Part shown: piece by piece, positions 1 to 64,000 of the stretch | Layout of the letters: each line of letters opens with the position of its first letter | How positions within the stretch are numbered: the first letter of the stretch is position 1 | Notes under the pieces: generated by a model | What the model was told of the DNA's origin: nothing | The model's input: the letters and a program-made list of their open reading frames with translations, nothing else | The model's database searches: none | Origin: Tunturibacter empetritectus | GTDB lineage: Bacteria; Acidobacteriota; Terriglobia; Terriglobales; Acidobacteriaceae | Length of the DNA stretch: 64,000 nucleotides | Reading direction: 5' to 3' | NCBI RefSeq assembly: GCF_040358985.1 | Contig: NZ_CP132932.1 | Span: 186,001 to 250,000, forward strand | Translations under genes and position numbers: made by a program

Positions 1-290
1 ATTTGCAGAGTGCTGGAGACCGACGAAAAACCCTGTTTCTCGGCGGTGATCGAGTAAACCCCATATGGAAGCCGACGGATAACAGCGTTTCCCTTTTCAT
101 CGGTTATAAGGACGGTTCTATATTGGTTCCCCTGACTTATTACGGTCACGGATGCTTCGAGTCCTGCTCCAGTGGAATCGGTCGCTTTTAGAAGTAACTC
201 TCCCGTATTCGCCTGACCCATTGCGGAACAGACGCAAAGTAGCAGGCATCTTGTGACCCCGAAAGGTAGGCGTAAATTCAAATCCTTCAC
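1..290 (-). CDS. TonB-dependent receptor, N-terminal part (runs off left edge)
   Basis: Translation from a GTG at 290 gives a short signal peptide (charged start, then a Leu/Cys/Val core ending near SAMGQA). A carboxypeptidase-regulatory-like fold follows: TGELLLKATDSTGAG, then LITDEKGNAVIRRLPYG and YSITAEKQGF. This plug-proximal domain is typical of the N-terminus of acidobacterial TonB-dependent (Oar-like) outer-membrane receptors; the barrel would lie beyond the window. An in-frame TAA lies just upstream of the GTG, so the start is confined to this GTG or a nearby TTG at 281. The longer 132-codon frame on the same strand (118-516) has no family features and is probably spurious. The substrate is unknown. 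Confidence 0.72.
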   Translation of the reverse strand, partial: MKDLNLRLPFGVTRCLLLCVCSAMGQANTGELLLKATDSTGAGLEASVTVISQGNQYRTVLITDEKGNAVIRRLPYGVYSITAEKQGFSSVSSTLQ

Positions 291-792
291 CGTTTGTTAG
301 ACGTTTTAGGCCTGCGGGATTGGGTGTGGAGCAGTTTACATCCCATCCTTCGGGGAAGGAGCCGAGGATGGGCACACTTATGTTTTCGTGCTGACATCTC
401 CAATCGCAGGTCATCAAGGGAAAATTCGACAGCTTAGATGTCATGAACAACATTGTTGATTGAATGAACGGACTTTGTCTGCGTGGCCAAGGGCTGCGAG
501 TAGGTTGGTGTTTCAACTATCCCCATTAAAAGAAGTTGCGATTGGCGCTCGTACGACGCGGCAAAGTAACCAGCTTTCATTACTACTGTGCATACACGTG
601 TTCGGCTCAGATGCATTACATTTTGCGTTTAATGTGCTGCATGAGTCGGCACGTTTGTTGGCCTCCTGCCGCGGGAGCGAAAGATCCTGCTGCAGTTCTG
701 TCGTTCGATTCGGCCCTTGGTTGGAAACTCGTTAGGAATTTGATTCATCCTCCCCTCTCAACGAAACAACCTTGGGACGCTGGAGGGGAGTC
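291..792. other. Intergenic region between divergent genes
   Basis: About 500 bases separate the receptor gene from the plus-strand beta-propeller gene. Several short frames exist, but none has a recognisable product or good start signal. The only clear structure is the hairpin at 342-372. The region presumably holds the two divergent promoters, but I could not assign convincing -35/-10 boxes. Confidence 0.5.
342..372 (-). promoter_or_regulatory. Strong stem-loop upstream of the TonB-receptor start
   Basis: CCCATCC, one bulged T, TCGG, an 8-base loop, then CCGA and GGATGGG: an 11-bp stem about 50 bases upstream of the receptor GTG on its strand. No T-tract follows on either strand, so it looks more like a 5'-UTR structure than a terminator. 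The role is inferred. Confidence 0.4.
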
Positions 793-3700
793 ATGTCGCT
801 GGTTAAATTTGTGCCTATTGGTCTGGCCATCTCAGGTCTTCCACCTTACATTTCAAGCAGGTTTGAAGCAGCTGCGAGGTCCTTGTTAAGAGCAACGCTT
901 TTTTTCTGCGTATTCACTGCTATGACTGAGGCAGCGTTGGGCCAAGTCGCGACTTCGGTAAATGTGCCTACCTGGCGATACGACAATACTGAGGCGGGAG
1001 CAAATATTCAGGAGACACTACTGACTCCAACTAATGTTACTGGCTCATCGTTCGGTCTGCTTTTTTCGAGATCCGTAGATGGTTATGTCTATGCCCAGCC
1101 TCTCTACATCAACGGCCTTACGATGACCGATGGGCTCGTACACAACGTTGTTTTTGTAGCAACCGAGCATGACTCCGTTTACGCTTTCGATGCTGATTCG
1201 AATGCTGGCACAAATGCGCAGCCACTGTGGCAGATAAGCCTGCTCAACTCAGCTTATGGCGCTGCGCCTGGCGCAACCACGGTTCCCAGCGCGGATGTTG
1301 ACTCAAATGACATTGTTCCTGAAATAGGAATCACTAGTACCCCTGCGATCAACGTCACTGGCAACACGATGTACGTCATCGGCAAGACGAAGGAAGGTGG
1401 AGGATATGTACAGCGGCTGCATGCGATCAACATACTCACCGGAGCAGAGCAGCCAAACAGCCCAACAGTAATTCAAGCGACGGCGTTGGGCACAGGAGCT
1501 GGCAGCTCAGGCGGCCAAATCGCGTTTAGTCCGTTATGGCAGCTGAACCGCGCGGCCTTAAGTTACTACAACGGCATAGTGTATGCCGGGTTTGGTTCTC
1601 ACGGTGATAACGGCCCATGGCATGGCTGGTTGTTGGCATTTGATGGCACAACACTTGCCCAGACTGGGGCTATCTGTTTGTCTCCCAGCGGTTCTGGAGC
1701 TGGTGTCTGGGAGTCCGGTGCCGGAATGCCAATCGACAATGGAGGGACCAGCGGGCGAATGTTCTTTTCAACGGGTAATGGCTTGAACACTCCTTTCCCT
1801 CCTTTCAATCCGAGTGTCAATCTCGGGGACAGCGTTGTGGAAGTTAGTCTGTCAGGTGGCAGTCTTGCTGTGACTGATGCCTTCACTACCTTCAATCAGG
1901 CTGCGTTATCCGCAGCTGATCACGATCTGGGCTCCGGCGGGGTCCTTCTGTTGCCCGATCGAACAGGTCCCAATCCTCACCTCCTAATACAGGCGGGAAA
2001 AGAAGGACGCATCGTGGTTTTAGATCGAGATAATCTCGGTGGCTATTTACCCGGAGGCACTTCGAACACAAACGCTTTGCAGGATATTCTGGGCGCAACG
2101 ACAGGCATCTTCAGCACTCCCGCCTACTGGAATGGAAGTGTTTATATATGGGGTACTGGAGACTACCCTAAAGCGTTTAGCCTCAATAATGGTGTACTCG
2201 CATCTACCTCTTCCAGCCGGGGCACTATTACCTCCGGCTTCCCGGGGGCTAGTTTCGTTATATCTTCAAACGGGACACAGAACGGTATAGCGTGGGCTGT
2301 GCGGCAAACCGGGGGCACTGCTCCCGAGGTTCTCTACGCTTTCGATGCCACCGACTTGTCGAAGGTTTTGTATGAAAGCGATAAGCAGCCGCGCGACAAT
2401 CCTGGTCTGTCCAACAAATTTGTTGTACCTATTGTCACGAATGGCAAGGTGTACGTCGGAGCGCAGCATCAGCTTGATGTATTTGGCTTACTCAACGGCG
2501 AACCAGTTGCTGCGGTGCCAACCTTCATACCCAACGGGGGTGTCTTCGATTCGCCCCAACAGATATGGCTCAGTACGGCAACGCCCTCGACGAATATTTT
2601 TTATACGTTGGATGGAACAGCTCCTACCACTGGTTCCAATCTCTATACTTCGCCAATCTGGCTAACGGCCGCTACAACGGTCAAAGCGATGGCGAGTGGA
2701 ACCAACTACCTTCAGAGCTCGATAACCTCCGCAGCTTTCACTCCGTCACCATTGACGCCGTTGCCGGTATTCACCCCAGCCGGAGGCACCTATAACTCAG
2801 CGCAGCAGGTTGTATTGTCCGACAGGGACAGCTCCGCCACGATCTACTACACGCTGGATGGTTCCACGCCCACGACCTCATCTGCTGTCTATTCGAGTCC
2901 CATAGCGGTGGGAGCAAATACAACCATAAGCGCCTTAGCAGTAGATCCGGCGCGGCTGACAAATCACGCTGTCGCGGGCGCTTATGTTATACAGCCCGGC
3001 AGTTCGAGCATAAATTTTGGCAGCGGCTTTTCAACCGCTACTGGAATCACCTTTAACGGTTCAGCTACTACCAGTAGTGACGCGTGCCTTCTACTCACGA
3101 GCGGAGGCGTTAGCCAGGCGGGGAGCGCCTTCTATAACGTACCCATTGATATTCGCGCCTTTACGGCAGACTTTGCATTCCAGCTTATTAATCCGCAAGC
3201 GGACGGCTTCACGTTCACAATACAGAATGCAAAGGCCACTGCACTTGGAAGCAACGGCTCGGCGTTAGGTTATGCAAGCACGAAAGCCATGCCCACCAGC
3301 GTTGCTGTTAAGTTTGACTTCCACAACAACTCGGGAGAGGGCGACGACTCTACTGGTTTTTATATAGATGGAGCAATGCCCACGATTCCTGCCGTCGATA
3401 TGACGTCAAGCGGGGTCATTTTGAAGAGTGGCAACATCATGCAGGCTCATCTGTCTTATGACGGCACCACTCTAACGTTAACTCTGACCGACATCATCGC
3501 AGCTAAGACATTTATCTACAGTCAGGCGATTAATATTCCCCAGATTGTCGGAGCCAATACGGCATATGTAGGCTTCACAGGCGGATCCGGCGGAAGCACA
3601 GCAATCCAGAAGATCCTAACCTGGACCTACAGCGCCTCGGTGGCCGCAGTTCCTCCTGCATCTCCGACCTTCAGTCCCCCGAGTGGCAGCTATACGACGA

Positions 3701-4809
3701 CGCAAAACATTGCGCTCAGTGATACCACTTCGGGTGCCGCGATTTATTACACGATGGACGGCACGACTCCGACAACATCCTCTTCGGTGTACAGCAACCC
3801 TATTGCGGTTAATGCAGGAACGACGACAACATTCGAAGCGCTAGGTGTTGCGCCATCTGGCTTGCAAAGCGCTGTCACGACTGCAACCTATGTGATTTCG
3901 GCTGCGGTACCTGGTGTTACCGCCGTGCCGACGTTCTCCCCCGCGCCAGGCACATATGCGAGTGCGCAAAGCATTACGCTCTCCGACTCCACAGCGGGCA
4001 GTGTCATCTACTACACGGTGGACGGCACAACACCCAGCACCAGTTCTTCGGTGTATTCCAGCCCCATTCTGGTTGGATCAACTGAGACTATTCAAGCGGT
4101 GGCTATTGCTCCAGGTCTTTCGGCAAGCTCTGTGTCAAGTGGCGGGTACACGATCAGTCCGACGACTGAAGTAATCAATTTCCCAAACGGTTTCGCGGGT
4201 GCCGCAAGCAGTTTCATCTTTAACGGAGTTGGGATTCTGAGCGGTTCGACGCTGCAGATGATGACTGCAAGCCAGACTTCTTCCAGAAGTTCGATATGGT
4301 TTACACCGGCTGTCAACATTGCTACATTTACGACCGACTTTGATTTTCAGATTCTCAACGGGGTGGCAGATGGTTTTACCTTCGCCATTCAAACTAAAGG
4401 ACCCTTGGCCATTGGATCGACAGGAAACGCGCTGGGATACGGAGGCGGAATTTCTGGAATAGGAAAAAGTCTGGCAATCAAGTTCGATATTCACAACAAC
4501 TCCGGTGAAGGATCAGACTCTACCGGGTTCTATACAGATGGAGCACAGCCAACGATACCTTCCATGAATCTGACTCCTTCCAATGTAATCTTGACTAGCG
4601 GACACATCTTGCATGCGCACGTCACTTACGACGGTACGAACCTTACATTGACGCTTACCGACACTACAACATCTGCGAGCTTTACCGCGACCGAAGCTGT
4701 GAATTTAGCCAGCGTACTTGGTGGCACAACTGCCTATTTGGGCTTCACAGCGGGAAGTGGCGGCTCAAGCATGAACGCTAACATTCTTGACTGGACATAT
4801 CACAATTAG
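793..4809 (+). CDS. Exported multidomain beta-propeller / lectin protein
   Basis: The ATG at 793 is chosen because GGAGGGGAG lies directly before it; an in-frame ATG at 772 lacks this. An N-terminal hydrophobic segment ends near AALGQ (signal peptide). Residues about 55-570 form a PQQ-like/beta-propeller region (ATEHDSVYAFDAD, FFSTGNG). Then come two chitobiase/hexosaminidase C-terminal-like repeats (about 576-650 and 656-735; IYYTLDGSTPTTSS), an L-type (legume-like) lectin domain (about 739-945; ADGFTFTIQ, KFDFHNNSGEG), two more such repeats (about 957-1120) and a second lectin domain (about 1126-1338). The order suggests a secreted carbohydrate-binding protein; no catalytic site was recognised. 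Codon use looks less GC-rich than in most neighbours. Its propeller resembles that of the next gene. Confidence 0.8.
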   Translation: MSLVKFVPIGLAISGLPPYISSRFEAAARSLLRATLFFCVFTAMTEAALGQVATSVNVPTWRYDNTEAGANIQETLLTPTNVTGSSFGLLFSRSVDGYVYAQPLYINGLTMTDGLVHNVVFVATEHDSVYAFDADSNAGTNAQPLWQISLLNSAYGAAPGATTVPSADVDSNDIVPEIGITSTPAINVTGNTMYVIGKTKEGGGYVQRLHAINILTGAEQPNSPTVIQATALGTGAGSSGGQIAFSPLWQLNRAALSYYNGIVYAGFGSHGDNGPWHGWLLAFDGTTLAQTGAICLSPSGSGAGVWESGAGMPIDNGGTSGRMFFSTGNGLNTPFPPFNPSVNLGDSVVEVSLSGGSLAVTDAFTTFNQAALSAADHDLGSGGVLLLPDRTGPNPHLLIQAGKEGRIVVLDRDNLGGYLPGGTSNTNALQDILGATTGIFSTPAYWNGSVYIWGTGDYPKAFSLNNGVLASTSSSRGTITSGFPGASFVISSNGTQNGIAWAVRQTGGTAPEVLYAFDATDLSKVLYESDKQPRDNPGLSNKFVVPIVTNGKVYVGAQHQLDVFGLLNGEPVAAVPTFIPNGGVFDSPQQIWLSTATPSTNIFYTLDGTAPTTGSNLYTSPIWLTAATTVKAMASGTNYLQSSITSAAFTPSPLTPLPVFTPAGGTYNSAQQVVLSDRDSSATIYYTLDGSTPTTSSAVYSSPIAVGANTTISALAVDPARLTNHAVAGAYVIQPGSSSINFGSGFSTATGITFNGSATTSSDACLLLTSGGVSQAGSAFYNVPIDIRAFTADFAFQLINPQADGFTFTIQNAKATALGSNGSALGYASTKAMPTSVAVKFDFHNNSGEGDDSTGFYIDGAMPTIPAVDMTSSGVILKSGNIMQAHLSYDGTTLTLTLTDIIAAKTFIYSQAINIPQIVGANTAYVGFTGGSGGSTAIQKILTWTYSASVAAVPPASPTFSPPSGSYTTTQNIALSDTTSGAAIYYTMDGTTPTTSSSVYSNPIAVNAGTTTTFEALGVAPSGLQSAVTTATYVISAAVPGVTAVPTFSPAPGTYASAQSITLSDSTAGSVIYYTVDGTTPSTSSSVYSSPILVGSTETIQAVAIAPGLSASSVSSGGYTISPTTEVINFPNGFAGAASSFIFNGVGILSGSTLQMMTASQTSSRSSIWFTPAVNIATFTTDFDFQILNGVADGFTFAIQTKGPLAIGSTGNALGYGGGISGIGKSLAIKFDIHNNSGEGSDSTGFYTDGAQPTIPSMNLTPSNVILTSGHILHAHVTYDGTNLTLTLTDTTTSASFTATEAVNLASVLGGTTAYLGFTAGSGGSSMNANILDWTYHN

Positions 4810-5139
4810 CAAACGCAAATGCTGCATGGATCCGGTTTTTGGTTACGGATCGTCAAATTGAATCGACAACACTCAATTTCGCACAGACATACGATTTTTC
4901 TGCATCTGTCTATCGCGGACTGGCCGTCGGTCAGCAAACTCTCATTTGACGTGGTCGCAGTCCAAGTCGCCCCCGGGCGCGTAGTCTAAGTCTACCCGCT
5001 TCTCAACTCGGGTTGAGAGCGCGGACCAGAGTTATACATTTTGGTGACAGCTGGCGGAGCGGATGGATGTAGTTTTGGTTTGTCTTGAATGGACAGGTGC
5101 GGGTAGTCCAGGTTAAGTGTTCAGTCTCGGAGGGTGGTT
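4810..5139. other. Intergenic region with one perfect hairpin
   Basis: About 330 bases between the two propeller genes. The only structure noted is TCTCAAC-tcgg-GTTGAGA at 5001-5018, a perfect 7-bp inverted repeat. It has no T-tract, so terminator activity is doubtful; it could be an operator. No gene was seen. Confidence 0.45.
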
Positions 5140-7464
5140 ATGGGACCTGTCTCGAAGGCGATGAGTGGGTGTCTTGGTAACGGACCAGGTGCAGGATTGC
5201 GTAGTGGGCTTAGAGCTGGAATCGGTTTGATTGTGTTCTCCGTTGCCTTGACGTCTTGCGGAGGGAAAAGTGCGCCGGCACCGGCTCCAGCGGACTTCTC
5301 TCTCGCGTCTATGCCTGCGGCGATCACGCTTATGCCGGGCGCTGGGGGACAGCAGGTGAATGTGACTGCGACAGCGGCGAACGGCTTTACTGGAATGGTT
5401 GCAGTTGCAATTACTGGACTGCCGGCTGGGGTGACCGCGCAGCCGGCGACGCTTATGCTGACTCCTGGCACGGGACAGAGTGTGACCGTAACTGCGGCGG
5501 CGAGCGCGATGGTGGGGAACGCTACGCTGACGCTGACGGGGAATTCCGGGGCATTGACGCACAGCTCCACGGTAGCAGCGACCATCTCCGCGCCTCCGCC
5601 CGACTTTACGCTGACGCTGGCGCCCACATCGCTGACGTTGGTCGGCGGAGCAGCTGGTGTGCCGGTGAGTGTGACTGGAGGCGCAATGAACGGGTTCAGC
5701 GGCACGGTGGCGGTTACGATTGCGGGACTGCCTGTGGGAGTGACGGCGAATCCTGCGACACTGAGTCTTGTTCCGGGGAAGGCGCAGAGCACGATTCTGT
5801 CGGCGGCGCTCAGTGTGGCGTCGGCATCGGCCACAGTGACGATCACGGGTACGTCAGGAGGCATCGTCCATACTGCGTCGCTGGTTTTGACGGTGCAGTC
5901 GGTGGCGATGACGAACGCGCCGGATGTGACGACGTTCCACTACGACCTCGCGCGTGATGGGCTGAATGCGCAGGAGACGATTCTTTCGCCGAGCAATGTG
6001 AACTCGACGCAGTTTGGCAAGATCGCGTTTGATGCGGCCGACGGCAAGGTGGATGCGCAGCCGCTCTATCTGGCGAATGTACCAATACTCGGACAGTCGA
6101 GCAGCCAGCTGCACAATGTCTTGTATGTGGCGACGGAGCATGACAGCGTGTATGCGTTCGACGCGGATACGGGCGTACAGCTGTGGGTGAAGTCGCTCCT
6201 GGGCAGCGGCGAGACGACGAGCGACGATCATGGATGCTCGCAGATTACGCCGGAGATCGGGATCACCTCGACTCCGGTAATCGATCGCAAGCAGGGGACA
6301 AATGGGACTCTGTTTACTATCGGGATGACCAAGGATACAAGTGGGGGATATCACCATCGGTTGCATGCGCTGGACTTGACGACAGGCGCGGATCTGTCCA
6401 CACCCACGGAGATTGCGGCCAGCTATCCGGGAACGGGAGACAATAGCCAGAACGGCAGCGTGGTCTTTGATCCTGCGCAATATGCGGAGCGGGCGGGGCT
6501 TCTTTTGGTGAACGGCACGATCTACACAGGCTGGACTTCTCACTGCGATGCGGGTTTGTACACGGGTTGGGTGATGGGGTATAGCGAGTCGACGCTACAG
6601 CAGACGCAGCTGCTGAACTTGACGCCGGATGGGGACGAGGGTTCGATCTGGATGAGCGGGGATGGAATGGCTGCAGACAGCAGCGGATTCATCTATCTGC
6701 TGGATGCGAATGGGACGTTTGATACGACGCTGACGACGGCGGGATTTCCGGCGCAGGGCGATTACGGAAATGCGATGGTGAAACTTTCGACAGCGAGTGG
6801 GAAGCTGGCGGTGGTGGACTACTTTGAGACGTATAACGGGAGCGCGGAGTCGAGCGAGGATCTGGATTTGGGATCGGGTGGAGCGATGCTGCTGCCGGAT
6901 CAGAAGGATGCCAGCGGCGGGGTGCATCACCTGATTGTGGCCGCGGGCAAAGATAAGAATATCTATCTGGCCGATCGGGACAACATGGGTAAGTTCAATC
7001 CGGCGAGCGATCCGATGGACAGCAATATCTACCAGGAGATTCCAGGGGCGATGGCGGGGATGGTGTACTCGACGCCAGCGTACTTCAACGGGGTGGTGTA
7101 CTACGCGGCTGACGGGGATGTGCTGAAGGCGTTTCCATTGACGAATGCGGTGATGGCTACGAATCCTTCGAACAAGACGTCGGTGACGTTCCAGCATCCG
7201 GGGCCAACGCCAACGATCTCGGCGAATGGGACGCAGAATGGGATCGTGTGGGCGTTAGAGTCTGGCTTGACGATGCCGGGGGTATTGCACGCGTACGATC
7301 CGGCGAATTTGTCGCATGAGTTGTACAACAGCGGCCAAGCTGCGAATGGACGCGACAACTTTGGGAACGGCAACAAGTTTATTGCACCGGTGATCGTGAA
7401 CGGAAAGGTGTACGTCGGCACGCAAAACGGGGTGACAGTGTTTGGGCTGCTACCGACCCAATGA
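5140..7464 (+). CDS. Lipoprotein with Ig-like repeats and beta-propeller
   Basis: The ATG at 5140 is preceded by GGAGG at 5129-5133. The N-terminus ends in a lipobox (SVALTSC, Cys40), so the mature protein should be lipid-anchored, followed by an Ala/Pro spacer. Two repeated Ig-like modules follow (about 50-140 and 145-240), each with an NGF(T/S)G.VAV.I.GLP.GV pattern. From about residue 250 a propeller begins whose markers match the upstream gene (NAQETILSPSNV, VLYVATEHDSVYAFDAD, DLDLGSGGAMLLPDQ, TPTISANGTQNGI). The two genes are therefore paralogous in the propeller but carry different accessory domains. The ligand is unknown. Confidence 0.8.
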   Translation: MGPVSKAMSGCLGNGPGAGLRSGLRAGIGLIVFSVALTSCGGKSAPAPAPADFSLASMPAAITLMPGAGGQQVNVTATAANGFTGMVAVAITGLPAGVTAQPATLMLTPGTGQSVTVTAAASAMVGNATLTLTGNSGALTHSSTVAATISAPPPDFTLTLAPTSLTLVGGAAGVPVSVTGGAMNGFSGTVAVTIAGLPVGVTANPATLSLVPGKAQSTILSAALSVASASATVTITGTSGGIVHTASLVLTVQSVAMTNAPDVTTFHYDLARDGLNAQETILSPSNVNSTQFGKIAFDAADGKVDAQPLYLANVPILGQSSSQLHNVLYVATEHDSVYAFDADTGVQLWVKSLLGSGETTSDDHGCSQITPEIGITSTPVIDRKQGTNGTLFTIGMTKDTSGGYHHRLHALDLTTGADLSTPTEIAASYPGTGDNSQNGSVVFDPAQYAERAGLLLVNGTIYTGWTSHCDAGLYTGWVMGYSESTLQQTQLLNLTPDGDEGSIWMSGDGMAADSSGFIYLLDANGTFDTTLTTAGFPAQGDYGNAMVKLSTASGKLAVVDYFETYNGSAESSEDLDLGSGGAMLLPDQKDASGGVHHLIVAAGKDKNIYLADRDNMGKFNPASDPMDSNIYQEIPGAMAGMVYSTPAYFNGVVYYAADGDVLKAFPLTNAVMATNPSNKTSVTFQHPGPTPTISANGTQNGIVWALESGLTMPGVLHAYDPANLSHELYNSGQAANGRDNFGNGNKFIAPVIVNGKVYVGTQNGVTVFGLLPTQ

Positions 7465-7838
7465 GTTAGTGTGTGTGGCAGATTCTATTTTGCCCTCAAA
7501 ACACCGGTCTTCGTGCACTGCTACAACTGGCCATTCGAACTAGCCCGAACCAGACAGCTCCGGGCAGTTCGCAGTCGATCAGGAACTCACAAGGCTCTCG
7601 GCACAGAACTCAATGAGTGCATTGACCTGAAGTCAACAGTTGAGGTTGGAGCTACTTGCAGATCTCTCGACACTTGCCGACTTTTCGTTAGAAATCAAAC
7701 TCGCCGCTTCAATAAACAATGTTCCGGCGTTTCCCGACGGCTCTTCTGGGTTTGTCGGCAAAAGTTAATATTTCCTGTTGCTTTCCAAAAGGAAGCATGC
7801 CATATTATTCCTGTTGGAAACCTAAAGGTTGATTTGTC
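7465..7838. other. Intergenic region upstream of padR/ADOP
   Basis: About 370 bases. A 123-codon open frame here has no recognisable product and no ribosome-binding site. At 7819-7830 AACCT-aa-AGGTT is a perfect dyad that overlaps the probable ribosome-binding site (AAAGG) of the PadR gene; it could be an autoregulatory site or a structure that masks the site. Confidence 0.45.
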
Positions 7839-8186
7839 ATGAAGGAAAAGCCCGACGTCTTGCAAGGTACGCTCGCACTGATGGTCCTCAAGACACTCGA
7901 TGTCCTGGGACCGCAGCACGGCTGGGGAATAGCCCGGCGCATCGAGCAGATTAGCGGAGACCTTCTGGCTGTCAACCAGGGTACGCTTTATCCCTTGCTG
8001 CTCAGGCTGGAGCATGAAGACTCGATTGCCTCCGAGTGGGGCGCATCGGAGAACAACCGCCGCGCGCGCTTCTATCGGCTTACCGCGGCCGGCCGCAAGC
8101 AACTCCAGGCGGAGACCCGCGAATGGGAGCAAACAGCAGCGATCATCGCGCGCTTTTTCAAACTCAAGGCGGAGGATTTAACATGA
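7839..8186 (+). CDS. PadR-family transcriptional regulator (acidobacterial ADOP-linked type)
   Basis: A 115-residue PadR winged-helix protein: LQGTLALMVLKTLDVLGPQHGWGIA, then NQGTLYPLLLRLE (recognition helix) and ARFYRLTAAGRKQL (wing). It lacks the long C-terminal helical domain of PadR subfamily 1, so it is subfamily-2-like. Its stop overlaps the start of the permease gene (ATGA at 8183-8186), so the two are almost certainly co-transcribed and translationally coupled. This pairing is characteristic of Acidobacteriota, where such regulators are thought to control the neighbouring orphan permease. The inducer is unknown. Confidence 0.92.
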   Translation: MKEKPDVLQGTLALMVLKTLDVLGPQHGWGIARRIEQISGDLLAVNQGTLYPLLLRLEHEDSIASEWGASENNRRARFYRLTAAGRKQLQAETREWEQTAAIIARFFKLKAEDLT

Positions 8187-10903
8187 AATTCCTGCGACGC
8201 TCGCTGATACGCTTGTCGAATCTCGTCACATCACGGACTGCCGACCAACGCCTGCAGGATGAGATCGCCGAACATCTCGCGTTCCAGACAGAGGAGAATC
8301 TGCGCGCCGGAATGTCGCCCGCCGAGGCACGGCGGCAGGCGACGCTTAAACTAGGCGCGGCCCAGGCGATTCGGGAGGGCCATCACGCCGAGCACAGCAT
8401 TCCCTTTATTGAGAATTTGTTCTTCGACCTGCGATACGCGGTTCGCATGCTCCTGAAATCTCCTGGATTCTCTTTCATTGCGATCGCCACTATGGCGCTG
8501 GGCATCGGAGCCACCACCGCGATCTATAGCGTAATCGACGCCACGCTGCTGCACCCTTTGCCGTATCCAAACCCATCCGAGTTGGTGCGCGTTCAGGACG
8601 ACCTTCCGGGCGTAGGCGCGCAAAATGTCGGCATCTCCGTCCCTGAGTGGAGAGACCTCGAGAGTGCCGGGATATTCCAGTCCGTGTCGGTCTCCGGCAC
8701 CGGCGCAGACGTGAACCTGACCGGCAGTGCACAGCCCGAGCGTCTCAGCTACAAGCATGCTACGCCGAATTACTTCACGGTACTCGGTGTAGACGCGCAG
8801 TTGGGTCGTACATTCGATCCGAACGATGCGACTCCCGGCTTCAACCTGGAGGCCGTGATCAGCGACGGGCTCTGGAGGAGAGAATTCGGAGCCGACCCAC
8901 ACATTGTCGGCAAAGCGCTGCGCCTGGACAACGACGTTTATCACGTCGTGGGCGTCATGCCGCGCGGTTTTCGCGATTTGGGCTCAACCAGCGAGGAGCG
9001 AAATACGGAAGTATGGCTGGGAGCCGGCATGGCCGGTCTGCCGTTTCCGCCCCCACGGCGCGGTTTACGTCTGCAGAGTCGAGCGGTCGCCCGCTTGAAG
9101 CCCGGTCTCTCGATTGCGGCCGCGCAGGAGCACCTCGATGCGCTGGTTGAATCGCTGAAAAAGCAATATCCGGAGGAATATCCGTCACAGGCCGCGTGGA
9201 CCGTGCGCCTGACTCCGCTGAGCGAAAGCGTGGTCGGCAGCGTTCGACAATCTCTCATTCTGCTGTTCGGCGCCGTAGGATTGGTCCTCCTGATCAGTTG
9301 CGTCAACGTCGCCAATCTCCTGCTCGCCAGAGCCAGTGTGCGAGGCCGTGAGCTCGCGGTTCGCCAAGCTATGGGAGCGCAAAGAACGCGCCTCATCCGT
9401 CAACTTCTGACCGAGAGTCTGCTGCTCTTCCTGCTTGGCGGGATCGCCGGTTGTGCGATTCTCTTCTTCACGAGGAAGTTCCTGCTGCAGTTGGTTCCGG
9501 AGAGCCTACCGCACATGAGCGACATATCGATCAACTGGGGCGTGCTGGTGTTCGCTCTCGCAGTCTCCGTCGCAGCCGGAACCATCTTCGGGCTTGCTCC
9601 CGCCTGGCTTATGAGCGGTGTCGATCTGATCGGGACGCTCAGGCAGGAAGGCCGCGGGTCTGTAGGTTCACATAGACGCTCGCGCGCGCGCCAGATTCTG
9701 GTCATCAGTGAATTGGCGCTCTCGCTGGTGCTCATGGTCGCCGCAGGTCTTCTGCTGCGCAGCTTTTGGGACTTGTTCAAGGTACAGCCCGGCTTCAATC
9801 CTGACCGCGTTATGGCCATTCAAACCTGGCTTCCGGGGCCTAACGATCCCAGTCAGGATATCTACCGAACCGCGACCCAGGAGTCGGTCTTGCTGCGCGA
9901 GGTTCTTCGCCGCAGCCGAATCCTGCCGGGTGTAGAAGAGGCGGCCATCGGCGACGTGGACGCTCTTCCCCTGGGCCATAGCAATCCAAGCCCACTGCCA
10001 TTGATCCGCGAAGGTATCGAGACGATGGACAATCAGGCACCTGTGATCGATAGCCCCATCGTTTCGCCCGAATACTTTCACCTGTTAGGCATGCCGCTGT
10101 TGAAAGGACGCCTCTTCAGCAACCAGGACCTTGAGGACACGCCCCAGGTTGCGGTCATCAATCAGGCTGCGGCTCGCACCTATTGGCCAAACCAAGACCC
10201 GCTTGGCAAACGTGTCCGCTTGCACTTGGATGCCCGCGAACTGTTGAACTCGGCCAAGCCAGCCTGGACCACGATCGTCGGCGTGATTGCGGATGCTCGC
10301 ACGGAATCGTTGGCCAACGTGGCGACGCCGCAGATCTACCGCAGCATATACCAGCACCCCGCCAAAAGCCTGGCCATCTTTCTTCGCGGACAACTCGATC
10401 CCAGCACCATCCTCGAACAGGAGCGAAGCCAGGTCCAGGCTGTCGATCCGGAACTTCCGGTCTTCCGTGCGGAGGCGCTGGGTGACGTGCTCTCCTCCTC
10501 GCTCTCCGTTAGGCGATTCTCCATGGAAATGGTGGCGTTTTTTGCGGCCACTGCCTTGCTGCTTGCCGGACTTGGAATCTACGGAACTATCTCCTATGTT
10601 GTGAATGAACAAAGACGTGAGATCGCCGTTCGTCTCGCGCTGGGAGCTCAAAGAGGCAATATCCTCAAGATGGTCCTGCGCCGGGGACTCGGACTGGCGG
10701 CCGCTGGTGCCGGCCTCGGTGTAGTGGGTGCGCTCATTGTCTCTCACCTCATGGCTGGACTGCTCTACGGCGTGTCGTCGACCGATCTGCCCACATTTGC
10801 TGGCGTCACCCTTGCACTGGCCACTGTCGCGCTCGCCGCCAGCTATATCCCGGCGCTGCGCGCCATGCGCCTGGATCCAATCACTACACTTCACTCCGAA
10901 TGA
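8183..10903 (+). CDS. Acidobacterial duplicated orphan permease (ADOP, FtsX/MacB type)
   Basis: The ATG at 8183 (MKFLRRSLIRL) overlaps the padR stop by four bases; the open frame extends further upstream, but only inside padR. The 906-residue protein starts with a soluble helical region (about 1-75), then contains two MacB-like units. Each has one membrane helix, a periplasmic core and an FtsX helix bundle. Key stretches are LRYAVRMLLKSPGFSFIAIA near residue 85, the first FtsX block near 350-480 (CVNVANLLLARASVRGRELA) and the second near 780-900 (REIAVRLALGAQRGNI). No ATPase is encoded beside it, as usual for ADOPs. Substrate or signalling role is unknown. Confidence 0.92.
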   Translation: MKFLRRSLIRLSNLVTSRTADQRLQDEIAEHLAFQTEENLRAGMSPAEARRQATLKLGAAQAIREGHHAEHSIPFIENLFFDLRYAVRMLLKSPGFSFIAIATMALGIGATTAIYSVIDATLLHPLPYPNPSELVRVQDDLPGVGAQNVGISVPEWRDLESAGIFQSVSVSGTGADVNLTGSAQPERLSYKHATPNYFTVLGVDAQLGRTFDPNDATPGFNLEAVISDGLWRREFGADPHIVGKALRLDNDVYHVVGVMPRGFRDLGSTSEERNTEVWLGAGMAGLPFPPPRRGLRLQSRAVARLKPGLSIAAAQEHLDALVESLKKQYPEEYPSQAAWTVRLTPLSESVVGSVRQSLILLFGAVGLVLLISCVNVANLLLARASVRGRELAVRQAMGAQRTRLIRQLLTESLLLFLLGGIAGCAILFFTRKFLLQLVPESLPHMSDISINWGVLVFALAVSVAAGTIFGLAPAWLMSGVDLIGTLRQEGRGSVGSHRRSRARQILVISELALSLVLMVAAGLLLRSFWDLFKVQPGFNPDRVMAIQTWLPGPNDPSQDIYRTATQESVLLREVLRRSRILPGVEEAAIGDVDALPLGHSNPSPLPLIREGIETMDNQAPVIDSPIVSPEYFHLLGMPLLKGRLFSNQDLEDTPQVAVINQAAARTYWPNQDPLGKRVRLHLDARELLNSAKPAWTTIVGVIADARTESLANVATPQIYRSIYQHPAKSLAIFLRGQLDPSTILEQERSQVQAVDPELPVFRAEALGDVLSSSLSVRRFSMEMVAFFAATALLLAGLGIYGTISYVVNEQRREIAVRLALGAQRGNILKMVLRRGLGLAAAGAGLGVVGALIVSHLMAGLLYGVSSTDLPTFAGVTLALATVALAASYIPALRAMRLDPITTLHSE

Positions 10904-11343
10904 CTTCCTGGCGCTCCTCGAGATTTGTCTTCGCAGGTTGTGGCCATCCCGATGACCATCTTCGGGATGCTGATGAATTCACCCCACTCGGGGTTCCAGA
11001 GGATGTGTCCCAAAACGCCGTACTCCCAAGATTCCCGCAGGTCGTCAACGAACGCATTATCGCCAAGTCACATAACAAACGCTCCAGACAAGAGAAATCT
11101 TTGGTTTCTGAGTCGAGGGTAGGTAACGGACTATTCGAAACTGAACCTCTACGACCGGACAAATTCCTGTTTGCCGACCATCCGAGAATTTATGGGGAAT
11201 AGAGCTCCTCAGGAATGATGCCCGATGAGCTTGGCGTTAGCGCTTATACACTTCACAAACTACGAACGTTTCCGCCACAAAGTGCGTAGACTTACTTCAC
11301 AGGTGATTTCGCAATCATAAGTGCTGAAAACGCCGTAAAAAGT
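10904..11343. other. Intergenic region, no gene recognised
   Basis: About 440 bases after the ADOP gene. Short frames on both strands have no family features. Together with the pseudogene that follows, this looks like decaying sequence. Confidence 0.4.
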
Positions 11344-11564
11344 ATGCGATTCCCGCTCTTGATCCTGCACATTCTCGATGGCACAATTGGCTTGCTGTCT
11401 GGCACCTTCGCCATTGCGGTCCGCAAAGGAAGCCGCCTACAACGAGCCTCGGGAATGTTCTCACCGTTGCGATGCTGAACTTAGCGTCGAGCGGTCTCTG
11501 TCTCGCTATACTCAAATCGCAGCGGGGCAACATCATCGGCAGCATTAACACCATTTACATTTGA
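11344..11564 (+). pseudogene. Frameshifted membrane-protein remnant (DUF2306-like)
   Basis: From the ATG at 11344 the first frame reads LLILHILDGTIGLLSGTFAI then VRKGSRLQRASG and soon hits a stop. Shifting frame at the GGG around 11451 continues naturally as GNVLTVAMLNLASSG, then LKSQRGNIIGSINT, ending at 11564. The joined protein resembles the N-terminal membrane region of DUF2306-type proteins (helix, then RKGS..HR.SGN.), a group also represented intact at 57928-58614. Loss of one G in a G-run would explain the shift. The remnant stops after about 73 residues, well short of a full protein, so it is probably a true pseudogene rather than only a sequencing error. Confidence 0.65.
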
Positions 11565-11705
11565 CTAGGGGCGGAGTGACACCTCAAGAAAATCTCTCCC
11601 TCGTGGGTGCAAACTACCGGTTTACTTGGAGGCCGAACTACCGGCTCGGACAAGATTTTCCGACGCGCCTTGCTATCGTCAATATTCGTTCTAACGTCAG
11701 TATCC

Positions 11706-11724
11706 TTCTAATGTGATATTAGAA
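11706..11724. promoter_or_regulatory. Perfect 19-bp inverted repeat
   Basis: TTCTAAT-gtgat-ATTAGAA. It lies between the pseudogene and the 3' end of the glycosyltransferase gene and has no obvious client promoter. It may be an operator left from a lost gene. Confidence 0.3.
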
Positions 11725-11824
11725 ATCGGAAAGAGAAAGCATAAAGGACACAGCACCGAATAGGGAGACGCTTTTTACCAAGGCGGTGGGCCGTAGTAAA
11801 CCAGCCGGCAGACTGCACAAGGAC

Positions 11825-12640
11825 CTAGCGGACTTCCGCGCTGCTGACCTTGGCCACCTGCTCCACTTGAGGAGTCACCATTGCGCTGGTGTCCTTCATG
11901 GCGGCGATGGCTTTGTCATATCGGCCGGCCACGAAGTTACCTCGAATGCGCGCCATGTCTTCCAGCATCTTGATGCCGTCTTTCAGGTAGCTCATACGGC
12001 TGCGTTCGTCGTGACCCCAGGTGACCGGGACCTCGCGAATGACATACTTCAGCTTGCGAGCGATGAAGAGGATCTCGGGGTCGAAGCCCCAGCGTTCGAT
12101 GGTCTGCAGACGAAAGATGACCTGAGCGGCGGAGCGCTTGAATGCCTTGAAACCGCACTGGGTATCTTTAAACGGCAGGCCCATGACAGTTCGAGTGACC
12201 CAGTTGAAGCAGCGACCGAAGAACTGCCGATAGAGCGGCTGGTGGATCGTCTGACGAGTCCGGTCCATCCAGCGGGAGCCGATCGCCACGTCTGCCCCAT
12301 CGTTCAAGGCCGCGATTAGGCGTTCCGCCTCTTCCATCGGAGCCGAAAGGTCTGCATCGGTGAACATGACAATCTCGCCTGCGGCCTGAAGAAGGCCGTT
12401 GCGCACCGAGTAGCCTTTGCCGCGGTTACCGGGGTTTTGCACAAGATGAAGACGCGGGTGCTGCGTCATCCAACGTTGCACGATCACAGCGGTATCGTCG
12501 GTGGAGCCGTCGTCGACGACCAGAACCTCGGCATCCCAGCCCTGTTCCGCGACACACGACAACACCCTGTCCAGAGCATTCTCGATACGAGCGCTCTCGT
12601 TGTAGGCCGGAATTACGATACTTAGCTGCGGATGTGCCAT
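11825..12640 (-). CDS. Family-2 glycosyltransferase, dolichyl-phosphate glucosyltransferase-like
   Basis: A GT-A fold glycosyltransferase of 271 residues. The start at 12640 (MAHPQLSIVIPAYNES) places the first strand at the N-terminus as is usual; an in-frame ATG at 12679 is possible. Motifs are LVVDDGSTDDT (nucleotide-sugar binding), GNRGKGYSVRNGL, FTDADLSAP (metal-binding DxD region) and DTQCGFKAF. The pattern resembles Alg5/DPM1-type enzymes that load a sugar from a nucleotide sugar onto a polyprenyl phosphate at the cytoplasmic membrane face. No C-terminal membrane helices are seen. Donor and acceptor cannot be told from the sequence. Confidence 0.85.
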   Translation of the reverse strand: MAHPQLSIVIPAYNESARIENALDRVLSCVAEQGWDAEVLVVDDGSTDDTAVIVQRWMTQHPRLHLVQNPGNRGKGYSVRNGLLQAAGEIVMFTDADLSAPMEEAERLIAALNDGADVAIGSRWMDRTRQTIHQPLYRQFFGRCFNWVTRTVMGLPFKDTQCGFKAFKRSAAQVIFRLQTIERWGFDPEILFIARKLKYVIREVPVTWGHDERSRMSYLKDGIKMLEDMARIRGNFVAGRYDKAIAAMKDTSAMVTPQVEQVAKVSSAEVR

Positions 12641-12828
12641 AACGTCAGACTTTCTTTCAACGATTCCAGAGAGATACACGGAGCGTGTCGCGATTTATCA
12701 TACTGCAATGTTTGACGCAAAAACCGCATCAATTGGCTCTATTTTTCACTTTGCCTGCATCTTTCCCCGGCTAGCTGCTCAACCCGCGACTGCGCACCGC
12801 AATCAAGACGCCTGCTAAACTCCACAAC

Positions 12829-13842
12829 ATGCCGGAAGACTACTCAACACCGCCGCCACCGCCACCGCCGCCATCGTTTTCCAACACGCAAACGCCTGCT
12901 TATCCTTATCCACCACGGCAAGGCTTCCCTCCCCCGCGCCAACGTTCCGCGTGGTTTTATATAGGGATCATCGCCGGTTCCCTGGCCGCTGTGTTTCTGC
13001 TGGTCACGTTTATGGTCTGGGTCACGGCACGTTCGGTCAGCGGACGTTCGGCTGGGCTGGGTTTAAGTTCGGACAGCATCGCGGTAATCGACATCTCCGG
13101 GGCGATTCTCTCTCCTGAAGCCATCGACACGCAGCTGCGCAAGTTTGGGGATGACTCGTCGGTCAAGGCGATTCTGCTTCACATCAACTCGCCTGGCGGC
13201 GGGGCTGCTGCCTCTCAGGAGATCTACCACGAGGTGCTGCGGGTGCGGCAGGAGAGCCATAAGAAGGTTGTCGCCTCCATCGAGTCGGTGGGCGCATCCG
13301 GAGCGTATTACATCGCCAGCGCCTGCGACAGGATCTATGCGAACGATGCCTCCGTTGTCGGGTCAATTGGAGTGATCATGGAGTGGACCAACTATGGCGA
13401 CCTGTTGCGCTGGGCCAAGTTGAAGAACGTGGTCATCCACGCCGGAGAATTCAAGGATGCGGGCGATCCCAGCCGTGATCTGACGCCCAAAGAAGAGGCT
13501 TATTTTCAGTCACTGGTCGATAACATGTACACGCAATTTGTTCATGACGTCGCGACTGGGCGCCATACCACGGACGAGAAGATCAAACCTCTGGCGACCG
13601 GCCAGGTATGGACGGGGCAGCAATCCCTTCCGCTGGGCTTGATCGATAAGGTAGGCGGCTATCGGGTGGCTTTGATCGAGACTGCCAGGGAGGCAGGAAT
13701 CTCCGGCGAACCAAATGTGGTGCGCCCTTCAAAAAATAAGCGCGGGCTGTTTGCTCTGCTCGCCGACGACGGCGAAGACCTGTTCCCGAACCCCAGCCAG
13801 TTGCTGAACCGTGCCCCGGGTTTTTATTTTATGTGGAAGTAA
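12829..13842 (+). CDS. sppA: Signal peptide peptidase SppA (short form)
   Basis: A 337-residue membrane serine protease of the S49 family that degrades cleaved signal peptides. It begins with a proline-rich cytoplasmic segment (eight consecutive Pro near residue 8) and has one membrane helix at about 42-66. The nucleophile is Ser157 in GASGAYYIAS and the general base Lys209 in GEFKDAGDP. The 52-residue spacing equals that of the Bacillus subtilis enzyme (Ser147/Lys199). Substrate-binding glycines are in HINSPGGGA. The length fits the single-repeat bacterial form rather than the 600-residue E. coli form. A rho-independent terminator follows. Confidence 0.92.
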   Translation: MPEDYSTPPPPPPPPSFSNTQTPAYPYPPRQGFPPPRQRSAWFYIGIIAGSLAAVFLLVTFMVWVTARSVSGRSAGLGLSSDSIAVIDISGAILSPEAIDTQLRKFGDDSSVKAILLHINSPGGGAAASQEIYHEVLRVRQESHKKVVASIESVGASGAYYIASACDRIYANDASVVGSIGVIMEWTNYGDLLRWAKLKNVVIHAGEFKDAGDPSRDLTPKEEAYFQSLVDNMYTQFVHDVATGRHTTDEKIKPLATGQVWTGQQSLPLGLIDKVGGYRVALIETAREAGISGEPNVVRPSKNKRGLFALLADDGEDLFPNPSQLLNRAPGFYFMWK

Positions 13843-13891
13843 GATACGGTCCTTCAGTCTTTACCTCGCTAAACCCTGCAAGAACAGAACG

Positions 13892-13919
13892 GAGCCCCGA
13901 AGGAATGGGGCTCTTTTTT
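13892..13919 (+). terminator. Rho-independent terminator after sppA
   Basis: GAGCCCC, an 8-base loop, GGGGCTC, then a run of six T. Confidence 0.9.
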
Positions 13920-14091
13920 ATTGATCTTCCGACCGATAGGCCGGATTTTGCATCCTATGACGCAATACCTGGTCGACTGATTCTTTTGACTTCTTGCACA
14001 ACCTTTTAGCCTCCATCCCGTCTACAATCAACAACAACGGATTGCTTTGCCGGGCCCGATCGCCCTCCCCCTAGTACGAAAGGAACCCACT

Positions 14092-14451
14092 ATGACTAAA
14101 GCCGACCTTGTTGATAAAGTGACCTCTCTTGGAGACCTGACCCGCCGTGACGGGGAGGTTATCGTCGATACGCTCTTCGATGCTGTCATTGGAGCTCTGA
14201 AGACCGGTGACAAGATCGAGATTCGCGGCTTCGGAAGCTTTCGGACCCGCCAGCGAAATGCCCGGACGGGCCGAAACCCAAAGACTGGAGCCAAGGTCGA
14301 TGTTCCAGCGAAGCGGGTTCCCTTCTTCAAGCCGTCGAAGGAACTTCGTGACTCGGTGAATCCGAACGGCGCTGTGAAATCTCGACCTGCAGCTGCGAAA
14401 AAAGCGGTTGACGAAGAGCACATCGACCCACATCATCCCCCGGCAATGTAA
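14092..14451 (+). CDS. HU/IHF-family DNA-binding protein
   Basis: A 119-residue histone-like protein; the ATG at 14092 (MTKADLVDKV) follows AAAGGAAC. The HU fold is complete: two helices, then GDKIEIRGFGSFRTRQRNAR and the DNA-intercalating arm GRNPKTGAKVDVPAKRVPFF with its conserved Pro. A C-terminal tail of about 30 residues (SRPAAAKKAVDEEH) extends the usual 90-residue core. It should bend and compact DNA as a dimer. HU versus IHF cannot be decided by eye. A TACAAT at 14023-14028 may be the -10 box, without a good -35. Confidence 0.93.
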   Translation: MTKADLVDKVTSLGDLTRRDGEVIVDTLFDAVIGALKTGDKIEIRGFGSFRTRQRNARTGRNPKTGAKVDVPAKRVPFFKPSKELRDSVNPNGAVKSRPAAAKKAVDEEHIDPHHPPAM

Positions 14452-14477
14452 CCACGGCGATGCCCATCTTCAAGCTG

Positions 14478-14503
14478 GCGGGTGCTTCGGCACCTGCTCT
14501 TTG
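14478..14503 (+). terminator. Probable terminator between hup-like gene and symporter
   Basis: An 8-bp stem (one G-T pair) closed by a TTCG tetraloop, followed by TCTTT. It sits between two convergent genes. Confidence 0.6.
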
Positions 14504-14522
14504 CTTCGGAGTTTAGTGTCCG

Positions 14523-15914
14523 TCACTCGGCCATTCCTTCTAAAACCACCGCCGAGATCGGCTCCGTGCCGAACTCTCCCTCCCACTTGGCTACAACAAC
14601 GCTGGCGAGGCAGTTTCCCACAACATTGACCGATGTGCGCGCCATATCAGCGAGCGCGTCGATGCCGAGGATGACGAAGATCGGCTCGGTAGGCAGGCGG
14701 AAGGTGGCCGCCGTCGCTAGCAGGACGACTAGCGTTGCACGGGGAACCCCCGCGACTCCTTTGCTGGTCAGCATGAGAGTCACCATCATCAGGAGTTGCT
14801 GGCCAAGCGATAGATGAACTCCCGCTGCCTGCGCCACGAAGATACTGGCAACCGCAAGATAGAGCGTCGAGCCGTCCAAGTTAAAACTGTAGCCCGCAGG
14901 AATAACGAACGCGACGATCCGGCGCGGGACGCCGAGGGCCTCCATCGACTCCATCGCGCGTGGAAGAGCTGCCTCACTGGTCGACGTGGCAAAGGCAATC
15001 GTCGCAGGCTCGGCAACAGCCGCGAGGAATCGCCGAACCGGCACACGAAAAAGCAGCGCAGCCGGCAGCAAAACGAGAAGGCCGAAGCCCACTAAGGCAC
15101 CATACAAAGTCAGAAGAAGTTTGCCTAGATTCACCAGAACTCCAAGACCCATCTGGCCGACGGTGAAGGCCATCGCGGCCCCCACCCCGACCGGAGCGAA
15201 GTACATGACAACATTGGTGAACTTGAACATGACCTCGCTCAGGCTCTCGAACAGGTGCAGAACCGGAGTCCGTCTTTTTTCATCGAGGCTGGCCAGGGCG
15301 ATCCCGAAAAAGACCGCGAAGACGGCCACTTGGAGAATCTGACCTTCGGCGATGGACTTGGCGATATTTTCCGGGAAGACGTGGAGTAGAAAATCCTGCC
15401 AGTGAGTTGGGGGCTGCGATGCGATCGTCTCGCCGGAGGTAGCCGGGGGCAGAGAGAGGCCAACTCCAGCATGGCTCAGGTTGATGGCTGCGAGACCGAT
15501 GACCAACGCCAACGTCGTAACCACTTCGAAGTAGATCAGACTCTTGATTCCCATCCGGCCGACGCTCTTGAGGTCGCCATGACCAGCGATGCCGGTCACC
15601 AGTGTGGCGAGGATCAGTGGCGCGACGATGGTCTTGATCAGCCGCAAAAAGATGTCGCTGAAGACACGGAGGCTGATCGCCAACACGGGCGCATCGAAGC
15701 CAAGCTCGGCCCCGGTTACCATTGCAACGAATATCCAAGGCGTTAGGGAGCGGCGCTGGAGCGCAAACAGAGCCAAGAGCACGATGGCGACACATCGCAG
15801 GGCGACTCCCGCATAGCGAACCGCGGGGCCATGGATCAACCCCTGCAAGATTCCAGCTGAGAGGAAAATCGCAGCCGCAAGCAACAGAAAGCGCTGAAAG
15901 TTCGTCTTTAACAT
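14523..15914 (-). CDS. Dicarboxylate/amino acid:cation symporter (DAACS family)
   Basis: A membrane carrier of about 463 residues of the GltP/DctA type. Family signatures appear in order: FATSTSEAALPRAM (serine-rich hairpin HP1), GYSFNLDGSTLYLA (NMDGT-like motif), TSKGVAGVPRATLV (HP2) and DALADMARTSVNVVGN (substrate-binding Asp and Asn). These carriers import C4-dicarboxylates or acidic/neutral amino acids with H+ or Na+. The start at 15914 (MLKTNFQRFLLL) is preferred; an in-frame ATG at 15989 would add 25 poorly conserved residues. It is transcribed divergently from the next gene across about 80 bases. The substrate is not assigned. Confidence 0.88.
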   Translation of the reverse strand: MLKTNFQRFLLLAAAIFLSAGILQGLIHGPAVRYAGVALRCVAIVLLALFALQRRSLTPWIFVAMVTGAELGFDAPVLAISLRVFSDIFLRLIKTIVAPLILATLVTGIAGHGDLKSVGRMGIKSLIYFEVVTTLALVIGLAAINLSHAGVGLSLPPATSGETIASQPPTHWQDFLLHVFPENIAKSIAEGQILQVAVFAVFFGIALASLDEKRRTPVLHLFESLSEVMFKFTNVVMYFAPVGVGAAMAFTVGQMGLGVLVNLGKLLLTLYGALVGFGLLVLLPAALLFRVPVRRFLAAVAEPATIAFATSTSEAALPRAMESMEALGVPRRIVAFVIPAGYSFNLDGSTLYLAVASIFVAQAAGVHLSLGQQLLMMVTLMLTSKGVAGVPRATLVVLLATAATFRLPTEPIFVILGIDALADMARTSVNVVGNCLASVVVAKWEGEFGTEPISAVVLEGMAE

Positions 15915-15992
15915 CAGGTGCGAAGAATACCAGTCTTCAACAGAAAGCAGATGCTCTCCAAACCCTTTTCGAGCGCTGATAGCATACACACT

Positions 15993-16583
15993 ATGCTACG
16001 CGTAACCCTCAACAGCATCATGTTTTGCGCTATTGCATCTTCTCCCTTGATCGCTCAAACGATCGCTCAGAGCGGTGCCGGGTCGGGGATCATTGCCACC
16101 TCCGGTTTCGACTCCCTAGCACAGAGTCCTGGGATCGTCTCCAACCCGCTATCCCAACCGACTCTTACACCCGGTGCCCTGGTGTTGCTCGAACTGGAAG
16201 GGCGCTTTTCGCAGGCGGTTGCCGAAGGCGGGGGAAAAGCCTTTGGCAGCTGGTTCGCAGAAGATGGAGTTACTCTCAACAACGGTAAGCCTGCGATTCT
16301 TGGCCGCACCGCCATCGCCGCACAGGCTCAGTGGGATCCAAAGACTTATCAGCTTACCTGGACTCCGCAGGGCGCCCAGATGGGCCCTTCCAACGACATG
16401 GGATTCACCTGGGGGCACTATGAAGGCCATAGTAAAGATAAAAATGGCGAGCCCGTGGTGATCTCGGGACGCTACTTCACCATATGGAAGAAGTTACCCA
16501 ACGGCACTTGGAAGGTCGCCCTGGACGCGAGCGCAGAAGAGCCTCCTCCAACGAAGGAGTGCTGCACCCTTCCAAAGCCGTAA
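15993..16583 (+). CDS. Exported DUF4440/SnoaL-like protein
   Basis: From ATG 15993 the 196-residue protein has a signal peptide (MLRVTLNSIMFCAIASS, cleavage near IAQ) and an NTF2-like domain at about 65-190. Markers are LLELEGRFSQAVAEGGG, SWFAEDGVTLNNGKPAILGR and ISGRYFTIWKKLPNGTWKVALD, the DUF4440 pattern. Such cone-shaped domains bind small ligands or act as minor enzymes; nothing visible points to a particular one. A perfect inverted repeat (TAGCATA-cacac-TATGCTA, 15980-15998) spans the start codon and might form a hairpin that affects initiation. Confidence 0.75.
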   Translation: MLRVTLNSIMFCAIASSPLIAQTIAQSGAGSGIIATSGFDSLAQSPGIVSNPLSQPTLTPGALVLLELEGRFSQAVAEGGGKAFGSWFAEDGVTLNNGKPAILGRTAIAAQAQWDPKTYQLTWTPQGAQMGPSNDMGFTWGHYEGHSKDKNGEPVVISGRYFTIWKKLPNGTWKVALDASAEEPPPTKECCTLPKP

Positions 16584-16649
16584 ATCATTGCTGCAACAAA
16601 AGTAGGAGTGCGCAATCCTTTGCACATCCCCTACGATCGAACTGTTGAA

Positions 16650-19046
16650 ATGAATGCTCTCCTGGTCAAAGACGAAGCGTTGCGAATCGAGGCCCTCAAC
16701 CAATATGAGGTACTCAACAGTGCGCCCGATCCCATCCTGGATGACCTGACGAACCTGGCTGCGCAGATCTGTGACACGCCGGTCGCAGCTATCTCGCTGA
16801 TCGGTTCGGACCGCATCTGGCTACGCTCCCGTTTTGGGATCGACTCACAAGACGTTGCGCTCGGTAGCCTTCCCTGCGAGACCACTATTCTGGGCGACAC
16901 GGTCTACGAGATCTCCGACGCACGCAACGACCCCGACTACGCTCCCGATGGCATTCTTATCGATGGTCGTCTCTACCGGTTTTACGCGGGCGCGCCGCTG
17001 ACAACTCCCGGCGGAGTAAGCATTGGAGCATTGCTGGTACTGGACCGGCATCCCCGCACGCTGACTCCGGCTCAATCCTCGGCTCTCAGCGTCCTCAGCC
17101 GCCAGGTCATCACGCGTCTGGAGCTCAATGGTCGCATCCGTCAGATGGACCGTGCCGCTCGTTCACGCCAGCGTGTAGAGTCTGCCCTTACCGTGGAGCG
17201 AAACTTCGTCTCGGCCGTTCTCGATACCGTGGGCGCACTAGTCGCCGTATTCGATCCGGCCGGTCGAATCGTTCGTTTCAATCGCGCGTGCGAGAACGCA
17301 TCGGGTTACGACTTCCCCACCCTTGTCGGCCGCTACGCGTGGGACAAGCTGATCCCACGTCAGGAGATTCCCGAAGCCATTGAGACCTTCGAACGTCTCC
17401 GCTCTGGCCACTTCCCTGCCGCTTACGAGAATCAATGGCTCAACCGTGACGGCAGCATACGACGCATCGCGTGGTCCGCGACTGCGCTGACCGATACGCA
17501 GGGTCAGGTTGCATTCATCATTGCAACCGGCATTGATGTGACAACTCAACGCGCTGCCGAAGCGACCTTGCGCGAGAGCGAAGCGCGTTACCGCCAGCTC
17601 GTCGAAGGATCGCTGGGCATGGTCTGCACCCACGACCTGCGCGGAACACTTCTGTCGATCAACACTCACGGCGCCGAAACCCTGGGGCGCACGATCGAGG
17701 AGATGACCGGGCATAATCTCGAGGAGTTCATCGTGCCCGACAGGAAGGCCGCTCTGCCTGCCTACCTGAAAAAGATAGGCGAGACCGGCGAAGCGCAAGG
17801 CCTCCTACACCTCTCTCACAGCGATGGAGATATGCGCGTAGTCGCCTACCGGAACAAGCTGATCGTCGTGCCCGGACGCGCACCGTACGTTCTCGGCTTC
17901 GGTGTTGATATCAGCGAGCAGGTTCGCGCGGAAGGCAGACTCCGCACTCTCACGCGGCAATCCGACTCTATCCTCGAGTCTGTCGGCGACGGTATCTACG
18001 GTATCGATCTCGAAGGCAAGGTAACGGTCGTCAACTCCGCCGCGGCTCAGATGCTCGGCTACAAGCAGGAGGAGATGCTGGGCCGCAACATGCATCAACT
18101 GATCCACCACACACGCGCCGACGGTACACCTTACGCCTCCGCCGACTCACCGATCCGCAAGAGCCTTACCAACTTCGCGACGGTCCGCATCTCGAATGAG
18201 ATCTTCTGGCGCAAAGATGGCAGCTGCTTCCCGGTGGAGTATGTCGCGAGGCCGCAGATCGACTCGCAGTCGCCTGATTCGAGCGCACCCAAAGCGCTTG
18301 GTGTCGTTGTGGCATTCACCGATACGACCGAACGCCGCGCCCTCGACCGCATGAAAGACGAGTTCATCTCCACCGTCTCCCACGAGCTTCGCACGCCGCT
18401 TACTTCACTTCGTGGAGCGCTTGGCCTGCTCGCCGGCGGCGCACTCACCAATCGCCCGGAGAAGACTCAGCAGATGCTTGAGATTGCCATCAGTAACTCC
18501 GATCGGCTGGTGCGTTTGGTGAACGACATTCTCGACCTTGAGCGCATCAGCAGCGGCAAGACAGAGCTCCACTCGATGATGTGCAGCGCAGAAGATCTGC
18601 TGCGAAGAGCGGCGAGCGTTCAACAGACGCGCACTCCGCGGCCGAATATCCGCATCTTCTTCGCCGCTCATGGTGTCAACGTCTGGGCCGACCCTGACCG
18701 CATTCTGCAGACGCTGAACAATCTCATCTCAAACGCGATCAAGTTCTCTCCCGAAGGCAGCGAGATCCACCTTACAGCGCGCAATCTTGACGAGAATGAA
18801 GCGCTAATCGAGGTTCGCGATCAGGGCCGAGGCATCCCTGCTGATAAGCTCGAACACATCTTCGACCGCTTTCAGCAAGGCGATGCCTCGGACTCACGCG
18901 CGATGGGCGGCACAGGCCTCGGCCTGGCAATATGTCGTAGCATCATCAATCAACACCGCGGACGCATCTGGGCCACCAGCGCGCCCGACCAGGGCACCAT
19001 CTTCCACTTCACTCTCCCCACCAAACCCAGCACCAACCTACGCTAG
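16650..19046 (+). CDS. Hybrid-sensor histidine kinase (GAF-PAS-PAS-PAS-HisKA-HATPase)
   Basis: A cytosolic sensor kinase of about 798 residues; no membrane helix is seen. The order is GAF (about 20-165), PAS 1 (195-300), PAS 2 (315-425), PAS 3 (430-560), HisKA with the phospho-accepting His578 in STVSHELRTPL, and HATPase (about 675-790) with NNLISNAIKFS, DQGRGIP and GGTGLGLAI. The GAF domain begins with RIEALNQYEVLNSAPD, common in redox or light-sensing kinases, but no chromophore cysteine is evident. No response regulator lies next to it, so its partner is elsewhere. The ATG at 16650 is preferred over a GTG at 16608 whose ribosome site would overlap it. Confidence 0.9.
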   Translation: MNALLVKDEALRIEALNQYEVLNSAPDPILDDLTNLAAQICDTPVAAISLIGSDRIWLRSRFGIDSQDVALGSLPCETTILGDTVYEISDARNDPDYAPDGILIDGRLYRFYAGAPLTTPGGVSIGALLVLDRHPRTLTPAQSSALSVLSRQVITRLELNGRIRQMDRAARSRQRVESALTVERNFVSAVLDTVGALVAVFDPAGRIVRFNRACENASGYDFPTLVGRYAWDKLIPRQEIPEAIETFERLRSGHFPAAYENQWLNRDGSIRRIAWSATALTDTQGQVAFIIATGIDVTTQRAAEATLRESEARYRQLVEGSLGMVCTHDLRGTLLSINTHGAETLGRTIEEMTGHNLEEFIVPDRKAALPAYLKKIGETGEAQGLLHLSHSDGDMRVVAYRNKLIVVPGRAPYVLGFGVDISEQVRAEGRLRTLTRQSDSILESVGDGIYGIDLEGKVTVVNSAAAQMLGYKQEEMLGRNMHQLIHHTRADGTPYASADSPIRKSLTNFATVRISNEIFWRKDGSCFPVEYVARPQIDSQSPDSSAPKALGVVVAFTDTTERRALDRMKDEFISTVSHELRTPLTSLRGALGLLAGGALTNRPEKTQQMLEIAISNSDRLVRLVNDILDLERISSGKTELHSMMCSAEDLLRRAASVQQTRTPRPNIRIFFAAHGVNVWADPDRILQTLNNLISNAIKFSPEGSEIHLTARNLDENEALIEVRDQGRGIPADKLEHIFDRFQQGDASDSRAMGGTGLGLAICRSIINQHRGRIWATSAPDQGTIFHFTLPTKPSTNLR

Positions 19047-19054
19047 AGGTCCCA

Positions 19055-21010
19055 TCACTCCTCGCCCTCGCGCAGCTTTGCGATCACGGTGAAGTCTTCA
19101 AGCGTAGTGGTATCGCCCTTCACCTCACCGGTGGTTGCGAGTTCGCGCAGAAGTCGCCGCATAATCTTTCCGCTGCGTGTCTTCGGCAGAGCCTGGGTGA
19201 AAGTCAGATCGTCCGGCCGGGCAAGCGCGCCGATCTCTTTCGCGACCCATTGCCGCAACTCCTGACGCAGCTCCTCACTAGGCTCGTGACCACCTTCCAG
19301 CGTGACAAATACGGCAATCGCCTGCCCTTTCATCTCGTGGGGCCTGCCGACTGCAGCCGCCTCCGCCACCTTCGGATGGGCAACAAGCGCCGACTCTACC
19401 TCCATCGTGCCTAGTCGATGGCCGCTGACATTGATGACATCATCGACGCGTCCCATCAACCAGAAGTACCCATCGGCATCGCGGCGCGCGCCGTCGCCGG
19501 TAAAGTAGCTGCCGGGAACCTCGCTCCAGTAAGCCGCCTCGTAACGGGCCTGATCGCCATAGATGGTTCGAGCCATGGAAGGCCAGGGCTTGCGTACAAC
19601 AAGAAGCCCCCCATGGCCATCGGGAACGGGCTTGCCCTCTTTCGTAACCACCTCGGGAACAATTCCAAAAAACGGTCTTGTAGCCGAGCCCGGCTTGGTT
19701 GCCACAGCGCCAGGGACTGGAGCAATCATGATGGCCCCAGTCTCGGTCTGCCAGTAGGTGTCAACAATTGGGCAACGCTCCTTGCCGATCATGCGGTGGT
19801 ACCACATCCACGACTCGGGATTGATAGGCTCGCCTACCGTACCCAACAGCCGCAGAGAGTCGAGCGAGTGCTTCTTCACCCACTCGGTTCCCCACTTTGT
19901 GAAGGCTCGGATCGCTGTCGGAGCAGTGTAGAAGATGGTCACCTTGTGGTCGTCGATGATCTTCCAGAAGCGGTCGCACTCAGGCCAGTTAGGCGCGCCC
20001 TCATACATTACTACCGTCGCACCGTTCTGCAAAGGGCCATAAACAACATAGCTATGCCCTGTCACCCAGCCGATGTCTGCGGTGCACCAGTACACGTCCT
20101 CATCGCGCAGATCGAAGATGTACTTGCTGGTGAGATAGGTCTGCACAGCGTAGCCGCCGGTGGTATGCAGCAGACCCTTCGGCTTGCCGGTAGTCCCGGA
20201 AGTGTAGAGCAGATACAGCGGATCTTCTGCGTCCATCCATTCCGCAGCGCACTCCGCCGAGGCTTTTTCCATCTCCTCATGCCACCACAGATCGCGGCCA
20301 GGCTGCATCATTACCGGAGAGCCCGAGCGCCGGAAGACGACGACATGCTTGACCGTGGAACACTTCTCCATCGCCTCATCGACGATTGCTTTCAACTGCA
20401 CCTCGGAACCACGACGGTAGCTCGTGTCCTGCGTGAGGATGGCGACGCAGCTGGAGTCATTAACGCGGTCCGAGATGGCATGAGCTGCAAAACCGCCAAA
20501 GATCACAGAGTGCACCGCACCAATTCGTGCGCAGGCGAGCAAAGCAATCGCAAGCTCCGGCGCCATGCCCATGTAGATCGCAACTCGGTCGCCACGGCGG
20601 ATTCCCAGCGACTTCAACACATTCGCGAAGCGCTGCACCTGCTCATGCAACTCCCCAAATGTTACCTTGCGGACCTCACCCGGCTCACCTTCCCACAACA
20701 GAGCGACTTTATCCTTGCGGTCTCCCAGAGCATGACGATCGACACAGTTATGCGAGAGATTAAGTTTGCCCCCGATAAACCATCTTGCATGTGCTCCTTC
20801 GCCGTCCATCACCTTCGTCCACGGCGCGAACCAATCAAGTTCGTGAGCGGCCTCGGCCCAGAACTCCTCCGGGTGATCCACGCTGTGCCTGTACATAGCC
20901 TCATACTGCTCAAGACTCTTCACGTGAGCCTGCGCGGCAAACGCCGGCGGCGGCGGAAATACGCGGTTCTCCCGCAGACTCGAATCCAGATCCGTACTCT
21001 GTTCAGACAT
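19055..21010 (-). CDS. acs: Acetyl-CoA synthetase (AMP-forming)
   Basis: Converts acetate, ATP and CoA to acetyl-CoA. With the start at 21010 ([11 protein letters not shown]) the protein has 651 residues, the normal Acs length; upstream in-frame starts would add nonconserved residues. The adenylation core is intact: [20 protein letters not shown] (P-loop), [30 protein letters not shown] and [15 protein letters not shown]. The catalytic lysine, which is also the acetylation switch in this family, is in [14 protein letters not shown] near the C-terminus. It diverges from an OFA-type carrier over 208 bases, so uptake and activation of a short monocarboxylate may be linked; that is inference. Confidence 0.96.
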
Positions 21011-21218
21011 CTCCCGCACAACCCTCCATGGTTTCATCCCGCAAGGTGAAGGTACTCTATACAACTCTAACCGGGCAACCTGTGCGCGTTGCATTTTGAT
21101 GACACGGGTGCTGTCCGAATCATGTATGGTGGTTTTCGCATCTGACTGTCAGAGAAATCAACTGTTTTATGTGCCTTCCGCTCGACGATGAACGACCTAC
21201 CAACTCCTGAGGTTCTCA

Positions 21219-22595
21219 ATGGCCCTGGCTTTTCTCGACCGTGACCGCTCTATAGCCCCTGCAGGATACAGCCGTTGGCTGGTCCCACCCGCAGCCCTTG
21301 CAATCCATCTCTCCATCGGGCAGGTTTATTCCTTCTCCGTCTTCAAAAATCCTCTATTGGCTCTGCATGCAGCTGATGGTTCCGCCTGGAACCTCAAAGA
21401 GGTCGGTTACATCTTCTCGATTGCGATCGCAGTCCTCGGCTTATCAGCCGCACTCTTTGGAGCGTGGCTGGAGAAAGCAGGTCCGCGCCGCGCGATGTTC
21501 TACGCCGCAATCTGCTTCGGCGCAGGCTTCGTGATTGCCTCGCTTGGAGCCAGCACGCATCAACTAGCTCTTATCTACCTCGGTTATGGAGTGATTGGCG
21601 GGGTCGGCCTGGGACTGGGATATATCTCCCCGGTGTCGACCCTCATCAAGTGGTTTCCCGACCGTCCAGGCCTGGCTACCGGCCTCGCCATCATGGGCTT
21701 TGGCGGTGGCGCAATGATCGGCGGACCGCTTGCCAGCAACCTGATGGCTCACTTCAAAGCCGCCGGCCAGCCCTCAATTCCTTACACCATGGTCACCATG
21801 GGCGTCCTTTACTTCATCTTCATGATGTTCGGCGTCTTCACCATACGCGTCCCGCCAACGGGCTGGAAACCGGAGGGATGGGTTCCATCGGTCAACCACT
21901 CCGCGCTGATATCGAGCCATAACGTCGCCGTCACCGAGGCCTGGAAGACGCCACAGTTCTGGCTGCTCTGGGTCATGCTGTTCGTCAACGTCACAGCAGG
22001 CATCGGAATCCTGGAGCAGGCAGCGCCGATGATTCAGGACCTCTTCAAGGGCCAGATCAGCCCCGCAGCCGCTGTCGGTTTCGTAGGGATTCTGAGCATC
22101 TTCAATATGGCCGGCCGGTTTCTCTGGGCCTCGGTCTCGGACTTCATCGGGCGCAAGGGAACATACTTCACCTTCTTCACGCTCGGTGCCATTCTCTACT
22201 TCTTTCTTCCCTTCTCGCGCCAGGACAAGATCGACTCGATTCCGCTCTTCGTCGCTATCGCCGCGCTGGTAATTTCGATGTACGGCGGAGGCTTTGCCAC
22301 CATTCCCGCCTACTTGAAGGATCTCTTCGGCGGCTTCAACGTCTCTGCCATCCACGGCCGCCTGCTCACCGCATGGTCGGCTGCCGGAATTATCGGCCCG
22401 CTCATCGTCAACGGCATCCTCGACCACTACGTCGCAAATCACATGAGTAAGCAGGAAGCCTATCCGCTCATCCTGCACATCATGTGCGGTCTGCTGATCG
22501 TCGGCTTTGTGGCAAACCTGATGGTGCGGCCGGTTGCTGAAAAGTATTGGCTGAAAGACCAGAACGTCGCCGTCGCCGCTGGGCCAGCCCACTAA
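21219..22595 (+). CDS. OFA-family MFS transporter (oxalate/formate antiporter-like)
   Basis: A 458-residue major facilitator protein with twelve predicted helices. N-terminal markers of the OFA subfamily are RWLVPPAALAIHLSIGQVYSF and LGLGYISPVSTLIKWFPDRPG; DFIGRKGTYF is the MFS loop motif in the second half. OFA carriers exchange or import small carboxylates. GAGG six bases before the ATG supports the start. The gene diverges from acs and is followed after 58 bases by a small membrane protein, so an acetate, formate or related substrate is plausible but not shown. Confidence 0.9.
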   Translation: MALAFLDRDRSIAPAGYSRWLVPPAALAIHLSIGQVYSFSVFKNPLLALHAADGSAWNLKEVGYIFSIAIAVLGLSAALFGAWLEKAGPRRAMFYAAICFGAGFVIASLGASTHQLALIYLGYGVIGGVGLGLGYISPVSTLIKWFPDRPGLATGLAIMGFGGGAMIGGPLASNLMAHFKAAGQPSIPYTMVTMGVLYFIFMMFGVFTIRVPPTGWKPEGWVPSVNHSALISSHNVAVTEAWKTPQFWLLWVMLFVNVTAGIGILEQAAPMIQDLFKGQISPAAAVGFVGILSIFNMAGRFLWASVSDFIGRKGTYFTFFTLGAILYFFLPFSRQDKIDSIPLFVAIAALVISMYGGGFATIPAYLKDLFGGFNVSAIHGRLLTAWSAAGIIGPLIVNGILDHYVANHMSKQEAYPLILHIMCGLLIVGFVANLMVRPVAEKYWLKDQNVAVAAGPAH

Positions 22596-22653
22596 CCTAA
22601 CCCGGCGGAGTGCCTTTTACCTCCGCCCGTATCCCAGACTCAGGAGTGCTCTC

Positions 22654-22815
22654 ATGGCAGATTCCACAAACGTCAAAAAATCCTCTCCACTTCTAGTCGC
22701 GGCGGCCTGGATCATCGTCATCATCCCCACCGCCTGGGGGCTTGACTACACCGTAAAAAACGCCCTGAAGATCTTTGCTGCCTCCACGCCCACGCCCACG
22801 GCTCCAGCGAAGTGA
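22654..22815 (+). CDS. Small membrane protein companion of the OFA transporter
   Basis: A 53-residue protein with an ideal AGGAG seven bases before the ATG. It has a charged/polar start, one hydrophobic helix (LLVAAAWIIVIIPTAWGLDY), an amphipathic stretch and a Thr/Pro/Ala tail. Small one-helix proteins of this kind, with an AAW...P.AWG pattern, are commonly found directly after OFA-type MFS genes and have been labelled MFS transporter small subunits. A terminator follows. The subunit role is inferred from position and the motif. Confidence 0.75.
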   Translation: MADSTNVKKSSPLLVAAAWIIVIIPTAWGLDYTVKNALKIFAASTPTPTAPAK

Positions 22816-22880
22816 GTCGAGCATAACTTCACCATCCCCTAGTGAACTAAGCCTCATGTATGGAAAGAAGTCCCATAGGT

Positions 22881-22914
22881 TGACGCCGAGACCACTCAAT
22901 CGGTGTCAGTTTTT
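22881..22914 (+). terminator. Rho-independent terminator after the transporter pair
   Basis: TGACGCCGA, a 10-base loop, TCGGTGTCA (one G-T pair), then GTTTTT. It overlaps the stop codon of the convergent amidohydrolase gene. Confidence 0.8.
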
Positions 22915-24253
22915 ATTGCAGCAATGAGACTGCTGCATCAGTCATCGCCGTGACGCCGGTACGTATGGTCGGCTCCGGCAGCGGAGCAAAGAAGGGAGAG
23001 TGTGGTGAAGGCAGCACGGAGCCGGTGCGTTCACTCTCCGCCACCTTCGCAGGGTCATAGGCGCCGAGCCAGAAGATGACTGCCGGAATCTTGTGATCGA
23101 GGCTGAATATTCCAAAGTCTTCACTGCCCATGACGGGCTTTCTCTCGACTACGTTTTCGACACCAAGCTTCTCAACAAATATCTTCTGCAGCCGTGCCGC
23201 AAGCACCGCATCGTTTATCGTGGCCGGCGTCGATTCGCCCTCAAGCACCGTCACGAGTGGCATCCTGTCCTCTGGGACGCCGGCCGCAATGGCGATTCCT
23301 TTAGCTGTGCGCCGTACACCCTCGATGATCGCCTGTCGTACCGCCTCGCTGTAGCAGCGGGTTGTCAGCTCCATCTTCACTTCGTCTGGAATGATGTTGC
23401 GCTTCGTACCGCCATGAATGTCGCCCACGGTCACAACGGCCGGCTGGTCGGGAGCAATAGACCGGCTCACGATCGTCTGTGCCGCTACCACAAACTCGCT
23501 CGCCATCACGATCGGATCTTTGCCCGCCTCCGGTGCCGCACCGTGGCTGCCGACGCCTCGCATCACCACATCGATTGAGGTAGAACTAGCCAGCGCCGGA
23601 CCTGACACCACCGAGACCTTGCCCGCCGCGAAGTTCGCATCATGGAGCGCAATCGCCAAGTCCGGCTGACCGAAGCGCTCATACAGATGATCAGCCAACA
23701 TCGCCTTCGCCCCATCGATCGTCTCTTCGCTCGGCTGCCCGATCAACATCAGCGTCCCGTGCCATTGGCTCATCAGTGCAGCCATATTGCGCGCTACCCC
23801 GATTATGGTGGTGATATGAACATCATGCCCGCAGGCATGCATAACGCCGACGTCCTGTCCCGCAGGGTTTTTCGATCGCACAGAGCTTGCATAAGGCAAC
23901 GACGTCTTCTCGGTCACCGGGAGAGCGTCAAGGTCGGTCCTGATTAGTAAGGTTGGACCTGCGCCATTCTTGAGAATCGCGACCACGCCATACGCCTGCG
24001 AGCCGTCAGGATACTTTCCCACGCGCTCTGTAACGGAGTAACCCGCCTTGCGTAGTTCGCCTGCCAGCAAGGCCGAGGTCTGAGCCTCATGATGAGAGAG
24101 TTCGGGCGCAGCATGAATACTCTTGTAGGTCGTCAAAAAGTCCGGAAGCTGCTTCTCGACCAGCGCCGAGACCTCTTGCGCGCGTGATGGAATTGCCATG
24201 CCAACCGCTGTCGCAGTGATCCAGCATACCGCTATTCGCTGCCATGTCTGCAT
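22913..24253 (-). CDS. Exported M20D amidohydrolase (aminoacylase/hippurate hydrolase type)
   Basis: A 446-residue protein with a signal peptide (cleavage near SRAQE), predicted to act in the periplasm. The M20 dinuclear-metal site is visible: MHACGHDVHITTIIG (Cys and two His), GQPSEETIDGA (Glu-Glu, catalytic base), and a late His in MGSEDFGIFSLDHKIPAVIFWLG. The dimerisation insert contains GVGSHGAAPEAGKDPI. This is the IAA-amino-acid/hippurate/N-acyl-amino-acid hydrolase subfamily, which cleaves the amide bond of N-acylated amino acids. GGGAGAG precedes the ATG. The exact substrate is unknown. Confidence 0.9.
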   Translation of the reverse strand: MQTWQRIAVCWITATAVGMAIPSRAQEVSALVEKQLPDFLTTYKSIHAAPELSHHEAQTSALLAGELRKAGYSVTERVGKYPDGSQAYGVVAILKNGAGPTLLIRTDLDALPVTEKTSLPYASSVRSKNPAGQDVGVMHACGHDVHITTIIGVARNMAALMSQWHGTLMLIGQPSEETIDGAKAMLADHLYERFGQPDLAIALHDANFAAGKVSVVSGPALASSTSIDVVMRGVGSHGAAPEAGKDPIVMASEFVVAAQTIVSRSIAPDQPAVVTVGDIHGGTKRNIIPDEVKMELTTRCYSEAVRQAIIEGVRRTAKGIAIAAGVPEDRMPLVTVLEGESTPATINDAVLAARLQKIFVEKLGVENVVERKPVMGSEDFGIFSLDHKIPAVIFWLGAYDPAKVAESERTGSVLPSPHSPFFAPLPEPTIRTGVTAMTDAAVSLLQ

Positions 24254-24326
24254 CGCAACTCTCCCGGATCGAACGTTATTTTGTACTAGAACTCTAAATG
24301 GCTGGCCGCGGTAGACTCCAACTATC

Positions 24327-24512
24327 GTGAATTTTTACTGGCCATCGTTGATTGGCGTCTTTCTTGGCTTCGCCTTCGGGGTGGGTTGTGCGCTGGCGGT
24401 GATGTACTCGATTTATATGGGAGGATATCGCGCCGCCGTACGCGATTCCCAACTTCCAGCCCCGCCGGAACGCTACACAAAAGCGCTCGAGAAGAACTCA
24501 GCAAACTCTTAG
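24327..24512 (+). CDS. Small hypothetical one-helix membrane protein
   Basis: 61 residues from a GTG at 24327: MNFYWPSLIGVFLGFAFGVG begins a single hydrophobic helix (about 6-31), followed by MGGYRAAVRDS and a hydrophilic tail with PAPPERYTKALE. The composition is protein-like and hydrophobicity is well bounded. No clear ribosome-binding site precedes the GTG, so the call is tentative. It lies between two minus-strand genes. No function recognised. Confidence 0.5.
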   Translation: MNFYWPSLIGVFLGFAFGVGCALAVMYSIYMGGYRAAVRDSQLPAPPERYTKALEKNSANS

Positions 24513-24546
24513 CTGCCTCAGATCACTTACTCACAAGGCCTCTCAT

Positions 24547-25134
24547 TCAAATCGGTAACGCTCCTCGGGAAGCCAGTTCAATACGCATCTGTCTCACCTC
24601 GAGATGCAGCTCCTCGATCGCTTTTCTCAACTCCGCCCGTTGCGCGTCATCACTCATCGACTTGATCCCTTCGAGATAGAAGTTTCCATTCGGCTCGAGA
24701 ACGCACTTCTCAACCTCGCTGAAGTCGTCGAATCCCTGCTTGTGGAGCACAGATCGCAGCTCAATCTCCGTGAGCGCTTCACGCTTGGCCTCCTCCCAAT
24801 CGACAATCCCATGACGAATCAAAACCGAAGATGATCCTTCGAAGGCCTGGTTGAGCTTTGGCATATTGAAGAGTAGGCGCGACAGCAGCCAATTGATCGT
24901 CAGCAGAGATAGCGCGCCGATGATCCCCCCGGATACAGAGTTGTCATCGCCAATCATGGCGTTCTGCACGGTGTTTGAGAGGCTCAACAGAACCACCAAA
25001 TCGAATGGATTCAACTGCGCAAGCTCTCGCTTACCGAACAACCGCAAAAATCCAATCAGAAAAAGGTAGACGATAACCGGCCGGAGAATCTTCTCCAGCA
25101 GCGGCAGATGCAGATGAAACATGCTCTCGATCAA
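24547..25134 (-). CDS. DUF421-family membrane protein (YetF/YdfR type)
   Basis: 195 residues beginning at a TTG (25134) placed four bases after AGGAGG; the ATG at 25122 lies too far from that site. Three N-terminal helices (VIVYLFLIGFLRLFGKRELAQ, then a segment near 60-85) are followed by the cytosolic DUF421 domain with LIRHGIVDWEEAKREALTEIELRSVLHKQG and CVLEPNGNFYL. Family members in Bacillus are membrane proteins associated with spores; the general function is not established. A C-terminal helical tail (ELRKAIEELHLEVRQMRIEL) looks coiled-coil. Confidence 0.85.
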   Translation of the reverse strand: MIESMFHLHLPLLEKILRPVIVYLFLIGFLRLFGKRELAQLNPFDLVVLLSLSNTVQNAMIGDDNSVSGGIIGALSLLTINWLLSRLLFNMPKLNQAFEGSSSVLIRHGIVDWEEAKREALTEIELRSVLHKQGFDDFSEVEKCVLEPNGNFYLEGIKSMSDDAQRAELRKAIEELHLEVRQMRIELASRGALPI

Positions 25135-25217
25135 AATGCCTCCTTCTACCTCATCGCAACATCAGCGCCGGGACGGCAGCGCGCCACTCCACGCTCGCCG
25201 CCCAGTTCGAAACGCTG

Positions 25218-26189
25218 CTACGCATATCGCTTCTGATGCCACTCCCATGCGCTGGCCATAATCTGATCCAACTCCGCATACTTAGGCGACCACCCCAACT
25301 CAGCCTTGATCTTCGCCGAACTCGCCACAAGAACCGCCGGATCGCCCGGCCTGCGATCGCACTCCTCCACAGCAATGGTCCTGCCCGTCACGCGGCGCGC
25401 CGACTCAATGACCTCAAGAACGCTGAACCCCTGTCCATTACCAATGTTGTAGATCAGCCGGCTGTTTGAGTCGCTAAGCGCTTGTAGAGCCAAAAGGTGG
25501 GCCTCAGCCAGATCACGCACGTGAATGTAGTCGCGGACGCAAGTTCCATCTTTGGTCGGGTAGTCGCGGCCGAAGATTTTAATATTCGCCCGCCTCCCTA
25601 GCGCTACATCGAGGATCAGCGGAATCAGGTGAGACTCGGGTTCATGCGCCTCCCCGTACCCCTCAACAGCTCCAGCGACATTGAAGTAGCGCAGGCTCGC
25701 ATACTTAAACCCATGAATGAGGTTCATCCATCGAAGCATATGCTCAACAAGCAGCTTGCTCTCACCATAGGGATTGGTAGGCTGCAGTTTCGCGTCCTCG
25801 AGAATCGGCGTTTTCTCAGGCTCCCCATAGCAGGCAGCAGTGGAACTGAAGACCAGCCGGTCGTGTCCAGTAGCCAGCATTGCCTCCAGAAGAGTCAGGG
25901 TTGCCGCAGTATTGTTTCTGAAATAGACCTCTGGATGCTTCATGCTTTCGCCAGCTTCGATTAGGGCCGCGAAGTTCATCACGCCATCAAAACACCCTTC
26001 GCGAAGAGTCTTTTCGATCAGAGGACGATCCGCTATATCGCCCTCGATAAACTTGGTGTTTTCAGCGACCGCCGAGCGCTTGCTGTGGCAAAGGTTATCG
26101 AACACCGTGATGGCATGACCTTGAGTCAGCAATATCCGCGCTACCGTACCGCCGATATACCCTGCTCCACCTGTTATCAGAATCTTCAT
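25218..26189 (-). CDS. galE: UDP-glucose 4-epimerase
   Basis: A 323-residue extended short-chain dehydrogenase that interconverts UDP-glucose and UDP-galactose. The NAD site is GGAGYIGGTVARIL at the N-terminus. The catalytic Ser/Thr is in FSSTAACYGE and the Tyr-Lys pair in NPYGESKLLVEHML. RDYIHVRDLAEAHLLAL and NIGNGQGFSVLEV are typical of GalE. GGAG lies before the ATG. The gene probably supplies nucleotide sugars for envelope polysaccharides; GalE-like enzymes acting on UDP-GlcNAc cannot be excluded by eye. Confidence 0.93.
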   Translation of the reverse strand: MKILITGGAGYIGGTVARILLTQGHAITVFDNLCHSKRSAVAENTKFIEGDIADRPLIEKTLREGCFDGVMNFAALIEAGESMKHPEVYFRNNTAATLTLLEAMLATGHDRLVFSSTAACYGEPEKTPILEDAKLQPTNPYGESKLLVEHMLRWMNLIHGFKYASLRYFNVAGAVEGYGEAHEPESHLIPLILDVALGRRANIKIFGRDYPTKDGTCVRDYIHVRDLAEAHLLALQALSDSNSRLIYNIGNGQGFSVLEVIESARRVTGRTIAVEECDRRPGDPAVLVASSAKIKAELGWSPKYAELDQIMASAWEWHQKRYA

Positions 26190-26570
26190 TCATCGTCTCC
26201 TAGTACCCTTCTTGGATACCACAAAAGTGCCAGTGTCAATCACTTACGCTTACGGCACTATACTTGCAGTAGTAGTAAACAAAGAGAAAAGCAGAGCCCC
26301 GGCCCTGAAAGAAAAAGACACCTCCCTAAAGCATGGAGCCTGCTACAACCTTTTCCTTCCTCGCTTGCGTCTCTTAAGTCGGGCCGACACAGCGTTCCAC
26401 CCCCCCGGTGATGTGACAAGTTGCATTGAGTCAAAGACGACGGGCTCGAATCACCCTATGGCGCTCCGGCATAGCACCTCGGAGTTATTCCTCCTTCGCA
26501 TCGGTTCTGTTTTCATAACAGTACTGGTGTAACTCTCCCGCCCTCGGTACGAGGCACTTCAAGGACTTTT
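26190..26570. other. Intergenic region between divergent galE and TonB-like gene
   Basis: About 380 bases with a purine-rich stretch (26278-26325). No gene and no confident promoter was identified; AAGGA at about 26560 is the ribosome-binding site of the TonB-like gene. Confidence 0.4.
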
Positions 26571-27668
26571 ATGGCAAAGCCGCTTCGCAGTGATGATCCC
26601 GCACCGCAGAATATGCAATTCGCACACTTCGGCGTCCTGAACGACGGCAACCAGAGCAAGTCCTCGCTCTTCACCTCTATCGCTCTGAACGTTGTGCTTG
26701 CGCTTTGCGCTATTATCATCGGCGCCGCTGCGAAGAAGACGATTGACACTAGGCACAAGCTTACTGAGCTGACTGAGCCGATTCCGATGAAGAAGCCCGA
26801 CGAGCCGCCGCCAATCAAGATCAAGCCGCCAAAACTTCCGCCTACACCAGTGGTTAAGGTCGAGCCGCCGAAAATTAAGCTGCCTGACGTAAAGCTGCCT
26901 GACGTTCCGAAGCCGCCTGAGATTAAGATGGTGCAGCAGATGCCGGTTGTTCTTCCGGCACCTCCCAAGCTCGTTCAACCTCCACCGGCGCCCAAGGTCG
27001 TCAGCCTTGCACAAGCTCAGCCGGCTGCGCTGATCAACAACTCTCCCCATCCAACTGCTGTCGCCCTCGGCTCACAGACCAACCCAATCGCACCCTCGAA
27101 CCGTCCTTCGACAACTTCCATCAATCTTGGCAACAAAGGAATGTCGGGGATGCCGGCTTCCAATAACGGCATGGGCGCGCAGTCAACTATTGTCAATCTT
27201 GGTTCCGGTTCAGCTGGCAGTCAGAATATGCATGGTAGAGATAACGCCTCAGCTGGCGTTGTCGGCGTCAAGCTTGGAGTCACTGGTGGCACTGGACCGA
27301 TGAATGCCCCAGGTCGCACCGCCGGCGTCGTCAATCTCGGCCAAAACGCTCCTCCTCCGATGCCAAAGCCAGCCGGGCCTTCTGCGGCAATGGCGAAGAC
27401 CGCACCGAAGGTTCTCTTCAAACCCAAGCCAGAGTACACCGCGGAGGCTCGCAACCTTCATATTGAGGGCGTCGTATCTGTCCGCCTTCGGGTCTCCTCT
27501 TCTGGTGCTGTCCAGGTTCTGGGCGTAACCAGCGATCTCGGCCACGGCCTTGGCGACTCTGCCATTCACGCCGTACAGGCCACACGCTTTCAACCCGCAA
27601 CAGACGCATCGGGTCATCCGATCGATTGGGAAGGTGTTGTCAATGTAGCTTTCCAACTCGCCGGATAA
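26571..27668 (+). CDS. TonB-family energy-transducing protein
   Basis: 365 residues: a short cytoplasmic segment, one membrane helix (about 40-60), a long Pro/Lys-rich periplasmic spacer (PPPIKIKPPKLPP, VEPPKIKLPDVKLPDVPKPPE), a Gly/Asn/Ser-rich middle with repeated NLG units (SINLGNKG, TIVNLGSG, VVNLGQN), and a TonB C-terminal domain at about 285-365 (PEYTAEARNLHIEGVVSVRLRVSSSGAVQ). It should pass proton-motive energy from ExbB/ExbD to outer-membrane receptors such as the one at the left edge. ExbB/ExbD are not in the window, so it is an orphan TonB. The middle NLG repeats are unusual. Confidence 0.88.
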   Translation: MAKPLRSDDPAPQNMQFAHFGVLNDGNQSKSSLFTSIALNVVLALCAIIIGAAAKKTIDTRHKLTELTEPIPMKKPDEPPPIKIKPPKLPPTPVVKVEPPKIKLPDVKLPDVPKPPEIKMVQQMPVVLPAPPKLVQPPPAPKVVSLAQAQPAALINNSPHPTAVALGSQTNPIAPSNRPSTTSINLGNKGMSGMPASNNGMGAQSTIVNLGSGSAGSQNMHGRDNASAGVVGVKLGVTGGTGPMNAPGRTAGVVNLGQNAPPPMPKPAGPSAAMAKTAPKVLFKPKPEYTAEARNLHIEGVVSVRLRVSSSGAVQVLGVTSDLGHGLGDSAIHAVQATRFQPATDASGHPIDWEGVVNVAFQLAG

Positions 27669-27725
27669 GAAACTTTTTTTGTTCCGTTGTTGCAGCATGA
27701 AATAGCATCTAGTCCATAATCAGGC

Positions 27726-27741
27726 TGACCCCAGGGGGTCA
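27726..27741. promoter_or_regulatory. Near-perfect palindrome upstream of the M48-like gene
   Basis: TGACCCC-ag-GGGGTCA ends 18 bases before the ATG and just before the GGAG ribosome-binding site. It may be an operator or a 5'-UTR hairpin. Confidence 0.4.
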
Positions 27742-27759
27742 CCGTAGGAGCCGTAAATC

Positions 27760-29631
27760 ATGATTCTCGGGAAACAGTCTACCGCCGGTCTGCTGCTGGC
27801 ACTTCTAGTCGCAACCACTCTCCCCGCGGGAGCAGGCATCCTACATCCTGGCAAAAAGAAGAAGATGGATGATGATCTCTCCTCAACGCGCAAGCCGACG
27901 GCCGCGCAGAACGCACTGATTGACAAGGCGATCGCCCGCGAAAAGGTGATCGTCAAGACCGTCAAGGAGCGGGCTCCTCTTGTGGAGACCTACATCCAGA
28001 CCATGAAGCCGGATCCTCTTCTAGGTCAGGTTCCGGAGTCTGACGAGCACTTCCTCAGCCGCGTCGACTTCAAGAGCGTCATCGGCGACAACTCATATGT
28101 GGTCAACAAAGAGACCTCAAAGGGCACTAGCAATGACGGCAAACTCGGATTCTTTAAGCACTCCGTCTCTTTCGTCGGCGGTCTCGGCAATAGTCTCCAT
28201 CTGAACTTCCACGAATCCGGCTTTGTGCAGATGCTACTGATGGATTCCAACAGCTTCGATCGTCAGCACTATACCTTTGGCTACGTGCGCAACGACTTCC
28301 TCGGCAACACTCCGACGGCCGTCTTTGACGTAACCCCGATTGAAGGTAAGAAATCCTTCGGTCGCTTCTTCGGCCGTATCTGGATCGAGGCGCGCAGCGG
28401 CAACGTTGTTCGCTTCAACGGTGACTTCGCCGGGACCCAGGAAGACCAGAAGGAGTTCTATCACTTTGACAGCTGGCGGACCAACGTCCAGCCCGACCTC
28501 TGGCTGCCGACCTCCTTTTACGTGGAAGAGAGCGACCCCAGGAGCGTCTCACGCACTCTGAAGTTCAAAGCCATTAATCATATCTGGGGTTATGTTCTGA
28601 AGGTCCCGCCGCCAGAGAGCGAAAACACCTCAATGGACGTTGTCGGCGCAACCGACGTCAGCAACGACGCTCAGGATGTCAGCCCTCTGGGAGCACAGCG
28701 CGCCTGGGTCCAGCAGGCAGAAGACAATATCGTCGAGCGCCTCTTCCAGGCTGGTCTACTCGATGCGCCAAGCGAGTTCGACAAAACTCTTGAAGCACTC
28801 GCTGGCAACATTCTTGCGTACAACAACATCACACTTTCCAGGCCGATACGATGCCGAACGCTGCTGACAGAACCGCTGGAGTCTCTCGCAATTGGCAATA
28901 CCATCGTCATCTCAAAGAGCTTGCTTGATACCACTGGCGTTGTCACTCAAGACGGCGCGCAACAGATGGGCAACCTCAATGCAATTCTGGCTTTCCAGAT
29001 TGCACACATCATTCTCGCTCACCGCCTCGACACCAAGTACGCCTTCAACGACCGTCTGCTCTTTCCTTCCACGACAGTCTTCAACCGCATCCCCATGCAT
29101 CACACCGATGCTGACAACGCTGCAGCAGCAAAGAAAGCAATGGAATTGCTCAATGCGAAGGAACTCGAGGGCGGACAGCAGTATTTCAGCCTCTACCTCC
29201 AGCAACTACAGCAGCGAGTTAAGAGTTTGAAAGCGCTCAACGAGCCGATGATTGGCGACGGCCTCGTCAAGAGCGACACAGATCCTACCTTCTGGATGCA
29301 GGCCATCACGACAAAGGGCCCGAAGCTGGATATGAAGGACCTGAAACAACAGGCAGCGATGCCACTGGCCAGCTTCCTCCGCTTCGATCCCTGGACCGAT
29401 CAGGTATTCGTCCTGCACTCGGCCTTCGAGCCTCTCCTAACAGCAGCCGACAAAATGCCCTTTGAGGTTGAGCCGGTCTACTTGAAACTTAGCTACTACA
29501 AAGCACCCGCAGAACCTGCAGCGGCCCCAGCCGCACAACCGTTGACCGCAGCTCCTGCAGACAATACAGCAGCACCAGCCGCAGCAGCACCGGCTGCCAC
29601 TCCCCCACCAACCAACGCACAACAAAACTAA
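27760..29631 (+). CDS. Exported M48-like protein with degenerate active site
   Basis: A 623-residue protein with a signal peptide (cleavage near AGAG), a beta-rich middle (about 90-290) and a helical region (about 350-550) that resembles M48 peptidases. At the expected zinc site the sequence is LAFQIAHIILAH (Phe412, Gln413, His416), where active enzymes have HExxH. The downstream position expected to carry the third ligand reads HTDADNAAAAKKA. It therefore looks like a pseudo-peptidase. The C-terminus is a low-complexity Ala/Pro tail. GGAG precedes the ATG. A terminator follows. The M48 link is by eye only, and the N-terminal half is unassigned. Confidence 0.65.
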   Translation: MILGKQSTAGLLLALLVATTLPAGAGILHPGKKKKMDDDLSSTRKPTAAQNALIDKAIAREKVIVKTVKERAPLVETYIQTMKPDPLLGQVPESDEHFLSRVDFKSVIGDNSYVVNKETSKGTSNDGKLGFFKHSVSFVGGLGNSLHLNFHESGFVQMLLMDSNSFDRQHYTFGYVRNDFLGNTPTAVFDVTPIEGKKSFGRFFGRIWIEARSGNVVRFNGDFAGTQEDQKEFYHFDSWRTNVQPDLWLPTSFYVEESDPRSVSRTLKFKAINHIWGYVLKVPPPESENTSMDVVGATDVSNDAQDVSPLGAQRAWVQQAEDNIVERLFQAGLLDAPSEFDKTLEALAGNILAYNNITLSRPIRCRTLLTEPLESLAIGNTIVISKSLLDTTGVVTQDGAQQMGNLNAILAFQIAHIILAHRLDTKYAFNDRLLFPSTTVFNRIPMHHTDADNAAAAKKAMELLNAKELEGGQQYFSLYLQQLQQRVKSLKALNEPMIGDGLVKSDTDPTFWMQAITTKGPKLDMKDLKQQAAMPLASFLRFDPWTDQVFVLHSAFEPLLTAADKMPFEVEPVYLKLSYYKAPAEPAAAPAAQPLTAAPADNTAAPAAAAPAATPPPTNAQQN

Positions 29632-29640
29632 AACCTAAGA

Positions 29641-29683
29641 GCGTGGATGGACCTGCTCATTCAGACCGTCCACGCCTTTTATT
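29641..29683 (+). terminator. Probable rho-independent terminator
   Basis: GCGTGGA...TCCACGC stem with a 21-base loop, followed by CTTTTATT, directly after the M48-like gene. Confidence 0.65.
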
Positions 29684-29748
29684 GTCTGGGTCCCGCTCCC
29701 TCGACACAACGTATGCATCAATTTTTGTTTGATAAGGAGGCACAACTG

Positions 29749-30291
29749 TTGAAGCGGCATATTCTCATCGGCTGTTTCGCCTGCGTCCTTAGTCTGACTC
29801 ACTGGTCGCATGCGCAAGCCGTTCCAACCGCCACTCGCACAGCTTCGATACAGATCGGTGCCGCAGGAACGTTCATCAGTCCCGACTATACGCAGCCATA
29901 TATTAAGGGCATCACCATCTACGGCAACTACGATATCGGTCAACATTTGGGAGCCGAAGGCGACATTCACATCTCCGTCATCACGCCCGGCGATATCAGC
30001 GAGAACTCTTACCTCTTGGGCCCGCGCTACAAATGGCATTACAAGCGCTTTGAGCCCTATGTCAAAGTCCTCTTCGGTATTGGCCGCTTCGGTTTCCAGT
30101 CTGGCAGCTTCAACACGCCGGCAACATTTACATATTTCCAGTATGCGGGCGGCGGCGGCCTGGATGTGCGAGCAACTCGGCATATCAATGTACGGGCTTT
30201 CGATGTGGAGCTCCAGAAGTGGCCCGGCCTTGCACCCAATGGCCTTTCCCCAATTGCCTACACGATTGGTGCTGCTTATACTTGGCGCTAG
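29749..30291 (+). CDS. Outer-membrane beta-barrel protein (paralogue 1)
   Basis: A TTG at 29749 sits eight bases after a perfect AAGGAGG and opens a clean signal peptide (LKRHILIGCFACVLSL, cleavage near AHAQA); an ATG at 29713 is upstream of the ribosome site. The mature part (about 155 residues) alternates as amphipathic strands (GITIYGNYDIGQHLGAEGDI, YKWHYKRFEPYVKVLFG) and ends in an aromatic terminus (YTWR), as in small eight-stranded barrels. The motif PTATRT after the signal peptide recurs in the next gene. Probably a porin-like or structural envelope protein; function unknown. Confidence 0.75.
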   Translation: MKRHILIGCFACVLSLTHWSHAQAVPTATRTASIQIGAAGTFISPDYTQPYIKGITIYGNYDIGQHLGAEGDIHISVITPGDISENSYLLGPRYKWHYKRFEPYVKVLFGIGRFGFQSGSFNTPATFTYFQYAGGGGLDVRATRHINVRAFDVELQKWPGLAPNGLSPIAYTIGAAYTWR

Positions 30292-30393
30292 CCGGAGAGT
30301 CTGACTCATGATGAAGTTATTGCTTCACCTCAATGTCCTGTCGTTGCGCTCTTCAGCCTGCGGTAAGGAATACGCTGTTCGACAGGAGTGCAC

Positions 30394-30921
30394 GTGCTGA
30401 CAAAGACTGTTCTTTTTCTGGGTCTGTTGGGGACCGCATCGATGCTAAGCGCGCAGGCCAATCCAACGGCCACTCGCACAGGAGATCTCAAGATTGGTGG
30501 CGGCTTCTCCACCGCAAACTCCGACTACGGAGATCGGTTCAATGGCGGCGCTGCCTACTTTGACTTCGATTTTCTCTCTCACATCGGGGTCACGGGCGAA
30601 TTCCATTTCGTCAAAGATCAGAATGATCTCTACGAGAAGACCTATGAGGTGGGCGGCCGCTACTTTCGCGAATATCGCCGCTTCGTCCCTTATGGCAAGG
30701 TTCTCTACGGACGCGGCGTCTTCAACTTCCCTGTCAACCCGGACGGATTCCGCCCGAATCTCGCGTATAACCTTATAGCTGCCGGTATTGGCACCGACTA
30801 CAAGGTGAAACCGTACCTCTACATACGCGCCGACTGGGAGTACCAGCAATGGTTTAGCTTCGCCGGCTCCAGTCTTACCCCGAACATCCTCACGCTGGGT
30901 GCGGCCTATCGCTTCCGATAG
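30394..30921 (+). CDS. Outer-membrane beta-barrel protein (paralogue 2)
   Basis: A GTG at 30394 follows AGGAG by five bases; an in-frame GTG at 30388 overlaps the ribosome site and is less likely. There is a signal peptide (cleavage near LSAQA), then PTATRTGDLKIGGGFSTANSDYG and alternating strands (VGGRYFREYRRFVPYGKVLYG, YLYIRADWEYQQWF) ending in FR. The layout matches the preceding gene strand for strand, so the two arose by tandem duplication. A shared bidirectional terminator lies between this gene and the convergent third barrel gene. No substrate can be inferred. Confidence 0.78.
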   Translation: MLTKTVLFLGLLGTASMLSAQANPTATRTGDLKIGGGFSTANSDYGDRFNGGAAYFDFDFLSHIGVTGEFHFVKDQNDLYEKTYEVGGRYFREYRRFVPYGKVLYGRGVFNFPVNPDGFRPNLAYNLIAAGIGTDYKVKPYLYIRADWEYQQWFSFAGSSLTPNILTLGAAYRFR

Positions 30922-30960
30922 AAGACTGTTTGTCAGGTACTCGTAATTCAGAACATGAGA

Positions 30961-30984
30961 AAGCCCCGGTTCACGCCGGGGCTT
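30961..30984. terminator. Bidirectional terminator
   Basis: AAGCCCCGG-ttcacg-CCGGGGCTT, a perfect 9-bp stem with T-rich flanks (TTTT on the plus side), between two convergent barrel genes. Confidence 0.88.
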
Positions 30985-31007
30985 TTCCTGTTTAAAGCTG
31001 CAGACCG

Positions 31008-31613
31008 TTAGAAGTGATAAGCAATACCGATCGAAGGAGTCGAGATAATCTCATAGCGATTGGTATTGAAGATATTGCCCGGAAGGCTGAAGGTCGGAGT
31101 CTTCACCAGGAACGCACGGTACTCCGCTCGAATGTCGAAGCTTGGACTTAGCTCATACGCGACACCGCCGCCAAAGAGAGCGCCAATGTTTGTATTCCGC
31201 TTCGCGTCCAGGTTGGTCGATCCCGCATCCTTGAACGGCGAGAAGAACATTACCCCCGGACCAGCTTCAAGGAACGGGTTAAAGTGCTTGAAGTTCAGGT
31301 TGAAGACGTAGGCAGCGCTAACCTCCTGCTGCAGAGTATGAATGCCGCCGTTAGCCTTGCCAAAGACCTGATAGTACTGCGTGTTCTGTTGGTATCCGTA
31401 GTTAACTTCAAGTCCGCTCCGCGGCGTCAGCAGATAGCGGTAGCTCGCAACCAGTCCAATAGTCGTGCTTGTGTTTTTCTGCACGCTGTTTCCGGTAATC
31501 TGTGGGGCAAACGCCGCGCTTCCGCTTACGCTCACGTCCTGCCGGCTCTCCTGCGCATAACCGGCGGCCGCAGATAACGTCAGCGCGCCCAACAACAACA
31601 TCGTCTTCTTCAT
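31008..31613 (-). CDS. Outer-membrane beta-barrel protein (OmpA/OmpW-like)
   Basis: 201 residues from ATG 31613 (MKKTMLLLG), with a signal peptide cleaved near GYAQE. Amphipathic strands include TIGLVASYRYLLTPRSGLEV, FNPFLEAGPGVMFFSPF and SPSFDIRAEYRAFLVKTP, and the C-terminus is GIAYHF, a classic barrel end recognised by the BAM machinery. It is the most barrel-like of the three adjacent proteins and is longer than the other two. It is convergent with them. Function unknown. Confidence 0.8.
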   Translation of the reverse strand: MKKTMLLLGALTLSAAAGYAQESRQDVSVSGSAAFAPQITGNSVQKNTSTTIGLVASYRYLLTPRSGLEVNYGYQQNTQYYQVFGKANGGIHTLQQEVSAAYVFNLNFKHFNPFLEAGPGVMFFSPFKDAGSTNLDAKRNTNIGALFGGGVAYELSPSFDIRAEYRAFLVKTPTFSLPGNIFNTNRYEIISTPSIGIAYHF

Positions 31614-31751
31614 TCTTCGCTGGATCCCTTCGAATTCGCCCATAACTTCCTACGCTGTCCCGCAGGCAACGCGCTTCAAAAGTTATGGCACGCCGTATTC
31701 ACTGTTCTTCATTGTAACCGCACCGCTGCCCGAAGTTGTACTACCGACGCA

Positions 31752-31783
31752 AGAAGGGCCGGAGATCTGCATCTCTCCAGCCC
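31752..31783 (-). terminator. Terminator after the LTXXQ-type gene
   Basis: On the minus strand GGGCTGGAGA, an 8-base loop, TCTCCGGCCC (one T-G pair), then TTCTT. Confidence 0.75.
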
Positions 31784-31807
31784 CTGTGACCATCTTTTCC
31801 TAACGCA

Positions 31808-32275
31808 TTATTGCGGCGGAGGAGAAGAAGGCGCTCCCTGCCCACCCTCGCGACTCTCTCGACGCTCCTTCATCTGAGCCTGCAGAGCGTCATACTTCGT
31901 CTTCTGATCGTCGGTCAGCACGGCACGTATCTTATCCTGCGAGGCTTTGTGGATGTCCATCATCTTCGCCCGCTTGTCAGCCTGGGGAGTTGTGGTGTCC
32001 TGCCGCAAAGCCATCATCTGAGTTCGTGAATCGTCGTCAATCGCCTTCACCTGGGTCACCTGATCAGGAGTCAGGTTGAGCTTCTTCGTCAGGAATTCAA
32101 CCTGATGCTCCTCCCTTTGAGCGCCACTCCGGTGGCCGCCATTTGGGGGGCCTGCCTGATCCTGCGCCGGCGGAGGAGATGGGTCTTGTGCCATTGCGGG
32201 AAGTGCACTCAGCGCGGTCGTACAGAGCGCCAAAAGAGCTGCTTGTAATACTGGTTTGCGAAATAGTGTCATCAT
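31808..32275 (-). CDS. Periplasmic LTXXQ/Spy-like protein
   Basis: 155 residues from ATG 32275 (MMTLFRKPV), with a signal peptide ending near PAMAQ, a Pro/Gly-rich linker and a helical region carrying two LTxxQ-type motifs: LNLTPDQVTQVKAIDDDS and VLTDDQKTKYDALQAQM. Proteins of this type (Spy/CpxP relatives) are periplasmic chaperones or stress sensors. A charged, Pro-rich tail closes the protein. An ATG at 32299 is an alternative start. Chaperone activity is inferred from the motif only. Confidence 0.75.
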   Translation of the reverse strand: MMTLFRKPVLQAALLALCTTALSALPAMAQDPSPPPAQDQAGPPNGGHRSGAQREEHQVEFLTKKLNLTPDQVTQVKAIDDDSRTQMMALRQDTTTPQADKRAKMMDIHKASQDKIRAVLTDDQKTKYDALQAQMKERRESREGGQGAPSSPPPQ

Positions 32276-32392
32276 CGGATTCTCACTCTCATGCTGCATC
32301 TGCCGGAAGAGTTTCTCCGGCGGTCAAGTCTATTCGTACAGACGCCCTTTTTTCGCAAATGTTCCGCTTTCTTGCAAAATTCACAGCGGTCT

Positions 32393-33316
32393 TCACATCC
32401 CCCGTTCGGCCTGGAAACAGTACGGATCGCCATGCGCTGCCGCATAGGCCTCCACAACATTGAGAAAGGCCAGCGCCGCATGCGACAGGCTAGCTTGCCT
32501 CCGATAAACCAGCCGCAGCTTGCGCTCAATCTGCAGCTCCGGCACCTGAACCCGCACCAACGCCCCGCTCTCAAGCTCGGTCCGTACCGTCAGCCCCGGC
32601 ACCAGAGCCACACCATTCCCCATCTCAACAAACCGCTTGATCGCTTCCAGCGACGGCAGCTCGACCCCCATCTGCAGCGGAGTCTTATGCCGTTTGAACG
32701 CCTGAATAACCTTTTGTCGCTGCGGCGATGGAATGTTATGAGCAATAAAGTTTTGCCCACCCAACTGCCGGATCGACACCTTCCCTGCCCCAGCCAGGGG
32801 ATGTCGCGGATTCACCACAAAAGCCAACTCATCCCGGTACACAACCATCGACTTTACTTGGGCATCGTCCGGGCGAAAGGAGAGTACCCCCAGCTCCACA
32901 GAGTGCATTAGTACCTCGTCCGAGATCCTGCTGGCCAGCGTTCGCTGCACCGCCAGTTTAATCCTGGGGTTCTGCCTCCGAAACTCATCAAGCAATGGCA
33001 ACAGATAAAGGCAGGTGTACTCGTTCGCTGCCAGGTTCAGCCTGCCCCTGTGAAGCTCGCGCAACTCCGTCAGCGCCCCCGCCGCCTCATTCCGCAGATT
33101 CAGCAACTTAGAGGCATACTCCCGCAAAACCTCCCCCGCGTCGGTCAGCGTTCCATCCCTCGATGAGCGCTCAAACAGAACCTCTCCCAACTCCCCCTCC
33201 AGTTTGGCGATTGCCTGACTCACCGCTGGCTGAGTACGATGGAGGCGTGCTGCCGCTCGCGAGAAACTACGCTCTTCTGCCACCGCCAGAAACGTCTCCA
33301 TCTGGACTAAGTCCAA
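32393..33316 (-). CDS. LysR-type transcriptional regulator, divergent from leuA
   Basis: 307 residues. The start is a TTG at 33316 with GGAGG six bases upstream, giving the standard LysR beginning MDLVQMETFLAVAEERSFSR. The HTH is AARLHRTQPAVSQAIAKLEGELG; the co-inducer domain follows (about 90-295). It is divergent from leuA across 120 bases that contain a T-N11-A dyad, the usual LysR site. Many such regulators control the gene they face, so regulation of the leu/ilv locus by a pathway metabolite is a reasonable inference, as with LeuO/IlvY-type regulators; it is not proven. Confidence 0.9.
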   Translation of the reverse strand: MDLVQMETFLAVAEERSFSRAAARLHRTQPAVSQAIAKLEGELGEVLFERSSRDGTLTDAGEVLREYASKLLNLRNEAAGALTELRELHRGRLNLAANEYTCLYLLPLLDEFRRQNPRIKLAVQRTLASRISDEVLMHSVELGVLSFRPDDAQVKSMVVYRDELAFVVNPRHPLAGAGKVSIRQLGGQNFIAHNIPSPQRQKVIQAFKRHKTPLQMGVELPSLEAIKRFVEMGNGVALVPGLTVRTELESGALVRVQVPELQIERKLRLVYRRQASLSHAALAFLNVVEAYAAAHGDPYCFQAERGM

Positions 33317-33387
33317 TCCTTACCTCCGTGCAGCCGAGATCTACCGCTTGAATGTCGCAATTAGAATTTCTGATATACCTGCAAGCC

Positions 33388-33408
33388 ATCATAAGCATGC
33401 ATTATGAT
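33388..33408. promoter_or_regulatory. Candidate LysR operator between lysR-like gene and leuA
   Basis: ATCATAA-gcatgca-TTATGAT. The inner 15 bases fit the T-N11-A LysR consensus inside a dyad. The site is 28 bases upstream of the leuA ATG chosen here. Confidence 0.6.
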
Positions 33409-33436
33409 AACGTCCAGATCGAGAGTGCTAAATCTA

Positions 33437-34630
33437 ATGTCCTCGCCCAATCAAATCGTCTTCTTCGACACCACCCTCCGCGACGGCGAACAGTCCCCCG
33501 GTTGCACGATGCATCACGACGAAAAGTTGCGCATGGCCCACCAGCTGGCAGACCTCGGAGTCGACGTCCTCGAGGCCGGCTTCGCCATCGCCAGCCAGGG
33601 CGACTCCGACTCCATCCGCATGATCGCCCGCGAAGTTCGTGGCCCCCGCATCGCCTCCCTCGCCCGTTGCAAACGCGAGGACATTGAAGCCGCCGCCCGT
33701 TCTATCGAGCCAGCTGAGAAGGCGCGCATCCACACCTTCTTGGCCTCCTCCGACCTCCACCTCGAAGCCAAGCTGAAGATCACTCGCCCCGAGGCACTCC
33801 ATCAAGCCGCGGAGTCCGTCCGTCTCGCCCGCACCTTCGCCGACGACGTCGAGTTCTCCGCCGAGGATGCCACGCGCACCGACCCTGACTTTCTCGTCGA
33901 GATCGTGACCGTCGCGGTTCAGGCCGGAGCCACCACCATCAACATCCCCGACACCGTCGGCTACACAACGCCTGACGAGTACGCCGCCACCTTCCGCATG
34001 CTCTTCGCAAAGGTTCCCGGCATCGTTGGTCCTAATGGCAGAGACAACGTCATTCTCTCCACCCACTGCCATAACGACCTGGGCATGGCCGTCGCCAACA
34101 CCCTCGCAGGCATTCAGGCTGGAGCCCGCCAGGCCGAGTGCACCATCAACGGCGTCGGCGAACGCGCCGGCAACGCCGCACTCGAAGAGATCGCCGCGGC
34201 CCTTATGGTGCGCCGAGACAAGCTGCCCTACACCAACAACATCAAACTCAATCAGCTCTTCCCCACCAGCCAGATGCTTGCTGAGTTCATCAGCTTCGGC
34301 TGCTCGCCCAACAAGGCCGTCGTAGGTGCCAACGCCTTTGCCCATGAGTCCGGCATTCATCAGCACGGCATGATGGCCAACCCGCTCACCTACGAGATCA
34401 TGACACCCGAGTCCGTCGGCGTCCCCGCAACCAACATGGTGCTCGGCAAACACAGCGGGCGCCGCCTCCTCGAGCAACGCCTCACCGAACTCGGACACTC
34501 GCTCACACGCACGCAACTTGACGACGTCTATCACCGCTTCACCGAACTCGCCGACCGCAAGAAATCCATCTACGACCAGGATCTGCTCGGTCTTCTGCAA
34601 TCGGACAAGTCCTCCGTTACCACGCACTAG
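33437..34630 (+). CDS. leuA: 2-isopropylmalate synthase, short form
   Basis: Condenses 2-ketoisovalerate with acetyl-CoA, the first committed leucine step. The 397-residue protein has the HMGL-like barrel: FFDTTLRDGEQSPG (metal Asp), STHCHNDLGMAVANT (metal His pair) and TINGVGERAGNAALEE. The GIHQHGMM linker and subdomain follow, ending soon after DLLGLLQ. Classical LeuA proteins exceed 500 residues because of a C-terminal leucine-binding dimer domain; that domain is absent here, and a genuine stop is followed directly by leuB. The enzyme may be insensitive to leucine, or may be a related condensing enzyme such as citramalate synthase. The ATG at 33437 is preferred over one at 33404 that lies in the operator. 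Confidence 0.88.
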   Translation: MSSPNQIVFFDTTLRDGEQSPGCTMHHDEKLRMAHQLADLGVDVLEAGFAIASQGDSDSIRMIAREVRGPRIASLARCKREDIEAAARSIEPAEKARIHTFLASSDLHLEAKLKITRPEALHQAAESVRLARTFADDVEFSAEDATRTDPDFLVEIVTVAVQAGATTINIPDTVGYTTPDEYAATFRMLFAKVPGIVGPNGRDNVILSTHCHNDLGMAVANTLAGIQAGARQAECTINGVGERAGNAALEEIAAALMVRRDKLPYTNNIKLNQLFPTSQMLAEFISFGCSPNKAVVGANAFAHESGIHQHGMMANPLTYEIMTPESVGVPATNMVLGKHSGRRLLEQRLTELGHSLTRTQLDDVYHRFTELADRKKSIYDQDLLGLLQSDKSSVTTH

Positions 34631-34654
34631 ATCCACGCAAAAGGAAAGAGCGTC

Positions 34655-35764
34655 ATGCGACTCAAAATTGCAGTTCTCGCCGGCGACGGCATCGGCCCCG
34701 AAGTAACCCACCAGGCCACAAATATTCTTCGCGCTGTAGCTGAGCTGGGCGGACACGAGTTCACCTTCGTCGAAGGCCTCATCGGCGGCATAGCCATCAC
34801 TGAGACCGGCTCTCCCCTGCCCACGGCCACGCTCGATGCTGCTCTGGAGTGCGATGCTGTCCTCCTCGGTGCTGTTGGCGACAACAAGTTCAACGCGCTC
34901 CCTCCCGACAAACGTCCCGAAGCGGGCCTTCTGCAAATCCGGCAAGCCCTCGGAGGCTTCGCCAATCTACGCCCATCCATCGCCTACACCGCGCTCAGCG
35001 AGAGCTCCCCGCTACGGCCCGAAGTCACCAAAGACGTCGACATCCTCTTCGTCCGCGAGCTACTCGGCGGACTCTATTTCGGCGCGCCACGCTGGTGGGA
35101 CCGCGAGAGCAACGAGGCCATCAACACCATGCGTTACACCCGCGACGAGGTCGTACGCGTAGCCCGCGTGGCCTTCGAGCTCGCCAGCAACCGCCGCCAA
35201 AAGGTCACCTCTGTCGACAAGGCCAACGTCCTCGAGGTATCTCAACTATGGCGAGCCACCGTCACCGAAGTCGCAAAGGACTATCCCTCCGTGACGCTTG
35301 AGCACCAACTCGTCGACTCGATGGCGATGCACATCATGAACATCCCTCGGAACTTCGACGTCGTCCTCACCGAAAATCTCTTTGGGGACATCCTCTCCGA
35401 CGAAGCGGGAGTCATCACCGGCTCCCTCGGCATGCTGCCCTCGGCGACTATCGGCGGCGCAGTCAACCTCTACGAGCCCGTTCACGGTAGCGCACCCGAC
35501 ATCGCCGGCACCGGCAAAGCCAATCCACTCGGCGCGATCTTAACCGCCGCGATGGTCCTCCGCCATTCAGCGAATCTCGAGCAGGATGCCAGGGCCGTCG
35601 AAGCAGCGGTCAACAAAGTTCTCGACGCTGGCTACCGCACCGCCGACATCGCTCGCGGGCAGCAACCCGGCCAAACCCCAGTCAGCACGCAGGAGATGGG
35701 CAAGCTCGTACACCAGGCCCTGGCCGAGTCCATCGACCGCCGCCAGGCCATGCACGCCGTCTAA
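34655..35764 (+). CDS. leuB: 3-isopropylmalate dehydrogenase
   Basis: Oxidises and decarboxylates 3-isopropylmalate with NAD. 369 residues, normal length. Signatures are [15 protein letters not shown] at the N-terminus, [16 protein letters not shown] with substrate-binding arginines, [35 protein letters not shown] (metal-binding Asp residues) and [19 protein letters not shown] (NAD site). The ribosome-binding site AAAGGAAAG precedes the ATG. It follows leuA by 24 bases and is clearly in the same operon. Confidence 0.96.
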
Positions 35765-35769
35765 AGGAC

Positions 35770-35952
35770 ATGAGTTTGAGATTCAAGACGGCCCTGGCAA
35801 ACCTCGCAATCACCGTAGCGTTGGTCTATCGCTGGCTGCGGGGTGCGCCGCCGATGGCGCTCCTCATCACGGCGATCATCATGTTTCCTCTGGTCAACGG
35901 CCTGCTGTGGTTCAGTCAAAGAAAGTTCAATCAACCTAGACGCAGTCGCTAA
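35770..35952 (+). CDS. Small hypothetical membrane protein within the leu operon
   Basis: 60 residues: a basic N-terminus, then one or two hydrophobic segments (TALANLAITVALVY and MALLITAIIMFPLVNGLLWF) and a basic tail (SQRKFNQPRRSR). It starts five bases after the leuB stop. AAAGGA lies immediately before the ATG, too close for it but well spaced (seven bases) for a TTG two codons later. The gene has no evident link to leucine synthesis. No family recognised. Confidence 0.5.
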   Translation: MSLRFKTALANLAITVALVYRWLRGAPPMALLITAIIMFPLVNGLLWFSQRKFNQPRRSR

Positions 35953-35957
35953 CCAAA

Positions 35958-36671
35958 ATGAAGATGCGCCATGCCATCCAATTCGCCGCCACTCTGCTGC
36001 TCTTCGCAACTCCGGCCGCGCACGCACAAATCTCTTCGCCACAAATCAAGAAAGACAAGAAGCAGCCAAAAGAAAACGTCGAGTGGCTATGGCAATACGG
36101 CCCCCCGCCGGCCGACGGCCGCGAGACCCAACTGGTTCTCGATACCCGCTTCCGGCCATTCCTGGCCCAATACCTCACTGCTCCGCAAACTTTCTGGGGC
36201 AGTCCCAAGACCGGCTACAAACCACTCGACGAGACCGCGCTCGACTTCCTGTCAGTCCCCGATAAAGTTCGCGCCGACGACAACCGTTATCTCTCAATCA
36301 CCGGCTGTGTCTTTCGCTTTAATCCGGCGCGCGGCCTGCTCTGGGTCGACCTCGGACTTCCCCATCCTTTCATCGTCTTCGCCGCCATCGACTGGATCAA
36401 GGACAGCAGAACCCCCAGCGAACCCGGCGCCGAATACACTCTCTGGATCTTCGCCAACCATCCCATCGACCCAGACCACATCCCCCCGGCGCTGACTCAC
36501 AGCGTCGCCCGCTGGACCGCACAACCGCCCTCCGGCAGCACCGTTATTCAACAGGTCACTCGCGCCATTCTCGTCGACCCCGATGGCACGCCCCATCAGA
36601 TTCAGCCCGCCGCCATCGGAGCCAACACCTTCACCCTACCTCCATCAACAGAGCAAAAGGCACAACCATGA
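35958..36671 (+). CDS. Exported protein of unknown function within the leu operon
   Basis: 237 residues with a signal peptide ([20 protein letters not shown], cleavage near AHAQI), then a soluble domain with [61 protein letters not shown] and [23 protein letters not shown]. Tandem aromatic and Pro-rich motifs suggest a conserved fold, but I do not recognise it. It overlaps the leuC start by four bases (ATGA), which implies tight translational coupling with a gene it has no known relation to. Confidence 0.65.
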
Positions 36672-38137
36672 ATACCCCCCAGACGAAACCCCAAACGAAG
36701 CCACAGACACTCTTCGAAAAAGTATGGCAGCAGCATCTCGTCGTCGAGCCGCAGGGTGAACCCAGCATCCTCTACATCGACCTGCATCTCGTCCACGAGG
36801 TCACCAGCCCGCAGGCCTTCGACGGTCTCCGCATGGCAGGACGCAAGCTGCGCCGCCCCGACCGCACCGTCGCCACGGTAGACCACAACGTCCCCACCAG
36901 CAGCATCGAGGACCGCCTGCACATCGTCGACCAGATCGCCTCCAAGCAGATCGAAGCCCTCCGCAAAAACTGCGCCGACTTCGGTGTCGAACTCTACGAC
37001 GTCCAGTCGCCCGAGCAAGGCATCGTCCACATCATCGGCCCAGAGCTTGGCATTACCAAACCCGGAATGACCATCGTCTGCGGTGACTCGCACACCAGCA
37101 CCCACGGCGCGTTCGGCGCACTCGCCTTCGGTATCGGCACCAGTGAAGTCGAACACGTCATGGCCACGCAGACGCTCCCACAGGACAAGCCAAAGACCTT
37201 TCGCATCAACGTAGAAGGCACGCTTCCCGTCGGTGTCACCGCCAAAGACATCGTCCTCCACATCATCGGCGAGATCGGCACCGCCGGAGCTACAGGCTAC
37301 GTCGTCGAATACGCCGGCTCCGCCATCCGCGCCCTCTCGATGGAAGGCCGCATGACCGTTTGTAACATGAGCATCGAAGCCGGAGCCCGCGCTGGAATGA
37401 TCGCCCCCGACGCCACCACCTTCGCCTATCTCAAAGGCCGCCGCTTCTCCCCGTCCAGCACTGCATGGGACGGAGCCATAGCCCACTGGTCCGAACTTGT
37501 AACTGACGAAGGAGCAATCTTCGACCGCGAACTCACTCTCAACGCGGCCGACATTACCCCCACCGTCAGCTGGGGCACCTCACCTGGCATGGTCACCGGC
37601 GTCAAAAGCACCGTTCCCCTCGCCGACCCCACGGCAAACGAAGCCGACCAAAAAGCCTTCGAGCGCGCACTCGAATACATGGGCCTGCACGCAGGCGAAC
37701 CCATCGAAGAGATCAAGATCGACCGCGTCTTCCTCGGCTCCTGCACCAACGCCCGCATCGAAGACCTGCGCGCCGCCGCCTCTGTCGTTCGCGGCTACCA
37801 CGTCGCCACCTCAGTCCGTGCGATGGTTGTGCCTGGCTCACAGTCCGTCAAAACGCAAGCCGAAAAGGAAGGTCTCGACAAAGTCTTCACCGAAGCAGGC
37901 TTCGACTGGCGCGAGCCGGGCTGCAGCATGTGTCTCGGCATGAACCCAGACATCCTCGCTCCCGGCGAGCGCTGCGCCTCCACCTCGAACCGAAACTTCG
38001 AAGGCCGTCAGGGCCGCGGTGGCCGCACCCACCTCGTCAGCCCACAGATGGCCGCTGCCGCCGCCATAACCGGCCATTTCACCGATATTCGCACCTGGCA
38101 GTTCAAAGATCAGCCAACACAGAAGGAGGCGAACTAA
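36668..38137 (+). CDS. leuC: 3-isopropylmalate dehydratase, large subunit
   Basis: The aconitase-family subunit that isomerises 2- to 3-isopropylmalate with LeuD. 489 residues. The cluster ligands are Cys359 ([13 protein letters not shown]), Cys419 and Cys422 ([12 protein letters not shown]), with the spacing expected for a [4Fe-4S] cluster. Other signatures are [34 protein letters not shown] and [14 protein letters not shown] short repetitive N-terminus (three TKPQT units in [14 protein letters not shown]) precedes the core. The stop overlaps the leuD start by one base, and AGAAGGAGG for leuD lies within the last codons. Confidence 0.97.
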
Positions 38138-38787
38138 TGCATCCCATCAACGTTCTCACCAGCCACGCCGCCCCTCTCGACCGCCCCAACGTCGATACCG
38201 ACCAGATCATCCCCAAGCAGTTCCTCAAGCGCATCGAACGCACCGGCTACGGCGACTTCCTCTTCTACGATTGGCGACGTATCCAGGACGGCCCCGACGC
38301 TGGCCAACCCGACCAGACCTTCGTCCTCAACAAACACCACCACAAGGGCGCGAAGATTCTCATCGCCGGAAAAAACTTCGGATGCGGCAGCTCCCGTGAG
38401 CACGCCGCCTGGGCTCTCACCGACTTCGGCTTCCTTAGCGTCATCGCACCGAGCTTCGCAGACATCTTCTTCTCCAACGCAGGAAAGAACGGAATGGTCC
38501 TCGTCCGCCTCTCCGAAGCCGACGTGCAAACCCTGATGCAGCGTTCAGAAAAAAATCCCGCCCACAAGATCACCATCAACCTCGAAGCCCAGACCGTCAC
38601 CGACGACGAAGGCTTCAGCGCGCACTTCGACATCGACCCCTTCCGCAAATACTGCCTCCTGAACGGCCTCGACGACATAGGCCTAACCCTGCGCCACGGA
38701 TCAGCGCTAGACACCTACGAAACAAAACACGACACCGAATTCTGGCTGAAGCCGAAGTCCGCTTCAATAAGCGGAGCTACTTCGTGA
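38137..38787 (+). CDS. leuD: 3-isopropylmalate dehydratase, small subunit
   Basis: 216 residues from the ATG at 38137, six bases after AGAAGGAGG; the frame is open further upstream, but only inside leuC. Signatures of the swivelling domain are RPNVDTDQIIPKQFLKRIERTGYG and GKNFGCGSSREHAAWAL. The C-terminus carries about 15 extra residues (LKPKSASISGATS) whose codons form a hairpin overlapping the ribosome-binding site of the next gene. It works as a heterodimer with LeuC. Confidence 0.96.
   Translation: MHPINVLTSHAAPLDRPNVDTDQIIPKQFLKRIERTGYGDFLFYDWRRIQDGPDAGQPDQTFVLNKHHHKGAKILIAGKNFGCGSSREHAAWALTDFGFLSVIAPSFADIFFSNAGKNGMVLVRLSEADVQTLMQRSEKNPAHKITINLEAQTVTDDEGFSAHFDIDPFRKYCLLNGLDDIGLTLRHGSALDTYETKHDTEFWLKPKSASISGATS
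38754..38783 (+). promoter_or_regulatory. Hairpin at the leuD 3' end masking the next ribosome-binding site
   Basis: TCCGCTT-caat-AAGCGGA (38758-38775), with possible outer GAAG/CTTC pairing, contains the GGAG that serves the GTG at 38784. Translation of leuD to its stop would open it, a likely coupling device. Confidence 0.45.
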
Positions 38788-39296
38788 AAAATCAAATTGT
38801 AGCCATATTCGCGCTGGCTATTGTTACCGCTGCCGGGTCTGCTAGCGCCAGTGCGAACAAAAACCCACCTGCAGCTTCGTACGCTCCGATCCCTCCACAG
38901 ATCGCCGCCGCCAAAACAATCTTCCTCTCAAATCGATGTGAGGAAGACTACAAGACCTGCGCGGAGGTCTACAACGGTCTCTACACCGCATTGTCTTCCT
39001 TCGGAAAGTATCAACTTGTTTCCTCGCCAGCTACCGCAGACCTCATCTTCGAAATCCACATGGTGGCCAGAACCGGCACTATGGACGTTCTGAACGGAGA
39101 GGGCCACTCAAACGCTTACTCGAACCTTACCTTGGCAATACTGGATACCCAGACCCACATAGGTCTCTGGACCATCACCGAACCGTTCGCGAAAAATACT
39201 GCCGTGAAGGCTGTCATGTTTGATCTGCAGATCATCACGCAACCAAACGCCACCGCTGCACCACCACAACACGTTCCCGGCTACACCAAAGATTAG
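38784..39296 (+). CDS. Exported protein of unknown function between leuD and ilvD
   Basis: 170 residues from a GTG whose last two bases are part of the leuD stop (GTGA). It has a signal peptide (cleavage near SASA), then AKTIFLSNRCEEDYKTCAEVYNGLY and LSSFGKYQLVSSPATADLIFEIHMVAR, and a domain end with LAILDTQTHIGLWTITEPF. This resembles a small group of acidobacterial exported proteins with a Rossmann-like strand pattern seen in DUF4136-type lipoproteins, but I cannot assign a family with confidence. There is no link to amino-acid synthesis beyond position. Confidence 0.6.
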   Translation: MKNQIVAIFALAIVTAAGSASASANKNPPAASYAPIPPQIAAAKTIFLSNRCEEDYKTCAEVYNGLYTALSSFGKYQLVSSPATADLIFEIHMVARTGTMDVLNGEGHSNAYSNLTLAILDTQTHIGLWTITEPFAKNTAVKAVMFDLQIITQPNATAAPPQHVPGYTKD

Positions 39297-39326
39297 TAGA
39301 GATCAAAACGGAAACAGGAGAGATAC

Positions 39327-41015
39327 TTGGCCGACGCAAAGAAGTATTCCAGAGTCCTCACAGAAGGCCCATCCCGCGCTGCGGCTCGCTCTTATCTGCG
39401 CAGTGTAGGCTTCACCAAAGAAGACCTGCACAAGCCCATCATCGGCATCGCCAACACCTGGACCGAGGTCGGTCCCTGCAACTTCCATCTCCGCGACGTC
39501 GCCGCCGCCGTCAAGCAAGGCATTCGCGACGCCGGCGGCACCCCCATGGAGTTCAACACTATCACCGTCCACGACGGCATCACCATGGGCACCCAGGGTA
39601 TGAAGGCCTCGCTCGTCTCCCGCGAGGTCATCGCCGACTCCATCGAACTCATCACCCGCGCCAACTCCTTCGACGGCCTCGTCTGTATCGCCGGCTGCGA
39701 CAAGAATATGCCTGCCGCCATCATGGCCCTCGCCCGCCTCGACATCCCCGGCCTCATGCTCTACGGCGGCTCCATCGCCCCCGGCAAGCTTCCCCAGCCC
39801 GACGGCACCACCAAGGAGATCACCATCCTCCAGGTCTTCGAAGGCATGGGCTCACACGCCGCCGGCAAGATCACCGATGACGAACTCGAAGCCCTCGAAG
39901 CTGCCGCCTGTCCTGGCCCCGGAGCCTGCGGCGGACAGTTCACCGCCAACACCATGGCCATGGCTGGCGAGTTCCTCGGCATCTCCCCCATCCAGATCAC
40001 CGGCGTCCCCGCCATGTCTCCCGAGAAAGCCGCAGCCAGCCGTGAAGCAGGACGTCTCGTCATGGAACTAGCCAAGAACGACCTTCGCCCGTCGAAGATC
40101 GTCACCCGCAAAGCTATCGAGAACGCCTACGTCTCCGCCTGCGCTTCGGGTGGCAGCACCAACGCAGTCCTTCATCTGCTTGCCATCGCGCGCGAATTCA
40201 ACATTCCCTTCACCATCGACGACTTCAACGCTATCAGCGACCGCACCCCGCACATCTGCGATCTCTCCCCCGGTGGCAAGTACGCGGCCACGGACTATCA
40301 AAACGCAGGCGGCAGCCGCCTTCTCGCTAAACGACTCCTCGACGCTGGTCTCATCGACGGCGGTCAGATCACCGTCACCGGCAAGACCCTCGCCGAAGAA
40401 GCCGCCGCGGCTGTCGAGACGCCCAACCAGAAGGTCATCTATACCACCGACCACCCACTCAAGGCCACCGGCGGCCTCGTCATCCTCAAGGGCAATCTCG
40501 CGCCCGATGGCTGCGTCGTCAAAGTAGCCGGACACGAGCGCCTCAATCACACTGGCCCCGCCCGCGTGTTTGAGTCCGAAGACGAGTGCCACGCCGCAGT
40601 GGAGGCCGGTAAGATCAACCCCAACGACGTCTGCGTCATCCGTTACGAAGGCCCACGTGGAGGCCCAGGCATGCGCGAGATGCTCGCCGTCACCGCCGCC
40701 ATCAAGGGCATCCCGGAGCTCAGCGAAACCGTAGCTCTCCTCACCGACGGACGTTTCTCCGGTGCCACACGTGGATTGATGGTCGGCCACGTCGCACCCG
40801 AAGCCCAGCTTGGAGGCCCCATCGCCGCCGTCCACGAAGGCGACACCATCACCTTCGACATCCCCAACCGCAAACTAACCCTCAACATCCCCGAAGCCGA
40901 GATCGCCAAACGCCTCGCCACATGGAAGGCCCCCGAACCCCGATTCAAACGCGGCGTCTTCGCCAAGTACGTTAACACCGTAAGCAGCGCCAGCGAAGGA
41001 GCCGTCACCACCTAA
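39327..41015 (+). CDS. ilvD: Dihydroxy-acid dehydratase
   Basis: Dehydrates 2,3-dihydroxy-isovalerate and -methylvalerate in valine, leucine and isoleucine synthesis. 562 residues, starting at a TTG (39327) with GGAGAG seven bases before it. Iron-sulphur ligands are visible in CIAGCDKNMPAAIMALAR and CPGPGACGGQFTANTMAMA. Further signatures are TWTEVGPCNFHLRDVA, SACASGGSTNAVLHLLAIA, YEGPRGGPGMREML and TDGRFSGATRGLMVGHVAPEA, including the substrate-binding Ser and metal-binding residues. The short length matches the [2Fe-2S]-type bacterial enzymes. Confidence 0.97.
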   Translation: MADAKKYSRVLTEGPSRAAARSYLRSVGFTKEDLHKPIIGIANTWTEVGPCNFHLRDVAAAVKQGIRDAGGTPMEFNTITVHDGITMGTQGMKASLVSREVIADSIELITRANSFDGLVCIAGCDKNMPAAIMALARLDIPGLMLYGGSIAPGKLPQPDGTTKEITILQVFEGMGSHAAGKITDDELEALEAAACPGPGACGGQFTANTMAMAGEFLGISPIQITGVPAMSPEKAAASREAGRLVMELAKNDLRPSKIVTRKAIENAYVSACASGGSTNAVLHLLAIAREFNIPFTIDDFNAISDRTPHICDLSPGGKYAATDYQNAGGSRLLAKRLLDAGLIDGGQITVTGKTLAEEAAAAVETPNQKVIYTTDHPLKATGGLVILKGNLAPDGCVVKVAGHERLNHTGPARVFESEDECHAAVEAGKINPNDVCVIRYEGPRGGPGMREMLAVTAAIKGIPELSETVALLTDGRFSGATRGLMVGHVAPEAQLGGPIAAVHEGDTITFDIPNRKLTLNIPEAEIAKRLATWKAPEPRFKRGVFAKYVNTVSSASEGAVTT

Positions 41016-41021
41016 CCAATC

Positions 41022-41261
41022 ATGATCGAAGGCATAACAATTCTTCTTACGATCTACGCCTTGCTCATTGGAACGTCCCTGATGATCAAGCCCTCCTTGG
41101 CTATCCACCTAATAGCCAGAAGCGGATCAAAGGAAGCGTGGGAGATGCGGAGTAGCCTTCACAGCAGAAAGAAACAACAGCAGTACCGCGTGCTGGGAGC
41201 TGTCATTACCATCGTCGACATTGTTTTTATCTTCACTGTAATTCGACCCTTCGGGAGCTAA
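41022..41261 (+). CDS. Small membrane protein between ilvD and ilvB
   Basis: 79 residues with two hydrophobic helices (ITILLTIYALLIGTSLMI, about 5-22, and LGAVITIVDIVFIFTVI, about 58-74) around a basic loop (MRSSLHSRKKQQQYR). It begins six bases after the ilvD stop and ends two bases before the ilvB start. A GGGAG near its end serves ilvB. The CTAACC...ATGA context of its start weakly echoes the ilvB start context. No family recognised. Confidence 0.6.
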   Translation: MIEGITILLTIYALLIGTSLMIKPSLAIHLIARSGSKEAWEMRSSLHSRKKQQQYRVLGAVITIVDIVFIFTVIRPFGS

Positions 41262-41263
41262 CC

Positions 41264-43009
41264 ATGACCACTTACAACCCCCAACTCACCGGAGCGGAAA
41301 TCATCTGGGCCACACTCGTCGGCGAAGGCGTGGACAAGGTCTTCGGCTACCCAGGCGGAGCCATCCTCCCTGCCTATGACGCACTGCGCAAGTTTCCCAT
41401 CCATCACATCCTGGTGCGCCACGAGCAGGGCGCATCGCACATGGCCGATGGCTACGCCCGCGCATCGGGCAAGGTTGGCGTCTGCATCGCCACCAGCGGA
41501 CCCGGCGCTACGAACCTCGTTACCGGCATTGCGACGGCCATGCTCGACTCCATCCCCATCGTCTGCATCACCGGCCAGGTTGGCAGCAAGGTTCTCGGCT
41601 CCGATGCGTTCCAGGAGGTCGACATCACTGGCATCACGCTGCCCATCACCAAGCACAACTACCTCGTCACGCGTGCTGATGACATCGCACCAGCACTGCG
41701 CGAAGCCTTTCAGGTTGCGACCAATGGCCGCCCCGGCCCTGTGCTGGTCGACATCACGAAGGATGCACAGCAGAACACCGCCGCCTTCAACTTTGAAGCT
41801 GCTGCTCCCGCGCCCTACCGCCCTCACCCGATGCTGCAGGCGGAGTCCTCTTCCATCCAACAGGCGATAGAACTCATCCAGCAGGCGAAACGCCCCGTCA
41901 TCCTCGCCGGTCATGGCATCACGCACTCCGGCGCTGAAGCACAGGTTCTCACTTTCGCAGAACGTCAACAGATCCCCGTCGCGAGCACGCTGCTCGGCCT
42001 CGGAGCCTTCCCGACGTATCACCCGCTGTCGCTCGGCATGATGGGAATGCACGGCGAATCGTGGGTCAACAACGCGATCCAGCAGGCCGACCTGCTACTA
42101 GCCTTCGGGATGCGCTTCGACGATCGCGTTACCGGCAACCTTGCGCACTATGCGCCGAATGCGAAGAAGATTCACATCGAGATCGATCCGTCCGAGATCA
42201 ACAAGAATGTGAAAGCTGACGTGGCTCTTATAGGCGATCTTCGCGAGACTCTTGAACTTCTTCTACCCTTGCTGGCGAAGAAGACAGATACAACCTGGAT
42301 CGGTGAGGTCAATGCGATGAAGGGCGATGCAGCCGTTCGCGACATCATCAATCTGCCCGACAATGGCCATCTTTATGCAGCCCATGTCATCAACGACATC
42401 TGGCGCGAAGCACACGCAGCGGGCCGCGCCGATCGAACCATCATCGTTACAGATGTCGGGCAGCACCAGATGTGGGAGGCGCAGTACTATAAGCACGATG
42501 TGCCTCGTTCGCTGATCACCAGCGGAGGCCTTGGCACCATGGGTTTTGCGCTTCCGGCGGCGATTGGCGCGAAGGTCGCTTGTCCTGACAAAGATGTGTG
42601 GGTGATCGCAGGAGATGGTGGATTTCAGATGACTGCTGCTGAGCTTTCGACCATTGTTCAGGAGGGTTTGGCGATCAATATCGCCGTGATTAACAATGGG
42701 TTTCTGGGCATGGTTCGGCAGTGGCAGGAGGCGTTTTACGAGAAGAACTACGCAGCATCGCCGATTCTGTCGCCTGACTTCGTGAAGCTGGCGGGAGCGC
42801 ATGGTATTGATGGGGCGCATGTTAGCGAACGAAAGCATGTGACCCCCACGGTTACAAAGGCGCGGACCAGCGGTAAGGCGTTTCTGATCAACTTTCAGGT
42901 TGAGAAAGAGGATGGGGTCTATCCGATGATCGCTCCCGGGGCGGCGCTCCATGAGATGGTGCGGCGGCCGGCGAACGATCCGCTTCTGGAGACGGCGGAG
43001 GACGAATAA
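41264..43009 (+). CDS. ilvB: Acetolactate synthase, large (catalytic) subunit
   Basis: A ThDP-dependent enzyme of 581 residues that makes 2-acetolactate and 2-aceto-2-hydroxybutyrate. The N-terminal PYR domain has GYPGGAILPAYDAL and the catalytic Glu in VRHEQGASHMADGYARASGK. The FAD domain is central (about 190-330). The C-terminal PP domain has GDGGFQMTAAELSTIVQEGL then NIAVINNGFLGMVRQWQ, the metal/ThDP motif. Codon choice shifts towards G-ending codons in the last third of the gene. It should partner with IlvN, encoded 1.5 kb downstream after two unrelated genes. Confidence 0.97.
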   Translation: MTTYNPQLTGAEIIWATLVGEGVDKVFGYPGGAILPAYDALRKFPIHHILVRHEQGASHMADGYARASGKVGVCIATSGPGATNLVTGIATAMLDSIPIVCITGQVGSKVLGSDAFQEVDITGITLPITKHNYLVTRADDIAPALREAFQVATNGRPGPVLVDITKDAQQNTAAFNFEAAAPAPYRPHPMLQAESSSIQQAIELIQQAKRPVILAGHGITHSGAEAQVLTFAERQQIPVASTLLGLGAFPTYHPLSLGMMGMHGESWVNNAIQQADLLLAFGMRFDDRVTGNLAHYAPNAKKIHIEIDPSEINKNVKADVALIGDLRETLELLLPLLAKKTDTTWIGEVNAMKGDAAVRDIINLPDNGHLYAAHVINDIWREAHAAGRADRTIIVTDVGQHQMWEAQYYKHDVPRSLITSGGLGTMGFALPAAIGAKVACPDKDVWVIAGDGGFQMTAAELSTIVQEGLAINIAVINNGFLGMVRQWQEAFYEKNYAASPILSPDFVKLAGAHGIDGAHVSERKHVTPTVTKARTSGKAFLINFQVEKEDGVYPMIAPGAALHEMVRRPANDPLLETAEDE

Positions 43010-43088
43010 TCTTTAGGTTTCTCCAGAAAAATTCTGGCTGTGGTGCTGGAGCTAAGATCATTGTTTTTCCCTTGTTTTTGAGGGGTGT

Positions 43089-43175
43089 TTTAGAAAAAAC
43101 GGTGTTCTGGATGTGGTTTTTTGATGGTGAGAACGTGGTGAAATGCGTGGCAAACGTGGTGCGTTAGCAGCGTGC
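43089..43175 (+). repeat. GTGGT-rich non-coding stretch in the ilvB 3' gap
   Basis: The 251-base gap after ilvB is AT-rich with T-runs and repeats GTGGT/GTGG at 43113, 43135, 43147 and 43156; AACGTGGTG occurs twice, 21 bases apart (43132 and 43153). A CCAGAA-aaa-TTCTGG dyad lies at 43023-43037. No gene is visible. It may hold an internal promoter for the second half of the locus. Confidence 0.4.
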
Positions 43176-43260
43176 TTTTGATCGCCGAAAAATACGCCAG
43201 ATTTTTGAAGTTTATTTTTACCTGCTGCACAATTGTGATCTTTTGAGAGAGGGGCTACAG

Positions 43261-43833
43261 ATGCTGAGTCGATTCGGAGCTGGAGCGAGTAGAAAACTCG
43301 GAGTTCTCGCACGCGTTGTCTGGCCGCTTCTCGCCGTCTCGGCGTCTGTGGCTGCTTCGGCTCAAGCTGCTGCTGCGCCGGCACAGGCTGCTGCGCCGGT
43401 TCAGGCTGCTGCATCGGCTCAAACTGTTGCCGAAGCCCCGCCTCCGCCGGGTCAGGTTCGCATCCGGGTGATCAACGCGCTCACCAACGCGCCTGTCCAC
43501 GATGAGAGGTTGAATGTGGCTCTTCGCGAGGATCAGATCGGATCGGTCGCTATGGGGACCGACAAGAACGGATTTATCCTGGTGGATCCGAAGAAGGCGA
43601 CCATTCTCCGCATCCTCGCGAATATGTATGCGGACTGCAGGCCACGGAGTGAGCTCTATACCAACTACTCCGTTGCAGCGATTCTCAGCGCTGGAGTGAC
43701 AGCGGGCAATCTTTGCAGCAGTGCAAGCCCGAAGGCTAAGCCGGGCGAGCTCATCCTCTATGAGGTTCCCAAGACTTATCTTCGCCAGTACCCTGCACCG
43801 CCGGTCGATTCGCTGCCCCATAGTCCAAACTAA
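43261..43833 (+). CDS. Exported protein of unknown function between ilvB and ilvN
   Basis: 190 residues from ATG 43261, preceded by GAGAGGGG; a TTG at 43243 is also in frame. There is a long signal peptide with LARVVWPLLAVSASVAA. An Ala/Gln/Pro low-complexity linker (AQAAAAPAQAAAPVQAAA) joins it to a compact domain starting VRIRVINALTNAPVHDERLNVAL, with GTDKNGFILVDP and CRPRSELYTNYSVAAILSAGV. The start of the domain resembles carboxypeptidase-regulatory-like folds. Four Cys or fewer; no catalytic motif. Function unknown. Confidence 0.65.
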   Translation: MLSRFGAGASRKLGVLARVVWPLLAVSASVAASAQAAAAPAQAAAPVQAAASAQTVAEAPPPPGQVRIRVINALTNAPVHDERLNVALREDQIGSVAMGTDKNGFILVDPKKATILRILANMYADCRPRSELYTNYSVAAILSAGVTAGNLCSSASPKAKPGELILYEVPKTYLRQYPAPPVDSLPHSPN

Positions 43834-43880
43834 AACGCCGCGCTTCGTTACTAAACGCAGCACCCGGCTGAAAGGCACTT

Positions 43881-43892
43881 ATGCTCCACACC
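43881..43892 (+). repeat. 12-bp direct repeat, copy 1 (GNAT start)
   Basis: ATGCTCCACACC, identical to the first four codons of ilvN 617 bases downstream. See copy 2. Confidence 0.85.
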
Positions 43893-44516
43893 GAAGCTGC
43901 CGCACTGAACTATTTTTTGAGAGAAGATGAGTTGCCCAAGACACTCCAACTCGAGACTCCCCGTCTCCTTTTGCGCCGCTGGCAGGAGACTGACCGTGCA
44001 CCCTTCGCCGCAATGAACGCCGACCCGGCCGTTATGAGGTTTTACCCCGCTCCGTTCACACGCCAGGAGAGCGACGAGTCGATCGACCGCTACCTTGCGG
44101 CCTTCGAACGCGAGGGGTTCAGCTTCTTCGCCGCGACCCTGCGCGAGACGGGCGCGTTCGCCGGGACCATAGGACTGCAAACCATGCGCGACGCCGTACC
44201 CAATCTCCATCAACCCGCGGTCGAGATAGGCTGGCGCCTCACACAGGACCACCAGGGGCTGGGATTGGCGACGGAGGGCGCACGTGCCATCATCGATTTT
44301 GCATTCCGACAACTCGCACTCGCCGAGGTCGTTGCGATTACGACACTGGCTAACCATCCTTCGCGTCGCGTCATGGAGAAGTTAGGCATGACTCATCATC
44401 CTGAGCTCGACTTCAATCATCCCCGCGTTCCGTCAGGCCATCCGTATGAGCGCCACACACTTTACAGCCTGCACAACCCGAACATCTCCGAGGTCTCATG
44501 CTCCACACCTTTGTAG
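43881..44516 (+). CDS. GNAT-family N-acetyltransferase (RimJ/RimL type)
   Basis: Up to 211 residues. The GNAT fold starts at LQLETPRLLLRRWQETDRAPFAAM and has the acetyl-CoA loop at GWRLTQDHQGLGLATEGARAII, then VVAITTLANHPSRRVMEKLGM. The family acetylates protein N-termini or small amines. The first four codons (ATGCTCCACACC) are identical to those of ilvN, which this gene overlaps by 19 bases at its 3' end; TTG codons at 43917 or 43932 may be the true start. Position between ilvB and ilvN is unusual. The substrate is unknown. Confidence 0.85.
   Translation: MLHTEAAALNYFLREDELPKTLQLETPRLLLRRWQETDRAPFAAMNADPAVMRFYPAPFTRQESDESIDRYLAAFEREGFSFFAATLRETGAFAGTIGLQTMRDAVPNLHQPAVEIGWRLTQDHQGLGLATEGARAIIDFAFRQLALAEVVAITTLANHPSRRVMEKLGMTHHPELDFNHPRVPSGHPYERHTLYSLHNPNISEVSCSTPL
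44498..44509 (+). repeat. 12-bp direct repeat, copy 2 (ilvN start)
   Basis: ATGCTCCACACC at the ilvN start. The two copies bracket the GNAT gene almost exactly. Confidence 0.85.
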
Positions 44517-45112
44517 CTCTGGTCCAAGACAAACCCGGCGTGTTGACGCGTGTCGCCTCGCTGTTTCGCCGACTCAACATCAACATCGTCTCACTGACGG
44601 TGGGTGAGAGCGAGCGGGCCGATATCTCGCGGATGACGATCGTCTGCGAGGCGCCGGACCATGCTGCGCATCGCATTCGCGCCTCGCTCTATAAGCTTGA
44701 GATCACGGTGGAGGTGGACGAGGTGGGCCGGGCCGACGCCGTCATCCGCGAGCTCTGCCTGATCAAGGTTGCGGCCGGGCCAAAGACTCGCTCGCAGATC
44801 TTCGAGCTTGCCACCGTCTTCCGGGCGCGTGTGGTCGATCTGGCGCCTGAGTCGGTGATGCTTGAGATGACCGGGGCGGCCAGCAAGATTGAAGGGCTGG
44901 TCCAGGTGCTCACCGAGAGCGGATATACGATCCTTGAGGTCTCGCGCACGGGGCGCATGGCGATGCGGCGTGGCCACCACACCAGCCGCGTCTTGAAGGC
45001 GCTCGGCACGCCTGACCATGACCACAGCAATGAGACGTCGTTCCCTGAAAAGCCGGAGGCTGATGAGATTCTGCCGAATGAGTTCACCGATGTCCATGAG
45101 GAAGAGGCTTAG
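44498..45112 (+). CDS. ilvN: Acetolactate synthase, small (regulatory) subunit
   Basis: 204 residues. An ACT domain at the N-terminus (HTFVALVQDKPGVLTRVASL, then NINIVSLTVGESERADISRMTIV) binds valine for feedback control. The second regulatory domain follows (about 80-165, with ELCLIKVAAGPKTRSQIFELA and MLEMTGAASKIEGLVQVL). About 35 additional residues form an acidic tail (PEADEILPNEF, DVHEEEA). The start overlaps the GNAT gene by 19 bases, so its ribosome-binding site lies inside that gene (GAGGTCTC is the nearest purine stretch). Confidence 0.94.
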   Translation: MLHTFVALVQDKPGVLTRVASLFRRLNINIVSLTVGESERADISRMTIVCEAPDHAAHRIRASLYKLEITVEVDEVGRADAVIRELCLIKVAAGPKTRSQIFELATVFRARVVDLAPESVMLEMTGAASKIEGLVQVLTESGYTILEVSRTGRMAMRRGHHTSRVLKALGTPDHDHSNETSFPEKPEADEILPNEFTDVHEEEA

Positions 45113-45118
45113 TCTTTT

Positions 45119-46126
45119 ATGCCGGATTTTTACGAGAAACTCAAACTACAAAGCAAAGCCTCAAGAGCGAGCCGATTCTCGCTATTAGCTGGAATAGTCT
45201 TCGGAGTTGTTTACGGATTACTGTTCCGGCTTTCCACAGACGCAAATTTGGCTCAAAGGTCAAACCACACATCAACGATGACCTTGTCTTTCCTCGTTCT
45301 CGGTTCCTTCTTCGTAGGCTTGTTGACGGTTTATCTCTCGGAGAGGGTAGTACATCGAAACGCAGTGTTATGGATCGTTGCTCCTTGGCCGAGCATTCTG
45401 CTCGCAAGCCTTCTCTCGGTTGTCTTTCGGATAGAAGGTTTGATTTGCCTTATCTTTGCTTTGCCTATCGCTCTTGTCTTCTCGTCTGTTGGGGGTCTGG
45501 TCGGCGGTGCCGTCGCACGAAAGTCTGCCGACAACTTCCGTACGGTTTCCTGCGTGGCACTCGTGCCGTTTTTGCTGGCACCTGCTGAAACGTATCTCAC
45601 TATGCCTGTGCAGACGCATACCGTTGCCAGCGAAATCGTCATTCACGCTTCTCCCTCAGTTATTTGGCACAACATAATTCGCGTTCCCCCTATCTCCCCG
45701 GCAGAACTGCAATCGACCTGGACACACCAGATCGGCTTTCCTCGTCCCGTCGAGGCTACGCTCTCGTATGAGGGGGCAGGCGGCATTCGTCACGCAAGTT
45801 TCGAACGCGGTCTGGTCTTTATTGAGACCGTTACGGCCTGGGAGCCTGAGCATCGCATCGCCTTCAGCATTAAGGCGGATACGGCTCACATTCCTCCTAC
45901 AACGCTCGACGAACACGTGACCATCGGTGGTCCCTACTTCGACGTTCTTGATGGAGAGTATCGTCTCGAATCACTACCGAATGGCGATACTCTTTTGCAC
46001 CTGACCAGCCACCAGAGACTATCTACTGACTTCAACAGCTACGCCGGACTATGGTCGGACGCAGTCATGCAGAATCTCCAAATCAGTATTCTTAAAGTGA
46101 TTCAACACCGCTGCGAGCACACGTAA
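45119..46126 (+). CDS. Membrane protein with C-terminal SRPBCC-like domain, between ilvN and ilvC
   Basis: 335 residues starting six bases after the ilvN stop. Four helices are likely in the N-terminal half (FSLLAGIVFGVVYGLLF, TLSFLVLGSFFVGLLTVYL, PSILLASLLSVVFRIEGL, FALPIALVFSSVGGLVGG). From about residue 170 a START/SRPBCC-like domain follows (SEIVIHASPSVIWHNIIRVP, SYEGAGGIRHASFERGLVFIE, GPYFDVLDGEYRLESLPNGDTLLHLTSHQRL). Such domains bind lipids or other hydrophobic ligands. It has no evident relation to branched-chain amino acids. Function unknown. Confidence 0.75.
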   Translation: MPDFYEKLKLQSKASRASRFSLLAGIVFGVVYGLLFRLSTDANLAQRSNHTSTMTLSFLVLGSFFVGLLTVYLSERVVHRNAVLWIVAPWPSILLASLLSVVFRIEGLICLIFALPIALVFSSVGGLVGGAVARKSADNFRTVSCVALVPFLLAPAETYLTMPVQTHTVASEIVIHASPSVIWHNIIRVPPISPAELQSTWTHQIGFPRPVEATLSYEGAGGIRHASFERGLVFIETVTAWEPEHRIAFSIKADTAHIPPTTLDEHVTIGGPYFDVLDGEYRLESLPNGDTLLHLTSHQRLSTDFNSYAGLWSDAVMQNLQISILKVIQHRCEHT

Positions 46127-46162
46127 ACTCTAAACACAAATCAAAGGGAAAGAACAAACACA

Positions 46163-46231
46163 ATGGCAAAGGCATACCACGACGTAGACGCAGTGTATTG
46201 GCATGCTCCTAGCCAAGGATTGGTGCGATGA
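46163..46231 (+). other. 22-codon minigene: duplicated copy of the ilvC start
   Basis: Positions 46163-46193 match the first 31 bases of ilvC (46967-46997) with two differences, giving MAKAYHDVDA versus [10 protein letters not shown]. The A-rich leader GAAAGAA..CAA before the ATG is also similar. After the match the frame continues to a TGA at 46229-46231 that overlaps the ATG of the next gene (ATGA). It is either a decaying remnant or a leader that couples translation of the inserted gene. Confidence 0.8.
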
Positions 46232-46926
46232 AGATTTTGGTTTTCGCTGTTGTCGCGCTTGCGGCGATTCCTGGTTGGTGCCAGAGCGCCCTGCCGCCCG
46301 CGCCGACAGACCCATGCAGCTTCGATAGCGCACCCGCGAGTACGCCAGTACGGCTGCTGCTGGGTACCGCTCCAGTTCCTTACAACTTTGCGTGCGGGGT
46401 GAACAGGCCTGCGGGCGTGTGCGTTTCGTTGCCGATCAAGCCCGGCATTGTTGTCAGCGTGGGAGCGGAGAAGAGTGGCTGGACCTGCATTACGGGGGGC
46501 GACTCGACGAGCGGCTGGGTTCCTTCGACGAGTCTTGGTGAGTTGCCCACGACGCCGCGGATTTCGCCGAGTGCGTGGATTGGGTGGTGGCAGCAAGGGA
46601 AGAGTCGCCCAGGCATGAGGAACGACCGCCTGCTGATCACTAAGGGTGACGCTCCAAACAGCTTTCACGTGAGCGGCAGGGCCTACTGGTATGGACTTAA
46701 CGACAACGTACACCTCGGCGAGGTGAAGGCCGAAGGCTTTGTGGTCGGCCCGTATATGCACATCATTGAAGGAGACGAACTCTCCGGCTGTGTCATCGAT
46801 CTGAAGTACGATGTCTCCACTCGCCAGTTTAGCGCTTACGATAATCAAAGGTGCGGCGGCGCGAATGTTCGCTTTGGACGCACCTGGACAAAGTTCACCC
46901 CTTCGACCACACGTTCCCAGCGTTGA
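46228..46926 (+). CDS. Exported protein of unknown function inserted ahead of ilvC
   Basis: 232 residues: a signal peptide ([17 protein letters not shown], cleavage near WCQSA), an N-terminal SH3-like region ([26 protein letters not shown]) and a C-terminal part with [38 protein letters not shown] and [21 protein letters not shown]. Four to six Cys suggest disulphides in the periplasm. The start overlaps the ilvC-start remnant (ATGA) and the gene ends 40 bases before the real ilvC, so it sits between two copies of the ilvC start. I do not recognise a family. Confidence 0.7.
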
Positions 46927-46966
46927 AGATTTCATTACTCCAAAACTGAAAGAAGACAATAGAACA

Positions 46967-47992
<1,026 letters not shown>

Positions 47993-48266
47993 GCCGGCAC
48001 GTCTAAAGTCTGTACCTGTAAGGGTTGGCGTAACTTTTTATAGATCTATTTACAAATCAAAACGGCAGGGGCGGCATCCAATCTGGTGTCGCTACCTCCG
48101 TTTCAATCTCAGATGATCCTCAAATCCGTAATGGTCGCTTGGCTGGCCAAGGTTCTGCTTGAAATTCAGGAGCAGAGAACTACCGCGAGGCGGAACCTCT
48201 GTAACAATGGAGGGGAAGATCTACTGAACTGGTTCAGACGTCTTCGCGACAGAAGGAGCTCCAGGA

Positions 48267-49766
48267 ATGGCCACTGTTGACAGCTACGAAAGCCTTCTCC
48301 CGACACTTCCCGTCCCTCCGGCGGATCAATTGGCAGGTCCCCCCGCCCAGCCATCTTCTATCTCGGATATTGTCGCCGGGCTCCGTACGATTACGCCGCT
48401 GGATGGCCTGACGGAGGAGGAGTACACCTGGATTGCGACCAAGGGGAGCGAGCGCGTCGGCCAGGATCGATCGATCGTGTTCCGCGAGGGTGAACCCGCC
48501 TGCAATATGAACTTCATCCTCCAGGGAGAGGTGCAGGTACGCCGTCGCCGCTCGAATGCTGCGTTATTTATCGGCCGGGCGGGCTCGATGACGGGCAAGC
48601 TTCCCTTCTCCCGCATGAAGACCTATGGCGGTGAAGGCTACTCGGTCGGCTCGGTGTGGGCGATCGATGTTCCCGAGTCGCTATTCCCCGAGATGCTGAC
48701 GGCGATCCCGTCGATGGCGCAGCGCTGCGTCTCGCAGTTGCTGGACCGGGTGCGCGAGGTGACCCGCATGGAGCAACAGTCCGAGAAGCTGAATGCGCTG
48801 GGCAAGCTGGCTGCGAACCTGTCGCACGAGTTGAACAACCCCGCTTCGGCTGCTCAACGCTCGGCCGCGAGCCTATTCGGAGAGCTCAAGGAGTATGGCG
48901 AGCAGAAGTACAAGCTTGGCAACATGTGTCTGCCGGATGAGACGACGGAGAAGTATAAGGCCTGGATCAAGAATGCACGGGCGCGGATGTCCGCCTACTC
49001 AAACCTGCCGAAGGGCTCGCAGAATCCGTTGGCGAATACGGATCGCGAGGAGATGCTGGTGGAGTGGCTGAACGCCCACAACGTGCCGAATCCGTGGACG
49101 ATTGCACCGGCGCTCTCGGAGACGACGCTGGCGTTCGACCTGCTCGACGAGTTGGCGGAGGTGGTTGGCCCGGAGGTGCTGCCGATCGCGGTGGCGACGG
49201 TGGCCAGCTCGCTGCGGGTGGAGCGGATGGCGGAGACGGTGGTTGACTCGACGGTGCGGATCTTTGACCTGATCAGCGCGATCAAGGACTACTCGTATAT
49301 GGACCAGGCGCCGATTCAGGATGTCGACCTGGCGCAGTCGCTGGAAAATACGCTGGTGATGTTCAACTCGAGACTGCGGAACGTCCAGGTGGAGCTGGAG
49401 TTCGATCCGAATCTGGAGACGGTGAGCGCTTATGGCAGCGAGCTGAACCAGGTTTGGACGGCGCTGATCGAGAATGCGCTGGACGCGATGAACGATAGGG
49501 GGACGCTGCGGCTGCTGACCAAGGGCGGCGGCCAGATGGCGCTGGTGGAGGTCTGGGACTCGGGGCCGGGGATCGATCCGGAGATTCGGTCGCGGATCTT
49601 TGAGCCTTTCTTCACCACCAAGGCGCCGGGCCGTGGGCTGGGGCTGGGACTCGACACGGTTCAGCGCATCGTCAATAAGCACTCTGGGTTTGTCACGGTG
49701 GAGTCGAAGCCGGGTGCTACCTGTTTCCAGATCCGGTTGCCGCTGGATCGTCTGCAGGCTTACTAA
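48267..49766 (+). CDS. Histidine kinase with N-terminal cyclic-nucleotide-binding domain
   Basis: 499 residues. Residues about 45-165 form a cNMP-binding-like beta roll ([22 protein letters not shown]). A coiled linker leads to the phospho-acceptor His187 in [20 protein letters not shown], of the NtrB-like H-box type. About 130 residues of helical insert follow ([35 protein letters not shown]) before the ATPase domain (about 375-495) with [43 protein letters not shown] and NKHSGFV. GGAG precedes the ATG. No membrane helix. No response regulator is adjacent, so the output is unknown. In related genomes such kinases often act with redox proteins; that is recollection, not shown here. Confidence 0.88.
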
Positions 49767-49816
49767 AATCAGTGGGAAGAGTCATTTAGATCTCCCTATT
49801 GCAACTTTCGCTTTAG

Positions 49817-50101
49817 CTATTTTGTGATTTCGACGCCGCGCCAGAAGGCAATGTGGTGTTTCACATTGCGGGCGGCAGGCTTAGGATCAGGGTAATACCA
49901 GGCTGCGTCGGGGTTGTCCTGACCGTCCACGACGATGGTGTAGTAGCGGGCCTGCCCCTTCCAAGGGCAACTGGAGGTCGTCGAGCTGGGCTTCAAAAAC
50001 TCCCGTTTTACCGACTCTTCGGGGAAGTAGATGTTCCCCTCAACGGTCTCAAAGGTTTCGCTTTCGGCCAGCGTCTGGCCATTCCAAACTGCCTTCGCCA
50101 T
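49817..50101 (-). CDS. DUF427-domain protein
   Basis: 94 residues, the full length of the family: KAVWNGQTLAESETFETVEGNIYFPEESV, then TTSSCPWKGQARYYTIVVDG and DAAWYYPDPKPAARNVKHHIAFW. The SxxxCPWKGxAxYY core is diagnostic of DUF427, a small beta-tent fold of unknown biochemical role. It stands alone on the minus strand between the kinase and the topA group. Confidence 0.92.
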   Translation of the reverse strand: MAKAVWNGQTLAESETFETVEGNIYFPEESVKREFLKPSSTTSSCPWKGQARYYTIVVDGQDNPDAAWYYPDPKPAARNVKHHIAFWRGVEITK

Positions 50102-50262
50102 AATCCACTACCTGCATTCTTTTCAACGAGTTACGTTCACGAGCCGAGCCAGGCCGCCTGTGCCGGGAGCATTCGGGGAAGCTTGGGGCCGTGATGCATT
50201 TGTAACAGAAACGATGCAAAAAGGGAAAGTCTCGGGTCTTCGGGTATGGCTCAGGTCGTGAC

Positions 50263-50688
50263 TCAGACGGAGGGTGTGGGCCGCCCGAAGTTCTTGAGAA
50301 ACCCCTCGTACCGCGATCTGGCTGCGGGGTAGGCGTCGATCAGAGCGGCGGTCTGGGCCATGAACCGGTTGCCACTCTCCTTCTCCGTTTCGGCGTGGAA
50401 GTGGTGGAACTTGGCGTAAAGAAGAATCCCCTCGTTGTTCGAATCCAGAAAGAGGTCCGGGTCGAGCGCGCCGCGCATGATTAGCGAAGCCGCCATCTCC
50501 CAGTAGCTCAGCGCCTGACGCCACGATGGATTGTGCTCCGATTTGGGGTCCCTCGAGACCACGCGCAGCTCCTCGAGCGTCGTGGGTTGAAACTCGAAGA
50601 CAAGAAACCTCCGAGCCTTGCGGAGCGTCTCTTCCCGGCGGATCTCGTACAGCTTCATAATCAACTCTGCGTCTGCTGCTGTGGCCAT
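50263..50688 (-). CDS. Conserved hypothetical protein downstream of topA
   Basis: 141 residues, mostly helical and soluble: ELIMKLYEIRREETLRKARRF, SWRQALSYWEMAASLIMRGALDP and SNNEGILLYAKFHHFHAETEKES. The YWEMAASL..RGALDPDLF segment is reminiscent of acidobacterial proteins of similar size found next to housekeeping genes. It begins 18 bases after the topA stop, so it is probably the second gene of a topA operon. No function recognised. Confidence 0.7.
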   Translation of the reverse strand: MATAADAELIMKLYEIRREETLRKARRFLVFEFQPTTLEELRVVSRDPKSEHNPSWRQALSYWEMAASLIMRGALDPDLFLDSNNEGILLYAKFHHFHAETEKESGNRFMAQTAALIDAYPAARSRYEGFLKNFGRPTPSV

Positions 50689-50706
50689 GCCGTTCCTTAT
50701 CTTTAG

Positions 50707-53616
50707 TTAAGCTACGCTCTCGACAATCGCCCGGGTCTTCTCGGGATCGGGCCGTTCGAGGACGGGCGCGGGAGCCGGTCCTGCGATCTTCTTCTGGTAG
50801 GTGCAAAGGGGAGTCGTCGGCTCTTCCTCGGGCGCACCCTTCTTCTTGCGGCGCTTGGGTAGAGCTTCGCGATTGTTCGGGCAGATGAGGTAACTTCCCT
50901 TGTCGTTGACGACCTCAAGCACATACGCGCTGTCACACTTCGGGCAGGTCTGGTCGACCAACTTCAGGTTTGAGGCAAAGTCGCACTTAGGATAGTTCAC
51001 GCAGCCGTAGAAGAGGTCGCCGCGCTTGGTCTTGCGGACGGCAATATCGCCGCCATCCTTTGGGCACTTTACGTCGAGCAGCTCCTGCTTGATGTATTTG
51101 CACTTGGGATAGCCGCTGCAGCTGACGAACTCGCCGTACTGGCCGTTGCGAAGCAGCAGCGGTTTGCCGCACTTCGGGCAGGACTCTGCGAGCTGGACCG
51201 GCGGCTTCTGCTGCACCTTCTGATTCAGTTTGCGAATCGTCTTGCAGGGCGGATCTTCGTTGTAGCCGGGGCAGGCCATGAACGGCCCCCAGGGACCATT
51301 GCGCAGCACCATCGTGCGTCCGCAGTTGTCGCAGGCCTCCTCCTCGGGCGCCTCGTCGGCTCCGGGTGCGCTCAGATCAGGCTTTGCGGCGAAGTTCTCC
51401 TTGGTGAAGTCGCAGCTTATCGGCTCGACCGTGACCTTCTTGCCCTGTTCCGCAGCTTCGGCGATGGCCGACGCCATCTCCTTGGCATCGCCGACCTCCT
51501 TCGAATATTCGACGACATCTTCGGTAGTCGACTTCACGATCAGCGGGAAGGCAAACGCACTTGTAACCTTCTTCGTTACAGCTTTAGGATCCTTCTTCCA
51601 GGGGCCAGCCGCAATCGTCATCGGCTTTACCTTGGTGAAGTTGCTGCAGGAGTAAAAGCTGCCAAACTTGCCCCACTTCAAGATGAGAGGGCTGCCGCAG
51701 TTGTCGCAGACTTCATTAGTCTTCTGCTCCATGCGCTTGACGTCTTCCATGTTGTCGCTGGCGACGTTCAGCTCCTTCTCAAAGTGGTCGTAGAAGCCGC
51801 TCAGCAGATCGGTCCAGCGCTCCGTGCCGTCTTCCACCGCGTCGAGTTCGCCCTCAAGCGTCGCGGTATAGGCCGTGTCGAAGATGTAGGGGAAGTTCTT
51901 CACCAACAGCTTCGTCACGACGGTGCCAATCTCGGTTGGCACGAACTTCGACTGGATCTTCTTCACGTAGTCGCGATCCTGAATCGTATTAATGATGGAC
52001 GCGTAGGTGGAAGGCCGGCCGATTCCCTTCTCTTCGAGTGTCTTGACCAGGCTCGCTTCGTTGAAGCGCGGCGGTGGCTGGGTAAACTTCTGCAGAGGGT
52101 CCAGCTTTTGCAGACGCAGCGCCTCGCCGTTGCTCAACTCTGGCAACCTTGCTTCTGTCTCATCCTCTTCTTCACTTCCAGCCTGCGCGGCGGCATCAGC
52201 GTCCACAGGCGGTTTCGCGCTTGCCTCTTCCTTCGCTGCTCTGTCTTTGGCTGCCTGGCGTGCGCGCTTGTCTTCTTCTTCGAACTTCAGGTGACCTTCG
52301 AACTTGAGCACACTGCCGGTCACGCGAAAGTCATAGGCGAGCTTTGCCTGCGCAACAATATCTACGGTCGTCTGATCGAAGACCGCTGGCGTCATCTGGC
52401 TCGACACAAAACGCTGCCAGATCAGCTTGTAGAGTCTGTACTGCTCGTCGCTCAGATACTTCCGGATCGAGTCCGGTGTGTACTTTACGCTGGTCGGCCG
52501 GATCGCCTCGTGCGCACCCTGCGCCTCCACCTGCTGCTTTTTGCCGACATACTCGTTTGGAGTTGCCGGCAGATACTTCGCGCCCAGCTTGCCGATGAAC
52601 TCGCGAGCTTCGGCAATCGCATCTGCGCTGACGCGGGTCGAGTCGGTACGCATGTAGGTGATAAGACCGACAGTGCCCTCTGCGCCAATCTCCACGCCCT
52701 CATATAAACGCTGCGCCACGCCCATCGTGCGCCGCACGTTGAAGCCGAGACGCCCTGCTGCATCCTGCTGCAGTTTGCTCGTCGTAAAGGGAGCCTTCGG
52801 ATTGCTTCTGCGTTCCTTCTTCTCGACCGAGCGGACGCTCCACTTCGCAACCTTCAGTTCGCTGACCACCTCGTCGACGGCCTCTTGATCGGGCAGCGCG
52901 TTCGACAGAAAGAGCTCTTTACCCTCTTCATCTTTGCCGTTGGCGACGCGTGCAGGCACGCCGTTGACACCGACGAAGCGTGCGGTGAAGCTCTGCTTGT
53001 TGGCAGTCGGTTCAAGCTGTGCATCGATGGTCCAGTACTCGACTGGATTGAAGTCATTAATCTCCTGCTCGCGCTCGACGATCAGCCGCAGCGCGACGGT
53101 CTGCACACGTCCTGCTGAGAGTCCACGTCGAACCTTGTCCCAGAGCAGCGGAGAGACCTTATAGCCCACCAGCCGATCCAGCACGCGCCGCGTCTGCTGC
53201 GCATCCACCAAATCCTCGTCAATATCACGGGCGTGCAAGAACGCAGCCTGCACCGCTTTTTTAGTGATCTCATTAAAGGTGACACGCCGAACCTTCGACT
53301 TGTCCTTCATCATCGGCAGCAACTGGATGGAGAGGTGCGCGGCAATGGCCTCGCCTTCGCGATCAGGGTCAGGCGCCAGGTAGACCATGTCGGCCTTCGA
53401 CGCCAGTTTCTTCAGCCGATCCACCACCTTCTCTTTGCCTGGAGATACAATCAGCGTCGGCTCAAACGTCCGCTTTTTCAGCTCTACGCCGATGTCGTTC
53501 TTCGGCAGGTCCATGATGTGGCCGATCGAGGCCTCCACCACGTAGTCACTGCCGAGATACTTCCCAATCGTCTTCGCCTTCGCCGGCGATTCGACGATAA
53601 CTAATGATTTACCCAT
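50707..53616 (-). CDS. topA: DNA topoisomerase I
   Basis: Type IA topoisomerase of 969 residues that relaxes negative supercoils. The N-terminal Toprim domain is VIVESPAKAKTIGKYLGSDY with APDPDREGEAIAAHL (metal acidic triad). The active-site Tyr321 is in GLITYMRTDSTRVSADA. A charged insert of about 50 residues (KDRAAKEEASAKPP, AQAGSEEEDETEARLPE) interrupts the core near 450-500. The C-terminus has five zinc-ribbon-like units (CDNCGSPL, CDNCGRTM, CPKCGKPL, CPKDGGDI, CPKCDSAY); the fourth lacks its second Cys (CPKD), so some may not bind zinc. AAGGGAA precedes the ATG. Confidence 0.96.
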   Translation of the reverse strand: MGKSLVIVESPAKAKTIGKYLGSDYVVEASIGHIMDLPKNDIGVELKKRTFEPTLIVSPGKEKVVDRLKKLASKADMVYLAPDPDREGEAIAAHLSIQLLPMMKDKSKVRRVTFNEITKKAVQAAFLHARDIDEDLVDAQQTRRVLDRLVGYKVSPLLWDKVRRGLSAGRVQTVALRLIVEREQEINDFNPVEYWTIDAQLEPTANKQSFTARFVGVNGVPARVANGKDEEGKELFLSNALPDQEAVDEVVSELKVAKWSVRSVEKKERRSNPKAPFTTSKLQQDAAGRLGFNVRRTMGVAQRLYEGVEIGAEGTVGLITYMRTDSTRVSADAIAEAREFIGKLGAKYLPATPNEYVGKKQQVEAQGAHEAIRPTSVKYTPDSIRKYLSDEQYRLYKLIWQRFVSSQMTPAVFDQTTVDIVAQAKLAYDFRVTGSVLKFEGHLKFEEEDKRARQAAKDRAAKEEASAKPPVDADAAAQAGSEEEDETEARLPELSNGEALRLQKLDPLQKFTQPPPRFNEASLVKTLEEKGIGRPSTYASIINTIQDRDYVKKIQSKFVPTEIGTVVTKLLVKNFPYIFDTAYTATLEGELDAVEDGTERWTDLLSGFYDHFEKELNVASDNMEDVKRMEQKTNEVCDNCGSPLILKWGKFGSFYSCSNFTKVKPMTIAAGPWKKDPKAVTKKVTSAFAFPLIVKSTTEDVVEYSKEVGDAKEMASAIAEAAEQGKKVTVEPISCDFTKENFAAKPDLSAPGADEAPEEEACDNCGRTMVLRNGPWGPFMACPGYNEDPPCKTIRKLNQKVQQKPPVQLAESCPKCGKPLLLRNGQYGEFVSCSGYPKCKYIKQELLDVKCPKDGGDIAVRKTKRGDLFYGCVNYPKCDFASNLKLVDQTCPKCDSAYVLEVVNDKGSYLICPNNREALPKRRKKKGAPEEEPTTPLCTYQKKIAGPAPAPVLERPDPEKTRAIVESVA

Positions 53617-53886
53617 TTGTTCCCTTCATCCACCAGAACGTATTGCCGAGGCAAAACGTTCCACACTTCTTTATTCCATTGCGAACCTAACACGAGTTTC
53701 GCAAACGCGTCATCCCGCTTTGATTCCTCAACTGACGAAATCGAACTGAGAAGGTCATAGCACAGCAAGCAAAACCGACGAGCCGGCCCACGCTGTGGAT
53801 AACCTGCCAAGTCAAACGAAACTCTGAGTTTACATTTATCTTCGCCGCATCCGCTTGGCCGCGGGAATCAACCTTGCCACTGCGGC

Positions 53887-55071
53887 TCAGAACGCCCGCA
53901 CATAATTTTTTCCCGGAAGTTGCCGAACGCGGCCTGCAAGCTCCAGTTCGAACAGCGCAGTGAAGATCTCGGCAGAGCCTAACTCTGCCTCCAACTGTTC
54001 GATCAGCTCGTCCAGTTGCGTTGACTCGTCGTGCCGCAAACGCTCGAAGACGATCCTTTCGTGCTCAGGAAGCGGCGTATCGTTAAATAGAGATGCAGCC
54101 CCTCCCGGTTTCGATTCAGAGCCTCCCCCAGTCGCCGCCTGCTCATCCTCCAAGGCCAGCCTGATCTCGGAGGGCAGATCCTCCCAGATATCCTCCCACG
54201 TCGCTGTGAGCTTAGCGCCCTGTTTTATCAGCGTGTTAGGCCCCCACGCATTCTTGTTCGTTACATTGCCGGGGACGGCGTAGACATCGCGATTCTGCTC
54301 CATCGCACACCGCGCCGTAATTCTGGTTCCGCTGTACTCAGCCGCTTCGATGACCAGCACCCCAACACTCATTCCGCTCAGAATCCGGTTGCGGATAGGA
54401 AAGTTCTGCGGCGCGGGAAATGTTCCGAGGGGGTACTCGCTTACGATGGTTCCGCCGGTTGCGACGATCTGCTCGGCCAGCTTCTTGTTCTCCCTGGGAT
54501 AGATGACGTCGATGCCCGTGCCCCAGACAGCAACGGTTTTGCCGCCTGCCTCGATCGCGCCCTTGTGCGCTGCGGTGTCGACCCCGCGAGCCATGCCGCT
54601 CAGAATCACCATCCGCCTATTCGCAAGATCGCGCGAGAGCAGCTCGGCCATGCCTGCACCGTAGGGCGAAGGCTGACGCGTTCCGACAACTGCAATTCCC
54701 GGCCGCGCCAGCAACGACGCCTCCCCGCGAATCCAGAGCGCCGACGGTGGATCGTAGATCTCGCGCAGCCGCTCGGGGTAGGCCTCATCTTCGGGTGTCA
54801 ATAAACTACCGCCGGCTTCGGCGACACGCTTCAGCTCTTCTTCCGCCGCAGCTTTGGCTTTGCCATCAAAGACGAACTGCGCCGACTGCGCCGGCATCCC
54901 TGCGCCCTCCAACTCGGTCAGCGACGCCTCCAGCACACGCTCCGCAGCACCCAGCCGATTCATCGCCTTCCAGATTCTTGTGGGGCCCATTCCCGGCGTC
55001 AGCGTCAACGCCACCCAGGCCAAACGCGCCTGTTCCTTTACCACTGTTGCATCCTGCTGCGCCAAAGCCAT
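53887..55071 (-). CDS. dprA: DNA-processing protein DprA
   Basis: 394 residues. DprA loads RecA on incoming single-stranded DNA during natural transformation. An N-terminal helix-hairpin-helix/SAM-like region (about 1-80) precedes the Rossmann-like core: GIAVVGTRQPSPYGAGMAELL, SGMARGVDTAAHKGAIEAGGKTVAV, TGIDVIYPRENKKLAEQI, NFPIRNRILSGMSVGVLVIEA and VYAVPGNVTNKNAWGPNTLIKQGA. A C-terminal winged helix (about 325-394) is present. It lies upstream of topA on the same strand, the common dprA-topA order, separated by 270 bases. Confidence 0.95.
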   Translation of the reverse strand: MALAQQDATVVKEQARLAWVALTLTPGMGPTRIWKAMNRLGAAERVLEASLTELEGAGMPAQSAQFVFDGKAKAAAEEELKRVAEAGGSLLTPEDEAYPERLREIYDPPSALWIRGEASLLARPGIAVVGTRQPSPYGAGMAELLSRDLANRRMVILSGMARGVDTAAHKGAIEAGGKTVAVWGTGIDVIYPRENKKLAEQIVATGGTIVSEYPLGTFPAPQNFPIRNRILSGMSVGVLVIEAAEYSGTRITARCAMEQNRDVYAVPGNVTNKNAWGPNTLIKQGAKLTATWEDIWEDLPSEIRLALEDEQAATGGGSESKPGGAASLFNDTPLPEHERIVFERLRHDESTQLDELIEQLEAELGSAEIFTALFELELAGRVRQLPGKNYVRAF

Positions 55072-55168
55072 TCATGATCCTCTTCGTCGGTATGCTTCGC
55101 GGGCCTCTCCGAGTCTGCGACTCCAAATATCGCCGACCGGCAGAGGCTCACCGTCACTGTATCGCATC

Positions 55169-55942
55169 TCACGCGACAGAGTCGGAGGCAAAACTCTCGG
55201 CAAGGATAAAGGACACGCCGCTCATCGCCAATGCAACTAGCAGGCTAGTGACCTCGTCGCCATTGCGCGGTTGGGCTGCCACGCGCGGCAGATGCAAGAT
55301 GAGAACCCAGATAAGAAACATCGTGCCCAACAGGATTGACGCGGTTCGTGCCATCTGCTTCGTGACTATTGCTAGAGCAGCGGCAACGAACGCGACTCCG
55401 ACGAAGTATGACCAGAAGAGGCGCGCGGAAATCCATGCGGGGACAATCGTCGCCACAAACTTCGCATACAAAAAATGCTGCACGGCGAAGACCACCAGCG
55501 CGACGGCAAACGCAACGCGCCCGAAGGTGGCTAGATGCGACAAGGTCTTGTTTGTCGGCTCGAACCTAAGTCCGTCCGGAGTCTCGATCCGAGCCAGCAC
55601 GAAGGCACCACCCATCAAAGCCAGAAGCTCGAAGCCGCTGGTCCAGGGATCGGGACTATGCGGGTGCGCGATAAGTCTGGGGAGTTGCAGAGACAGGACG
55701 TACAAAAACAGAGCAACCCCCAGAAACGCCGCCGCCAGTCGTGCCATTTTTTCAGTCACAATGCAGACTGCAACCGCGATCAGCACAGCTCCAGCCAGCA
55801 CCGCCATCGGGTGCGGCCCCGGAATCCACGGAGGGCCAGGAATCGGCCCCTTCAACCCGCCGACGTAGATGAAGTGCTCTACACCAAAGAACACCAGCGC
55901 GATGGCAAAGAAGAGACGACCGACCTTCAACAATCCATCCAT
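55169..55942 (-). CDS. Tandem DoxX-like membrane protein
   Basis: 257 residues with about eight helices built from two related halves. Half 1 contains RLFFAIALVFFGVEHFIYV then GPPWIPGPHPMAVLAGAVLI; half 2 contains RVAFAVALVVFAVQHFLYAKFVATIVPAW then FWSYFVGVAFVAAALAIV. Both halves share the pattern F...LVFF.(V)(E/Q)HF.Y found in DoxX/DoxD-type proteins. The internal duplication suggests a pseudo-dimer. Function is not known; DoxX relatives act in quinone-linked oxidation. No clear partner is adjacent. Confidence 0.75.
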   Translation of the reverse strand: MDGLLKVGRLFFAIALVFFGVEHFIYVGGLKGPIPGPPWIPGPHPMAVLAGAVLIAVAVCIVTEKMARLAAAFLGVALFLYVLSLQLPRLIAHPHSPDPWTSGFELLALMGGAFVLARIETPDGLRFEPTNKTLSHLATFGRVAFAVALVVFAVQHFLYAKFVATIVPAWISARLFWSYFVGVAFVAAALAIVTKQMARTASILLGTMFLIWVLILHLPRVAAQPRNGDEVTSLLVALAMSGVSFILAESFASDSVA

Positions 55943-56001
55943 TCTTTTTGCTCCCTTTCCGAATGACCTGGTTGCGTCGTGAGAATCCTACTACCAGTCT
56001 G

Positions 56002-56196
56002 CTATCTATCCTCCTCGTCACACCGCTTGCACTCCATCAGGCTTCCGATGTGCGCCGCTCTGCCCTCTTTCGTCGTCACCCACTCCCGCAGAATCCAAGG
56101 GGGATCGTGCCGCACATGCTGCCCATGCCCGCAGTCCAACCGGGCCGCCCAGTGCTGCTGTTCATCCTGATAAAACCCCACCACCCGCCTCTGCAT
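56002..56196 (-). CDS. DUF3565-domain small protein
   Basis: 64 residues from ATG 56196 (MQRRVVGFYQDEQQHWAARL). The sequence DCGHGQHVRHDPPW, REWVTTKEGRAAHIG and the terminal ECKRCDEEDR with a CxxC motif are typical of DUF3565, a small, probably metal-binding domain. A TTG at 56220 would add eight residues. It is divergent from mqnA. Function unknown. Confidence 0.88.
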   Translation of the reverse strand: MQRRVVGFYQDEQQHWAARLDCGHGQHVRHDPPWILREWVTTKEGRAAHIGSLMECKRCDEEDR

Positions 56197-56256
56197 CGAG
56201 CGCGTCCCCCTGACATCCAATAAACTAGTCCTTTGAACACTTCGTCTTCATCTTCC

Positions 56257-57099
56257 ATGCTTCGTGTCGCTGCCATCAACTTTCTCAATCCCGCACCGCT
56301 GATGTGGGACTTCGAACACGCACCGCTTGCGCAGGAGCTGGCACAGCGCTATTCGCTGCACTACACCCAGCCCTCGCAGTGCGCCGCAGAGCTTCTCGCA
56401 GGCCGCGCCGACCTTGGCCTCATCCCTATCGCAGCGCTTACGCCGGAGCTCGCCGTCGTCCCGGGCTGCACCATCGCTTCGTTGAATGAAGTTCGTTCTA
56501 TTCAGCTCATCATCAAATCGCCTCACACTTTCAGCACAGTGAAGACGGTCTCGGCCGACACCGCCTCTCGCAGCTCGCTCGCGTATGCGGAGATTCTCTT
56601 CCGCAGATTCGCCAACAATCATCCGGCCTTCCTGCCCGCTTCAGCCGATCCTGTGGCCATGCTGCAGCAGGCAGATGCTGCGATCCTGATCGGCGATCCG
56701 GCCCTGTTCGCCCTCGAACGCCGCGAACATATCGAGGCCGTGGTTGGTCCATGCCAGTGGTTCGATCTCGCTCATGAGTGGCACATCCGCACCAACGTAC
56801 CCTGGGTCGCCGCGGTGTGGGCCGTGCGGCCAGAGTCTCTGGGGGCTCCTGGAATCACCGATATTCAACTCGTCGAAGACCTCGAAGCCTCGCGCAATCA
56901 CGGCCTGTTGCACATCGAAGATCTGGTCGAAGAGTGGGCTCCGCGAATCAACCTGAGCCCCGCTGTCATTCGTCACTATCTCTCTAGCAATATCCACTAC
57001 GTTCTAAATACGGATTGCATGCATGCCATTAAACTCTTCCGGCAGTACGCCGCGGAGGTCGATGTTCTTCCCGCTCTGCCCGATCTTCGCCTCCTGTAA
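56257..57099 (+). CDS. mqnA: Chorismate dehydratase MqnA (futalosine menaquinone pathway)
   Basis: 280 residues from ATG 56257 (MLRVAAINFLNPAPLMWDFE); a TTG at 56233 is possible. The periplasmic-binding-protein-like fold converts chorismate to 3-enolpyruvoyl-benzoate. Recognisable parts are QCAAELLAGRADLGLIPIAAL, the ENEVRSIQLI-like segment SLNEVRSIQLIIKSP, DTASRSSLAYAEILFRRF and AILIGDPALFA. Presence of this gene implies menaquinone made by the futalosine route. Other mqn genes are not in the window. It does not look co-transcribed with a pathway partner. Confidence 0.9.
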   Translation: MLRVAAINFLNPAPLMWDFEHAPLAQELAQRYSLHYTQPSQCAAELLAGRADLGLIPIAALTPELAVVPGCTIASLNEVRSIQLIIKSPHTFSTVKTVSADTASRSSLAYAEILFRRFANNHPAFLPASADPVAMLQQADAAILIGDPALFALERREHIEAVVGPCQWFDLAHEWHIRTNVPWVAAVWAVRPESLGAPGITDIQLVEDLEASRNHGLLHIEDLVEEWAPRINLSPAVIRHYLSSNIHYVLNTDCMHAIKLFRQYAAEVDVLPALPDLRLL

Positions 57100-57179
57100 G
57101 TCCTCTGCTATACTCGCCGCTCCACCAATCTTTTTAGAATTTCAGCGACTTCTTCTCCGTGGGTCGCGTCTTAACCTCT

Positions 57180-57917
57180 ATGAGCCTGCGCGCAGCTGCC
57201 ACGATCCTAATCGAGATCCCAGTCAAGAGCCTCGTCGCAGCCCTGCAGACGGCTGGCTCCACGCATCATGCGCGTAGTCCCTTCCTCCATCTGCTCTTCA
57301 GCTTTGGCCTGTTCGGCGTCTTTCTGGTCTCAATCGTCGACAGCTCCTTCGTTCCACTGCCTCTGCCCGGCGTCACCGACATCATGATCATCGTGATGTC
57401 CGCGCAGCATCAGAGCTGGTTCCTGTTAATTCTGCTCGCTACAGTCGGTTCAGGACTCGGCGGATGGTTTAGCTATCAGGTAGGCCAGTCGGGCGGCATG
57501 GCCTTTATCGAAAAGCACATTCCGCCGCGCATCTTCAAACGCGTCTGCGACTGGATGGAAAATCACGCCATCCTCTCCGTGGCTCTGCCGGCGATTCTGC
57601 CGCCTCCCATGCCGCTCAGCCCCTTCGTGCTCGCTGCCGGCGCGCTCAAGATGTCGCGCAGAAAATTTCTTACCACCTTCATCATCAGCCGATGCCTGCG
57701 CCACTCGGTCGCTGCGTGGCTCGGAATCTACTACGGACGGCACATCCTGCATCTTTGGAACAGCCTTTCGGCAAAGTACGCAACTCCTGTCCTCATTGTC
57801 ATCTGGACGGGAATCATCGCAAGCTGCGCCTTTGCCTTCTGGAAGCTCTATAAGACCTCGCGCACCGTCCATCCAGGCTCGCGAGCAATCGCCAAGCACT
57901 CCAACACGGCTGCCTGA
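57180..57917 (+). CDS. VTT-domain (DedA-like) membrane protein
   Basis: About 245 residues. The VTT pattern is visible: FGLFGVFLVSIVDSSFVPLPLPGVTDIMII, then GSGLGGWFSYQVGQSGG (re-entrant region with glycines) and LSVALPAILPPPMPLSPFVLAAGALKMSRRKF. Five to six helices are expected. DedA/VTT proteins are lipid scramblases or proton-dependent transporters of the cytoplasmic membrane. The start is uncertain (ATG 57180 or GTG 57159); neither has a good ribosome-binding site. The gene is convergent with the DUF2306-like gene. Confidence 0.82.
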   Translation: MSLRAAATILIEIPVKSLVAALQTAGSTHHARSPFLHLLFSFGLFGVFLVSIVDSSFVPLPLPGVTDIMIIVMSAQHQSWFLLILLATVGSGLGGWFSYQVGQSGGMAFIEKHIPPRIFKRVCDWMENHAILSVALPAILPPPMPLSPFVLAAGALKMSRRKFLTTFIISRCLRHSVAAWLGIYYGRHILHLWNSLSAKYATPVLIVIWTGIIASCAFAFWKLYKTSRTVHPGSRAIAKHSNTAA

Positions 57918-57927
57918 GTCCACTTCT

Positions 57928-58614
57928 TTAAGCCGCAGCTTTTGCCCGCGGAGCAAACTTGCGCTGGTAGTACGCCGTAGTGAGGATGATTGCAGGCACC
58001 CCCACCATCACGGGCCACAGCCACACGTACCAGTGATTGCCAACGACCCGCGTCAGCGTGACTACACTGAAGGCAGACCACGCCGCAATGTAGCTCCCGA
58101 TAAAGTTTCCCAGATGCGTGTACCACCAGAACATCTTCTCCCTCGGCTTGCGCACGAACGAGAGCAACTGGGTCGCCGCGCCTCTCATTCCGATGAATCC
58201 GAACGCCACACCTACCAGCGGAATCACCTCGATGGAGGCGGGACGGAACCACGACATCCAGGCCAACAGCGCACTTGTCGCGAAGGTGACGATACCGGCG
58301 ATCCAGTCGATCGGCTCCGCTCCTCCTCCGCGCGCCAGCTCCTTCAACTGCAGAACACGATAGCCCGAAAAGGCAAAGTAGAAGCTGAACACCGCCACCA
58401 GGGCCAGAAACCGCACTGGAAAGAAGAAGGCCATCGGTATCGCAGTGGCCGCTACGATCCCCATCGACCACAGATAGACCATCCCCCAGCGTTTATGCTG
58501 CTTGCCACCCTTTGCCGTGACCAGCGCGACGGGAGCGAGTAGAAACGACGAGGCCCCAGCCGCAATATGAATCGCAAGAAAGATCTTTACCCACAGCGGA
58601 TCGAGTGCATGCAT
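57928..58614 (-). CDS. DUF2306-like membrane protein, paired with PadR
   Basis: About 228 residues with seven hydrophobic helices. The N-terminal signature IHIAAGASSFLLAPVALVTAKGGKQHKRWG followed by YLWSMGIVAATAIP matches DUF2306-type proteins, and the middle has FAFSGYRVLQLK and GFIGMRGAATQL. The ATG at 58614 overlaps the stop of the PadR gene (TGATG), so both are translated from one message and the PadR protein probably controls this gene. The pseudogene at 11344-11564 resembles its N-terminus. Substrate or activity is unknown. Confidence 0.8.
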   Translation of the reverse strand: MHALDPLWVKIFLAIHIAAGASSFLLAPVALVTAKGGKQHKRWGMVYLWSMGIVAATAIPMAFFFPVRFLALVAVFSFYFAFSGYRVLQLKELARGGGAEPIDWIAGIVTFATSALLAWMSWFRPASIEVIPLVGVAFGFIGMRGAATQLLSFVRKPREKMFWWYTHLGNFIGSYIAAWSAFSVVTLTRVVGNHWYVWLWPVMVGVPAIILTTAYYQRKFAPRAKAAA

Positions 58615-59186
58615 CACTTCCTCCTTTTTCCCTTGCTTTCTATCTCATCCAACTCCGCCAGCGTCTCTCTGCACCACTTCAATATGGCTGCACTATGGTG
58701 GCGTCCATAGTTCAGCGTCATCAGCCAGTAGGGCAGATTCGGGTCGTTCGCCTTATCCCGCCGCAGCTGCTTCGCCATAGCGGTGTACACCTTCAACGCC
58801 CTCTGGTGAAACTCCATATTCGAAGCCACGTGTTCGCGGTTGACGCTCATCGCGACGTGCACACCGAAGAAGAGCTTCAGCAACAACTCGTTCCTCGCCG
58901 TCTCTTCCGCGACTGGAATCTTCAACCATTCCTGAAGTCGCTCGCGTCCGTCCGCCGTAAGCGAATACAGGTTGCGGTCCGGCTTCCCCTTGTTGCGCTC
59001 GGTCTTCTTCTCGACCAGACCAGCTGCCGCAAGCCGCTTCAATCCTGGATAGATCTGCCCATAGCTCTCGCTCCAGAAGTGCCCGATGGAGCGCGAGACC
59101 ATCTGGCGAATGTCGTATCCGGACATCGGCCTCAGGCTCAGCAGTCCAAGCAAAGCATTCGGGGTCGACCCGCCTTCCATCTTCAT
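58614..59186 (-). CDS. PadR-family transcriptional regulator (long form)
   Basis: 190 residues from ATG 59186 (MKMEGGSTPNALLGLLSLRP). The winged helix includes MSGYDIRQMVSRSIGHFWSES, YGQIYPGLKRLAAAGLVEKK and YSLTADGRERLQEWL, followed by a C-terminal helical dimerisation domain (about 105-190), the subfamily-1 architecture. It precedes and overlaps the DUF2306-like gene. An A/T palindrome eight bases upstream of its ATG is a likely autoregulatory operator. These regulators usually release DNA on binding phenolic or hydrophobic ligands. Confidence 0.92.
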   Translation of the reverse strand: MKMEGGSTPNALLGLLSLRPMSGYDIRQMVSRSIGHFWSESYGQIYPGLKRLAAAGLVEKKTERNKGKPDRNLYSLTADGRERLQEWLKIPVAEETARNELLLKLFFGVHVAMSVNREHVASNMEFHQRALKVYTAMAKQLRRDKANDPNLPYWLMTLNYGRHHSAAILKWCRETLAELDEIESKGKRRK

Positions 59187-59193
59187 AGCTTCA

Positions 59194-59213
59194 AGATATA
59201 TATCTAAAAGATA
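59194..59213. promoter_or_regulatory. Candidate PadR operator
   Basis: AGATATATATCT (59194-59205) is a perfect palindrome, overlapped by TATCT-aaa-AGATA (59201-59213). Both lie directly upstream of the PadR start. Confidence 0.6.
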
Positions 59214-59263
59214 CACTGAACAAGAAAATTCTTAGAAACTTTGGCCTAGCAAAGATCAGAGGC

Positions 59264-59299
59264 TAAAAGAAAACGGGTGAAGCATCTCGGCTTCACCCG
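59264..59299 (-). terminator. Rho-independent terminator after fabH
   Basis: A perfect 10-bp stem CGGGTGAAGC...GCTTCACCCG with a 6-base loop (59274-59299), followed on the minus strand by TTTTCTTTTA. Confidence 0.88.
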
Positions 59300-59324
59300 C
59301 TCGAAATTCTTTAGAGCCTATGCT

Positions 59325-60341
59325 TTAGAACTCCCACCGCAACAAAGTGGCTCCCACGGTGAAGCCAGCACCAACGCTCGCCAGCAGAACCAGATCGCCC
59401 TTCTTTAGCCGCTTCTCCTCAAGCGCCGTCTGCATGGCCATCGGAATCGTAGCCGCCGTGGTGTTGCCATACCGATCGATGTTGATGATCACCGAACTCT
59501 CCGGCATGCCCAGCCGCTCCGCTGTCGAAAGAATAATCCGCTTGTTCGCCTGGTGCGGGATGAAGCAGCTAAGGTCCTTGCCCTCCACGCCGTTGCGCGA
59601 CAGGATGATCTCCGCAGCTTCGGCCATCTTGCGGACCGCAAACTTGTACACCGCCTGCCCGTCCTGGTGGACGTAGTGCATCTTCGCTGCGACCGTCTCG
59701 GCTGATGGTGGATGCAAGCTGCCGCCGCCGGGCATGTTCAAAGCCGCCGCACCAGAGCCGTCGATCTCGTGCCAGTAGTCGACCATCCCGATCTCCCCGT
59801 CTTCGCAGGGCTCGAGCAGCACCGCGCCCGCGCCGTCGCCGAAGATCACGCAGGTCGCCCGGTCGGTGTAGTCGATGATTGAGCTCATCACATCCGCTCC
59901 GATCACCATCACCTTCTTGTGCATCCCGCTCTCGACCAGCTTCGCTCCCACCTGCAGGGCATAAGGAAATCCCGAGCAGGCCGCCGAAAGATCGAACCCC
60001 CAAGCGCCCTTCACGCCGAGCTTGTCCTGCACCAGGCAGGCTGTCGCCGGAAAAAACATATCGGGCGTCACCGTGGCAACGATGATCACCTCCAGCTCAC
60101 TAGCCTCGATGCCGCGAGCCGCGAGACACTTCTTCGCCGCCTCCACCGCCAGATCGCTGGTCGCAACCCCTGGGTCCACGATGTGCCGCTCACGAATTCC
60201 CGTCCGCTCGACAATCCATTGATCGTTGGTTGCGACCATCTTCTCCAGATCCGCATTGGTCAATAAACGCGGCGGAACATAGGTCCCTACCGAACTGATC
60301 TTCGCGCGTACCCGCGTCTGCGGTTTCAACGTCAAACTCAA
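59325..60341 (-). CDS. fabH: Beta-ketoacyl-ACP synthase III
   Basis: 338 residues; starts fatty-acid synthesis by condensing acetyl-CoA with malonyl-ACP. The start is a TTG at 60341 with GAGG six bases before it. The catalytic triad is visible: Cys122 in [13 protein letters not shown], His in [11 protein letters not shown] and Asn in [37 protein letters not shown] is also typical. It ends 25 bases after a terminator. The gene stands alone rather than in a fab operon. Related starter enzymes with other acyl preferences cannot be excluded. Confidence 0.95.
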
Positions 60342-60541
60342 ACTCTCACCTCATCTAATGTCGCAGTAGCTAATAAAAAAAACTGATTCAAAATGAACCG
60401 TCGTTCACCATCGGAGACCATTCTCTCTGAGAAGCGAACGCATGTCACCTTTGCATTGACGAGCAGGGTGCTGAAAAAGACACACTTCGGCCGCCGAAGG
60501 AAGATTTCGTGATGTCGCAAACGGGAGAACAAGAGGGGATC
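60342..60541. other. Upstream region of fabH
   Basis: About 200 bases with a CTTCGGC-c-GCCGAAG dyad near 60486. Short frames here extend into the repeats and are not believed to be genes. The fabH promoter presumably lies within it. Confidence 0.35.
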
Positions 60542-60684
60542 GTGCACCGGGCGACCTACTGTGCCACCACAAGAGGCTGCGGCGAAAGCAGATGGAGTGC
60601 GAAATAATGCACCGGGCTACCGCCATCGCGGGAAGCTGTGGCGAAGTACATGGAGGCGAGGATAGTGCACCGGGCGACCTACTG
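60542..60684. repeat. Degenerate tandem repeats sharing the SRP RNA 3' end
   Basis: GTGCACCGGGCGACCTACTG occurs identically at 60542 and at 60665 (inside the SRP RNA 3' end), with a diverged copy (ATGCACCGGGCTACC) at 60607. The segments between also align (GGCTGcGGCGAAagcaGATGGAG versus AGCTGtGGCGAAgtacATGGAG). Spacing is 65 and 58 bases. Confidence 0.7.
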
Positions 60685-60764
60685 CGCCCGTAATGACCCG
60701 TTACCGTTGCTTCCTTCCGGACCTGGCGGGGTTGGCGGGATTACGTCGCGTAGGACCCGGCACA
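60665..60764 (-). ncRNA. ffs: Signal recognition particle RNA (small bacterial type)
   Basis: On the minus strand the conserved apical domain CCAGGTCCGGAAGGAAGCAAC is intact (GGAAGCA side and the GGAAGG tetraloop region). The 5' and 3' ends pair: GCCGGGTCCTAC with GTAGGTCGCCCGGT. The length of about 100 nt fits the 4.5S form. It binds Ffh to target ribosomes to the membrane. The ends are estimated to within a few bases from the stem. Confidence 0.93.
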
Positions 60765-60922
60765 TGAGCTAGTTTAGCACTTCAAACCCGAACTGTGCTG
60801 ACGCCGCTATCTCCATCCAGTGCAAAACTTCGAGGAGTACTTTCAGCAGATCTCTCACCCTTCGTCGTTGTCATCTCTTCTTTGAAGCAGCTACAATTTT
60901 TGAGATATCACGAGGGTCTACT

Positions 60923-62383
60923 TTGCTCAATCGATTTAGCCGTCGCACCTTCGCCCGCCTGCTCGGATCCGCCGCACTCGCCCCCACCGCACTCACAACC
61001 GTCGCCACCCCGGCCTTAGCTGAAGTCACTCCCTCCGCACCTGCTGCGCGAACATTTCCCCAAGGCTTTCGCTGGGGCTCTGCGACCGCCTCCTATCAGG
61101 TCGAGGGCGCCGTCAATGAAGACGGCCGCGGCCCATCCATCTGGGACACCTTCTCCCACACTCCGGGCAAGATTAAAAATGGAGACACCGGCGACGTTGC
61201 CGACGATCACTACCATCGCTACAAAGACGATGTGAAGCTGATGAAGGACCTCGGCCTCAAGACCTACCGCTTCTCCGTCGCATGGCCGCGCGTCTTTCCG
61301 CAAGGTACCGGCACGCCCAACCCAAAGGGCCTCGACTTCTACAACCGCCTCGTCGACGAGCTGCTCGCAGCCGATATCCAACCCTACTGCACACTCTTCC
61401 ACTGGGATCTCCCGCAAGCCCTCGAAGACAAGGGCGGATGGCAGTCGCGCGACACCTCCGAGGCCTTCGCGAACTACGCCGGCTACGTCGCCGAACATCT
61501 CTCCGACCGCGTCAAGTACTTCATGACCCTCAACGAGATGAGCTCGTTCGTCAGCGGATACGCCTCACCTCGCCATGCCCCAGGCCTCACGCTTCCACCC
61601 GCAGGCGTCAATCAGGTTCGTCATCATGCGGTGCTCGCCCACGGCCTTGGGGTGCAGGCGATCCGCGCCCACGCAAAAGCAGGCACCAAGGTTGGCTTGG
61701 CGGAAAATGCAAGAGCCGCCGTGCCCGTCATCGAAACGCCAGAGCACATCGCCGCCGCTGCAAAGGCTATGCGTCAGATCAACGCTGGATACCTGACCGT
61801 CATCATGGAAGGCCGCTATACCGACGCCTACCTCGCACATGCGGGTGCCGACGCGCCGAAGTTTACGGACGCTGACATGAAGGCTATCGGCACGCCGCTC
61901 GACTTCATCGGCCTTAACATCTACACCCCCACCTACGTTCGCGCCGACGACTCCCACGCCGGCTTCGACCTCGTTCCATCACCAGAGTCGTACCCGCACA
62001 TGATGAGCCCCTGGCTGCATGTTGGCCCCGAGGCGCTCTACTGGGGACCGAAGCTCGCCGCGCAGCTCTGGAACATCAAGGAGATATACATCACTGAGAA
62101 CGGAGCCTCCTCGACCGACGTCCTCACGCCCGACGGCCACGTCTACGACTCCGACCGCGTCATGTACCTCCGCAACTACCTCACGCAGCTTCATCGCGGA
62201 GTCGCCGAGGGCGTCCCCGTCCGCGGCTACTTCCTCTGGAGCCTGATGGACAACTTCGAATGGGCTGACGGCTACGCCTACCGCTTCGGCATCCACTACG
62301 TCGACTTCGCCACGCAGAAGCGCACCCCCAAGATGAGCGCGCACTTCTACCGCGAAGTCATCGCACGCAACGGCCTCGCTTAA
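60923..62383 (+). CDS. Tat-exported GH1 beta-glucosidase
   Basis: 486 residues from a TTG at 60923 (GAGGG six bases upstream). A twin-arginine signal (SRRTFARLLGSAALA, cleavage near ALAE) sends the folded enzyme to the periplasm. The GH1 barrel starts FPQGFRWGSATASYQVEGA; LFHWDLPQALED binds substrate. The acid/base Glu is in MTLNEMSSF, where most relatives have NEP, and the nucleophile is in IYITENGAS. SLMDNFEWADGYAYRFG closes the barrel. It should hydrolyse beta-linked glucosides or related sugars. A long stem-loop follows. Confidence 0.93.
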   Translation: MLNRFSRRTFARLLGSAALAPTALTTVATPALAEVTPSAPAARTFPQGFRWGSATASYQVEGAVNEDGRGPSIWDTFSHTPGKIKNGDTGDVADDHYHRYKDDVKLMKDLGLKTYRFSVAWPRVFPQGTGTPNPKGLDFYNRLVDELLAADIQPYCTLFHWDLPQALEDKGGWQSRDTSEAFANYAGYVAEHLSDRVKYFMTLNEMSSFVSGYASPRHAPGLTLPPAGVNQVRHHAVLAHGLGVQAIRAHAKAGTKVGLAENARAAVPVIETPEHIAAAAKAMRQINAGYLTVIMEGRYTDAYLAHAGADAPKFTDADMKAIGTPLDFIGLNIYTPTYVRADDSHAGFDLVPSPESYPHMMSPWLHVGPEALYWGPKLAAQLWNIKEIYITENGASSTDVLTPDGHVYDSDRVMYLRNYLTQLHRGVAEGVPVRGYFLWSLMDNFEWADGYAYRFGIHYVDFATQKRTPKMSAHFYREVIARNGLA

Positions 62384-62391
62384 ATGCGCTC

Positions 62392-62429
62392 GACGGGCAA
62401 GCCGGACGATTATCTCCGGATTGCCCGTC
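62392..62429. terminator. Long stem-loop between convergent GH1 and tetR-like genes
   Basis: GACGGGCAA, one mismatch, CCGGA, an 8-base loop, TCCGG, then TTGCCCGTC: 14 pairs. There is no T-tract on the plus side, so it may act by structure alone or serve both directions. Confidence 0.55.
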
Positions 62430-62440
62430 AGATCGACCTA

Positions 62441-63004
62441 TTATGCCGGTAGAAGCCCAGCCACGCGGTAGCTGTTTATCACCGCGTCATACAGCGAGAT
62501 ATCCGAGCGGCTCCTCGCCATCAGCTGAGCGCCGCCAACCGCGGCGAAGATAGCGCGAGCCCGCCCTTCGCTCTCCTCGGAGCTGACTACATTCGCAGCC
62601 GTGAGAACCTTGCTGAGCCACGCTACATTGACATCGGCAAAGGTCTGAACCTCTTTTTTTACAGGTTCCGGCAGATCGTCATACTCCGCAGCCATGAAGC
62701 CGCTCAGGCACATACGGTTCTCATTCTCAAGCGCCCCGCGAAACGTCTCAGGATAGCGGCGCAGGGCACTGACCCAATCGGCGGATTCGGCCAGCAGACT
62801 CTCAAGAGCAGCTGCGGCGTTCTCCCAATAGCGCTTCGCTACCGCGGCTGCAAGATCACCCTTGCTTGGAAAGTGGTAGTAGATGCTCGCGGCCCTGATG
62901 CCCACATCTTCCGCGAGATCACGAAAGTTGAGTCCGTTGTAGCCATGCGCCTGCGCAACCTTTGTGGCGGCGAACAGGATCTTCTCTCGAGAATCTGAGC
63001 TCAC
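62441..63004 (-). CDS. TetR-family transcriptional regulator
   Basis: 187 residues from a GTG at 63004 (MSSDSREKILFAATKVAQAHGY). The HTH is NFRDLAEDVGIRAASIYYHFPSKGDLAAAV; the C-terminal ligand domain contains RMCLSGFMAAEYDDLPEPVKKEV, typical of the AcrR-like group with TetR_C domains near 80-187. It diverges from the monooxygenase-like gene across about 220 bases that contain two identical 18-bp operators, so it most likely represses that gene and itself. The inducer is unknown. Confidence 0.92.
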   Translation of the reverse strand: MSSDSREKILFAATKVAQAHGYNGLNFRDLAEDVGIRAASIYYHFPSKGDLAAAVAKRYWENAAAALESLLAESADWVSALRRYPETFRGALENENRMCLSGFMAAEYDDLPEPVKKEVQTFADVNVAWLSKVLTAANVVSSEESEGRARAIFAAVGGAQLMARSRSDISLYDAVINSYRVAGLLPA

Positions 63005-63082
63005 ACTTCACTGCCTCACTGCCAACTTCCCTATAAGCGACCAAGGAGTCGACTAATAAAAGATTATGTCCGAATTAAGAAT

Positions 63083-63100
63083 CTACCAAGTGGCAGGTAG
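63083..63100. promoter_or_regulatory. Candidate TetR operator, copy 1
   Basis: CTACCAAGTGGCAGGTAG with CTACC...GGTAG arms; identical to copy 2, start to start 34 bases. Confidence 0.75.
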
Positions 63101-63116
63101 TGTCTAACTACTATAC

Positions 63117-63134
63117 CTACCAAGTGGCAGGTAG
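63117..63134. promoter_or_regulatory. Candidate TetR operator, copy 2
   Basis: Exact second copy of the 18-bp dyad, nearer to the monooxygenase-like gene. Confidence 0.75.
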
Positions 63135-63225
63135 ACGACCGGGAAGACAAGCAACATTAAGCGCAGCGCTCCCGCACAAACGCAGAGTTGCATCTTAACT
63201 AGAAAGTAACGTCAAGGAGACTAAC

Positions 63226-63678
63226 ATGGCCGTCGCTACCGCAAACCTGCAAGCCGAAATATCACCTGGTCCCAATCCCAATTCCAACTCTGAGCAACTT
63301 GAGGTCCACCCGGGCTGGGTGCGGAGTGGCGTCGATAACACTCCGGGGCACAAAGCGTACTACATCAATCTTGAAGCCAAGCCCGGAAAGGGCGACAAAG
63401 TGGAACAATTCCTCCGGGACATTCTAGCCGGAGTAGAAAAGGAACCAGGCACCGGTCCATGGTTTGGCTGCCGGTTCTCCGACACCACTTTTGGAATCTT
63501 TGAAGCTTTTCCGGACACTGCGGCACGAAACGCGCATGACATCGGTCCGGGCGGCAGTAACTTTCTTCGGTCCGTAGAACTGGATGAGATGCTGGCCTAT
63601 CCAGCACATCTCTATCGGCTCGATGTGATGTTTGGAAAATTCAGCGTCATGTTTGGAAAGACAATTACCTCAAAGTAA
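63226..63678 (+). CDS. Antibiotic-biosynthesis-monooxygenase (ABM)-like protein
   Basis: 150 residues; AAGGAG lies a few bases before the ATG. After a polar N-terminus of about 40 residues the ABM ferredoxin-like fold appears: KAYYINLEAKPGKGDKVEQFLRDIL, GTGPWFGCRFSDTTFGIFEAFPD and RNAHDIG. Such proteins are cofactor-free mono-oxygenases of quinols or related aromatics, often induced by the compounds they modify. With the divergent TetR-type regulator and twin operators it forms a likely small-molecule response unit. The substrate is unknown. Confidence 0.82.
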   Translation: MAVATANLQAEISPGPNPNSNSEQLEVHPGWVRSGVDNTPGHKAYYINLEAKPGKGDKVEQFLRDILAGVEKEPGTGPWFGCRFSDTTFGIFEAFPDTAARNAHDIGPGGSNFLRSVELDEMLAYPAHLYRLDVMFGKFSVMFGKTITSK

Positions 63679-63951
63679 AGCCTCCGAAATGGCATTAGAG
63701 AATGTCGGTCGTCTCATGATCTCGAGACGATCGACTGAACTCTCTGAGAACATCTTTATCAATGGAATCGAATACGCCCGCTCACAGTCCGCATAAGTCG
63801 ACGAGGGTCTGCCACCTTCCAGAGCCTGAACCTGTTCACTGTTGCGAACAGGCAAATCACTCATAGAGCTGCCGAATGCGCCCTTTACCTCAAAATTCAC
63901 CTGTCCATCCACACTATTTGCGCTATCCTCTTCGTCATCGGGAGGTTTGTC
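63679..63951. other. Intergenic region before the right-edge gene
   Basis: About 270 bases. A 101-codon minus-strand frame (63670-63975) lacks a ribosome-binding site and family features and overlaps the right-edge gene, so it is not called. No other structure noted. Confidence 0.4.
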
Positions 63952-64000
63952 ATGCGCTGCTTCCGTTCCTGCCACGCCGTCGTCAGTCTTCTTCTCGCGA
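63952..64000 (+). CDS. Start of a secreted or membrane protein (runs off right edge)
   Basis: The ATG at 63952 is preceded by GGAGG at an ideal six bases. The 16 visible codons read MRCFRSCHAVVSLLLA, a basic start and hydrophobic core like a signal peptide. Too short for further assignment. Confidence 0.6.
   Translation, partial: MRCFRSCHAVVSLLLA

Follow-up and report, generated by a model that had tools for sequence, protein, structure and literature searches.

The window, a 64,000-nucleotide stretch of Tunturibacter empetritectus DNA, carries ilvB, ilvN and ilvC in that order, with accessory genes set between them (Table 1). The gap between ilvB and ilvN holds two long open reading frames (ORFs) only: carb, which encodes a small protein, and a GNAT-domain ORF that overlaps ilvN by 19 bases, its stop codon lying inside the first 19 bases of ilvN. 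The ilvN product scores 145.1 bits against TIGR00119 (equivalog cut-off 56.9), and residues 28–171 of the GNAT ORF match Acetyltransf_3 (PF13302) at 124.8 bits (cut-off 25.4). An earlier note had pointed out that the same 12 bases open both the GNAT gene and ilvN, and this exact repeat is confirmed. The 12-mer, ATGCTCCACACC, lies at 43881–43892 and again at 44498–44509, with a start-to-start spacing of 617 bases. A distance of 47 bases separates the end of the carb ORF from the first of these copies, referred to here as the ilvN stub.

Table 1 Genes, leaders and relict starts between ilvB and ilvC in the window
Feature	Position	Strand	Basis or remark
carb, small protein	43261–43833	+	Exported-looking N-terminus by eye
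Leader of displaced ilvN start	43831–43880	+	Ribosome-binding site GAAAGG; match to leaders of GNAT-less sisters
Relict of ilvN, first 12 bases	43881–43892	+	Now ATG and three codons (MLHT) of the GNAT ORF; repeat match; leader match in sisters
GNAT-domain ORF	43881–44516	+	211 aa; first 12-mer copy contains its ATG
Probable original 5' spacer of GNAT, now part of its open frame	43893–43931	+	EAAALNYFLREDE; spacer shared with G018; low pLDDT
GNAT acetyltransferase proper (Acetyltransf_3)	43932–44516	+	Domain, homologue starts, predicted fold
Leader of intact ilvN, GNAT–ilvN overlap type	44490–44497	+	gaggtctc; identical before ilvN in G065 and G018
Intact ilvN, acetolactate synthase small subunit	44498–45112	+	Second 12-mer copy contains its ATG
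Leader of displaced ilvC start	46123–46162	+	Score 26.5 to G067 ilvC leader
Relict of ilvC, first 31 bases	46163–46193	+	Two mismatches; alignment and profile
22-codon mini-ORF from ilvC relict	46163–46231	+	TGA overlaps next gene's ATG (ATGA)
Inserted gene	46228–46926	+	Exported-looking N-terminus by eye; SH3_4 match below Pfam cut-off
Intact ilvC	46967–47992	+	Leader of G002 type

Taken alone, the 12-base match is only suggestive of a displaced ilvN start. The 5.03-Mb genome holds four exact copies of the 12-mer, the other two lying far inside longer open frames. Two random starts would share all nine bases after the ATG with a probability between 6e-6, for independent positions, and 1e-4, the latter being 2 of 19,900 pairs from 200 roughly called starts. 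Over some 4,300 neighbouring gene pairs (a round figure), this corresponds to 0.03–0.4 chance pairs like GNAT and ilvN per genome. When the ilvN start was aligned blindly with its own upstream gap, the 12-mer did not stand out (score 13, equalled in 7 of 60 shuffles), nor was it picked out by a profile search with ilvN starts. The statement in the earlier note that such a match is unlikely by chance was too strong for the 12-mer by itself; it is the leader homology in sister genomes, described below, that argues strongly against chance.

Starts and leaders of the GNAT gene and ilvN

The GNAT reading frame is open from both ATG 43881 and TTG 43932, the latter being codon 18 of the window ORF and probably the ancestral start of the gene. 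In three of the five close species in which GNAT overlaps ilvN (G061, G070 and G075), the first ATG, GTG or TTG of the frame within the gap is a TTG aligned with 43932. The G065 frame has ATGs upstream, and that of G018 continues further upstream with no clear start. By eye, the segment 43893–43931 has TTTTTTGAGA in common with the GNAT spacer of G018. The match to the closest solved relative by sequence, the acetyltransferase PA3944 (PDB 6edd, E 2.4e-41), covers residues 23–197 and omits the first 22 residues of the window GNAT ORF. AlphaFold2, run with nine sequences, predicted a confident fold (mean pLDDT 86.3) between two stretches with pLDDT below 50, residues 1–17 and 205–211; in so shallow an alignment (nine rows, sparse at both ends, with residues 1–7 in two of them only) low pLDDT at the N-terminus is weak evidence. 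Homologue starts, predicted fold, and PDB and Pfam boundaries support the earlier proposal that the acetyltransferase proper starts at a TTG further in.

A GNAT homologue of at least 57% identity is present in 12 of 62 genus genomes, the window's own included. Among the 11 others, MLHT stands at the GNAT start in the same-species strain only and is missing from the 10 genomes of other species. It is also missing from two weaker homologues, L047 and L048; the occurrence of MLHT on GNATs away from ilvN, which would speak against an ilvN origin, was not observed in these two. GNATs 56–69% identical to the window's also occupy the ilvB–ilvN gap in further genera of the family (L123 in G291, L127 in G279, L142 in G179 and L143 in G260), and the association of GNAT with this gap looks old for that reason. 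Between two strains of the window species, 20 substitutions separate the GNAT ORFs (13 synonymous, range 43944–44432) while ilvB and ilvN are identical, which suggests a separate recent history for the GNAT block. The IlvN of the same-species strain G063 is identical to the window's.

ATG 43881 lies at the usual distance after GAAAGG, and because of this the ATG of the captured ilvN stub is probably used for GNAT translation. RNA folding near both starts was unremarkable (z 0.80 and -1.16), and scans for promoters and terminators returned no more than in shuffles.

The ilvB–ilvC interval was compared with those of 56 further genomes of the genus and 40 from other genera in the family; an ilvN match was obtained in 57 of the 62 genus genomes searched. 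The 50 bases before the window GNAT match the ilvN leader in all five GNAT-less sisters of one kind (G032, G064, G029, G002 and G067) and the relict-start leader in both GNAT-less sisters of another (G025 and G014), with z values of 3.5–8.5 for these seven out of 18 genomes compared. Against the five species in which GNAT overlaps ilvN (G065, G018, G070, G061 and G075) the same leader gave z values of -1.6 to -0.7, and against the remaining six genomes 1.0 to 3.0. In the first five sisters the ilvN start reads tgaaaggcac(tt/ac)ATGCT(C/T)CACAC, and in G064 ilvN leader and start equal the window GNAT start exactly over 24 bases, tgaaaggcacttATGCTCCACACC. G025 and G014 carry a tgaaaggcac-type leader before their relict start and have their ilvN under another leader. 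In both leader and start, the window GNAT is homologous to ilvN starts of relatives that lack the insert, as expected of a displaced 5' end. On this comparison of sister and overlap-species leaders, the start at 43881 is the old ilvN start, and the leader in front of the start at 44498 is of the GNAT-overlap type. The suggestion that the MLHT codons are a displaced ilvN start is thereby supported, by the ilvN leaders of the GNAT-less sisters and by the 24-base match in G064.

Over its first 60 bases, the window ilvN is 93–97% like that of G032, G025, G014 and G064, 73–77% like that of the GNAT-less G029, G002 and G067, and 77–85% like that of the overlap species. As judged from these identities, its type matches that of the nearest sisters from close to the start codon onward. 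In a gyrB tree of 28 genomes, the nearest sisters of the window are without GNAT, and the GNAT–ilvN overlap type is basal in this clade (G075, G070, G018 and G065), with G061 placed elsewhere.

Relict starts at ilvC and in relatives

The earlier note had seen the repeat as mirroring a duplication at ilvC, and this 5' copy of ilvC is real. In comparisons of the relict with the ilvC start at 46967, none of 60 shuffles did as well, and the profile gave E 2e-7. Among 15 genomes compared, the leader of the relict is nearest to the ilvC leader of G067 (Table 1; next G068, 15.0), and G067 has the same gene upstream of ilvC as the window relict. The true ilvC leader of the window scores 3.5 to the ilvC leader of G067 and is nearest to that of G002 (18.0 versus 4.0; next G009, 8.0, again among 15 genomes).

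A joint between two core genes can be read in G032. There, ATGGCTAAG, which equals bases 1–9 of ilvC, closes a 118-aa gene; in G014 and G025 this gene ends likewise at the real ilvC start. In G032, ATGGCTAAG is followed directly by TTTGCGGAAGATGAGATCTGATGCC, which is, with two differences, the ilvN 3' end and next-gene start of G025. The ilvC 5' end is fused to the ilvN 3' end, ahead of a second gene. Such a fusion of a core-gene 5' part to sequence from upstream in another copy is what a recombination joint leaves, and G032 appears to hold two operon versions joined in series. The 21-base ilvC relict of G032 reached z 5.0 by alignment, was missed by the ilvC profile, and rests on the comparison of leader and joint.

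A DNA profile of the first 75 bases of ilvN was run over 87 usable ilvB–ilvN gaps from 97 genomes (10 genomes were dropped, nine with gaps below 40 bases and one with ilvN cut). At E ≤ 0.011 the profile found 11 relict ilvN starts in 8 of the 87 gaps: two each in G017, G070 and G015, and one each in G311, G082, G075, G072 and G025. All 11 begin exactly at the ATG, and 10 open in-frame ORFs of 147–197 aa. The best E in a block-shuffle control was 0.067 (20 shuffles), and at E up to 1 the profile found nothing in 57 ilvN–ilvC gaps or 56 reversed ilvB–ilvN gaps of the genus. The relict matches span 24 to 66 profile positions, compared with 12 bases in the window. Several relicts resemble an ilvN from another genome more than the one in their own, which fits old copies. 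A copy in G014 (E 0.14), a decayed twin of the G025 relict, stands outside the 11; the insert shared by G025 and G014 is missing from their nearest relatives, G032 and G064. The profile did not confirm the alignment matches of G030 (z 4.0) and G011 (z 3.3), which are not counted. The two controls of this alignment scan also gave three matches with z of at least 3 among the matches listed (G082 3.1, G072 4.5 and G012 3.3), and our conclusions for this reason rest on the profile search.

Two classes of relict-headed gene are akin to the window carb, at 50–63% and 30–32% identity, and an ilvN-start origin of the carb N-terminus is clear only in these homologues from relatives. The window carb matched the ilvN-start profile at E 0.02–0.04 over the inner part of the profile only, which is no more than suggestive; its N-terminus may be an older, decayed copy of the ilvN start. 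A lipoprotein-like gene occurs in 2 of 62 genus genomes (G017 and G070) and has an ilvN head in both. Another lipoprotein-like gene is headed by an ilvN relict in G311; genes resembling it in G239 and G279 have, by eye, different N-termini. One relict-headed gene of G017 starts with MLHTFVALVQDKPGVLTRVAS, identical to its own ilvN over 63 bases from the ATG (71 with the leader), and continues into VICSGC, which resembles a lipobox. Judged by eye, several of the relict-headed proteins look like signal-peptide proteins or lipoproteins. In G025 the relict forms a mini-ORF of 23 codons, and its TGA shares bases with the GTG that starts the following ORF (GTGA).

Three further features of these gaps were recorded. 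The G025 mini-ORF, MLHTFVVLVVVNHVSNPAYERRQ (L068, 3190–3261 in ilvN orientation), is rich in Val and Leu and lies inside the operon; leader peptides of ilv attenuators are also rich in Val and Leu. In L079 (G070, 2624–3566) and L118 (G017, 2618–3578), again in ilvN orientation, two successive genes, each with its own copy of the ilvN start, precede ilvN. Gaps between matched ends within the genus run from 72 to 3206 bases for ilvB–ilvN and from 57 to 1996 bases for ilvN–ilvC. The ilv operon hosts many different accessory genes.

Start copies elsewhere in the genome were surveyed in G000 and G070. With a 90-base start query, no score of at least 20 was obtained among 299 roughly called G000 genes; the window's ilvC, the start of which had been called too far upstream, also escaped this query. 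With a 280-base query, a score of 20 was reached by 31 of 593 own pairs versus 12 of 1779 mismatched pairs in G000, and by 16 of 286 versus 5 of 858 in G070. An excess of start–upstream similarity is thus present outside ilv too. Among the nine best per genome, the start-spanning ones were G070 ilvN, L170, L178, L312 (G000), L301, L295 (G070) and L304. On visual inspection, L170, L178, L312, L301 and L295 were taken for longer repeats or paralogues, although L295 (score 25) is doubtful. The window ilvC is also among the nine best, its relict match beginning beyond the miscalled start. Near position 17801, L304 holds GCGAAAGGATGGGGCACCC, a dispersed repeat found at 14 genome places with at most two mismatches (C1:617791 and 13 others), and this repeat can pose as gene starts (MGHP). 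In what was inspected, ilv stands out among the nine best per genome, and short start-anchored copies did not show as a general habit in the G000 and G070 samples.

Proposed series-joining and its alternatives

We consider it fairly probable that the ilvB–ilvN layout of the window was made by out-of-register recombination that joined two operon versions in series. Version A would have read carb, leader, ilvN, and version B would have read GNAT overlapping ilvN. Recombination would have broken A after the first 12 bases of its ilvN and linked it to the spacer before the GNAT of B. An intact ilvN would follow this joint, and both accessory genes and one working ilvN would be kept. The ilvN stub of A, with its ribosome-binding site and ATG in frame with GNAT, would probably start GNAT translation and add 17 residues, predicted to be unfolded, before the old TTG start. 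The same event would have occurred at ilvC in the window and repeatedly at ilvN in relatives, where the stubs appear to head other, mostly exported-looking proteins. The source was perhaps uptake of DNA from relatives. Because the window ilvN is of the nearest sisters' type, version B would either have given little ilvN or have been a closer, unsampled strain. A close GNAT donor was not found, the best GNATs of other species being only 73–77% identical in DNA.

The joint could instead be old. If the ancestor of the group had leader, ilvN stub, GNAT and ilvN in this order, a deletion between the two short copies would have removed GNAT from the GNAT-less sisters and restored a scarless leader and ilvN. 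The 12-mer copies are direct repeats 617 bases apart, and the basal position of the GNAT–ilvN overlap type in the 28-genome gyrB tree also allows an old joint followed by losses. An ilvN of the nearest sisters' type is what losses would leave, and it fits either history. Such a history, however, would require several separate losses (in G029, G002/G067, G014/G064 and G032/G025), and no stub is present before GNAT in G065, G018, G070, G075 or G061. Because these five overlap species show no stub, we favour a recent gain of the GNAT joint over an old joint with losses and regard the latter as unlikely. An old joint would change the age of the joint and not its nature.

What keeps the copies might also be the stop codon that they offer an upstream gene inside the start of the following one, rather than their start codon. 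Two genomes fit this account: the end of GNAT falls within a stub in G070, and ATGGCTAAG closes the 118-aa gene of G032. As an account of the window it is improbable: carb ends 47 bases before the stub, and long in-frame ORFs are opened by 10 of the 11 stubs in relatives.

We rate as very improbable that GNAT is a mobile cassette or element, brought in by site-specific insertion or flanked by a 12-base target-site duplication, even though an exact 12-base direct repeat flanks the insert and the ilvN start has been used repeatedly in relatives. No inverted repeats of at least 10 bases occur in 43840–44530, carb and GNAT are the only long ORFs of the gap, and the copies vary in length from 12 to about 70 bases; the terminal inverted repeats and constant duplication length of a transposon are both lacking. 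The right junction of gaggtctc with ilvN is already present in other species, and the ilvC 5'/ilvN 3' fusion of G032 is not a product of target-site duplication. Lastly, a chance match of two start regions, with which the unremarkable 12-mer of the blind scans and the expected number of neighbouring pairs would agree, is exceedingly improbable and is rejected as the sole explanation on leader homology, as the match extends into the leader in sister genomes, the case at ilvC is stronger, and the pattern recurs in relatives.

Possible growth of the ilv operon

Series-joining of operon versions has counterparts in known systems. Homology-facilitated illegitimate recombination, homologous at one end and illegitimate at the other, would leave one side with a truncated copy; here, the proposed route is read from the joints. 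Operons grow by horizontal transfer into ‘mosaic operons’, in which other genes are placed inside a conserved operon, and we know of no mention in that literature of 5' stubs of the next gene being reused as starts. Among open-licence papers, titles and abstract beginnings gave no description of reused ilv start stubs.

In pneumococcus, tandem duplications arise by unequal crossing-over in natural transformation and give merodiploids (PMC3784515). There, donor DNA pairs at an alternative site and bridges two copies, leaving a series repeat beside an intact copy, as in the series-joining proposed here. The pneumococcal duplications are large and involve long repeats, whereas those described here are short core-gene 5' stubs read from assembled genomes.

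The window case is one instance of a pattern that recurs at the ilv operon. We tentatively put forward, as a possibility for Edaphobacter, Granulicella and near relatives, that the ilv operon grows by series-joining and that leftover ilvN and ilvC 5' stubs are raw material that recurs, supplying incoming genes with a ribosome-binding site and a start codon ready for use. More than once, a stub coding for the N-terminus of a cytosolic enzyme subunit would have turned into the leading part of a signal peptide or lipoprotein leader; as direct repeats, the stubs would also allow scarless loss of the incoming genes.

The addition of a gene inside a working biosynthetic operon is usually invisible later. 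Here the joints are still readable, including which version each side resembles, where the cut lies and what became of the leftover start in the newcomer. For annotation, this serves as a warning: when unrelated proteins of these genomes carry MLHTF…-like N-termini, those may derive from ilvN. The relict-headed genes may also let one read how export signals were built on the first codons of a cytosolic protein. The ilv operon of these bacteria shows a way in which genes can join a working operon and may acquire new starts.
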